Source of the DNA: an uncultured Bacteroidales bacterium
GTDB lineage: Bacteria > Bacteroidota > Bacteroidia > Bacteroidales > Muribaculaceae
DNA: 35,664 nt
Direction: 5' to 3'
Assembly (NCBI GenBank): GCA_945829225.1
Contig: CALZTY010000024.1
Coordinates: 1-35,664, forward strand
Shown one piece after another: positions 1 through 35,664 of the stretch. Each line of letters begins with the position of its first letter. The first letter of the stretch is position 1. The translations under genes and the position numbers were made by a program. The notes beneath the pieces are model-generated. The model saw nothing but the letters and a program-made list of their open reading frames with translations. It ran no database searches and was not told where the DNA came from.

Positions 1-3
1 GAG

Positions 4-78
4 TGGGCGCTGAGGGATTCGAACCCCCGACCCTCTGCTTGTAAGGCAGACGCTCTGAACCAGCTGAGCTAAGCGCCC
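4..78 (-). tRNA. tRNA-Val (anticodon UAC)
   Basis: Read on the minus strand this is a complete cloverleaf of 75 nt. The acceptor stem GGGCGCT pairs with AGCGCCC and is followed by discriminator A. The D arm carries AGCTCAGCTGGT and the T arm carries GGTTCGAATCC. The anticodon stem TCTGC/GCAGA encloses loop CTTACAA, giving anticodon TAC, which reads valine GUA codons. The 3' CCA is not encoded (the genomic bases after the discriminator are CTC), so it must be added by a nucleotidyltransferase. A well-matched promoter lies just upstream. Confidence 0.96.
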
Positions 79-97
79 GTTCTCGTCGAAAGCGCTG

Positions 98-129
98 CAA
101 AGTTAGATACTTTTTTGTTACCGTGCAAA
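98..129 (-). promoter_or_regulatory. Promoter of tRNA-Val
   Basis: On the minus strand TTTG (126-129) is separated by 20 nt from TAACTTTG (98-105), matching the Bacteroidetes -33/-7 arrangement. The mature tRNA begins 20 nt downstream of the -7 element. Confidence 0.8.
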
Positions 130-191
130 TTTTTTTGCATTTTTTTTGCTCCAACCCTCTTTTTTCCTTGAGAAATACTGATAAATGGGTA

Positions 192-222
192 TTGTGGGAG
201 TGGAGCGGAATGGTTAACTTTG
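192..222 (+). promoter_or_regulatory. Promoter of the DUF4491 gene
   Basis: TTG (192-194), a 20-nt spacer and TAACTTTG (215-222) match the Bacteroidetes consensus. The ATG at 230 starts only 7 nt after the -7 element, so the 5' leader would be almost absent. Confidence 0.7.
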
Positions 223-229
223 CGGCATT

Positions 230-550
230 ATGACAGAGATATTGAGTAATTGGCATATGAGTGGCTTGGCGATAGGTCTGGGCACATTCCTGATTATCGG
301 GTTGTTTCACCCGATAGTGATAAAGTGTGAATACTATTGGGGCACGCGGTGCTGGTGGTGGTTTGCCCTATTGGGCATCGCCATGTGTGGCGTGTCGGTG
401 TGGGTCGACGACATCCTGCTCTCCACGCTTGCCGGCGTGGTGGGATTCTCGTCATTCTGGACGATAAAGGAGATATTTGACCAGCGTCAGCGCGTCATCA
501 AGGGGTGGTTTCCCAAAAATCCGCGTCGGGAGTCAGAGTATCCATCTTGA
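230..550 (+). CDS. DUF4491 family small membrane protein
   Basis: This 106-aa protein resembles the Bacteroidetes-restricted DUF4491 family, whose function is unknown. Visible hallmarks are the N-terminal 'GLGTFLIIGLFHPIVIK' segment, 'EYYWGTRCWW', 'GFSSFWTIKEIF' and the C-terminal 'GWFPKNP'. There are about three hydrophobic stretches (residues 12-32, 42-58, 63-78), so it is probably an inner-membrane protein. The start fits the promoter directly upstream. Its last 53 nt overlap, on the opposite strand, the 3' end of the GT39-like gene. Because the conserved 'KGWFPKNP' tail lies at the edge of the overlap, I regard both ends as real. Family assignment is from recognition; no function is inferred. 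Confidence 0.88.
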   Translation: MTEILSNWHMSGLAIGLGTFLIIGLFHPIVIKCEYYWGTRCWWWFALLGIAMCGVSVWVDDILLSTLAGVVGFSSFWTIKEIFDQRQRVIKGWFPKNPRRESEYPS

Positions 551-2138
551 CGGCGATGAAAGCCGGGCGGCGAGTGTCGCTGAAGCGTTGTTTGAGTACG
601 CGCACCGGGCAGTCGGCAGGCAAACCCACCGTGTCGGTATCGACCGAGAACAGCATCACGGTGCCGGGTGCCACGGTGTCGGCATCGGCGGCGTGAGGTA
701 GACGGCGCAGACGGTCGTTAAGGTAAAAATTAATATTGAAGGCGATGGCATAGTGAGGGTCTTCGCCCACGATGTATATGGGCTTGTCGCCGGCGAGAGC
801 CTCGATGCGGCGCGCCTCGGGGAGGTCGCTCAGTGGGTTGAGCACCGCAGGCATGATGACTGCCGAGTAGAGCGTGAGCAATGAGCACATAGCGATGCAA
901 GCGCCGTCAAACGGGGCTTCCTTCTTGTTGCCGGTGAGCCATATCACAGAGGCGACAATCGGCAGCGCCAGCACTATCCAGCCCCACCACGTCGTGGGCG
1001 CGATATCGTATCCCGCCACGGGTATCCACCGCGTGACAGCCATCACCACCGGCACCACAATGGCGAGCCATGCCAAGCCGATAGAGTAGTAGCGCGTGAT
1101 GCGAGTAGCGGCAAGTCCCTCAACGATAGACGCTACTGCATAGGCAATAAAGGGGTATGCCGGCAACAAGTACACGCTGCGCTTGCTCGAGGGGATGCAA
1201 TAGAATAGAATCACCGTGAGGGCGCTCACCAAGGCGAAAAGCCCGGCAGAGCGCAGAGCGCGGCGCTGATAGCGTCGCCAAGCCACCATAGCCACCGCGG
1301 CGAGCAGGGTCCACGGCAGCATGCCCAGCAAGATGGTGTTGAAGTTGTACCAGAAGGGGCGCACATGGCTCTCGTAGGGCATGGTGCCTATCAGTCGCAT
1401 GATATTCTCCTCCCACATCGTGTACAAGAAGCCGTCGCCACCTTGTCGCCACGCGAGATAATACCACACGCCCGGCAAGATGAACGACAACACGCATATG
1501 AGGGACAACTTGCCCAGTGTGTTCCAGAAGCGGTCGCCGTGGAGCAATTGATAGAGCCCGACGGCGAGGCAAGGGAGCAGGGCGCCCACGGGTCCCTTGG
1601 TGCAGATGGCTCCGCTGAGTAGCAACACCACGCAGGCATAGCGCCACCATGCGCCGCCACGCTCGCGCAGGTCGTAGAGCATATACATCGCGCCCACCAT
1701 GCACGCAGTGAGCACCATGTCCACGCGACAGGCGATGGCGTCGCGGAAAAATTCGACCGAGCACGCCAATATCAAAGCCATATACAGGGCAAAACGCTCG
1801 CCACGGATGCGCCGAGCCCAAGTGTAAGTAGCCATCACCAAGGCAATTGCCGCTACCACCGATGGCAGGCGCGAGAGAAATTCGTTGACCTCGCCGCCAT
1901 TGAACAGCCATGCCGCCGCGGCGATGAGCCACGCCAAGAACGGGGGCTTGTAGGGTATGTCGCTACCTGCCGACACCGGCAGTATCCAGTCGCCCGACTG
2001 GAGCATCGACACGGCGACTATCGCCTCGCGAGGCTCACCCTTGGAGTAAAACAGCGTCTCGCCCAGCCAGGGTAGCCACATTATCACGACGGCTATGAAG
2101 AGCACGATAGTAGTGCTCAGATATACGGTCTTTTTCAT
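498..2138 (-). CDS. GT39/ArnT-like polytopic glycosyltransferase
   Basis: This is a 546-aa polytopic membrane protein of the dolichyl-/undecaprenyl-phosphate sugar transferase superfamily (GT39/GT83, ArnT-like). These enzymes move a sugar from a polyprenyl phosphate carrier to lipid A, protein or another glycan on the periplasmic side. Near the N-terminus it has the family pattern 'GETLFYSKGEPREA' (the acidic loop after TM1), then 'SDIPYKPPFLAWLIA', 'RLPSVVAAIALV' and about ten to twelve hydrophobic helices, ending in a soluble C-terminal part. An in-frame upstream extension to 2186 exists, but the promoter -7 element (2160-2167) lies inside it, so the ATG at 2138 is the start. Acceptor and sugar cannot be read from the sequence. 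It stands alone, divergent from the polyprenyl synthase gene. Confidence 0.87.
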   Translation of the reverse strand: MKKTVYLSTTIVLFIAVVIMWLPWLGETLFYSKGEPREAIVAVSMLQSGDWILPVSAGSDIPYKPPFLAWLIAAAAWLFNGGEVNEFLSRLPSVVAAIALVMATYTWARRIRGERFALYMALILACSVEFFRDAIACRVDMVLTACMVGAMYMLYDLRERGGAWWRYACVVLLLSGAICTKGPVGALLPCLAVGLYQLLHGDRFWNTLGKLSLICVLSFILPGVWYYLAWRQGGDGFLYTMWEENIMRLIGTMPYESHVRPFWYNFNTILLGMLPWTLLAAVAMVAWRRYQRRALRSAGLFALVSALTVILFYCIPSSKRSVYLLPAYPFIAYAVASIVEGLAATRITRYYSIGLAWLAIVVPVVMAVTRWIPVAGYDIAPTTWWGWIVLALPIVASVIWLTGNKKEAPFDGACIAMCSLLTLYSAVIMPAVLNPLSDLPEARRIEALAGDKPIYIVGEDPHYAIAFNINFYLNDRLRRLPHAADADTVAPGTVMLFSVDTDTVGLPADCPVRVLKQRFSDTRRPAFIAVKMDTLTPDADFWETTP

Positions 2139-2159
2139 TGCAATTGTCCTTAATGACCA

Positions 2160-2167
2160 CAAAGGTA
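2160..2167 (-). promoter_or_regulatory. -7 element of the GT39-like gene
   Basis: TACCTTTG on the minus strand, 21 nt upstream of the ATG at 2138. No convincing -33 TTTG was seen. It decides the start codon of the downstream gene. Confidence 0.65.
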
Positions 2168-2251
2168 GTAAAAAACAATCGTTCACTATTGCGAAAAATG
2201 CTTTTTAAGTGTTTTTTACACCGAAATGGGCGTTTATCGCAGATTTTTTGC

Positions 2252-2259
2252 TAATTTTG
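2252..2259 (+). promoter_or_regulatory. -7 element of the polyprenyl synthase gene
   Basis: TAATTTTG matches TAnnTTTG and ends 17 nt before the ATG at 2277. It lies inside the longest in-frame ORF, which argues for the downstream start. Confidence 0.65.
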
Positions 2260-2276
2260 CACCATATTTTTGTCAA

Positions 2277-3242
2277 ATGAACGCATTACAATCCATCAAG
2301 ACCGCCCTGAGCGATGATATTCAACGACTCAACTCCCTGATTCGGGAGAATTTGTCGTCATCTAATGTATTGATGGATAGTGTGATAGAGCGATACCTGA
2401 CGACTAAGGGCAAGCAGATACGTCCCATCATCGTCATGCTGTGCGCCTCGATGTTCGGGAGCATCGACCGACGCGTTCTCGATGCCGCCGCGGCTGTCGA
2501 GTTGTTGCACAACGCCTCGCTCATCCACGACGACGTGGTCGACGACTCCAAGATGCGCCGCCGCCAACCCACAATCAATGCCGTGTGGGACAATCATATA
2601 GCAGTATTGGTGGGTGACTTCTTTGTGTCAACAGCCTTGCAACGCGCCATCGCCACCGGCGACTTGCGCATCATCAACGAGATAGGCAAGCTCGGCAAGT
2701 TGCTCTCTTTGGGCGAGATAGACCAAATCTACAATGCTCGTGAGCACACTCTCAACGAGGAGGCTTACTTCAAGATTATCGACTACAAGACCGCCTCGCT
2801 CTTTGTGGCATGCGCTCGCGTGGGATGCTACTCTGTCGGTGCATCTGATGCCGACACCGACACCCTCAGCGAGATTGCCCGCTTGCTGGGCTTGTGTTTC
2901 CAGATACGCGACGACGTCTTTGACTACTTCGATGCCGACACCGTGGGCAAGCCCACCGGCAACGACCTCCGCGAGGGGAAGATTACCCTGCCGTTGCTAT
3001 ACGCCCTGGGACACAACGACGATGAGGCGATGCATGCCCTGGCGGCGCAAGAATGCCTCGCCGACAGCGATATCGCCATTCTCACCGCCTTTGCTCGCAA
3101 CAATGGCGGCATCGAATATGCCTACAACCGCATGGCACAACTGCGCGACCAAGCCGTCGCTCTCCTCGACCGCTTGCCCGCTTGCCCCGCGGCAGACCAA
3201 CTGCGCCAACTCTTCGACTACATCATCACTCGCGATTTCTGA
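2277..3242 (+). CDS. Polyprenyl diphosphate synthase (trans, IspB/octaprenyl type)
   Basis: A 321-aa all-alpha trans-isoprenyl diphosphate synthase, which condenses isopentenyl diphosphate onto an allylic primer to make the long side chain of menaquinone. Both Asp-rich Mg2+/diphosphate motifs are intact: DDVVD at residues 85-89 within 'LIHDDVVDDS', and DDVFD at 212-216 within 'FQIRDDVFD'. The 'GKQIRP' motif near residue 45 and the 'KTASLF' motif are present. Length is normal. The start at 2277 was chosen over 2226 because the -7 element lies between them and because the family N-terminus begins here. Chain length cannot be fixed by eye. GH97 follows after 67 nt without an obvious promoter and may be co-transcribed. 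Confidence 0.93.
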   Translation: MNALQSIKTALSDDIQRLNSLIRENLSSSNVLMDSVIERYLTTKGKQIRPIIVMLCASMFGSIDRRVLDAAAAVELLHNASLIHDDVVDDSKMRRRQPTINAVWDNHIAVLVGDFFVSTALQRAIATGDLRIINEIGKLGKLLSLGEIDQIYNAREHTLNEEAYFKIIDYKTASLFVACARVGCYSVGASDADTDTLSEIARLLGLCFQIRDDVFDYFDADTVGKPTGNDLREGKITLPLLYALGHNDDEAMHALAAQECLADSDIAILTAFARNNGGIEYAYNRMAQLRDQAVALLDRLPACPAADQLRQLFDYIITRDF

Positions 3243-3309
3243 TTTCGCATACATTATTATATGTGAGCTCGCTCGAGCGCACGTTGAAACCTTAAAACTG
3301 ATAACCAAA

Positions 3310-5298
3310 ATGAAGTTTACCCATCTGATTGTTGTGGCGTTTGCCACCCTTTTGTCGCTGTCGGCGCCGGCTCGCACATCTGTAGCCTCGCCCGATGGCA
3401 ACGTCGTAGTTACTGTTAATGTCGACAATGGTCGCCTATATTATAATGTAGATAGAGACGGAGAAGTTATCCTCAACCCTTCGCGTCTCGGTCTCACCCT
3501 TGCCGGTGTCCCCGATTGGGCAGAGGGTTTCTCGGTGGTATCCACCTCTACTCGACAGGAACGCTCCTCATGGGAGCCGGTGTGGGGCGAGGAAGCCCTC
3601 ATCGAGAACAATTACAACGAGTTGACTGTCGAGTTGCAGCAGAAGAAAGTGGCTCCGGGACGCCGTCTGCGCGTAGTGTTCCGTGTGTTCAACGACGGCT
3701 TGGGCTTCAGATATGAATTTCCCTCGCAACAGCAGATGAGCGACTTTGTCATCACCGACGAACTCACCGAATTTGCCTTCCCCGAGGCACATACCTCGTG
3801 GTCGCTACCGGTCGAGGGCATACGCTTCTACGAGGGACTCTTCCGTGAGTTGCCCCTCGATAGCATCGGCTGGGCAAGCACCCCTGTGACCATCCACACC
3901 GCCTCGGGGCTGTCGATGGCGCTTCACGAGGCAGCGCTCACCGACTATGCCGCCATGAATGTGCAAGCCACGCCCGGTAGCCCGGTCCTCCGCGCCGCCC
4001 TCACTCCGTGGTCCACCGGCGAGAAGGTTTTCGTCACCGATGTGCGCACCTCGCCGTGGCGCACACTCATCATTGCCGACAACGACGGCGATATGATGCT
4101 CTCTCGCATCATGCTCAACCTCAACGAGCCATGTCGCATTGCCGACACCTCGTGGATTAAGCCTCAGCGCTACATTGGTGTGTGGTGGTGCTATCATATG
4201 AAGGAAAATACCTGGGAGATAGGTCCGCGCCACGGTGCCACTACGGCTAATGTGTTGCGACACATGGACTTTGCAGCACGCAACGGCTTCGGCGGGGTCC
4301 TCGTCGAGGGCTGGAACTACGACTGGGCGTCGTGGGAATTCTCGTTCACCCGACCCTACGAAGACTTTGATATCGACTCTATTACCGCATATGGACGTGC
4401 CCACGGGGTCGCCCTCATAGGTCACCACGAGACCGGTGGCAAAATCGCCAATTACGAGCGCCAGATGGAGGACGGTTTCCGCCTCTATCGCGACAAGGGT
4501 ATGCACTATGTCAAGACCGGATATGTGGGCGATTTGCTCGACGATGTCGAGCGCCACAGTAGCCAAGCCGGTGTGCGCCACTATCGCCATGTCATCGAGA
4601 CCGCCGCACAGTATGAAATGTGTATTGACAACCACGAGCCGGTGATTCCTACGGGCTTGCAACGCACTTATCCCAACCTTATGACTCAGGAAGGTGTGCG
4701 CGGTCAAGAGTGGGACGCTTGGAACCCCACCGGGGGCAATCCACCCTCGCACACGGTCACCCTGCCATTCACTCGCGGGCTCGCCGGACCGATGGACTTC
4801 ACCCCGGTGACGTTCTCCTTTGAGAACCCCGTGATGCCACAGACCCGCGTCAACACCACCATTGCCAAGCAGTTGGCTCTATTCGTTATCCTTTACTCGC
4901 CCCTGCAGATGGCATCGGATATGATTGAGCATTACGAGGCAAATCCCGCTCCATTGCAATTCCTCGTCGACTGCCCCACCGACTGGCAGCGCACACTGTA
5001 CCCCGAGGCGCTCATTGGCAAATATATCACCGTGGCTCGCCTCGCCAAGGACGGCTCCACATGGTATATCGCCGGTGCCACAGGCGATGATGCCCGCACC
5101 GCTCGCATCGATATGTCATTCCTCGACGCAGATGCTCATTACCTCGCCACTATCTATCGCGATGCCCCGGGTGCCGACTGGGAGACAAACCCCACAGCAA
5201 TCCTCATCGAGCAACGCAAGGTCGATGCCACATCAACGCTCTACATCCCCGAGGGACGCAGCGGTGGCTTTGCCATCAAGTGTACGCGCGTTGATTGA
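3310..5298 (+). CDS. Glycoside hydrolase family 97, SusB-like (inverting alpha-glucosidase type)
   Basis: A 662-aa secreted protein with signal peptide (residues 1-20, ending near 'SAPA'), a GH97 N-terminal beta-sandwich, the catalytic (beta/alpha)8 barrel (about 270-550) and a C-terminal beta domain. Visible catalytic features match the inverting SusB subgroup as I recall it: 'HHETGG' (Glu374), 'DNHEP' (Glu443) and 'QEGVRG' (Glu461). 'KTGYVG' stands where retaining GH97 enzymes carry the Asp nucleophile (KxDFM). The predicted activity is exo-hydrolysis of alpha-glucosidic bonds with Ca2+ in the periplasm. The ORF stays open upstream to 2734, inside the polyprenyl synthase gene, but the signal peptide sets the start at 3310. 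No SusC/SusD or regulator gene is adjacent, so it is an orphan rather than part of a polysaccharide utilisation locus here. Confidence 0.93.
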   Translation: MKFTHLIVVAFATLLSLSAPARTSVASPDGNVVVTVNVDNGRLYYNVDRDGEVILNPSRLGLTLAGVPDWAEGFSVVSTSTRQERSSWEPVWGEEALIENNYNELTVELQQKKVAPGRRLRVVFRVFNDGLGFRYEFPSQQQMSDFVITDELTEFAFPEAHTSWSLPVEGIRFYEGLFRELPLDSIGWASTPVTIHTASGLSMALHEAALTDYAAMNVQATPGSPVLRAALTPWSTGEKVFVTDVRTSPWRTLIIADNDGDMMLSRIMLNLNEPCRIADTSWIKPQRYIGVWWCYHMKENTWEIGPRHGATTANVLRHMDFAARNGFGGVLVEGWNYDWASWEFSFTRPYEDFDIDSITAYGRAHGVALIGHHETGGKIANYERQMEDGFRLYRDKGMHYVKTGYVGDLLDDVERHSSQAGVRHYRHVIETAAQYEMCIDNHEPVIPTGLQRTYPNLMTQEGVRGQEWDAWNPTGGNPPSHTVTLPFTRGLAGPMDFTPVTFSFENPVMPQTRVNTTIAKQLALFVILYSPLQMASDMIEHYEANPAPLQFLVDCPTDWQRTLYPEALIGKYITVARLAKDGSTWYIAGATGDDARTARIDMSFLDADAHYLATIYRDAPGADWETNPTAILIEQRKVDATSTLYIPEGRSGGFAIKCTRVD

Positions 5299-5310
5299 TT
5301 GGCTCGATTG

Positions 5311-5341
5311 TTGGAAATGCCGCAAAAAATGATTACCTTTG
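5311..5341 (+). promoter_or_regulatory. Promoter of the dsbD-mazG-topB operon
   Basis: TTG (5311-5313), a 20-nt spacer and TACCTTTG (5334-5341), ending 26 nt before the dsbD ATG. This is among the better consensus matches in the window. Confidence 0.78.
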
Positions 5342-5367
5342 CGCAAAACTAACCTAAACAAGATACA

Positions 5368-7404
5368 ATGGCAAAAATACGACGCGTGGCTCTATTGATT
5401 GCGACCCTGCTGTGTGCAGTGTCGCTGAGCGCCCAAATGGCTGGCGAAGTACGCTGGACCGCTTCAGTTGAAAAGACCTCGGCAAACGCCGGCAAAGTTG
5501 TTTTAAAGGCTGCAATCCCCTCGGGGTGGCACATTTACGGCATGGAATTGCCCGATGAGGACACCCAAGCGACCGAGTTCTCTTTTGAGTCGAATGATGT
5601 GGATTTCACCGGAGCGGTGACTCCCTCGGTGCCAGCCGGCATGCATCACGATGCCATGCTCGAGATAGATCTCACCTGGTGGGAAGGTAGCGTAACTTTC
5701 ACGCGCGATTTTCGCCTGAAACCCGGTGTGTCACAAGCCACTATCAAGTGTTCGGTAGCCTATATGGCATGCACCGAGCAGTCGTGTACACGTCCCACAA
5801 CCAAGGAATTTACCCTGACCTTCCAAGGCGAAGCCACCGCAACAGCGGCTGCACCTGCACCTGTAGCCCCGGTAGTGGCAACCCCTGCCGAGGAAGAGTC
5901 GCCCGAGGTGGCTGTTGCTGATACCGCCACAGCCCCGGCACCCGCTGAGGCTCACGTGGCTCTCACCGAGGTATCCGACCTGTGGGCACCCGTCGACATC
6001 GAAGCCGCCGATGCCACATCTGCAGCCATCGCTGAGTCGTCGCTATTCGTAATTTTTATCTTCGGCTTCCTCGGCGGTTTGCTCGCCCTGCTCACCCCCT
6101 GTGTATGGCCTATGATACCCATGACGGTAAGTTTCTTCCTCAAGAAGGGAAAGAGCCGTCGCCGCGCAATCTCCGATGCCATTACCTATGCACTGAGCAT
6201 CGTAATCATCTACTTGGTGCTGGGCATCGCCATCACTATGATTTTTGGAGCCGGCAAGCTCAATGAAGTCGCCACCAGCGCGCTATTCAACTTGCTGTTC
6301 TTCGCTCTCTTGGTCGTATTTGCCATATCGTTCTTCGGCGCTTTTGATATCAAACTGCCCGCTCGCTGGTCCAATGCCGTCGACTCCAAGGCTGAGGCTA
6401 CCACGGGTGTTATCTCGATATTCTTCATGGCATTCACCTTGGTGCTGGTGTCCTTCTCGTGCACCGGTCCCATCATCGGCACCTTGCTGGTGGAGGCAGC
6501 CTCGGATGGCAGCATCCTCGGTCCGGCTATCGGCATGGGTGGCTTTGCCATCGGCTTGGCACTGCCCTTCGGCGTCTTTGCCTTCTTCCCCACGCTGCTC
6601 AAGGAGATGCCTCGCTCGGGCGGCTGGCTCAATACCGTCAAGGTGGTGCTCGGCTTCATCGAGTTGATTCTTTCGCTTAAATTCCTCTCGGTAGCCGACT
6701 TGGCATACGACTGGCGCATCCTCGACCGCGAGGTATTCCTCGCTCTGTGGATTGTGCTCTTCGCCCTCCTCGGCATGTACCTCTTGGGCAAGATACGCTT
6801 CCCCCACGACGACGAGACCACCCATGTATCGGTGCCTCGTTTCTTCATGGCATTGGCGTCATTCTCCTTTGCCGTATACCTGTTACCGGGCTTGTGGGGC
6901 GCTCCCCTCAAGGTCACCAGCGCTTTCACTCCCCCGCTCACCACTCAAGACTTCAACCTCTATGGCGGCACATTCACCGAGTTCCACGACTACGACGAGG
7001 GTATGCGATATGCTCGCGACAACAAGATGCCCGTCATCGTTGACTTCTCGGGCTATGCTTGTGTCAACTGCCGCAAGATGGAAGGTGCCGTATTTGATAC
7101 CCCCGAGGTGCGCTCGATTATCGAGAAAAACTATGTGCTTATCAAGTTGATGGTTGACGAGAAAGCCAGTCTCCCCGAGCCTCAGCAAGTGATGGAGAAC
7201 GGCTCGCCTATCACCCTGCGCACCGTGGGCGACCGATGGAGTTACCTGCAGCGCTACAAGTTCAGCATCAACTCTCAACCCTACTATGTAATCCTCGACA
7301 ACAACGGCAAGCCTCTCGAGGCTCCACGCGCCTACGACGAGGACCTCAACAAGTTTGTCAACTGGCTCGAAAGCGGGCTCAGTAACTACAAAAACCGCAA
7401 ATAA
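5368..7404 (+). CDS. dsbD: Thiol:disulfide interchange protein DsbD
   Basis: This 678-aa protein carries electrons from cytoplasmic thioredoxin across the inner membrane to periplasmic thiol proteins. Order of parts: signal peptide (1-22); N-terminal Ig-like DsbD-alpha domain with Cys135 and Cys140 ('ACTEQSC'); an Ala/Pro/Glu-rich linker (about 155-205); a CcdA-like membrane domain of about eight helices with Cys245 in 'LTPCVWPM' and Cys365 in 'FSCTGP'; and a C-terminal thioredoxin-like domain with active site C565-V-N-C568. All three redox pairs of the canonical relay are therefore present. It is the first gene of a four-gene operon; its TAA is followed directly by the mazG ATG. Confidence 0.96.
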   Translation: MAKIRRVALLIATLLCAVSLSAQMAGEVRWTASVEKTSANAGKVVLKAAIPSGWHIYGMELPDEDTQATEFSFESNDVDFTGAVTPSVPAGMHHDAMLEIDLTWWEGSVTFTRDFRLKPGVSQATIKCSVAYMACTEQSCTRPTTKEFTLTFQGEATATAAAPAPVAPVVATPAEEESPEVAVADTATAPAPAEAHVALTEVSDLWAPVDIEAADATSAAIAESSLFVIFIFGFLGGLLALLTPCVWPMIPMTVSFFLKKGKSRRRAISDAITYALSIVIIYLVLGIAITMIFGAGKLNEVATSALFNLLFFALLVVFAISFFGAFDIKLPARWSNAVDSKAEATTGVISIFFMAFTLVLVSFSCTGPIIGTLLVEAASDGSILGPAIGMGGFAIGLALPFGVFAFFPTLLKEMPRSGGWLNTVKVVLGFIELILSLKFLSVADLAYDWRILDREVFLALWIVLFALLGMYLLGKIRFPHDDETTHVSVPRFFMALASFSFAVYLLPGLWGAPLKVTSAFTPPLTTQDFNLYGGTFTEFHDYDEGMRYARDNKMPVIVDFSGYACVNCRKMEGAVFDTPEVRSIIEKNYVLIKLMVDEKASLPEPQQVMENGSPITLRTVGDRWSYLQRYKFSINSQPYYVILDNNGKPLEAPRAYDEDLNKFVNWLESGLSNYKNRK

Positions 7405-8208
7405 ATGTCACATACACGCCAAGAACGCCTTGATGCCCTGGGTCGCCTGATGGACACTCTCGACATCTTGCGCGTCAAGTGCCCCTGGGATGCCAAGCAG
7501 ACCAATGAGTCGTTGCGTCCCAACACCATCGAAGAAGTATATGAGTTGGCTCAAGCGCTCTTGGGCGAGAATACGCCCGAGATACGCAAGGAATTGGGCG
7601 ACGTACTCCTCCACATCCTGTTCTATGCCAAAATTGCCGACGAAAAGGGGCAATTTGACATCGCCGATGTTGCCGACTCGCTCAATGCCAAACTAATCTT
7701 CCGCCACCCCCACGTCTTCGGCAACGTTCACGCTGACGATGCCCACCAAGTGGAGCAAAACTGGGAGGATATCAAGCTCAAGGAGCGTGGCGGCAACCGC
7801 ACGGTGCTCGCCGGCGTCCCGGCAGCCCTGCCGGCGCTGGTCAAGGCTTTCCGCGTACAGGAGAAGGCTGCAAACGTAGGCTTTGACTGGGAGACCCCCG
7901 AGCAGGTGTGGGCTAAGGTATCCGAGGAAATCGCCGAGGTGGGGCAAGCCATCGCTGCCGGCGAGCGCGATGCCATCGACGAGGAATTCGGCGACCTGCT
8001 CTTCAGCGTCATCAATGCCGCGCGACTCTATAAGGTGAACCCCGAGAACGCGCTCGAACTCACCAACCGCAAATTCATCGCCCGCTTCAACTACATCGAG
8101 GAACAAGCCGTCGCCTCGGGACGCACCATCCGCGAGTTGACCCTCGAGGAGATGGAACAATTGTGGCAACAAGCCAAGACGGCTGTTAAAAACGACTCCG
8201 AGCATTGA
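7405..8208 (+). CDS. mazG: Nucleoside triphosphate pyrophosphohydrolase MazG
   Basis: A 267-aa protein of the normal two-domain MazG length. It hydrolyses (d)NTPs to NMP and pyrophosphate and limits aberrant nucleotides and (p)ppGpp. The N-terminal domain has the metal-binding helix pair 'TIEEVYELAQAL' and 'KELGDVLLHILFYAKI'; the second has 'SEEIAEVGQAI' and 'EEFGDLLFSVIN'. The conserved 'CPWDAKQTNESLRP' near residue 30 is diagnostic. The ATG abuts the dsbD stop with no spacer, and its own stop overlaps the topB start, which indicates translational coupling. Confidence 0.96.
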   Translation: MSHTRQERLDALGRLMDTLDILRVKCPWDAKQTNESLRPNTIEEVYELAQALLGENTPEIRKELGDVLLHILFYAKIADEKGQFDIADVADSLNAKLIFRHPHVFGNVHADDAHQVEQNWEDIKLKERGGNRTVLAGVPAALPALVKAFRVQEKAANVGFDWETPEQVWAKVSEEIAEVGQAIAAGERDAIDEEFGDLLFSVINAARLYKVNPENALELTNRKFIARFNYIEEQAVASGRTIRELTLEEMEQLWQQAKTAVKNDSEH

Positions 8209-10214
8209 AACTTTGCATCGCTGAGAAACCGGCTGCGGCGGCTGACATAGCTCGCTGCATTGGCGCTACCGACCGTCGCCAAGGTTACTTCGAGGGCAAC
8301 GGATATTGCGTGACGTGGACCTACGGTCACCTGTGCTGCCTCAAGGAACCCCACGACTATGTCGAGGGCTGGAAGCGTTGGGCGCTCTCGACCCTCCCTA
8401 TGCTGCCCGAGCGCTTCGGCATCAAACTCATCGACCAGGCAAGCATCAAGGCTCAGTTTGAGGTCATTCGCGCCCTCGCCTCGCGCGCCGAGGAAATCAT
8501 CAACTGCGGCGACCCCGGGCAGGAGGGCGAGCTCATCCAGCGCTGGGTGATGCAGAAAGCCGAGGTCAAGTGTCCGGTGCGACGCCTGTGGACCTCCTCG
8601 CTCACCGATGCCGCTATCCGCGAGGGCTTTACCGACCTGCGCGATAGCCACAACTACGACAACCTTTACCTCGCCGGGCTCTCCCGAGCCATCGGCGACT
8701 GGATTCTCGGCATCAATGCTACGCGCCTTTACTCGCTCAAGTACTCGAGCCCCGGTGCGGTGCTCTCGATCGGGCGCGTGCAGACTCCCACCCTGGCGAT
8801 GATTGTCAACCGCCACTTTGAGATTGAAAATTTTGTCCCTCAAGACACCTTCGAGGTCCACACCATCTATCGCGAGGTGGATTTCACCTCTAAATCCAAG
8901 TATGACAGCCCCGAGCCTGCCGAGGCTCACATAGCGCGCCTCACCGGGCATCCCTTTGTGGTCAAGAGCGTGGTATCCAAGCAAGTGCGCGAGGCGCCGC
9001 CTCGCCTCTTCGACCTTACCTCGCTCCAAGTGGAGTGCAACCGCCGCTGGGGCTGGAGCGCCGATGAGTCGCTGCGCCTCATACAGACACTCTACGAGAA
9101 GAAGGTCACCACATATCCGCGTGTCGACACCACATACCTCAGCGACGATATCTACCCCGAGGTGCCCAAGATTTTGCGCCGCATGACCCCTTATGCCGAC
9201 CGCGTGGCGCCTATCCTCGCCAAGCCCATCCACAAGTCCAAGAAGGTGTTTGACAACTCCAAGGTCACCGACCACCACGCCATCATCCCTACGGGCGAGT
9301 CGCCCACGGTCCTCGCCGGCGACGAGAAGTTGATGTACCACCTCATCGCAATGCGCTTCATAGCTGCATTTTATCCCGACTGCCTCGCCGACCAAACCGT
9401 CGTGGAGGCTGTCGTTGACGATACACCCTTCAAGGCAACAGGCAAGGTTATCACCTCGCCGGGCTGGCGTGCCCTCTTTGCCAAGGGCGAGACCGATGCA
9501 CAAGATGACACTCCACAATTGCCACCCATGACCCCGGGCGAGACCGGTCCTCATGCCCCCAAGGTGGTCAAGAAGACCTCGCAACCACCCAAACCGTTCA
9601 CCGAGGGAACGCTTCTGCGTGCCATGGAGACCGCCGGGCGCTCTATCGACGATGAGACCCTCCGCGAGGCTATGAAGGAGAACGGCATCGGGCGCCCTTC
9701 GACGCGCGCTGCCATCATCGAGACCCTCTTCAAGCGCAAATACATCACCCGCCGCCGCAAAGCCATCGTCCCCACCGAAGCCGGCATCGCACTCATCAAC
9801 ACCATCAACGAAGACTTGCTCAAGTCGCCTCGTCTCACCGGTATGTGGGAGAATAAGTTGCGCCGTATCGACCGTGGCGATTACTCTGCCGGTGAGTTTA
9901 TCACCGAACTTAAAGCGCTGATTATCAAGATAACCGACGATGTTATGCACGACAATACAGCACAGCGCATCAATGTCGAAGCCGATAAGCCCAAGCCGGC
10001 AAAGGAGCCTGCCAAGCGAGCCCCGCGCATCAAGAGCCTCGACCAAATAACCTGCCCCATCTGTGGCAAGGGGCACATCATCAAGGGGCGCACCGCCTAC
10101 GGCTGCTCGGAGTATGCCTCGGGCTGTGCCTTCCGCCTGCCCTTCGACACCGTCGCCGCCGATGCCACTCCCTCGCAAGTGGCGCGTGCCGCCGCCAAAG
10201 CCGCCAAGAAATGA
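8205..10214 (+). CDS. topB: DNA topoisomerase III (type IA)
   Basis: A 669-aa type IA topoisomerase that passes or relaxes single strands and resolves recombination and replication intermediates. The TOPRIM domain starts with 'CIAEKP' (Glu7). The acidic motif reads D103-P-G-Q-E107-G-E, so the second Asp of the usual DxDxE is Gly. The active-site tyrosine is Tyr304 in 'TTYPRVDT', close to the YPRTDS consensus, and 'GRVQTPTLAMI' is intact. A C-terminal zinc ribbon ('CPIC' near 619, then two further Cys) follows a Lys/Pro-rich linker. The start is TTG at 8205, overlapping the mazG TGA by four bases (TTGA); the protein opens MKLCIAEKP as expected, and no ATG is nearby. The reverse strand carries a long shadow ORF that is not a gene. 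Confidence 0.95.
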   Translation: MKLCIAEKPAAAADIARCIGATDRRQGYFEGNGYCVTWTYGHLCCLKEPHDYVEGWKRWALSTLPMLPERFGIKLIDQASIKAQFEVIRALASRAEEIINCGDPGQEGELIQRWVMQKAEVKCPVRRLWTSSLTDAAIREGFTDLRDSHNYDNLYLAGLSRAIGDWILGINATRLYSLKYSSPGAVLSIGRVQTPTLAMIVNRHFEIENFVPQDTFEVHTIYREVDFTSKSKYDSPEPAEAHIARLTGHPFVVKSVVSKQVREAPPRLFDLTSLQVECNRRWGWSADESLRLIQTLYEKKVTTYPRVDTTYLSDDIYPEVPKILRRMTPYADRVAPILAKPIHKSKKVFDNSKVTDHHAIIPTGESPTVLAGDEKLMYHLIAMRFIAAFYPDCLADQTVVEAVVDDTPFKATGKVITSPGWRALFAKGETDAQDDTPQLPPMTPGETGPHAPKVVKKTSQPPKPFTEGTLLRAMETAGRSIDDETLREAMKENGIGRPSTRAAIIETLFKRKYITRRRKAIVPTEAGIALINTINEDLLKSPRLTGMWENKLRRIDRGDYSAGEFITELKALIIKITDDVMHDNTAQRINVEADKPKPAKEPAKRAPRIKSLDQITCPICGKGHIIKGRTAYGCSEYASGCAFRLPFDTVAADATPSQVARAAAKAAKK

Positions 10215-10366
10215 GCCCCCTCGCACAATATATCATCGTTGGCATCATCGTCATCCTTGCCGTCATAGGGCTATGGCGAGCCCTGCGCCGCGGCAACTGC
10301 CACAACTGCTCCGACTCCAGCCACTGCTCAGGTTGCACCCGCAACGACTGTCCCCACCACCGATAA
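10211..10366 (+). CDS. Small Cys-rich single-pass membrane protein (51 aa)
   Basis: This short ORF begins with an ATG overlapping the topB TGA by four bases (ATGA), the same coupling seen elsewhere in this genome segment. It encodes one N-terminal hydrophobic helix (residues about 5-22, Ile/Val-rich), a basic stretch 'RALRRG', then a tail with five cysteines (30, 33, 39, 42, 47) in a CxxC-x5-CxxC-x4-C pattern and C-terminal His. The layout resembles FeoB-associated Cys-rich membrane proteins, which are thought to bind metal, but feoB is not in this window. I cannot assign a function. Coding status rests on the overlap, good hydropathy and the ordered Cys pattern. Confidence 0.6.
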   Translation: MSPLAQYIIVGIIVILAVIGLWRALRRGNCHNCSDSSHCSGCTRNDCPHHR

Positions 10367-10411
10367 CATATTGTCCTTTGAGATTATTTCTAATTTGTCA
10401 TTAAATTTTTT

Positions 10412-10419
10412 TATCTTTG
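10412..10419 (+). promoter_or_regulatory. -7 element of lysA
   Basis: TATCTTTG, ending 108 nt before the chosen ATG at 10528. The transcript would carry a leader of about 100 nt. I see no recognisable riboswitch in that leader; it is too short for the lysine riboswitch. Confidence 0.6.
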
Positions 10420-10527
10420 CACAATAATTAAAACAACTTGAATACTGTGGGAAGTATCATTCGTCACGATAAGGAAGACAACGCACTCTTTGTGCAACAA
10501 AAGAAGGATTACACAATTAATAATTAT

Positions 10528-11679
10528 ATGAAACTTGACCAATCTATTGTAACACCTTGCTATGTATATGATTTGGCGTTGCTGCGCCAAACACTTGACA
10601 CGATTATCTCCGCGTCGGCAGGTATGCCGGCTCGCGTGCACTATGCGCTCAAAGCCAATCCCGACGCGCGCATTGTGGCTGAAGTGGCGCAGAGGGGCTT
10701 CGGTGCCGACTGTGTGAGCATCGGCGAAGTGCGCCACGCTATTGCCTGTGGCATCTCAGCCGACAAATGCGTATACTCGGGCGTCGGCAAGACCGACCCC
10801 GAAATCATCGAAGCCATCCACCTCGGCATTGAGTGTTTCAACGTGGAGTCGCTCGAGGAATTGCAGATTATCAGCCACTTAGCCTCACAAAACGGCAAAG
10901 TCGCTCCCATCGCCTTGCGTATCAATCCTCACATCGATGCCCACACTCATCATTACATCACCACCGGCTTAGCCGAGAACAAATTCGGCATCGATATCAG
11001 CCTTTTTGACCAAGCCCTGCACTTAGCCACAACCCTCCCGGGATTGCGGTTCCGTGGTATCCATTGCCATATAGGCAGCCAAATCCTTACTAATGAGCCA
11101 TTTGCATTGCTGTGTACGCGCATCAATGACTTGGTGGCGCGAGCCCGGCAAGCCGGTGCCTCCGTAGATTATATCAATGTGGGCGGAGGTCTCGGTGTCG
11201 ACTACGAGGAGCCTGTAACCAATCCCATTGCCGACTTTCAAGGCTTCTTCGATACTCTGCGCCAAGGGCTCGATGTGCCTGCCGGAGCGCTCATTCACTG
11301 CGAGTTGGGGCGCTCAATCGTCGCACAGTGCGGCACCATCCTCTCGTGCGTGATATATGTAAAGGAAGGGCTCGAGCGCCACTTCGTAATCATTGATGCC
11401 GGCATGAACAACCTCATCCGCCCGGCATTGTATCAAGCGGTGCACCGCATTGACAACCTCTCGGCTCCAAACGGCACGCCAACAGCCACTTACGACATCG
11501 TAGGACCGGTGTGCGAGACTGCCGACACCTTTGCCGAGGGCTATGTACTGCCTCGCACTCGTCGCGGTGATATCCTTGCGATTCGCTCCGCCGGTGCTTA
11601 TGCGGAGTCCATGGCTTCGCAATATAATCTGCGACAGCCGGCAGCCGTCGTCTATACCGAGGGCGAAGAGATATTATAA
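10528..11679 (+). CDS. lysA: Diaminopimelate decarboxylase
   Basis: A 383-aa PLP enzyme (alanine-racemase fold, group IV decarboxylase) that converts meso-diaminopimelate to lysine and CO2. The PLP lysine is Lys42 in 'YALKANP'. Other signatures are 'GADCVSIGEV', 'HCHIGSQI', 'GGGLGVDYE', 'CETADTFAEG' and the C-terminal 'GAYAESMASQYN'. The equivalent of the usual 'EPGR' reads 'ELGRSIVA'. An upstream in-frame TTG at 10438 would add 30 residues that do not look like LysA, so I prefer the ATG at 10528, where the family N-terminus 'TPCYVYD' follows. The length fits the short Bacteroidetes LysA form. Its last 6 nt overlap the opposing GT4 gene. Confidence 0.93.
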   Translation: MKLDQSIVTPCYVYDLALLRQTLDTIISASAGMPARVHYALKANPDARIVAEVAQRGFGADCVSIGEVRHAIACGISADKCVYSGVGKTDPEIIEAIHLGIECFNVESLEELQIISHLASQNGKVAPIALRINPHIDAHTHHYITTGLAENKFGIDISLFDQALHLATTLPGLRFRGIHCHIGSQILTNEPFALLCTRINDLVARARQAGASVDYINVGGGLGVDYEEPVTNPIADFQGFFDTLRQGLDVPAGALIHCELGRSIVAQCGTILSCVIYVKEGLERHFVIIDAGMNNLIRPALYQAVHRIDNLSAPNGTPTATYDIVGPVCETADTFAEGYVLPRTRRGDILAIRSAGAYAESMASQYNLRQPAAVVYTEGEEIL

Positions 11680-12819
11680 AAGTGAATCGATAAAGCGCTT
11701 GAGCGATGCTACAAAGTCGGCATCGAGGCGCTTGATGAGTGCACGCCCATCGACATACTCCGCGCGTGAGGCGGCTTCTATGGCTCGCGCGATGGACTGC
11801 GGTGTATATTCCTCGCAGTAGAACATGCACTCGGATACCGGCGAATGGCGTATCACCGGGAGGTCCACAGTAACTACCTTCAAGCCATTGGAGAGATACG
11901 AATACAGTTTGGATGGGAACGATGTGGCATTGAATGCTCCCGCGGGGTCCTGGGTACTAAGACCAATATGGCATCGCTGCACAAACTCGATGTAGTCGCG
12001 ACCCCTCTTGAGCCCCTCATAGGTAATAGTAGCCTTGCTGCGAGCAGACACCTCGGCAATTGTATCCTTTACAATGCGGATTTCTTCATCCGAGCCAAAG
12101 CCCAGAACGTGTAAGTGATAGTTCTCCGGGAGAAACTCGGCTGCCCTTATCGAGGCTTTCACTCCTCCCTTGGCGACCTCAAATGTGCCGGAATATAGTA
12201 AGTGGATCTTGCCATCGTTATATTTGTCGGTTAATTGAGGTCCAACCTTAAATGAACTGTTCAATGTTATATATGGGGCATTGTGCTTGTTCACTCGCTG
12301 ATTCAGGGAGGCAGTGCTCAATATGAATGCATCGCTACTCTCAAACGTCTTGTTTTCTATCTTGGCAAGAGATTTAAATTGCAAATCATTTACCAATTGA
12401 TAGATTTCTCCGGTATGCAATATCAATCTGAATTTGCGTATACGCTTAGCCCAAAGAATGATTTTGTAATAGCCCAAGGTGTGATATACAATCACGGGCT
12501 CGTCGCGGCGGGTGTGCGTGATAAGATAGAAGAACAGCAACATCAAGTGCCATGCCAACTTAATGAATATTAATCTATTACCTCCCCACGATGGGAATAA
12601 TTTTAATCTTACTCCCGGGCGCATCTCATTGTTTGAGCCGCGATAAAACTTGAATTTCGGCTCAACTACCTTGGCATTGGATACAATCTGCACGTCATAG
12701 CCGTTAGCCACCAAGGAGTCGGCTAAATAGTCTATAATATTGGCGCACGACACCGTATAAGTGCGTCGCACCGGTGAGTCCTGGCGGTCGTGGTAAGATA
12801 TAATCTTTATCGTTGACAT
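11674..12819 (-). CDS. Glycosyltransferase family 4 (GT-B) protein
   Basis: A 381-aa GT-B glycosyltransferase. The N-terminal Rossmann half (1-180) has a hydrophobic membrane-associating stretch near 86-102 ('LMLLFFYLI'). The C-terminal donor-binding half has 'LLYSGTFEVAKGG', then 'GLSTQDPAGAFNATSFPSKLYSYL', which occupies the position of the nucleotide-sugar-binding motif of GT4 enzymes. It probably adds a sugar to a cell-surface polysaccharide or glycoprotein glycan; donor and acceptor are not evident. It stands as a single gene with its own promoter, 3'-overlapping lysA and divergent from the ATPase, with no other surface-polysaccharide genes nearby. Codon use is more AT-rich than in its neighbours, as is common for transferred glycosyltransferases. 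Confidence 0.85.
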   Translation of the reverse strand: MSTIKIISYHDRQDSPVRRTYTVSCANIIDYLADSLVANGYDVQIVSNAKVVEPKFKFYRGSNNEMRPGVRLKLFPSWGGNRLIFIKLAWHLMLLFFYLITHTRRDEPVIVYHTLGYYKIILWAKRIRKFRLILHTGEIYQLVNDLQFKSLAKIENKTFESSDAFILSTASLNQRVNKHNAPYITLNSSFKVGPQLTDKYNDGKIHLLYSGTFEVAKGGVKASIRAAEFLPENYHLHVLGFGSDEEIRIVKDTIAEVSARSKATITYEGLKRGRDYIEFVQRCHIGLSTQDPAGAFNATSFPSKLYSYLSNGLKVVTVDLPVIRHSPVSECMFYCEEYTPQSIARAIEAASRAEYVDGRALIKRLDADFVASLKRFIDSLL

Positions 12820-12861
12820 TCTTCCTATATTGTTATTAATTTAGACATAAATTAATGACAA

Positions 12862-12890
12862 CAAAGGTAATAAAAATAATTGGTTGCAAA
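12862..12890 (-). promoter_or_regulatory. Promoter of the GT4 gene
   Basis: On the minus strand TTTG (12887-12890), a 17-nt spacer and TACCTTTG (12862-12869). The leader would be about 37 nt. It lies back to back with the promoter of the ATPase gene. Confidence 0.62.
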
Positions 12891-12929
12891 AAATCAGTTA
12901 AAAAGCATACGATAATGAGAAAAACTTTG

Positions 12930-12937
12930 TACCTTTG
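12930..12937 (+). promoter_or_regulatory. -7 element of the first DUF4143 ATPase gene
   Basis: TACCTTTG, ending 39 nt before the ATG at 12977. No clear -33 element was seen. Confidence 0.6.
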
Positions 12938-12976
12938 CGTGTAAATTTTAAAGTACAACTTAAGAATTTCTAAAGT

Positions 12977-14113
12977 ATGACTAAATATTTTGATAGGAAA
13001 ATCGACTCAGCAGTGCTTTTTGCCCAGCCCTATTATCCGGTGACATGTATTACCGGACCGCGTCAGTCGGGCAAGACGTCGCTCTGTAAGCATCTTTTCC
13101 CTGATTACAAATATGTAAATCTTGAGGACCTCGCACATCGCGCAGCAGCGACTGCCGACCCCATAGGCTTTATGAATTCTTATGGTACCAATGTGATTAT
13201 TGACGAGGTTCAGCATGTCCCTCAGTTGCTATCCGTAATACAAGTGATGGTCGACGAAGATCGCTCACGTCGATTTATCATCACCGGTAGCAGCAATTTC
13301 TCCCTGATGACGACGATGACGCAGTCGCTTGCCGGGCGAGTCGCGCTATTCACTCTTTTGCCTTTTTCTTTAAATGAAATTCCTGAGGAGACGCGAAAAC
13401 AATCAATTGAGCAACTAATGCTTAATGGATTGTATCCCGGGGTAATCGCCAATGGCACACCCCATTCATTATTTTATAGTAACTACTACAATACCTATGT
13501 CAAGCGCGATGTCAGTGACTTGCTCAAGGTCAAGAACTTGCTCCACTTTGATACTTTTATTCGTCTTGTGGCTGCACGTGCAGGCTCTGAATTTAATGCC
13601 TCGGCTATTGCAAAGGAAGTCGGGGTATCGTCAGTGACTATCTCCGAGTGGTTATCAATCCTCACCTCTTCATATATTACTTTCCAGGTTCGCCCATATT
13701 ATGCAAATATCTCAAAACGACTCACCAAGATGCCTAAGGTGTATTTCTACGATACAGGGTTGCTGTGCTATCTCTTAAGTATCAATGATAGTGATGCCCT
13801 TGCCATGCATCCGCTTCGTGGTTCAATATTTGAAAACCTGGCTATGTGCGAGTTGTTCAAGCAAGGTTTCAATACAGGTTCCGAACCGAATATTAATTTC
13901 TACCGTGAGCACTCCGGTCGTGAAGTCGATGCAATGGTGCAATCCAATGGCAAATATCGGCTTTATGAAATGAAAGCCGGTCAAACTTTCCAAACGGATT
14001 ATACCAATAATATGAAATACCTTGCGCCCATATTGAAAGATGTGGAGAGCACTATGGTAATATACGATGGTGTCTCAATACCGCCGATAGCATTAAATAT
14101 ACGCGACTTATAG
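12977..14113 (+). CDS. AAA_14 / DUF4143 ATPase (first copy)
   Basis: A 378-aa orphan ATPase of the large AAA_14-DUF4143 group common in Bacteroidales, with no established function. Walker A is 'GPRQSGKT' (27-34), Walker B 'NVIIDEVQHVP' and sensor-like 'FIITGSSNF'. The middle contains a winged-helix-like segment ('IAKEVGVSSVTISEWLSIL'). The C-terminal DUF4143 part has 'KVYFYDTGLLCYLL', 'GSIFENL' and 'NFYREHSGREVDAMV', then 'LYEMKAGQT'. The E-N-L, E-V-D and E-x-K pattern resembles a PD-(D/E)XK nuclease core, so DNA cleavage or binding is possible but unproven. It converges with aroC, separated by only 3 nt. It differs clearly from the second copy at 21739. Confidence 0.9.
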   Translation: MTKYFDRKIDSAVLFAQPYYPVTCITGPRQSGKTSLCKHLFPDYKYVNLEDLAHRAAATADPIGFMNSYGTNVIIDEVQHVPQLLSVIQVMVDEDRSRRFIITGSSNFSLMTTMTQSLAGRVALFTLLPFSLNEIPEETRKQSIEQLMLNGLYPGVIANGTPHSLFYSNYYNTYVKRDVSDLLKVKNLLHFDTFIRLVAARAGSEFNASAIAKEVGVSSVTISEWLSILTSSYITFQVRPYYANISKRLTKMPKVYFYDTGLLCYLLSINDSDALAMHPLRGSIFENLAMCELFKQGFNTGSEPNINFYREHSGREVDAMVQSNGKYRLYEMKAGQTFQTDYTNNMKYLAPILKDVESTMVIYDGVSIPPIALNIRDL

Positions 14114-14116
14114 CCG

Positions 14117-15127
14117 TTATTTGAGGAGGAGGGCGTCGAGGGTGGTGATGGCAGCCATGGCGCGGACGACGGCGACGGCGCGTGGGACGATGCAAGCATC
14201 GTGTCGTCCGCCCGGGGTGATGGTGACGGTGGAGCCATCGGCTTTGCGGCACTCCAGGGGGCGCATCATGGTGGCTACAGGCTTGAAAGCCACGCGGAAG
14301 GTGATATCGCCACCGTCGGTGATGCCGCCACAGATGCCGCCGGTGACGGCGGCGATTTGGCTTCCCGGGCGGTCGACGCCCTCGAAACCGGTGCCGTAGT
14401 CAAAGCCCTTGGCAGCGTTGATGCTCATCATTGCCGAGGCGAGCATGGCTTGGAACTTGTCGTAAACAGGCTCGCCGACTCCGGCACAAAGTCCTGATAT
14501 TCTGCCGGATACAATTCCGCCTATACTGTCACCGTCGGCGGCTATTTGGCTCACCAACTGCGCCATAGCGGCATCGGTGTCGGCATCGGCGCTACGCATC
14601 GGGCGGCTGTAGATGTCGGTCATATCCACCGGATGATCCACCGGACGATTGATTGAGCCGATGCAAGAGGTATATGCGCTGATGTGGATACCGCGCTGCT
14701 CCAAGGCTTGGAGGGCAAAGGCTCCGGCAGCCACGCGCAGAGCGGTCTCGCGAGCCGAGGCTCTGCCACCGCCGCGGTGGTCTCGCACCCCGTACTTTGC
14801 GGCATAGGTATAGTCGGCATGCCCGGGGCGGTAGACATCGCGCAGGGCGTCGTAGTCGCCCGGGTGAGCATCCACATTGTTGATTAGCAGGGCTATCGGA
14901 GCACCGGTGGTGACACCCTCAAAGATGCCCGAGAGCACTTGCACTCGGTCGGGCTCGCGGCGGGCAGTGGTGCCCGGTGCCACGGGGTGTCGGCGGTCAA
15001 GTTCGTGCTGAACAGCCTCCATGTCAATGCGCACCTGCGAGGGGAAGCCATCGAGGATGCCCACGAGGGCGGGTCCGTGGCTCTCGCCGGCAGTGGTCAG
15101 CGTCAGTCGTTTGCCTATGGTATTCAT
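14117..15127 (-). CDS. aroC: Chorismate synthase
   Basis: A 336-aa FMN-dependent enzyme that makes chorismate from 5-enolpyruvylshikimate-3-phosphate, the last step of the shikimate pathway. Family signatures are 'TTAGESHGPAL' (signature 1), 'RPGHADYTYAAKYGVRDHRGGGRASARET' split over residues about 96-124 (signature 2), and a C-terminal 'RHDACIVPRAV' (signature 3). It is slightly shorter than the usual 350-390 aa, but all three signatures are present. The ATG overlaps the ybaK stop by four bases. It is the last gene of the minus-strand operon and ends 3 nt from the convergent ATPase. Confidence 0.96.
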   Translation of the reverse strand: MNTIGKRLTLTTAGESHGPALVGILDGFPSQVRIDMEAVQHELDRRHPVAPGTTARREPDRVQVLSGIFEGVTTGAPIALLINNVDAHPGDYDALRDVYRPGHADYTYAAKYGVRDHRGGGRASARETALRVAAGAFALQALEQRGIHISAYTSCIGSINRPVDHPVDMTDIYSRPMRSADADTDAAMAQLVSQIAADGDSIGGIVSGRISGLCAGVGEPVYDKFQAMLASAMMSINAAKGFDYGTGFEGVDRPGSQIAAVTGGICGGITDGGDITFRVAFKPVATMMRPLECRKADGSTVTITPGGRHDACIVPRAVAVVRAMAAITTLDALLLK

Positions 15128-15609
15128 TCTTCTTTGGTTAAATCGGCTACTGTGGCTCGAGTGTATTTGATGAGTGCGTCGGGCGCGATTTGCAGTTGCA
15201 GACCGCGGACCCCGGCGCTGACGTATATCAGCGGGAAGTCCATAGCAGTGCTATGGAAGAAAGTGGGGAATGCCTTGCGCATGCCGATGGGCGAGCATCC
15301 ACCGCGGATGTAGCCGGTGAGAGGCAGCAATTCGCGCATGGGCAGCATCTCCACCTTCTTGAATCCGGCGACACGCGCAGCCTTCTTGAGGTCGACCTCG
15401 CAGTCGCCGGGGATAACGCACACCATGAAGTGTCCGGGACCGGCGGTGAGCACCAAGGTCTTGAACACACAGGCGATGTCTTCGCCCAACTCGGCGGCAA
15501 CGTGAGTGGCAGCGAGGTCGTTCTCATCGACGCGGTAGGGTATCAACTTGTAGGAGATACCGGCCTTGTCGAGCAGGCGAGCCACATTGGTTTTGTTAAT
15601 TTTTTCCAT
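15124..15609 (-). CDS. ybaK: Cys-tRNA(Pro)/Cys-tRNA(Cys) deacylase, YbaK/EbsC type
   Basis: A 161-aa single-domain editing protein that hydrolyses mischarged Cys-tRNA(Pro) in trans. Recognisable segments are 'NVARLLDKAGISY', 'VFKTLVL' with the conserved Lys, 'VCVIPGDCEVDLKKAA' and 'GYIRGGCSPIGMRK', followed by 'VSAGVRGLQLQIAPDAL'. Length is standard. It sits between aroB (3-nt gap) and aroC (4-nt ATGA overlap), so it is co-expressed with the shikimate genes although it has no metabolic link to them. Confidence 0.94.
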   Translation of the reverse strand: MEKINKTNVARLLDKAGISYKLIPYRVDENDLAATHVAAELGEDIACVFKTLVLTAGPGHFMVCVIPGDCEVDLKKAARVAGFKKVEMLPMRELLPLTGYIRGGCSPIGMRKAFPTFFHSTAMDFPLIYVSAGVRGLQLQIAPDALIKYTRATVADLTKEE

Positions 15610-15612
15610 AAT

Positions 15613-16674
15613 TTATATGCCCATAAGGTCGCGGTAAATATCGAGGGCGCCGGTGATATCCTCGGCGGTGAGGGCGACGTTGACCATCGGCTTGCCGGGC
15701 GCCTTGAGGAGGGTGTAATTGAAGATGCCATGATGGTCGTTCTTCTTGTCATGCGCCATATAGTTGAGCAGGGCGGGGTAGTCGTCGCAGGTAAATTCCA
15801 CGGGCTCGTAATGCTCGCGCACATAAGCAGCGAACGCGTGGAGGGTGTCGGATGGGAACTTGAACTTGAGGTGTGAGAGCACCAATGCCACCACGCACCC
15901 GGCAGCCACGGCATATCCATGGGGGATGGGCGAGCGACGAGCCATTGCCAGCGACTCGAAGGCATGGGCGGCGGTGTGTCCGAGGTTGAGCGCCTTGCGC
16001 GGTCCTGCCTCGCGGAAGTCGGCATCAACGATTGAGCGCTTTACCTTGACATTCTCCTCGATGAGGGCGAGGAGGTCGGCAGATTGCGCCTCCAAGACGT
16101 TGAAGGCGAGCAATCGAGCGAGCATCTTGGGGCTGTCGAGCAGGGCGTGCTTGAGCATCTCGGCATATCCCGAGAGCATATCGCGGTCGGTGAGGGTGTC
16201 GAAGAAGCACGAGGAGATGATGGTGGCATCGGCAACGGCAAAGGTGCCGATTTGATTCTTGAAGCCGCCGAAATTCACGCCGTTCTTGCCTCCCACCGAG
16301 GCATCGACGGCGCCAAGGAGAGTGGTGGGTATGTTGATGAAGTGCATGCCGCGGCGATATGTCGAGGCGACAAAGCCGCCAAGGTCGGTGACCACGCCAC
16401 CGCCTACGTTGATGAGCACATCGTGGCGGCTCGCCTCGTGGTCGATGAGCACCTTCCACACATCGCGAGCGGCATCAAGGGTCTTGTTGAAATCGCCGGC
16501 ATGCACGGTGATATTCACCGCTGTGCTCAGTGCCGGATACTGCTCCACCAGGCGTGGCAGCACAAATTGAGAGGTGTTTGCATCGGTTAGTACAAATAGT
16601 CGCGGCTCGTTCATGCCGGCGACAATGGTTGCAAGGCTCTTGCCTACCGAGTTAGTGAAAATCAAGTCGTTCAT
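15613..16674 (-). CDS. aroB: 3-dehydroquinate synthase
   Basis: A 353-aa NAD+- and metal-dependent enzyme that cyclises DAHP to 3-dehydroquinate. The NAD-binding 'GGGVVTDLGGFVAS' lies near residue 92, followed by 'TTLLGAVDASVGGKNGVNF'. Metal-ligand motifs are 'GYAEMLKHALL' and 'LNLGHTAAHAFE', then 'PHGYAVAAG'. Length is normal. It lies 34 nt downstream of the HAD gene. The gap contains no good TAnnTTTG element, so transcription probably reads in from upstream. Together with aroC it supplies two of the seven shikimate steps; the other aro genes are elsewhere. Confidence 0.96.
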   Translation of the reverse strand: MNDLIFTNSVGKSLATIVAGMNEPRLFVLTDANTSQFVLPRLVEQYPALSTAVNITVHAGDFNKTLDAARDVWKVLIDHEASRHDVLINVGGGVVTDLGGFVASTYRRGMHFINIPTTLLGAVDASVGGKNGVNFGGFKNQIGTFAVADATIISSCFFDTLTDRDMLSGYAEMLKHALLDSPKMLARLLAFNVLEAQSADLLALIEENVKVKRSIVDADFREAGPRKALNLGHTAAHAFESLAMARRSPIPHGYAVAAGCVVALVLSHLKFKFPSDTLHAFAAYVREHYEPVEFTCDDYPALLNYMAHDKKNDHHGIFNYTLLKAPGKPMVNVALTAEDITGALDIYRDLMGI

Positions 16675-16708
16675 AATACTTTTACCTTAGAAAAAAATTG
16701 GAAATTAA

Positions 16709-17410
16709 TCAGTGTGTTATAGTCTCTATTTTATCTAACAATCCGGGAAGAAAATCGGCGCACTCGCGCATGGAGTGGTAGACGACGTGGGCACCACCGG
16801 CATATAATTCGTGAGCCGGGATAGGACCGGTGACTACGCCCACGGTGAGGATGTCGGCGGCACGCCCGCTGGCGACACCCAGGGGAGCGTTGTCGATGGC
16901 GATAGCCTCACAGGCGTTCACGCCGGCGAGTTCCAAGCCGCGCAGGTATGGGTCGGGGAAGGGCTTGCCGCGCTTGACCGACGCCGAGGTGACGCGCTTC
17001 TCGGCAGGAAATACGCCCGGGAAATCGACTTCGAGGCGGCTGAGCAGGGAGTTTTGACCCGAGCCGGTGACCAGGATGGTGTCGATGCCGCGGCGGCGCA
17101 AGTCGGCTACCATGTCGACGGCACCGTCGATGAGCGACACCGGAGGCATCTCCACGAAGTACTTGGCCTTGAGGGCATAGAAGTCCTTTTTCTCTGCCTC
17201 GGTGGCTTCGCGCCCGAGGGTGCGGCGTATCATCTTGTCGATGATGGCAGCACCGGTCATGCCCTCGTAGAGGAAAAACTCCTCCTCGGTGGCTTGCAAG
17301 CCCTTCTCGTTCATCAGGCGCATCCATGCCTTGGCGTGGTTGGGCATCGAGTTGTACAGGGTGCCGTCCATATCAATCAAGGCGGCGCGTATGTGTTGTT
17401 GAGTAGTCAT
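16709..17410 (-). CDS. HAD superfamily phosphatase, beta-phosphoglucomutase-like (subfamily IA)
   Basis: A 233-aa HAD hydrolase. Motif I is 'ALIDMDGTLYNSM' (both Asp present), followed by an alpha-helical cap; motif II is 'ILVTGSG', motif III is the Lys in 'SVKRGKPFPDPYLRG', and motif IV is 'AIAIDNAPLGVASG', with Asn where many relatives have Asp or Ser (DxPxG). The 'GKPxPDPYL' signature is typical of sugar-phosphate phosphatases and beta-phosphoglucomutases. The substrate is unknown. The ATG overlaps the stop of the AsmA-like gene by four bases. Confidence 0.9.
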   Translation of the reverse strand: MTTQQHIRAALIDMDGTLYNSMPNHAKAWMRLMNEKGLQATEEEFFLYEGMTGAAIIDKMIRRTLGREATEAEKKDFYALKAKYFVEMPPVSLIDGAVDMVADLRRRGIDTILVTGSGQNSLLSRLEVDFPGVFPAEKRVTSASVKRGKPFPDPYLRGLELAGVNACEAIAIDNAPLGVASGRAADILTVGVVTGPIPAHELYAGGAHVVYHSMRECADFLPGLLDKIETITH

Positions 17411-20400
17411 TTTTTGGTCGGAATTATGGGTTGAGGAGGCGCCTCGATGAGACCCTCGCGAATGAAGATTGCCGAGTCAGCCGCCGAGATGGTGTCGGAG
17501 GACTCGTCGGGGGCGGGCACGGTGGAATTGTTGTCGATATTGAGACGGCGCGGGCGGGCATTGGCGACTCCGCGACGGAAGACGCCCTCCAACTCGCGCA
17601 CCAAGTTGATGCGGGTGGTGTCGGCGATAGCCACCTGTGTGGCGGTCTCGGCATTGAGGCGCGCACGTCCCAGGCGTATCTTGTATTTGTCGGGATTACC
17701 CTTGATGTTGATGCCAAACTTGAACGGTAGGGGCGACTTGAGCACGGCGATGTGGTAATCAAAGTTCATATCTAAGTCGTTATGCCCTTGTACACCAAGG
17801 CGATAGCGGTCAATGTTGAAGATGAACGGATACATGCGCATCATGTTGTCGCTCACGGTGAGTTCGACACTGAGGTGGTCGATGATGTTGTTTTGTTTAT
17901 CCTTGAACAGCAGCCACTTGCCTATGGAGCGGTAGGTCTCGGGGTCGATGAGTTCGAGGGAGTCGCCGGCAATCTTCACCGCGGCAGTCATCGAGGGTAT
18001 GACAAAGTTCATATTGCGGTCGATATTGCAGGTGGCAGCGATATCGGCATTGATGATACCGCTGAGGTCGCGCATCAGTGGCATGATGGAGTCGAGCGCC
18101 GGCATGAGGTTCATAAACTTCTTGATATTGAAGCGGTTGACCTGCATACCGAAGCCGAAATACATATCCTCGACACGCGGAGCGATGTACAGCGCCGAGA
18201 GGTCGACGCTACCGGCATCGGTGGCGGCATACAATTGGCTGAGGTTGATAGCACCGTCGCGAGCCTCCAATTGCCCGGCAAAGTTGTGCATGAGCATATC
18301 GCCATAGACGATATTGTCGGCATGCATATTGAATTTCAAGTCGATATTGGTGGGAATGAGGAGCGGACCGATGCTGTCGCCCTCGGCAAGTGCTTGGTCG
18401 ATGGCGTTGTCAAAGTCGGTGTCGCTGAAGTCGTCATTGTCGCCCAAGGCAATGCCCGCGCCGCTGTTGCGCAATGCCTCGGCGGCAGCCGCACCGCGGT
18501 AGAAGGTGCCCACTATTTGGTTGATATCGATGGTGTCTGAGGCTATGTCGCAGCGTATGCGCAGGGGGCGTCGTCCGCGGCGCGAGGTGAGGCTGCGGCG
18601 GATGTTGCTGATGGAGCCGTTGATGACAAAGTCGCTGGCGCCGGCGCTGTAGCGCACGTCGCGCATCACCACCGAGTCGGTGTTGAAGGTGGCGTTGAGA
18701 TTGCGTATGCGGTTGCGAATGGGGAATGAGGCTGTGTACAAGCCGGCGGAGCGGGCATTGATGGAGCCTTGGATATCCCAGCGATTGAGGATGGTGCGCA
18801 GGGTGTCGTTGATTTCCCAGTCGATAACCTCGGTCTGTGGCAGGCTGTCGCTACGCCCGATGTGTCGGCGATTGCCACGGCGGCGTTGCGGGCGCGGGTC
18901 TTTCTGATGTGCACTCAGCCGGATATCGGCATCGCGCAGGCGCAGGCGCTCGGTCTCCGAGCCGAAGGATAGTCGATTGAGTCCTAAGTCGAAGGTGAAC
19001 AGCGGGCGCTGCGGGTCGTTGGCATAGCGCTGAATGGTCACCCTGCCGGTGGTGCCGCGCATCTTGAGCGATGTATGCTCCTCGGGCAGGTTGAGCACGA
19101 ATTTGTCACAACTCAAGTCGCCACCCATGGGAATTATGTGGATGGTGTCGCGCACCATGCCCTCGTTGCGGTTGGAGGCGCCCACACCCGCTTTGAAGCC
19201 TATGAGGCGGAGGCTCGCATCGGGTTGAACAATGTCGGCGGAGTCGACTTTAATGACGGCGGTGAGCAGGCTGTCGGCATCGCCCACGCGGTTGTTGGTG
19301 CCGAAGGTGAAGCATGCTCGATGGGCATAGAGGCTCATCGAGGTGTCGGCGGCGGCATAGCGCAAGTCGCTGCCGTCAATATCACCGTGCAACTGCAGGC
19401 GGTGGAATTGGTTGCGGTCAAACATCGATGGCGAGCATACAAAGGAGATATCGGCAGTCAGTCGTCCGCCGAGTGCACCGCCCACCATGTCGAGTAGTTG
19501 GCGAGGCAGGCGATGGAGAGCCATAGCACCGCGCACCGTGCCACGCAGTAGCGGGTCGGCGAGCAAGCGCGAGGCACTGACATTTATGGTGAGGTCTGTG
19601 ACGGCATCGCGCAACTTGAGGTCGCTGACATCTACCGTGGCGGCATTGAGGTCTTTGCCACGCAATATGGCTGTTATACAGCCGCTTACATTATTCAGGC
19701 GTGTGGGTCCGTAAGCCATCTTCCCGGGGAGGACATCCACTGTGAGGCGAGCATGGGGGATGGTGTCGCGCAGCAAGTTGTAGGGGGCATCGAGCGAAGC
19801 GCTCAAGCCCACCGATACATTACCGCTGAGGCGGTCGAGCCCCCACTCGTGGCGCACGCTGTCGCCAAGGATGGCTAAGGCGCTGTCGAGGCACACGGGC
19901 TCCACCTTGAGGTCGAGGCTCTCGATAATCGCCTCGTTGCTGAAGTCCAAGCGCGTGTCGGCGCGGGCGCTCATCTGCGCGGCTGTCATTATAAAGTCGC
20001 TGAGAGCCACCTTCATAGGCTCGTCGGGCGACCAACATATTGATCCATCGATGCCGAAGCGCACATCCTTGTCGCGGAGCATATCGAGTAGTGGAGTCGC
20101 CACATCGCCGCTCACACCCAGGGTGTAGCCGGGCATATCGTTACTGTCGATGCCCATGCGCGACAGTGTCAGGGTGACATCATCGCCGGTGGAGAGGTCG
20201 ACATATCGTATTGGCTTGGGGTTGACGATGGCAAAGTGGCTGATGCTGATATCGGGCATGGAGCCGTCTGAGGGCTCCTCGGTGGCGGTTGATTCGCCGA
20301 ATATCATGTAATTGCCGTGTATACTATCTATATTATAGGTATTGACCCTCGGACCGTCAATGACCACGTCGCCCAGGGCGATGCGCCCGGCAATCAAGGC

Positions 20401-20763
20401 GGTGAGGTTGATATTGCCCTCGAAGGCATCAACGCACAGCAGGGTGTCAGCCGCCGCCGGCACATCGGCACCGACGGCACGCAGGCGTTGCATCGGCGTG
20501 GAGATAATCTGCAGACTATCAACACGTACCCGCGCGAAGGGCGCACTGCCATGCAGGCTTAATTCCACGCGCCCGATGCTCACCTCGGCGTCGAGCATAT
20601 TGTTTGCCATACGCTCTGCTATGGGCGTCAACTGCTTGGGACCCAGAATCACAAAGATAGTGAGCACGAGCAACAATATCAGTAGCACGATGCTCGCCAG
20701 GGTCCACAGCAGGATTTTCAACAGCCTGCGCCATAGGGGTTTGCGTGTCGGTGTGCTTGTCAT
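17407..20763 (-). CDS. Large AsmA-family (DUF748/TamB-like) envelope protein
   Basis: An 1118-aa protein with a basic N-terminus, one membrane helix (about residues 14-40, Leu/Ile/Val-rich) and then a very long beta-rich periplasmic region with recurring 'D-x-L-x-L/V' strands, as in AsmA, TamB and YhdP proteins. These form beta-groove 'bridge' proteins thought to move phospholipids between the membranes. The N-terminal 'ANNMLDAEVSIGRVELSLHG' is a typical AsmA start. The C-terminal portion ('DMNFDYHIAVLKSPLPFKFGINIKG' region, kept as description) matches the AsmA-like C-terminal domain seen in Bacteroidetes. The start is set at 20763, not 20790, because that ATG overlaps the upstream TGA (ATGA). 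It ends with another ATGA overlap into the HAD gene. Confidence 0.87.
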   Translation of the reverse strand: MTSTPTRKPLWRRLLKILLWTLASIVLLILLLVLTIFVILGPKQLTPIAERMANNMLDAEVSIGRVELSLHGSAPFARVRVDSLQIISTPMQRLRAVGADVPAAADTLLCVDAFEGNINLTALIAGRIALGDVVIDGPRVNTYNIDSIHGNYMIFGESTATEEPSDGSMPDISISHFAIVNPKPIRYVDLSTGDDVTLTLSRMGIDSNDMPGYTLGVSGDVATPLLDMLRDKDVRFGIDGSICWSPDEPMKVALSDFIMTAAQMSARADTRLDFSNEAIIESLDLKVEPVCLDSALAILGDSVRHEWGLDRLSGNVSVGLSASLDAPYNLLRDTIPHARLTVDVLPGKMAYGPTRLNNVSGCITAILRGKDLNAATVDVSDLKLRDAVTDLTINVSASRLLADPLLRGTVRGAMALHRLPRQLLDMVGGALGGRLTADISFVCSPSMFDRNQFHRLQLHGDIDGSDLRYAAADTSMSLYAHRACFTFGTNNRVGDADSLLTAVIKVDSADIVQPDASLRLIGFKAGVGASNRNEGMVRDTIHIIPMGGDLSCDKFVLNLPEEHTSLKMRGTTGRVTIQRYANDPQRPLFTFDLGLNRLSFGSETERLRLRDADIRLSAHQKDPRPQRRRGNRRHIGRSDSLPQTEVIDWEINDTLRTILNRWDIQGSINARSAGLYTASFPIRNRIRNLNATFNTDSVVMRDVRYSAGASDFVINGSISNIRRSLTSRRGRRPLRIRCDIASDTIDINQIVGTFYRGAAAAEALRNSGAGIALGDNDDFSDTDFDNAIDQALAEGDSIGPLLIPTNIDLKFNMHADNIVYGDMLMHNFAGQLEARDGAINLSQLYAATDAGSVDLSALYIAPRVEDMYFGFGMQVNRFNIKKFMNLMPALDSIMPLMRDLSGIINADIAATCNIDRNMNFVIPSMTAAVKIAGDSLELIDPETYRSIGKWLLFKDKQNNIIDHLSVELTVSDNMMRMYPFIFNIDRYRLGVQGHNDLDMNFDYHIAVLKSPLPFKFGINIKGNPDKYKIRLGRARLNAETATQVAIADTTRINLVRELEGVFRRGVANARPRRLNIDNNSTVPAPDESSDTISAADSAIFIREGLIEAPPQPIIPTKK

Positions 20764-21503
20764 ATCGGGCGTGTGGTGATGTGGAAACAACTCTGTTTAT
20801 ACTCAAATTTCACATAGCAGCGACCTTTGTGGCGCATATCATAGAGCACCTCGGCGAGGAGATTTTTCAGGTCCTCAAATGTGCGTGTGGGCGCCGTGCC
20901 GATGCTGTCGCAGATGAATTTACTATAACTGATATCAAAAGTCGTGCCATAGTTGTGAGTCGACTCCTCGGTGGCATTGCGGTTGACGCGACGCAGGCGG
21001 CTCACGGTGACCGGGGTGCGTAGCACGCTCGTGACCTTGATGCGGTAGTTGCCGCCGCCACGTGCGTTGAGCGAGTCGATGAACGTGCGCCCGATGTCGT
21101 GCAGGAGTTGCGCCGCCTCGGGTACCAAGTAGGGATATGAGTGGCTCAAGTCGTCGACATAATACTCGCGGCAAGTGGTGATATGCACCAAGGGGCGTGT
21201 GAGCCGTCGGATATCGTCATCGCAGGTGATGGGTTTGATGCCGAGGGCACGAGCAGCCGTCAGGTGCACGTGGTTGCTGTCGTTGAATACCTGGCGGAGC
21301 GGACCAATCATCGCCACACGCAGGCGTGTGCACCCTTCGTCGGGCGCCTCCGGCAGGTGTGCCTCGTAGGCGCTCGCGCTGTCTGCCGCCAAGATGGCAT
21401 ACATCAAGCCGCGGTCGGGACCACCGATCGGCTCCTCAGTCTCGTTGCCGCAGCCAATCAGCAATGCCGACATCATCAATGCTACTATTATACCTATCCT
21501 CAT
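20760..21503 (-). CDS. DUF5715 family lipoprotein, M15 peptidase-like
   Basis: A 247-aa lipoprotein with signal sequence 'MRIGIIVALMMSALLIGC', whose lipobox Cys is Cys18. The C-terminal half resembles DUF5715 and the M15 (D-Ala-D-Ala carboxypeptidase) fold: 'LRTPVTVSRLRRVN', then 'STHNYGTTFDISY' with the His and Asp of the HxxGxxxD zinc motif, and a final 'CFHITTR' supplying a His. The usual ExWHxH catalytic Glu is not obvious, so activity on peptidoglycan is uncertain. An upstream GTG at 21521 lies at the predicted transcription start, so I use the ATG at 21503, about 17 nt into the mRNA. It is the first gene of the operon running to aroC. Confidence 0.82.
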   Translation of the reverse strand: MRIGIIVALMMSALLIGCGNETEEPIGGPDRGLMYAILAADSASAYEAHLPEAPDEGCTRLRVAMIGPLRQVFNDSNHVHLTAARALGIKPITCDDDIRRLTRPLVHITTCREYYVDDLSHSYPYLVPEAAQLLHDIGRTFIDSLNARGGGNYRIKVTSVLRTPVTVSRLRRVNRNATEESTHNYGTTFDISYSKFICDSIGTAPTRTFEDLKNLLAEVLYDMRHKGRCYVKFEYKQSCFHITTRPI

Positions 21504-21525
21504 TATCTTAATCTTTTTCACCTTA

Positions 21526-21533
21526 CAAAGTTA
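21526..21533 (-). promoter_or_regulatory. -7 element of the DUF5715-asmA-HAD-aroB-ybaK-aroC operon
   Basis: TAACTTTG on the minus strand. The predicted start of transcription is near 21520, leaving a leader of about 17 nt before the ATG at 21503 and excluding the GTG at 21521 as start codon. Confidence 0.62.
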
Positions 21534-21606
21534 CAAACTTTCTGCCATTCCATCACCATCCACCCGCTAATTCCTTTCTCTCATATAGTATCTATACAGT
21601 TGAATT

Positions 21607-21687
21607 TACCTGTATGAGGGAGGATTTTTGGCGATTTTATCCCTCAATGAGGGAGATTTTTGATGATTTTCTTCCCTCTTACAGGGA
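21607..21687 (+). repeat. Three palindromic boxes at 33-nt spacing (operator-like array)
   Basis: Three 15-nt boxes lie at 21607-21621, 21640-21654 and 21673-21687, so their starts are exactly 33 nt apart. Box 2 is a perfect inverted repeat TCCCTC-AAT-GAGGGA; box 3 is TCCCTC-TTA-CAGGGA (5 of 6 pairs); box 1 is TACCTG-TAT-GAGGGA (4 of 6). The 18-nt spacers are alike too, both containing GATTTTTG and GATTTT. Box 3 ends 7 nt before the -7 element of the ATPase gene, covering the expected -33 region. This looks like a cooperative repressor site; no binding protein is known to me. Confidence 0.75.
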
Positions 21688-21694
21688 TTTTTCG

Positions 21695-21702
21695 TACCTT
21701 TG
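21695..21702 (+). promoter_or_regulatory. -7 element of the second DUF4143 ATPase gene
   Basis: TACCTTTG, 36 nt before the ATG at 21739. The longest in-frame ORF starts with a TTG inside this element, so that start is rejected. Confidence 0.7.
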
Positions 21703-21738
21703 TCGGCAGATAAGTATTATTTTTTATTCATTTGCGTT

Positions 21739-22911
21739 ATGATAGAGCCGATTTTATACGATTATATGCACGAGATGCTACGGCAAACCGACTACCGGCA
21801 TCTTCGCTATATGTATGACAAGATAGAGTGGGACGACCGCCTCATCGGCATCGTAGGACCGCGTGGTGTGGGCAAGTCTACAATGGTCTTGCAGCGCATT
21901 AAGCGACTTGCCGACCCGTCGAAGGCGCTCTATGTCTCTGCCGACAATATTTATTTCTCCGACCACACCATCGTGGGGCTTGCCGACGCATTTGTCAAAG
22001 AGGGAGGCTCGCTGTTGGTGATAGACGAAATCCACAAATACAAGCAGTGGAGTCGCGAATTAAAGAATATCTACGATGTGCACCCGCGGCTGCATGTCGT
22101 CTTCACCGGGTCCTCGATACTCGACATACGACAGGGAGAAGCCGACCTCAGCCGTCGTGCCCTCATGTATCATATGCAGGGACTATCGTTCCGCGAATAT
22201 TTGATGATAGTTCACGATGTCGTAACACCTGCCTATAGCCTTGAAGATATTGTTGATCACCGTGTGGAGATGCCGTTGGAGCATCCCCTGCCGTATTTCC
22301 GAGACTACCTTGCTCGGGGCTATTATCCCTTTGGCAACGAGTATGGATTTGTGCAGCGTATCAATCAAGTAGTGAGTCAAACGCTCTACACTGATATCGC
22401 TCAATATGCTGATATCAAGCCGGCTACCGCTCGACGGCTAACGCAGATGCTTGCCGTAATCGCTCGACTTGCTCCCTACAAGCCGAGTTACGAGAGCCTT
22501 GCCACCGAGGTGGGCGTGAGCAAAAATAATGTGCCCGACTACCTGGTTTTGCTTGAGCAAGCCGGTATGATAGGTATGCTTCGTGATGATACAGCCGGCT
22601 TGAGAGGACTCGGCAAGGTCGAAAAGGTTTACATTGACAATCCCTCGCTGATGTCGGTCCTTGCTGCCGACAAGCCTGATGCGGGCAATCTGCGTGAGAC
22701 CTTCTTCTACAACCAGATGCGTGTAGCAAATGATTTGTCTGCGTCGCGTGTGTCTGATTTCTACATAGCGCCCTATACCTTTGAAGTCGGAGGCAGGCAC
22801 AAGGGCAAGCGTCAAATCTCCTCGGTGGAGCATGGCATCGTGGTGCGCGATGATATCGAGTACGGCGGCGCCGGTATTGTGCCATTGTGGCACTTTGGAA
22901 TGAACTATTAA
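21739..22911 (+). CDS. AAA_14 / DUF4143 ATPase (second copy)
   Basis: A 390-aa orphan ATPase. Walker A is 'GPRGVGKST' (40-48), Walker B 'GGSLLVIDEIHKY', and 'VVFTGSS' follows as in sensor 1. A winged-helix-like stretch 'YESLATEVGVSKNNVPDYLVLLEQAGMI' lies near 260-290. The C-terminal DUF4143 region has 'KVYIDNPSLMSVL' and 'NLRETFFYNQM', then ends in a short beta region where 'DFYIAPYTFEVGGRHKGK' keeps the E-V-G-G-x-x-K pattern of this subgroup. The function of the family is not established. The gene has its own promoter with the 33-nt box array upstream and a strong hairpin downstream, so it is a closed single-gene unit. The winged-helix segment makes self-regulation through the boxes conceivable, which is inference. 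Confidence 0.9.
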   Translation: MIEPILYDYMHEMLRQTDYRHLRYMYDKIEWDDRLIGIVGPRGVGKSTMVLQRIKRLADPSKALYVSADNIYFSDHTIVGLADAFVKEGGSLLVIDEIHKYKQWSRELKNIYDVHPRLHVVFTGSSILDIRQGEADLSRRALMYHMQGLSFREYLMIVHDVVTPAYSLEDIVDHRVEMPLEHPLPYFRDYLARGYYPFGNEYGFVQRINQVVSQTLYTDIAQYADIKPATARRLTQMLAVIARLAPYKPSYESLATEVGVSKNNVPDYLVLLEQAGMIGMLRDDTAGLRGLGKVEKVYIDNPSLMSVLAADKPDAGNLRETFFYNQMRVANDLSASRVSDFYIAPYTFEVGGRHKGKRQISSVEHGIVVRDDIEYGGAGIVPLWHFGMNY

Positions 22912-22912
22912 A

Positions 22913-22960
22913 CGCGATGACAGCGGCACCCCGTGGCGGAGTGTCGCTGTCGCGAGTTTT
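22913..22960 (+). terminator. Bidirectional hairpin terminator between ATPase and PTPS-like genes
   Basis: Left arm CGCGA-TGA-CAGCGGCAC (22913-22929) pairs with right arm GTGTCGCTGTCGCG (22941-22954), with a 3-nt bulge and one mismatch, followed by GAGTTTT on the plus strand. It begins 2 nt after the ATPase stop and lies between two convergent genes. Confidence 0.7.
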
Positions 22961-22976
22961 AGAGATAAATTATAGA

Positions 22977-23540
22977 TTACTTCTTGTAGCCACACTTGGG
23001 ACATACACCCTTGTCGTTCAGGGCGATACCACACCACGGGCAGCGGTCGACGCTACCGGTGACGTCAAACTCTGCCGTTGCCGCATTCACACCGCTGGTG
23101 AAGGTCAACTTGGCAATGTTCAGTTTGTCCTTGAGCAACTCATAGACAATCTTTATCATGCCCTCGACGGTCATGGTCTCTTTGGTCACAACCAGGCGGC
23201 AATCGGGATATGCCTTGGCAAGCGGGGTGTCAAATGCCTCGCCCTTCATCTTGTTCTGCGGGTGTCCGTTCTTGATGCCCTGCTTCTCATATACCTCGAG
23301 AATTGCCGGCAACAGAGGGTCGTCCTCACGCAATACCAGTGCGTGGTCAAAGTTCTTGAGTACATCCCATGCAATCTTCTGGATTTCGTTGCACGGGAAT
23401 ACCATGTTGACACCCTCGTTGACAATGTCCTCGACCTCGATGGTCAATGTGCCGGTGTGTCCGTGGAGATACTGGGCTTCGCCCTTGAAGCCATAAAAGC
23501 GATGTGCATACTGCAGATCTAATGTTGCGATACTTCTCAT
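22977..23540 (-). CDS. PTPS/QueD-like protein with C-terminal zinc ribbon
   Basis: A 187-aa protein of the 6-pyruvoyl-tetrahydropterin synthase/6-carboxytetrahydropterin synthase fold. Catalytic-zinc ligands are His13 ('YAHRF'), His26 and His28 ('LHGHTG'). 'NFDHALVL' and 'VTKETMTVEGMI' match the family. The catalytic Cys of QueD (CxxxHGH) should be at position 22, which is Ala, with Glu21 before it. A C-terminal extension has a four-Cys zinc ribbon, C167-x2-C170 and C180-x2-C183. The reaction is therefore uncertain: it may be a QueD paralogue with a changed active site or a different pterin enzyme. It lies 4 nt downstream of a Fur-family gene, so it is probably co-transcribed and metal-regulated. 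Zur-regulated QueD paralogues are known in other bacteria. Confidence 0.82.
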   Translation of the reverse strand: MRSIATLDLQYAHRFYGFKGEAQYLHGHTGTLTIEVEDIVNEGVNMVFPCNEIQKIAWDVLKNFDHALVLREDDPLLPAILEVYEKQGIKNGHPQNKMKGEAFDTPLAKAYPDCRLVVTKETMTVEGMIKIVYELLKDKLNIAKLTFTSGVNAATAEFDVTGSVDRCPWCGIALNDKGVCPKCGYKK

Positions 23541-23544
23541 AATT

Positions 23545-23964
23545 TTAGGAGTTTTTAGATGTTAGTTTATGATTAACGGTAATTTGTACTTGGATTTCTT
23601 CGATTTCGCTGTCTTTAAAGTTGTGACTGACAAGGTATTGCCTGATAACCTTGGTGAGCCCGCTGTCCTTGAAGTCGACAATCGACTGCCCGTCAAACAT
23701 ATGGTGATGCTCGCCCACAGTGATGTCGTAGTAACTCTTGCCCGTGTCGGGATGATAAATCACCGACAATAGGCGCGACTCGACAAAGGAGTCGAGTATG
23801 CGGTAGACAGTCGACAAGTTGACCATGCTGTCCTGCGCGGCAACTCGCTCGGCTATCTCGTCGAGCGTGGCGTGGCGCAACTCTTGCATCACGCCGTAGA
23901 CCAATCGACGTTGCGGTGTCACGCGCAAGCCTGCGTCCCTTATTATATCTTCAACAGTTTTCAT
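23545..23964 (-). CDS. Fur-family metal- or peroxide-responsive regulator
   Basis: A 139-aa Fur-superfamily repressor. The winged helix runs from 'LRVTPQRR' through 'ATLDEIAERV' to the recognition helix 'VNLSTVYRILDSF'. The dimerisation domain has 'HHH' at 86-88 as regulatory metal ligands. The structural CxxC that usually follows is absent ('FDGQ' at 90-93), as is the second C-terminal CxxC, so it lacks the Cys4 zinc site. Whether it senses Fe, Zn, Mn or peroxide cannot be told. The ORF is open for 65 more codons upstream, but the promoter lies within that stretch, so the start is the ATG at 23964, only 5 nt after the -7 element (possibly leaderless). Two 7-1-7-like boxes overlap the promoter, suggesting autoregulation. 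Confidence 0.88.
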   Translation of the reverse strand: MKTVEDIIRDAGLRVTPQRRLVYGVMQELRHATLDEIAERVAAQDSMVNLSTVYRILDSFVESRLLSVIYHPDTGKSYYDITVGEHHHMFDGQSIVDFKDSGLTKVIRQYLVSHNFKDSEIEEIQVQITVNHKLTSKNS

Positions 23965-23969
23965 CGCCA

Positions 23970-24010
23970 CAAAGTTAATGCAAATAATTCGCATCTGCAA
24001 ATATTTCGCA
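23970..24010 (-). promoter_or_regulatory. fur-family promoter with two tandem 7-1-7-like boxes
   Basis: On the minus strand TTTG (23998-24001), a 20-nt spacer and TAACTTTG (23970-23977). Two 15-nt boxes, TGCAAATAATTCGCA (23979-23993) and TGCAAATATTTCGCA (23996-24010), are 17 nt apart. Each is a near inverted repeat of the 7-1-7 form used by Fur-family proteins; box one has 6 of 7 pairs. They span and flank the -33 element, where a repressor would block RNA polymerase. Confidence 0.65.
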
Positions 24011-24144
24011 AAAAAATTCTGAATATTCGGCATCTTACTTTGGAAGCAAATAAAGAAAGTAGTTGCCAAATAGTATTTTATGCTATCAAATAAACAATCT
24101 AAAAACAGACCTTTCATCATATTCATCATTTGGTAAAAAATTTG

Positions 24145-24152
24145 TACCTTTG
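24145..24152 (+). promoter_or_regulatory. -7 element of the AlbA_2 ATPase gene
   Basis: TACCTTTG, ending 32 nt before the ATG at 24185. No convincing -33 element was found in the AT-rich sequence upstream. Confidence 0.6.
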
Positions 24153-24184
24153 CAAACAAGCATTAATCTGTCAAATATCATTAT

Positions 24185-25624
24185 ATGGATTGGAAAGATC
24201 GTGCATTAACGCTTCTACGAGAAAGTTTGGAACCAGTTCCATCCGAACTTAACGAACTCGACTGGAAAAGTGGCTTATCTGACAAATCAGATAGGCTCGC
24301 TCAACACATATCTGCTTTTGCCAACCATTTTTGCGGTGGAGTACTTGTCTATGGTGTGAACAATGACGGTTCATTATTTTCTCTTGGTCAAGAGCAAATT
24401 GAGGAGATCGTCAGAAAGCTTGGCAATATTGCCTATAATAATCTCTCTCACAAAATTCAAATAGAACATACTGTTGTAAAGTACAATGGCGAAAATCTAT
24501 TATTTGTGTACATTCCGGAGGAACAACAGAAGCCGGTACACCTTCGTGGTAAAGATATTTATGCATCATACTACCGTTCAGGCGGTCAAACGCTTAAAAT
24601 GTCAGCAAAGCAGGTTCAGGTGCTAATTGCTAAGTCTAATGGTATCTCCTTTGAAGAAAATATCGCACTTGAAAATTTAAAACAAGAAGAAGTTCTTTCC
24701 TTACTTGACTATCAGACGCTCTATCGCATCATAGATAAAAATGTACCAAAGTCAACAGACTCGATCCTTGCAAAGCTTACTGAAATGGGATACTGCTATG
24801 AAAAAAAAGGTATGTGGACTATTACCAATCTCGGTGCCATTCTATTTGCGAGGTCACTTTCCAACTTTCAATCGTTAAGTGGTCGAGAGGTTATAGTAAG
24901 AACATATGTCGGTCAAAACAACCGACAACTTAAGCAAGAACAACGTGGCAGTCTTGGTTATGCTGTCGGGTTTGAGGGATTGATTGACTATATTATGCTT
25001 AATACAGGGCATGAGGTTATCGATGTATCAAGAAGTATCGAACCTATATATCCAAGGGTTGCTATCAGAGAGTTTGTTGCCAATGCCTTGATTCATCAAG
25101 ACTTTGCCATTGATGGCTCGCCAATCACTATTGAGATTTTCAGCAACCGCCTAGTTATCACGAATCCGGGTGCCCCGCTTAATAATATTAACCGATTGCT
25201 CGACTTACCGCCACGTTCTCGCAATGAGCATTTGGCGCAGTCAATGCTTCTGCTAAACCTTTGCGAGCGACGAGGTAGTGGTGTTGACCGTGCAATCGAG
25301 GCTGTTGAAAAAATGTTCTTGCCTCCAGTAAAATTTCAGACACTTGATGACTATACGAGGGTTACACTCTTCCCCCAAAAATCTCTATCAGAAATGACTA
25401 AACGCGAGAAAATTATGGCATGTTATCAACACGCATGCTTAATGTTCGAGGATAACGTCGCAATAAGCAACCAGTCAATCCGCGACCGCTTTGGGCTTAA
25501 TAAGAACCAGTCGTCGATTGCATCAAGAATACTTGCCGATGCTGTCGAAGAAAAACTCATAAAGCCGGCTAACGAAGAAAGTCTCTCTAAGAAATTTTCT
25601 ACTTATGTGCCTTTTTATGCCTGA
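24185..25624 (+). CDS. AlbA_2 (Schlafen-like) DNA/RNA-binding domain with HATPase_c_4
   Basis: A 479-aa protein of the 'ATP-binding/RNA-binding domain-containing' family. The N-terminal AlbA_2 (Schlafen AlbA) domain has 'NELDWKSGL', 'LAQHISAFANHFCGGVLVYGVNNDG' (described as residues about 38-62) and 'RGKDIYASYYRSG'. The C-terminal GHKL-type ATPase domain has 'IREFVANALIHQDF' (N box), 'IEIFSNRLVITNPGAP' and 'LNLCERRGSGVDRAI' (G box), followed by a winged-helix tail. Such proteins are often called transcriptional regulators and are frequent in accessory and defence-associated islands, but the role here is unknown. AT-rich codons and lysine/asparagine richness differ from its neighbours, suggesting acquisition by transfer. 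No partner gene is adjacent. Confidence 0.88.
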   Translation: MDWKDRALTLLRESLEPVPSELNELDWKSGLSDKSDRLAQHISAFANHFCGGVLVYGVNNDGSLFSLGQEQIEEIVRKLGNIAYNNLSHKIQIEHTVVKYNGENLLFVYIPEEQQKPVHLRGKDIYASYYRSGGQTLKMSAKQVQVLIAKSNGISFEENIALENLKQEEVLSLLDYQTLYRIIDKNVPKSTDSILAKLTEMGYCYEKKGMWTITNLGAILFARSLSNFQSLSGREVIVRTYVGQNNRQLKQEQRGSLGYAVGFEGLIDYIMLNTGHEVIDVSRSIEPIYPRVAIREFVANALIHQDFAIDGSPITIEIFSNRLVITNPGAPLNNINRLLDLPPRSRNEHLAQSMLLLNLCERRGSGVDRAIEAVEKMFLPPVKFQTLDDYTRVTLFPQKSLSEMTKREKIMACYQHACLMFEDNVAISNQSIRDRFGLNKNQSSIASRILADAVEEKLIKPANEESLSKKFSTYVPFYA

Positions 25625-25663
25625 ATCTTTATTTTACACTTAAAAATTTATTGATGTAACATA

Positions 25664-25903
25664 TTGATTATCAGTGTGCTTTTATTTGCAGAGAAAATCA
25701 CAGCCCATTTTTAACCCACTAGAACATATCAAATGACACGCCAAAAGTGTACGTTTTCGTACACAATCAGCCGAGAGGGTGGGCTTTATGGAGGAAAATG
25801 GATAATTAATGAGTCTCTTTATTTGCAGCTTTATTCACCCTTTGGGGTAATTCGTTGATTTTTAGAGAGTTTTTATTTGCACAGAAAATCACGACGCTTT
25901 TTT
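25664..25903 (+). repeat. Degenerate direct repeats in a 416-nt gene-free region
   Basis: The region between the AlbA_2 gene and the secreted-protein pair holds two 49-nt copies (25664-25712 and 25855-25903) that match at 39 of 49 positions by hand alignment. The core is TTTATTTGCA-S-AGAAAATCAC (25681-25701, 25872-25892). A third, weaker copy of the core, TTTATTTGCAGCTTTATTCAC, is at 25818-25838, all with TCAC at the same offset. I see no convincing gene here. Possible explanations are decayed dispersed repeats or multiple binding sites upstream of the 26041 gene. Confidence 0.55.
25747..25764. other. Perfect 18-nt palindromic hairpin
   Basis: GTGTACG-TTTT-CGTACAC is a perfect 7-bp inverted repeat with a 4-nt loop. 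It has no following T run, so it is more likely an operator or recombination-type site than a terminator. It lies inside the repeat-containing gap. Confidence 0.5.
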
Positions 25904-25994
25904 GGGGTGGAAAAATCACATTCGGCTTACGAGGCTGGTGATGTGATATTGTAATTTTTTAGGGTAAAATTTTTATAATTTGTAAATTTTTTAT

Positions 25995-26002
25995 TACCTT
26001 TG
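25995..26002 (+). promoter_or_regulatory. -7 element of the secreted-protein pair
   Basis: TACCTTTG, ending 38 nt before the ATG at 26041, within very AT-rich sequence. Confidence 0.62.
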
Positions 26003-26040
26003 TTGCTGTGATTAATATATTTGTGGTATATTTGTAGTAT

Positions 26041-26451
26041 ATGTGTAAGAAATTCTTTGCTATGGTGGCAGTTTTGTTCACGACGTGTGTCGTGTCGGCT
26101 GCAACAAACGATTATGACGCACTCACCATCGAAAAACTCGACGGCACGACTTGCACTTTGAGCCTCGACGGATTGGGGTGCACCTTTGCCGACAATATGC
26201 TTGTCGCGCAGAATTTCGCTGAAACTCAGACCTTTGCAGTAGTGGATTTGGCAAAAATGTATTTCAGCAAGGGCACACAAGGCATCGAGGCACCGGTGGT
26301 TGCCACTGAGCCTGCCGATGTCGAGGTGTTCTCGGTAGTCGGCTCTTATTTAGGTTCTTATCCATCTGTCAACGAGGCTCATTCAGCCTTGGATGCAGGC
26401 ATTTATATCCTGCGTAGCGCAGGCGTAACCACCAAAATCGTAAAACAATGA
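26041..26451 (+). CDS. Small secreted protein with a T9SS-type C-terminal tail
   Basis: A 136-aa exported protein. It has a signal peptide (1-20, 'MCKKFFAMVAVLFTTCVVSA'), a short beta-rich region 'DALTIEKLDGTTCTLSL', and a tail from about residue 95 reading 'VEVFSVVGSYLG' through 'DAGIYILRSAGVTTKIVK'. That tail resembles the type A C-terminal sorting domain of type IX secretion cargo ('VYDxxGxxV ... AGxYxVK ... KxVK'), although it is compact. If so, the protein is exported to the cell surface via the T9SS, of which porV is encoded about 5 kb away. It overlaps the next gene by four bases (ATGA). No enzymatic domain is visible and I do not assign a function. Confidence 0.75.
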   Translation: MCKKFFAMVAVLFTTCVVSAATNDYDALTIEKLDGTTCTLSLDGLGCTFADNMLVAQNFAETQTFAVVDLAKMYFSKGTQGIEAPVVATEPADVEVFSVVGSYLGSYPSVNEAHSALDAGIYILRSAGVTTKIVKQ

Positions 26452-28316
26452 AACGCAGCATATTACTTTCATTGGGCTTGGTGAGTGCCCTGACCCTCAC
26501 CGCCCAAACTCTCGATGTATCCTTAGGCGCTGTGAAGTACTCCTTCCCCGCTGCACAAGCCGGCGAAATGACCTACAGCGACGGCACTACGCTCACTATC
26601 ATGGGGCGAGCCTTCACGGTCAATGAGGTAACATCAATGGCTATTGGAAGCGAACCTCTCAAGGATAATACGGTGATTGTCAACTACAACGGCTCGGCAG
26701 CAACGGTCACCATCGCCGGCAATATCGCCGGGTATATCGATGCCTCGGTCGAAGGTGCCTATGTGACCATCGACCAGAGCAGCGAGGTGGGCGATGGCAC
26801 CTGCGGTGAAATCACCTATACCCTATCGGGTACATCAGAAGATGCCTGCTTCACCCTCAACGGCTCGTACAAGGCGACTGTCGAACTCAACGAATTGCAC
26901 CTCGCCTGTGCGACCGGCGCACCGCTGAATATCCAAGACAACAAGCGCGTGAAGGTGAAACCCCTCAATGGTACCACTAATTCGCTGGTAGACTGCGCCG
27001 GCGGCTCGCAGAAGGGCTGCCTCGTGTGCAAGGGTCACATCGAATTCAAGGGTAGCGGCGTCCTCACCGTGACGGGCAACACCGCCCACGCCATATATGC
27101 CAAGGAATACATCGAACTTGACGGCTGCGATGTGCAAGTGCTCGGTGCTGTCAAGGATGGTGTCAATTGCAACCAATACTTTGCCCTGCTCGACGGCTCG
27201 CTATCGATAGCCTCGGTGGGCGATGACGGCGTGCAAGTGTCCTTCAAGGACGATACCGACCGCGAGGCAGAGGACACCGGCAGCATCACCATCAGCGGCG
27301 GCTCGCTCCGCGCCGAGGTGACCGCCACTGCTTGCAAGGCGCTCAAAGCCGACGGCTCGGTGACCATCTCCGGTGGCGACCTCGTGCTCAGCACCTCGGG
27401 TGGCGGCAAGTGGGACACCGAGGATGTCAAGACCAAGGCGGCATCTTGTATCAGCGCCGATATCGACATCACCATCAGCGGCGGCACACTCTCGCTCACC
27501 AGCACCGGTGGCGGTGGCAAGGGCATCAGTTGCGACGGCAACTTCCTCATGACCGGCGGCGAGGTGGCTATACACACCTCGGGCGGCGTCTTTGCTTATA
27601 TCAACGGCACCGAATATCCCAACTATACCGGCAACCTTGACAACGTGGCGAGCGACTATAGGTCCTCGCCCAAGGGCATCAAAGCCGATGGCACCGTGGT
27701 CATTGAGGGCGGCGTCATCGATGTGATCACCTCGGGCTATGGCGCCGAGGGCATCGAGAGCAAGTCGACACTCACCATCAACGGCGGAGAGATCAACGTA
27801 CATGCCTACGACGACGGCATAAACTCCTCGAGCCATATGGTCATCAATGGCGGCATCGTCACCGTGGTGTCGTACAAGAACGATGGCTTGGACTCCAACG
27901 GCAACCTCACCATCAACGGTGGTACCGTGATAGCCTGTGGCGGCAACAGCCCCGAGTGTGGCTTGGATGCCAATACCGAGCAGGGATACACCGTATATAT
28001 TAATGGCGGCAATGTACTCGCCCTGGGTGGTGGCAATTCCACTCCCTCGAGCACATCTGCCTCGGCATATGTGACCGGCACAAGCGCCACGGCAGGCACC
28101 ACGGTCTCTCTCAAGAGCGGCTCGACCGAATTGGTATCATTCGTGGTGCCGTCGACCTACGGCTCATCATCGTTCAACAAAGGCGGTGGCGGTGGTCCCG
28201 GCGGAGGTCCCGGCGGAATGGGCTCGGGTATGCTCGTCTCGTGCCCCGACCTGGTCAAGGGTTCGTCCTACACCCTCACCGTGGGCTCGACATCATCGAC
28301 TGTCACAGCCAAGTGA
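26448..28316 (+). CDS. Cthe_2159/DUF4353 carbohydrate-binding beta-helix protein
   Basis: A 622-aa secreted protein. After the signal peptide (1-19) comes a short beta region like that of the preceding small protein. From about residue 110 to 560 follows a right-handed beta-helix built of short repeats of the type 'G-x-x-T-I-S/N-G-G-x-L/V', for example 'ITISGGSL', 'VTISGGDL', 'LTINGGEI', 'MVINGGIV' and 'LTINGGTV'. This is the Cthe_2159 family, whose founding member binds cellulose and acidic polysaccharide; hydrolytic activity is not expected. A Gly/Pro-rich stretch ('GGGGGPGGGPGG') precedes a short C-terminal strand pair. It has no sorting tail of its own. It begins on the ATGA overlap of the small gene, and its last 49 nt overlap the convergent MATE gene. 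Confidence 0.86.
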   Translation: MKRSILLSLGLVSALTLTAQTLDVSLGAVKYSFPAAQAGEMTYSDGTTLTIMGRAFTVNEVTSMAIGSEPLKDNTVIVNYNGSAATVTIAGNIAGYIDASVEGAYVTIDQSSEVGDGTCGEITYTLSGTSEDACFTLNGSYKATVELNELHLACATGAPLNIQDNKRVKVKPLNGTTNSLVDCAGGSQKGCLVCKGHIEFKGSGVLTVTGNTAHAIYAKEYIELDGCDVQVLGAVKDGVNCNQYFALLDGSLSIASVGDDGVQVSFKDDTDREAEDTGSITISGGSLRAEVTATACKALKADGSVTISGGDLVLSTSGGGKWDTEDVKTKAASCISADIDITISGGTLSLTSTGGGGKGISCDGNFLMTGGEVAIHTSGGVFAYINGTEYPNYTGNLDNVASDYRSSPKGIKADGTVVIEGGVIDVITSGYGAEGIESKSTLTINGGEINVHAYDDGINSSSHMVINGGIVTVVSYKNDGLDSNGNLTINGGTVIACGGNSPECGLDANTEQGYTVYINGGNVLALGGGNSTPSSTSASAYVTGTSATAGTTVSLKSGSTELVSFVVPSTYGSSSFNKGGGGGPGGGPGGMGSGMLVSCPDLVKGSSYTLTVGSTSSTVTAK

Positions 28317-29668
28317 TGCGCAAAGACGCGGCGCTGCACTACCCGCGCAGCCACGGTCACCAAGATGCCGGTGATGACCCACGAGATGGGATAAATCGAT
28401 AACAAGACGACAAAATCGTGGTGGCGCGGCACCACAAAGAACACCCATGCCAGTCGCAACACACAGGTGCCGAAGATGGTAAGCACCATCGGTAGCATCG
28501 AGTAGCCGAAGCCTCGCATATAGGCGCCCGACACCTCGTAGGACACCGCGATGGCTTGAAATGCCAGGGCTGTGTGCAGGCGCATAGCGCCCCAGTGATA
28601 CACGGCAGGGTCGTCTGAAAATATACCTATGCAAGCGCGTGATTGCCACACAATGAGCAAGTTGGCTATGGCACAGCCCACAAAAGCCATCACCATCGAC
28701 AGGCGATACACGCGCTTGCATCGTTGCAGGTTGCCGGCACCGAAGTTTTGTCCGGTGAAGGCGATGGCTGCGGCACAGAATGCCGTGATGATATAGTAGC
28801 AATAGGACTCGAAGGTGAGCACTGCCGCCGAGCCGGCGATGGCATCGGCGCCAAAGGAGTTGACCGACGACTGTATGAAGATGTTGGACAACGAGAACAC
28901 CATGCCCTGCAAACCGGCAGGCACGCCGATGCGCAGCATCTTGCCCATGTCGCGACGGTCGATGTGCATCTGCCGCGGATGCAGCGTGTAGGGCTCGGGA
29001 AGGCGGCGCACCAACACATAAATCACTATGGCTGAATTGACAGCGTTGGCTATCACCGTGGCGATGGCAACTCCGGCAACTCCCATGTCGAAGATGGCGA
29101 CAAACAGCCAGTCGAGAGCGGCATTGACAGCCGTCGCAACTAACAACGAGTAGAATGGGCGACGCGTGTCGCCGATGCTGCGCAGGATTGCCGAGCCGAA
29201 GTTGTATGCCATGATGAAGGGCATACCGCAGAAGTAGATGCGCAGGTAGAGGGTGGCGTAGTCGATGACCTCCTCGGGGGTGCTCATCGCCTCGAGTATC
29301 GGGCGAGCCACGATGCTGCCCACCACCATCAATATCGCGCCGCTGATGATGGAGATGACGCCGACGGTAGCCACCGACCGCCGTATGCCACGGTCGTTAT
29401 TCTGCCCTATATAGTTAGCAATCACCACATTGGCGCCTATCGCGATTCCGAGAAACAGGTTGAGGAGTATGCTGACTATCGCACCGTTGCTGCCCACGGC
29501 GGCAATGGCGGCGGGTCCGTTGTAATTGCCCACCACGGCGATGTCGACAGCGTTGAACGACTGCTGCAAGATGCCGCTCGCCATCAGCGGCAGGGCGAAG
29601 AGCAATATCTTCATCGCCATAGGACCGTGGAGCATATCCACCCCGGTGTTTGCCTTGGTTGATGCCAT
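28268..29668 (-). CDS. MATE family multidrug/sodium antiporter
   Basis: A 466-aa inner-membrane transporter with about twelve hydrophobic segments in two homologous halves, as in NorM/DinF-type MATE proteins that export organic cations or toxins against H+ or Na+. Recognisable are the N-terminal 'ALPLMASGILQQSFNAVDIAVVG', described as residues about 25-47, then 'RSIGDTRRPFYSLL' and the second-half 'IGVPAGLQGMVFSLSNIFIQSSVN' region and 'GFGYSMLPMVLTIFGTCVLRLAW' region. The substrate cannot be read from sequence. It is the last gene of the HAD-ribF-MATE unit, 15 nt after ribF, and its 3' end overlaps the beta-helix gene by 49 nt antisense. Confidence 0.93.
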   Translation of the reverse strand: MASTKANTGVDMLHGPMAMKILLFALPLMASGILQQSFNAVDIAVVGNYNGPAAIAAVGSNGAIVSILLNLFLGIAIGANVVIANYIGQNNDRGIRRSVATVGVISIISGAILMVVGSIVARPILEAMSTPEEVIDYATLYLRIYFCGMPFIMAYNFGSAILRSIGDTRRPFYSLLVATAVNAALDWLFVAIFDMGVAGVAIATVIANAVNSAIVIYVLVRRLPEPYTLHPRQMHIDRRDMGKMLRIGVPAGLQGMVFSLSNIFIQSSVNSFGADAIAGSAAVLTFESYCYYIITAFCAAAIAFTGQNFGAGNLQRCKRVYRLSMVMAFVGCAIANLLIVWQSRACIGIFSDDPAVYHWGAMRLHTALAFQAIAVSYEVSGAYMRGFGYSMLPMVLTIFGTCVLRLAWVFFVVPRHHDFVVLLSIYPISWVITGILVTVAARVVQRRVFAHHLAVTVDDVEPTVRV

Positions 29669-29683
29669 ATATAGTAATGAGAA

Positions 29684-30568
29684 TTACAGGGTGAGAGCGG
29701 CAGCGATATCAGCGGCGATTGCCCGGCGCAGTTGGTCCAGAGAGTCGAAGCGTTGCTCGTGCCGCAGCAAGTTGATAAATGTGACAGCCACCTCGGTGCC
29801 ATAGCGGTCGCCGAGGTCTATATCGATGGCGTGAGCCTCGATAGTGAGGGCATTCCCGGCGGCGATGGTGGGGTTGTTGCCCACGTTGATCACCGCGCGG
29901 TATTCATTGCCGCCGACACTGACCATGCCGGCATATACACCCGGCGCAGGGATGCACATTGCCGTCTCGGGCACCACATTGAGGGTGGGGAAGCCCAGTC
30001 GGTGCCCGTTGCGCCGCCCATGTGCCACGATGCCGCGCAGGGTGAACGGCTCGCCGGCGAGGCGGCTGTATGTGGCGATATCGCCCTCGGCGAGGAGCCT
30101 GCGCAACAAGGTGCTCGAGGGCGTTAGCCCCGTTGACGGGTCAACGAATGGCTCATCGAAGAGTATATCAATGCCGGCATCACGTGCCGCGGCGATATAT
30201 GCCTCGGGTGTGCGCGGACGGTCGCTGCCGATGCTGTTGTCGTAGCCCATGAGCAGGGCTGTGGCATCGTAGCGGCTGCGCAGGCGCTCCATAAATTGTC
30301 GAGCGGTGAGGGCGGCGACCTCGGGGGTAAAATGCATCACCTCGATGCGGTCGATGCCGGCGGCGCGTATGTGCGCCTCCACAGCGGCTCGGCTCATCAG
30401 CAACGGCGGCACGCGCTCGGGAGCCACCACCGCCAGCGGGTGAGTGTCGAAGGTGAGCACCAGCGACTCGGCGTCTAGCGCGGCTGCCTCGCAGCGCAGG
30501 CGCCCCAGCAATTGGCGGTGCCCGGCATGGAAGCCGTCAAAAGTGCCCACTGTCGCTACTGTTGCCAT
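29684..30568 (-). CDS. ribF: Bifunctional riboflavin kinase / FAD synthetase
   Basis: A 294-aa protein making FMN and FAD from riboflavin. The N-terminal adenylyltransferase domain has 'VGTFDGFHAGHRQLL' (HxGH nucleotide-binding motif) and 'ALLMGYDNSIG', where most relatives have 'GxDFxFG'. The 'SSTLLRRLLAEGDI' segment matches the SST-x-IR motif. The C-terminal riboflavin kinase domain has 'GHRLGFPTLNV' (PTAN-like, here PTLN) and 'GVYAG', then 'VINVGNNPTI' and 'EAHAIDID'. The longest ORF starts with TTG at 30592, inside the upstream HAD gene; the ATG at 30568 directly before 'ATVATVGTFDG' is preferred and leaves a 7-nt gap. Confidence 0.93.
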   Translation of the reverse strand: MATVATVGTFDGFHAGHRQLLGRLRCEAAALDAESLVLTFDTHPLAVVAPERVPPLLMSRAAVEAHIRAAGIDRIEVMHFTPEVAALTARQFMERLRSRYDATALLMGYDNSIGSDRPRTPEAYIAAARDAGIDILFDEPFVDPSTGLTPSSTLLRRLLAEGDIATYSRLAGEPFTLRGIVAHGRRNGHRLGFPTLNVVPETAMCIPAPGVYAGMVSVGGNEYRAVINVGNNPTIAAGNALTIEAHAIDIDLGDRYGTEVAVTFINLLRHEQRFDSLDQLRRAIAADIAAALTL

Positions 30569-30575
30569 TGCTCGC

Positions 30576-31181
30576 TCAGTCAATAAGGTCAATAAACTCG
30601 GTGCCCGGTGCGGCTAACGCGGTGTGGAAGCCCAGAGCCGCTGCAGCATCGAGGTTGGTCTGTGAGTCGTCAATGAACAGGGTCTCCTCGGGGAGGATAC
30701 CCAGTGTGGAGCAGGCATAGTCGAAGATTGCTCGCGCGGGCTTGAGAGCCTTGGCGGCAAAGGAAGTGACGATGCCGTCGAAGTAATCCTCGCGGGTGAG
30801 TCCTTCTTGCTCAAATTCGCTCTTAATCTTGGTTTTCCACATGATGGGATTAGTGTTGCTGAGCATATACACCTTGTAGCGCGAGCGCAGGGCTCGCAGG
30901 GCGGCAAGGCGACGGCGAGGGATGCCGATGAGGAAACGGCAGAAGGCTGCATCAATGTCGGAGTCGCTCACCGTGGCTGGCAACTCGCCATGCAAGATGG
31001 CATGAAACTCCTCGGGGTCGATACGTCCCTCCTCGATAGCGGCAAAGGGACCTTGCTGGCTGAAGTCGCCGAAGTAACTCCGTGCCTCGCGCAGACCTAA
31101 TTCTTCAAAGGCGGCGACACATCGCTCTTTCTCGATGTCCATGATTACGCCGCCCAAATCAAATAGCAAATTTCGAATCAT
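30576..31181 (-). CDS. HAD-IA family hydrolase
   Basis: A 201-aa HAD phosphatase of the YihX/haloacid-dehalogenase-like IA type. Motif I is 'LLFDLGGVIMDIE' (second position Gly-Gly-Val instead of DGT, as usual for this subgroup), motif II 'YMLSNTNP', motif III the Lys in 'KALKPARAIF', and motif IV 'TLFIDDSQTNLDAA'. The substrate is unknown; in Bacteroidales it often precedes ribF, and FMN-phosphatase activity is possible but only inferred from position. Its ATG is 4 nt after the -7 element, so its mRNA may be leaderless. Confidence 0.9.
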   Translation of the reverse strand: MIRNLLFDLGGVIMDIEKERCVAAFEELGLREARSYFGDFSQQGPFAAIEEGRIDPEEFHAILHGELPATVSDSDIDAAFCRFLIGIPRRRLAALRALRSRYKVYMLSNTNPIMWKTKIKSEFEQEGLTREDYFDGIVTSFAAKALKPARAIFDYACSTLGILPEETLFIDDSQTNLDAAAALGFHTALAAPGTEFIDLID

Positions 31182-31185
31182 GGTG

Positions 31186-31193
31186 CAAAGTTA
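31186..31193 (-). promoter_or_regulatory. -7 element of the HAD-ribF-MATE operon
   Basis: TAACTTTG on the minus strand followed by CACC and then the ATG at 31181. A possible TTG (31216-31218) lies 22 nt upstream. Transcription would begin at or next to the start codon. Confidence 0.62.
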
Positions 31194-31231
31194 CTATTAA
31201 AAAGTGTGATAAATGCAATATTTGACGTTTT

Positions 31232-31263
31232 TTTGAGTTATACAATTGTTACACTATAATTTG
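31232..31263 (+). promoter_or_regulatory. Promoter of porV
   Basis: TTTG (31232-31235), a 19-nt spacer and TATAATTTG (31255-31263), a one-base-longer variant of the -7 element, ending 9 nt before the ATG at 31273. Confidence 0.5.
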
Positions 31264-31272
31264 ACAACAAAG

Positions 31273-32466
31273 ATGAAGTTACGCATAATCGCTCTCCTGG
31301 TGGCAGCGCTGTTCACCTCGGCGCTTGCTCAGGCACAAAAAGACCAATTCAACCCCATCCAGACCGGTGTCACCTCGCTGGGCATCGCTCCCGATGCGCG
31401 TGGCGCATCGATGGGCGACCTTGGCGCCGCTACCGACCCCGATGTCAACTCGCAATATTGGAACCCCTCGAAGTATGCTTTCGCGTGGTCCGAGGCTTCG
31501 GTATCACTGAGTTACACCCCATGGTTGCGCAAATTGGTTAATGACATCTTCCTTGCCAACGTTGCCGGCTACTGGAAGATCGGTTCGGGCGACAATCAGG
31601 CGCTGAGCGCCTCGTTGCGCTACTTCTCGCTCGGCGAGGTCACCTCGTCGACCGGTTACGACGATATAGCCTCGACACTCAATCCCTACGAGATGTCTGT
31701 CGACCTCGGCTACTCGCGCAAATTGAGCGAAAAATTCTCCATGGGCGTGGTGTTCCGCTACATATACTCCGACCTCGGCTTCTCCGACTCCTATGCCGGC
31801 GACCAGGCGTCGGGTGCCTCGGCATTCTCGGCTGACATCTCGGGCTACTATGTCACCTATCCTATCATCGGGCGCAACGAGTGCCAGTGGGCTTGGGGCT
31901 TCAACATCTCCAATATAGGCACCAAGGTGTCGTACAACAATGGCGAGAATCCCGCATTCTTGCCCACCAACTTGCGCCTCGGCACCTCGTTCACCTTCCC
32001 CCTCGCCGACTATCACAACCTCGCTATCAACCTCGACCTCAACAAGTTGTTGGTGCCGGCTCGTCCGCGACAAGTCGACTATGACACCGACACCCCCGAG
32101 GGGCAGGCTGCCTACACCGAGGCGCTGGAAGATTGGGAGAATATGTCGTCGTTCACCGGCATCTTCAAGTCGTTCACCGATGCTCCCGGCGGCTTCAGCG
32201 AGGAGTTGAAAGAAATTACCTGGAGCCTCGGTGCCGAGTATTCCTATAACAATCAGTTCTTCCTGCGCGCCGGCTATTTCTACGAAAATGCCGACAAGGG
32301 CAATCGCCAATACTTCTCGGCAGGTGCGGGCTTCTCGCTCAACGTGGTGCGCCTCGATGCTTCTTACATGATAGCCACCGCCCAGTCGTCGCCTCTCGAC
32401 CAGACGCTCCGCTTCACCCTCACATTCGACATGGACGGCTTGAAGAACCTCTTCGGTCGCCGCTAA
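31273..32466 (+). CDS. porV: Type IX secretion system outer-membrane protein PorV
   Basis: A 397-aa FadL-like outer-membrane beta-barrel. PorV (LptO) binds cargo after passage through the SprA channel and hands it to the attachment complex. Signal peptide 1-22 ('MKLRIIALLVAALFTSALAQA'), then the family N-terminus 'TGVTSLGIAPDARGASMGDLGAATDPDVNSQYWNPSKYAF' (residues about 33-72), followed by alternating amphipathic strands and a C-terminal 'LRFTLTFDMDGLKNLF'. The PD-R-A-G-MG-GA pattern is characteristic of PorV/PorQ proteins. The upstream in-frame ATG at 31246 overlaps the promoter, so 31273 is used. No other T9SS gene is in the window; a small putative cargo protein is at 26041. Confidence 0.93.
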   Translation: MKLRIIALLVAALFTSALAQAQKDQFNPIQTGVTSLGIAPDARGASMGDLGAATDPDVNSQYWNPSKYAFAWSEASVSLSYTPWLRKLVNDIFLANVAGYWKIGSGDNQALSASLRYFSLGEVTSSTGYDDIASTLNPYEMSVDLGYSRKLSEKFSMGVVFRYIYSDLGFSDSYAGDQASGASAFSADISGYYVTYPIIGRNECQWAWGFNISNIGTKVSYNNGENPAFLPTNLRLGTSFTFPLADYHNLAINLDLNKLLVPARPRQVDYDTDTPEGQAAYTEALEDWENMSSFTGIFKSFTDAPGGFSEELKEITWSLGAEYSYNNQFFLRAGYFYENADKGNRQYFSAGAGFSLNVVRLDASYMIATAQSSPLDQTLRFTLTFDMDGLKNLFGRR

Positions 32467-32493
32467 AAGTCTGAATAATAACACATAAAGATA

Positions 32494-32523
32494 AACGGCG
32501 CGAAATCACATCTTCGCGCCGTT
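32494..32523 (-). terminator. Hairpin terminator between convergent porV and buk
   Basis: AACGGCGCGAA (32494-32504) pairs perfectly over 11 bp with TTCGCGCCGTT (32513-32523) around an 8-nt loop. On the minus strand it is followed by a T-rich run, so it best serves buk; on the plus strand it could also stop porV transcripts. Confidence 0.75.
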
Positions 32524-32547
32524 AATCGTTGTGTATATCGGGGAGGG

Positions 32548-33609
32548 TTACTTGTACTCGCGGATAGGTAGTTCGCCGGTGAGGGCGGCATAGCCATTCT
32601 GGGCGAGCGAGAGCATCTCGTTTTCGCCCGGATAGATGTGGACAGGTGCCAAGAAGCTGACGTATTGGCGGATGTGGTCGGTGACGTAGTCGCTGAAGGC
32701 AACACCGCCGGTGAGGATGATGGCATCGACCTTGCCGCATAGGGCTGTGGCGGCGCCACCGATTTCCTTGGCAATCTGGAAAATCATGCCGCCGAGGATA
32801 GTCTCGGCTTTCTTATCGCCTTTCTTGATATTCTCGACTATAGCAGCGACGTCGGTGGTGCCCAGGTGGGCTGCCAGTCCGGCATTGCCACTGATGCGTC
32901 GCTTGAGTTGGGTACGCGTGTAGCGGTGTGAGTAACTGAGGTCAACGAGGGCGCCGGGGTGGATGGAGCCGGCGCGTTCGGGCGAGAAGGGACCATCGCC
33001 ATCGAAGGCATTATTGACATCGATGCAACGACCGTGGCGGTGTGCACCTACCGAGATGCCGCCGCCGAGGTGTGCGATGACCAGATTGAGGTTTTCGTAC
33101 TTGGTGTTGTGCTCGGCAGCGTAGCGGCGAGCGATGGCTCGCTGGTTGAGGGCGTGCCAGAATGCGATGCGGGGCATCAGCGGCGAGCCCGACACGCGGG
33201 CTACATCGTCCATCTCATCGACCGAGCAGGGGTCGGCAATGAGGGCGAGACACCCCGGGATAGTCTCGGCGATGGAGGCAGCGATGCGGCAGCCCAGGCA
33301 CGAGGCATGGTTGTTGGTGGGCTTTTCCATCTCGCGCAGCATCACGTCGTTGATGGCGTAGACACCGCCCTCGACGGGGCGGAGCAAGCCTCCGCGCGAC
33401 ACTATGGCATCGAAGTCCATAGGTATTCCCTTGTCCTTGAGGGTTTTAACTACCAAGTTGCGGCGATAATCGAGTTGGTCGCTGGCTTGGATAAAAGGCG
33501 CGAGGTCGCCCACCGAGTGCTTGATATTCTCAACGCACACGGGGTTGAGGTCGTCGAAGATGGCTATCTTGGTGGAGGTTGAGCCGGGGTTGATAGTCAA
33601 TAGTTTCAT
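32548..33609 (-). CDS. buk: Butyrate kinase (branched-chain fatty acid kinase type)
   Basis: A 353-aa member of the acetokinase/ASKHA family that transfers phosphate between butyryl phosphate and ADP, making ATP. The N-terminal phosphate-1 motif is 'LLTINPGSTSTKIAIF', the middle has 'HLGGGISVGAHRHGRCIDVNNAFDGDGPFSPERAG', described as residues about 180-214, and the adenosine motif is 'IILTGGVAFSDYV'. Length is standard. It lies 83 nt downstream of ptb in the usual ptb-buk order. Substrates could equally be isobutyryl or isovaleryl phosphate. Confidence 0.94.
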   Translation of the reverse strand: MKLLTINPGSTSTKIAIFDDLNPVCVENIKHSVGDLAPFIQASDQLDYRRNLVVKTLKDKGIPMDFDAIVSRGGLLRPVEGGVYAINDVMLREMEKPTNNHASCLGCRIAASIAETIPGCLALIADPCSVDEMDDVARVSGSPLMPRIAFWHALNQRAIARRYAAEHNTKYENLNLVIAHLGGGISVGAHRHGRCIDVNNAFDGDGPFSPERAGSIHPGALVDLSYSHRYTRTQLKRRISGNAGLAAHLGTTDVAAIVENIKKGDKKAETILGGMIFQIAKEIGGAATALCGKVDAIILTGGVAFSDYVTDHIRQYVSFLAPVHIYPGENEMLSLAQNGYAALTGELPIREYK

Positions 33610-33692
33610 GTAAGGAGTGTGTTAGGTAATTCGTGGTATTAAGGTGTGTTGTATTTGGAGCGTTGATGGGTTGAAAAAACGAGGTAAAGGGC

Positions 33693-34589
33693 TTAGTGGC
33701 GTGCAACCGATATGGCGAGAGCCAGGCTGCACAACTTGGAGCGAGAGGAGTCGCCACGCGAGGGCAACACTACAGGCACCTGAGTGCCGACAATCATGCC
33801 TGCCATGGTGGCATGAGCGAGCCACGAGATGGTCTTGTAGAAGGTATTGCCAGCCTCGATGTCGGGGAATACGATAGCGTCGGCATCACCGTTGACAGGC
33901 GATACGATGCCCTTGATGGCTCCGCTCTCGGGGTCGAGGGCTGTCTTGACATCCATGGGTCCATCGACGATGGCGTTGCCCATGGCACCGGCGGCGCATT
34001 GCTCCTTGAGCATTGCGTAGGACAGGGTGATGGGGAACTTGGGCGAGGTCTTCTCGGTGCAGTGGGTGAGTGCCACGCGCGGTTGCTCCACGCCCAGGGT
34101 GCGGAGTGTGTCGATGAGATAGCCGGTGATGGCGGCAAACTGCTCGTCGTTGGGGAAGGGAATGACGCAAGCATCGCTGAAGAGCAGCAATTTGTGGCGA
34201 CCGGGAATCTGTGCGGCGGTGATATGGCTCATGACTGTCCCGCGGGGCAGGATACCGGTCTCCTTGTTGAGTATAGCACGCAACAGGTTGTCGGTATTGA
34301 CCAAGCCCTTCATGAGCACATCGACCTTGCCCTCGCGAGCGAGGGCTACCGCAGCGGCACAGGCGGCGTCGTTGTCGGGGATATTGACGATGGAAACATG
34401 CTCGTCGGCTGCAAAGGGGATGCGAGCCGGGTCGCCCACAAGCACAAAATCAGCCAATGAAGCCTTGATGGCATCGGCGACTGCCTCGCAGGTGTGTTCG
34501 TCGTGAGGGCACACCACGGCTACTCGCGCACGTTCGCTGCGGGCTGCCAATGAGGCGATGATGGAATCGAAGTCGTTGTGAAATTGCAT
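33693..34589 (-). CDS. ptb: Phosphate butyryltransferase (phosphotransacylase family)
   Basis: A 298-aa phosphotransacylase converting butyryl- (or branched acyl-) CoA and phosphate to acyl phosphate. Typical segments are 'VLMKGLVNTDNLLRAILNKETGI', here residues about 88-110, then 'SHITAAQIPGRHKLLLFSDA' region, 'EKTSPKFPITLSYAML', 'GPMDVKTALDPESG' and 'NTFYKTISWLAHATMAGMIVG' region. The short length excludes long Pta. The ORF extends to 34670, but the -7-like element at 34608 lies inside that extension, so the ATG at 34589 is chosen. Together with buk it gives substrate-level ATP from acyl-CoA. Confidence 0.93.
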   Translation of the reverse strand: MQFHNDFDSIIASLAARSERARVAVVCPHDEHTCEAVADAIKASLADFVLVGDPARIPFAADEHVSIVNIPDNDAACAAAVALAREGKVDVLMKGLVNTDNLLRAILNKETGILPRGTVMSHITAAQIPGRHKLLLFSDACVIPFPNDEQFAAITGYLIDTLRTLGVEQPRVALTHCTEKTSPKFPITLSYAMLKEQCAAGAMGNAIVDGPMDVKTALDPESGAIKGIVSPVNGDADAIVFPDIEAGNTFYKTISWLAHATMAGMIVGTQVPVVLPSRGDSSRSKLCSLALAISVARH

Positions 34590-34607
34590 ACTTTTACTCG
34601 TTTTGTG

Positions 34608-34615
34608 CAAAGGTC
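34608..34615 (-). promoter_or_regulatory. -7-like element of ptb-buk
   Basis: GACCTTTG on the minus strand, 7 of 8 matches to TAnnTTTG, 18 nt before the ptb ATG. Weak but well placed. Confidence 0.45.
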
Positions 34616-34747
34616 TAATTTTTTTTGCACATTTCCAAATTTTTTGTGCGATAGTGCCAAAAAAAAGCAAATTACTCCAATTTCACAACAAAGCCACCAA
34701 AATTCAGTAAAGATATCGACTTGTTATTTATCCAATTAAGTCGGTGC

Positions 34748-34755
34748 TACCTTTG
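34748..34755 (+). promoter_or_regulatory. Plus-strand -7-like element pointing into the RhuM/Fic 3' end
   Basis: TACCTTTG exactly matches the strongest local promoter element, but no plus-strand gene follows; downstream lies the 3' end of the minus-strand RhuM/Fic gene. A TTG 24 nt upstream (34721-34723) is too distant for a good -33. It could drive an antisense RNA or be a remnant. Confidence 0.35.
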
Positions 34756-34768
34756 TATCTGACTTACA

Positions 34769-35664
34769 CTATTGATTATCCTTGTTGATAAGGTTGACCA
34801 CTACTTTCACCATTACATCTTTCTCTTCCATACGGCTCTCGGCTATCATCAAAGTCAGAGCGACGAGAGTATTGTCTGCTATACGCTTTCTGCCGTCTAC
34901 TGAATAAAGGATGCCATTCTTCTCCATGAACCAGAGAAAGAGCATAGCTGCAATACGTTTGTTGCCATCGCTGAACGAGTGGTTCTTCACTACGAGATAG
35001 AGTAGCATGGCAGCTTTTTCCTCAACTGAGGGGTAAAGGTCTTCACCATCAAATGTTTGATAAATCTGTCCAATGCTACTTTTGAATGAATTATCTTTCT
35101 CGTTGGCAAATAATTGGCTACCCCCAAACTTCACCTTCAGGGCATTTATAACATCCATGGCATTCTCGTATGTGGCATGAAAAGGCTCTTCTTTGGTCGT
35201 CTTCTCAATGATCAATGTCTGATAGTCATAGCGATCGAGTGTGTCGAGGGCATATACATAATCGGAAATAACATTGAACAATCCGGCATATTCACCCTCT
35301 GAAATATTGTTTTGGAGGGTGAGGGCACGAGACATTAACCTTACCACATCTTTCAGTTCGTCATAGTGGTCAAGGCGACGCCGATCGATAGCATAGCCTT
35401 TGATGAGATACTGCTTTAATATATTGTTAGCCCATTTCCTAAAGACAATTCCATTTCTGCTCTTCACTCTATATCCTACAGAAATAATCATGTCAAGATT
35501 ATAATAATCAACATTTTGCATTTGAGTATATCCCTCTTTCCTGCCATATTTCTTGGGTGTCGCAAATTTTGCGACTACCGACTCTCCTTCCAGTTCCTCC
35601 CTCAATGCATTATTGATATGTTTTGCTATTGTCTTGTAATCTCTACCATAAAGTTGAGCTATTT
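34769..35664 (-). CDS. RhuM-Fic/Doc fusion protein (5' end cut by window)
   Basis: Partial gene; the reading frame is open through the right edge, with 'IAQLYGRDYKTIAKHINNAL' readable before residue Arg-Glu-Glu-Leu at 35602. The N-terminal part is the RhuM virulence-protein domain ('VVAKFATPKKYGRKEGYTQ', 'YYNLDMIISVGYRVKS', 'FRKWANNILKQYL'). The C-terminal part is a Fic/Doc domain with 'HSFSDGNKRIAAMLFLWFMEKNG', described as the active-site loop; the motif HxFx(D/N)GNKR is intact. Fic/Doc proteins AMPylate or phosphorylate targets and often act as toxins; this fusion is common in gut Bacteroidales and has no proven target. No antitoxin is visible within the window. The gene is AT-rich compared with ptb-buk. 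Confidence 0.88.
   Translation of the reverse strand, partial: IAQLYGRDYKTIAKHINNALREELEGESVVAKFATPKKYGRKEGYTQMQNVDYYNLDMIISVGYRVKSRNGIVFRKWANNILKQYLIKGYAIDRRRLDHYDELKDVVRLMSRALTLQNNISEGEYAGLFNVISDYVYALDTLDRYDYQTLIIEKTTKEEPFHATYENAMDVINALKVKFGGSQLFANEKDNSFKSSIGQIYQTFDGEDLYPSVEEKAAMLLYLVVKNHSFSDGNKRIAAMLFLWFMEKNGILYSVDGRKRIADNTLVALTLMIAESRMEEKDVMVKVVVNLINKDNQ

What the first reader, a model, noticed from the sequence alone, without database searches (positions are those of the whole stretch)
21607..21702. Three palindromic boxes at exact 33-nt spacing in the promoter of an orphan DUF4143 ATPase
The boxes (consensus TCCCTC-N3-GAGGGA) start at 21607, 21640 and 21673, with similar spacers, and quality rises toward the promoter. 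The last one covers the expected -33 region, 7 nt before TACCTTTG. Such regular, phased palindromes imply a cooperatively binding factor occluding the promoter, and the downstream protein carries a winged-helix-like segment, so autoregulation is possible. DUF4143 ATPases are abundant in Bacteroidales with no known control mechanism. I do not know a described regulator with this site.
Basis: partly seen in the sequence, partly recalled or inferred. Interest (0 to 1): 0.7.

Follow-up and report, generated by a model that had tools for sequence, protein, structure and literature searches.

The report
ATPase genes with private address boxes
A very common but unexplained bacterial ATPase gene often carries, at its own promoter, a regularly spaced set of mirror-image DNA boxes whose sequence differs from gene to gene and tracks the protein's own predicted DNA-reading helix, which suggests that each of these proteins recognises and controls its own gene.

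Summary
The three boxes (21607, 21640, 21673) are real and beyond chance (0 of 400 shuffled windows). They are one case of something wider. Relatives of this DUF4143/AAA_14 ATPase often carry, at their own promoter, palindromes mostly 32-34 nt apart (184 of 215 spacings), but the palindrome differs from gene to gene. In the window's genome 16 of 17 DUF4143 promoters are unusually repeat-rich, against 31 of 258 other genes. Box centres keep one register to the -7 element (196 of 313; 66 expected). Among 160 genes the protein segment that best predicts the box is residues 260-272; an AlphaFold model puts the winged-helix recognition helix at 262-274.

Best reading: the ATPase binds its own array through its winged helix and controls, probably represses, its own promoter. 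Binding and repression are inferred. The protein matches PADLOC's PDC-S01, a very common, unvalidated defence candidate; my paper searches found nothing on its control. Not everything fits: 77 of 235 genes lack a strong array, and 4 of 13 exact array loci have no ATPase gene nearby.

The parts
21607..21621 (.). palindromic box 1, TACCTGTATGAGGGA (2 mismatches to the consensus); centre 81 nt before the -7 element
   Evidence: sequence
21640..21654 (.). palindromic box 2, TCCCTCAATGAGGGA (perfect); centre 48 nt before the -7 element
21673..21687 (.). palindromic box 3, TCCCTCTTACAGGGA (1 mismatch); centre 15 nt before the -7 element, in the -33/-7 spacer
   Evidence: offset counted from the sequence (the box finder listed only boxes 1 and 2)
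21695..21702 (+). TACCTTTG, Bacteroidota-type -7 element of the ATPase gene (motif name recalled, not from a call)
   Evidence: sequence; TAnnTTTG follows the boxes in relatives
21739..22911 (+). AAA_14/DUF4143 ATPase, 390 aa; matches PADLOC PDC-S01
   Evidence: AAA_14 E 1.7e-28, DUF4143 E 1.1e-8; PDC-S01 E 7.3e-26
21835..22203 (+). nucleotide-binding domain (residues 33-155); G45, K46, D96 and E97 invariant in 117 sequences
22420..22635 (+). winged-helix domain (residues 228-299)
   Evidence: AlphaFold2 model, mean pLDDT 94.7
22522..22560 (+). recognition helix (residues 262-274), proposed reader of the boxes
22648..22908 (+). C-terminal domain (residues 304-390), possibly PD-(D/E)XK-like (weak fold matches); D340, E349 and K355 invariant in 117 sequences

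Best explanation
Two winged helices, probably of a dimer, read the two halves of each palindrome, mainly through the start of the recognition helix (about residues 260-268). Boxes about three helical turns apart lie on one face of the DNA and in a fixed register to the -7 element, so that neighbouring dimers can touch and cover the promoter: autoregulation, most likely repression. Many genes of the family have their own box sequence and matching helix, so paralogues in one genome could control themselves separately. Shown by computation: the boxes, their spacing and register, their recurrence and divergence, and their association with the recognition helix. Inferred: binding, dimers, cooperativity, repression, insulation between paralogues, and any role of ATP.
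For: Recurrence: of 235 full-length genes with upstream DNA (the window's own gene is one; a few are near-identical), the box score exceeds the pooled 95% level of dinucleotide shuffles in 183, the 99% level in 158, and every one of 2350 shuffles in 107. Spacing in the 158: 184 of 215 intervals are 32-34 nt, 14 are 29 nt. Register: in 132 genes with a single TAnnTTTG in the last 75 nt, 196 of 313 boxes lie within 3 nt of one 33-nt register, against 66 if uniform (register chosen after seeing the histogram). Own genome: 16 of 17 DUF4143 promoters exceed the control 95% level on at least one of three repeat scores, against 31 of 258 other genes, Fisher 7e-13 (16 of the 17 genes are over Pfam's cut-off). 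Privacy: 14 own-genome repeat units were sought in 436 kb (19% of the genome). For the 5 units whose home lies in that sample, hits were at home except one 4-mismatch hit of the L022 unit (L082:18712). Of the 9 units whose home lies outside it, 8 had no hit and the 12-nt L018 unit had one with 1 mismatch (L081:6219). Reader: in a nearest-neighbour test over 378 segments and 160 genes, 260-272 is best at identity caps 0.45, 0.5 and 0.6; it or a segment within 253-273 stays best when either or both large box classes are left out, and in 91 of 100 bootstraps the best segment starts at 246-268. In 82 phylogenetically independent pairs the best 11-residue window is 254-264, partial r 0.43, and the best column N263. 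The helix at 262-274 comes from a structure model that had no knowledge of the boxes. K262 goes with TCCC/GGGA boxes in 14 of 17 genes, R262 in 2 of 135 (K262 is clustered in the tree). L091 and L144, 40% identical overall, share an HRT helix start and almost the same box, TGTCGGTT..AACCGACA.
Against: No binding or expression data exist. 52 of 235 genes do not pass the 95% shuffle level and 77 not the 99% level. In one search other windows come close (319-329 r 0.42; 144-154 r 0.37). Column rankings were led in part by clade markers: in 112 genes S339 and V294 held the first two places (K262 third) for pairs under 42% and under 50% identity, and wHTH columns were not enriched there (6 of the top 20, p 0.14; 4 of 20, p 0.52), only with closer pairs (9 of 20, p 0.005; 10 of 20, p 0.001). 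An earlier version on 146 genes put Y247 or K262 first, but for pairs of 35-50% identity its best window was 96-107. Shuffling boxes between genes, which ignores the tree, gave a best segment of up to 4.99 against 5.28 observed (100 shuffles), and without both large box classes the lead over the best segment elsewhere was small at cap 0.5 (5.24 against 5.08). Array and gene are not always together: of 13 loci with an exact two-box array in 393 genomes, 6 have a cognate ATPase directly downstream, 1 a DUF4143 gene of another subfamily with different repeats nearer its promoter, 2 a decayed ATPase gene, and 4 (two of them orthologous sites) no ATPase gene in the fetched 3 kb.
Confidence: 0.75

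Rival explanations
1. A separate regulator, not the ATPase, binds the boxes and controls the gene.
For: Many autoregulated systems have a dedicated regulator (recalled); a Fur-family gene lies about 0.6 kb downstream in the window (23545-24159). Windows outside the wHTH also correlate with box likeness (319-329).
Against: Box sequence tracks the ATPase's own recognition helix. No neighbouring gene is widely conserved: 262 neighbour ORFs of the 80 loci fall into 243 clusters, the largest (9 loci) looking by eye like other DUF4143-type ATPases. A separate regulator would have to differ for almost every gene.
Confidence: 0.1
2. The array is primarily a DNA-level working site of the ATPase (loading, sensing, partition, mobility or cutting), and promoter control is secondary.
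For: The protein is an NTPase with a possibly nuclease-like C-terminus, more than a repressor needs. Array plus gene look like a lone cassette: between the window and L034 or L035 (1.5-kb flanks held) only gene and array align. Two arrays stand beside decayed genes and four without a gene. Private direct repeats are also typical of iteron-type initiators (recalled).
Against: The boxes keep a fixed register to the -7 element, which a site without promoter function would not need. Exact two-box GAGGGA arrays were not found in viral contigs.
Confidence: 0.15
3. The boxes act as RNA hairpins or terminators.
For: Palindromes fold; at the orthologous sites L322 and L323 two boxes with flanking A and T runs lie between genes and look like a two-way terminator.
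Against: The commonest centres, -16, -48 and -81, lie upstream of the -7 element and hence outside the transcript; only 17 of 313 centres lie near or past it, 16 of them at +14. Several arrays of the own genome are direct repeats without a notable palindrome, such as L019, L020 and L029.
Confidence: 0.03
4. Chance palindromes in AT-rich intergenic DNA.
For: The window promoter alone scores only moderately on two general measures, and 77 of 235 relatives have no box above the 99% shuffle level.
Against: Shuffle tests, recurrence, spacing and register.
Confidence: 0.01

Closest known systems
PDC-S01 of PADLOC-DB (single-gene phage-defence candidate); Pfam AAA_14 + DUF4143
   Same: The window protein matches six PDC-S01 models with E 7e-26 to 6e-9 and a seventh at 0.005 (also weakly mad8, E 2e-4); this is the family itself.
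   Different: The family is defined by the protein only. PMC12988326 (passages) calls it the fourth most common defence across prokaryotes and the PDCs unvalidated; no passage or listing that I saw mentions its promoter.
Archaeal ATPases SSO1545 (2fna) and PABY2304 (2qen)
   Different: 15-16% identity; whether they bind DNA was not examined (the SSO1545 paper is not held).
NLR/apoptosome NB-ARC modules (CED-4, plant NLRs) and Avs5
   Different: No repeat or sensor region here; sequence-specific reading of an own promoter is not described for them in the passages I saw.
STAND-type regulators with a separate DNA-binding domain (IniR; MalT recalled)
   Same: ATPase that controls transcription; IniR's ATPase domain is predicted to resemble SSO1545 (PMC5760070, passages).
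   Different: In IniR a C-terminal SdiA-like domain is the DNA-binding part; here the winged helix of the core itself is proposed to read DNA.
Autoregulated repressors, toxin-antitoxin and restriction controllers with operator arrays; plasmid initiators with iterons (all recalled)
   Same: Private, repeated sites at the protein's own promoter.
   Different: Here the proposed reader is a STAND-like ATPase with a possibly nuclease-like tail, in a very large family with diverging boxes.

Membership tests
AAA_14/DUF4143 ATPase | match above Pfam gathering scores | tested here: met
   AAA_14 99.6 bits (cut-off 27), DUF4143 35.4 bits (cut-off 28.1)
PDC-S01 (PADLOC) | match to the PADLOC models | tested here: met
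   best E 7.3e-26
PDC-S01 (PADLOC) | anti-phage activity | not testable with these tools
   PDCs reported as unvalidated in PMC12988326 (passages)
STAND-like NTPase | NTPase core followed by helical domain and winged helix | tested here: met
STAND-like NTPase | C-terminal repeat or sensor region | tested here: not met
   390 aa; after the winged helix only a small alpha/beta domain; hence 'STAND-like fold', not 'a STAND sensor'
PD-(D/E)XK nuclease | core fold | tested here: inconclusive
PD-(D/E)XK nuclease | D...(E)xK active site | tested here: inconclusive
   D340, E349 and K355 invariant in 117 sequences, but the residue two after E349 is G351, not K
Autoregulated DNA-binding protein | repeated operator-like sites at own promoter | tested here: met
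Autoregulated DNA-binding protein | protein's specificity residues co-vary with the sites | tested here: met
   weak or absent in parts
Autoregulated DNA-binding protein | binding in vitro and effect on expression | not testable with these tools
   needs a gel shift and a reporter
Iteron-type replication initiator | array serves as replication origin | not testable with these tools
   no origin assay; 221 of 393 genomes of the order carry a relative at E<=1e-30

The most novel reading that the evidence does not exclude
The array is a self-address rather than only an operator. The STAND-like ATPase is stored on its own promoter, its winged helix bound to the private boxes; a trigger such as infection, acting through nucleotide exchange, releases it, which at once frees the promoter and lets the protein act as effector through its nuclease-like tail. 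The family diversifies its helix and boxes together so that many copies in one genome stay insulated. One of the most common uncharacterised defence candidates would thus be a bacterial NLR-like module that reads DNA with the winged helix of its core.
Probability: 0.2. Interest if true: 0.92.

Novelty: new variant of a known kind. Interest (0 to 1): 0.76.

Why it matters
PDC-S01 is reported as the fourth most common defence across prokaryotes (PMC12988326, passages) and the most frequent individual defence locus in a rumen genome set (PMC13356809, passages), yet I found no account of its control or mechanism. A private operator gives each member a predicted DNA ligand: binding, specificity swaps and induction become directly testable. 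With many natural protein-box pairs the family could also yield a recognition code for winged helices and a set of separately addressed regulators.

Tried and rejected
Search only for the literal box: it finds the window array but misses the phenomenon, since relatives use other boxes. Viral contigs: no exact two-box GAGGGA array; two stretches matched a peptide pattern of the window protein but none encoded a relative (close relatives only).

Insulation between paralogues in one genome: inconclusive. Of 59 same-genome pairs 4 had alike boxes, of 1537 other pairs 95; at 30-40% identity the sign was opposite to insulation (2 of 17 against 1.3%).

Exclusiveness of the array: rejected. Exact two-box arrays (0 for the reversed pattern) were found at 13 loci in 393 genomes: L324, L327, L331-L334 (6) before a cognate ATPase; L329 before a DUF4143 gene of another subfamily with other repeats nearer its promoter (read by eye); L326 and L328 beside decayed ATPase genes; L322, L323 (orthologous sites), L325 and L330 without one in the 3 kb held.

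Other phyla: DUF4143 genes in eight genomes reached through loci titled Treponemataceae, Lentisphaeria, Campylobacterales, Campylobacteraceae (two), Verrucomicrobia, Prolixibacter and Algoriphagus. Of 63 listed matches 30 loci were fetched; 26 had a full gene, 25 were scored, and 7 (L295, L296, L309, L310, L316, L319, L321; L296 is Algoriphagus, Bacteroidota) exceed 17.2, the 95% level taken from the other gene set. So the trait reaches beyond Bacteroidota but looks weaker there; starts were chosen by rule and some may be wrong.

PDB by sequence: no true relative; RecA-fusion chains score through the P-loop alone (E 5e-16 over residues 34-70), ORC4 weakly over 257-314 (E 0.002). Viral fold library: replication factor C and other AAA proteins.

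Papers, seen as listings unless named above: DUF4143 (1), AAA_14 (11), PDC-S01 (3, two read in passages), SSO1545/PABY2304/PAB2304 (3, two read in passages), COG1373/PF13173/PF13635 (8), and four word searches (the listings of 48 and 68 were cut to 15 of 85 and 12 of 193). None of these titles or passages deals with control of this family. Subscription papers and preprints are not held, so absence is not proven.

Dropped before counts: 4 of 239 loci (length outside 355-430 aa, short upstream, or N runs); genes with a box score under 18 or under 20.3 before the helix tests, which leaves 176 and 160 of 235.

Full report
What is there. Three imperfect palindromes of 15 nt start at 21607, 21640 and 21673; the middle one is perfect. 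TACCTTTG at 21695-21702 and the ATG at 21739 follow. No other such triple exists in the window, and none in 400 shuffled windows; the box score was reached by 1 of 4000 shuffles of the 170 nt before the gene. In the 2.27-Mb genome the box has no excess elsewhere (33 places with up to one mismatch, 30 for the reversed control). On two general repeat scores the window promoter alone is unremarkable.

The wider pattern. The genome holds 17 DUF4143 matches, 16 over Pfam's cut-off. Reading their upstream DNA showed a different repeat before nearly each: four copies at 33 nt in L029, 23-nt repeats in L019 and L022, a long palindrome in L026. On three repeat scores 16 of 17 exceed the 95% level of 258 other genes on at least one, against 31 of 258. 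The exception, L027, has two copies that are, by eye, too far apart for the score. In a 400-kb sample of 262 upstream regions the four DUF4143 genes rank 1, 2, 3 and 6 by direct repeat.

Relatives of the window protein. I collected 239 loci, the window's own gene among them: from the window's family and order (198 and 393 genomes searched; regions) and 80 from named genomes. 235 were full-length with usable upstream DNA. The window's family is likely Muribaculaceae: L164, titled Muribaculaceae, encodes a protein identical to L059, which comes from a genome of the window's family. Boxes exceed the 99% shuffle level in 158 of 235 genes; 77 do not. In the 158, 184 of 215 spacings are 32-34 nt and 14 are 29 nt. 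In 132 genes with a single TAnnTTTG, centres pile up at about -16, -48, -81 and +14 from that element: 196 of 313 within 3 nt of this register against 66 expected (register set). The window's boxes fit at -15, -48 and -81.

Who reads the boxes. If the ATPase does, its DNA-reading residues should predict the box. For each of 160 genes with strong boxes I took the gene most alike in a given 13-residue segment, among genes below a set overall identity, and scored the likeness of the boxes. It, or a segment within 253-273, stays best without the TGCAC boxes, without the TCCCT boxes and without both, in the last case by a small margin at cap 0.5 (5.24 against 5.08). In 91 of 100 bootstraps the best segment starts at 246-268; 100 random reassignments of boxes, which ignore the tree, reached at most 4.99. 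Among 82 phylogenetically independent pairs the best window is 254-264 (partial r 0.43), closely followed by 319-329 (0.42). Less favourable: column rankings were led in part by clade markers and showed no wHTH enrichment for distant pairs, and in a first version one identity band pointed to 96-107. The recognition helix was placed at 262-274 by a model that knew nothing of the boxes. K262 goes with TCCC/GGGA boxes in 14 of 17 genes, R262 in 2 of 135, though K262 is clustered in the tree. L091 and L144 share 40% identity, the same HRT helix start and nearly the same box.

Context. In the 80 loci, 262 neighbouring ORFs form 243 clusters; the largest, in 9 loci, looks by eye like other DUF4143-type ATPases. 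Between the window and L034 or L035 only the gene and the array align; with L203-L205 only part of the gene (1.5-kb flanks held). The gene plus its array behaves as a lone cassette.

Privacy. Of 14 own-genome repeat units sought in 436 kb, the 5 with their home in that sample hit only there, except one 4-mismatch hit of the L022 unit; of the 9 with their home elsewhere, 8 had no hit and the short L018 unit one.

Limits of the link. Exact two-box arrays in 393 genomes were found at 13 loci and never for the reversed pattern: 6 before a cognate ATPase, 1 before a DUF4143 gene of another subfamily that has other repeats of its own, 2 beside decayed ATPase genes (L326, L328), 4 without an ATPase gene in the 3 kb held (L322 and L323, which are orthologous sites, L325, L330). 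Arrays beside decayed genes suggest that arrays outlive genes. Those without a gene are unexplained; they could be relics, second targets or, at L322 and L323, terminators.

Mechanism. Palindromes fit a dimer; spacing near three turns and one register to the promoter fit side-by-side binding that covers it. I therefore propose autoregulation, most likely repression, by the ATPase through its winged helix. What ATP and the C-terminal domain do, and whether the protein defends against phages, is open. PDC-S01 is reported as very abundant, with PDCs unvalidated (PMC12988326, passages; PMC13356809, passages).

Novelty. Self-binding to operator arrays is a known kind of control (recalled). Its use by a STAND-like ATPase that would read DNA with its core winged helix, in a very large family with diverging private boxes, was not found in my paper searches, which do not cover subscription journals or preprints. 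I rate it a new variant of a known kind.

Noticed in passing
12977-14113 (+): A second DUF4143 ATPase gene, of another subfamily, lies in the window (DUF4143 E 1.4e-46); its upstream region shows an inverted repeat whose score is reached by 3% of the sampled regions and no notable direct repeat (L016).
   Followed up: partly
L326:1553-1715 and L328:1568-1615: Arrays followed by decayed ATPase genes: in L326 only a part around the winged helix is recognisable, in L328 only about the last 16 residues.
   Followed up: partly
L322, L323, L325, L330, around 1501-1550: Exact two-box arrays without an ATPase gene in the fetched 3 kb; L322 and L323 are orthologous sites between genes and could be terminators.
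   Followed up: partly
L316, upstream of the DUF4143 gene (genome reached through a Treponemataceae locus): Four copies of TTTTCGGTGCCATTTTGA at 33 nt, outside Bacteroidota if the bin is sound.
   Followed up: no
L074:4259-4916 (-) and L069:3302-5171 (-): Two genes of the window's genome that are not among the DUF4143 matches also have strong tandem repeats upstream (scores 21.0 and 23.5).
   Followed up: no
22887-23522 (+) and 22977-23540 (-): The ORF that overlaps the end of the ATPase gene has no family match, whereas the opposite strand encodes a PTPS-like protein (E 1e-10), so the plus-strand ORF is probably spurious.
   Followed up: partly
23545-24159 (-) and 24185-25624 (+): A Fur-family regulator and an AlbA_2/HATPase_c_4 protein lie downstream of the ATPase gene.
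   Followed up: no
protein residues 319-332 (window 22693-22734): A second segment, before the C-terminal strands, also correlates with box likeness in independent pairs; it may touch DNA or a partner subunit.
   Followed up: no
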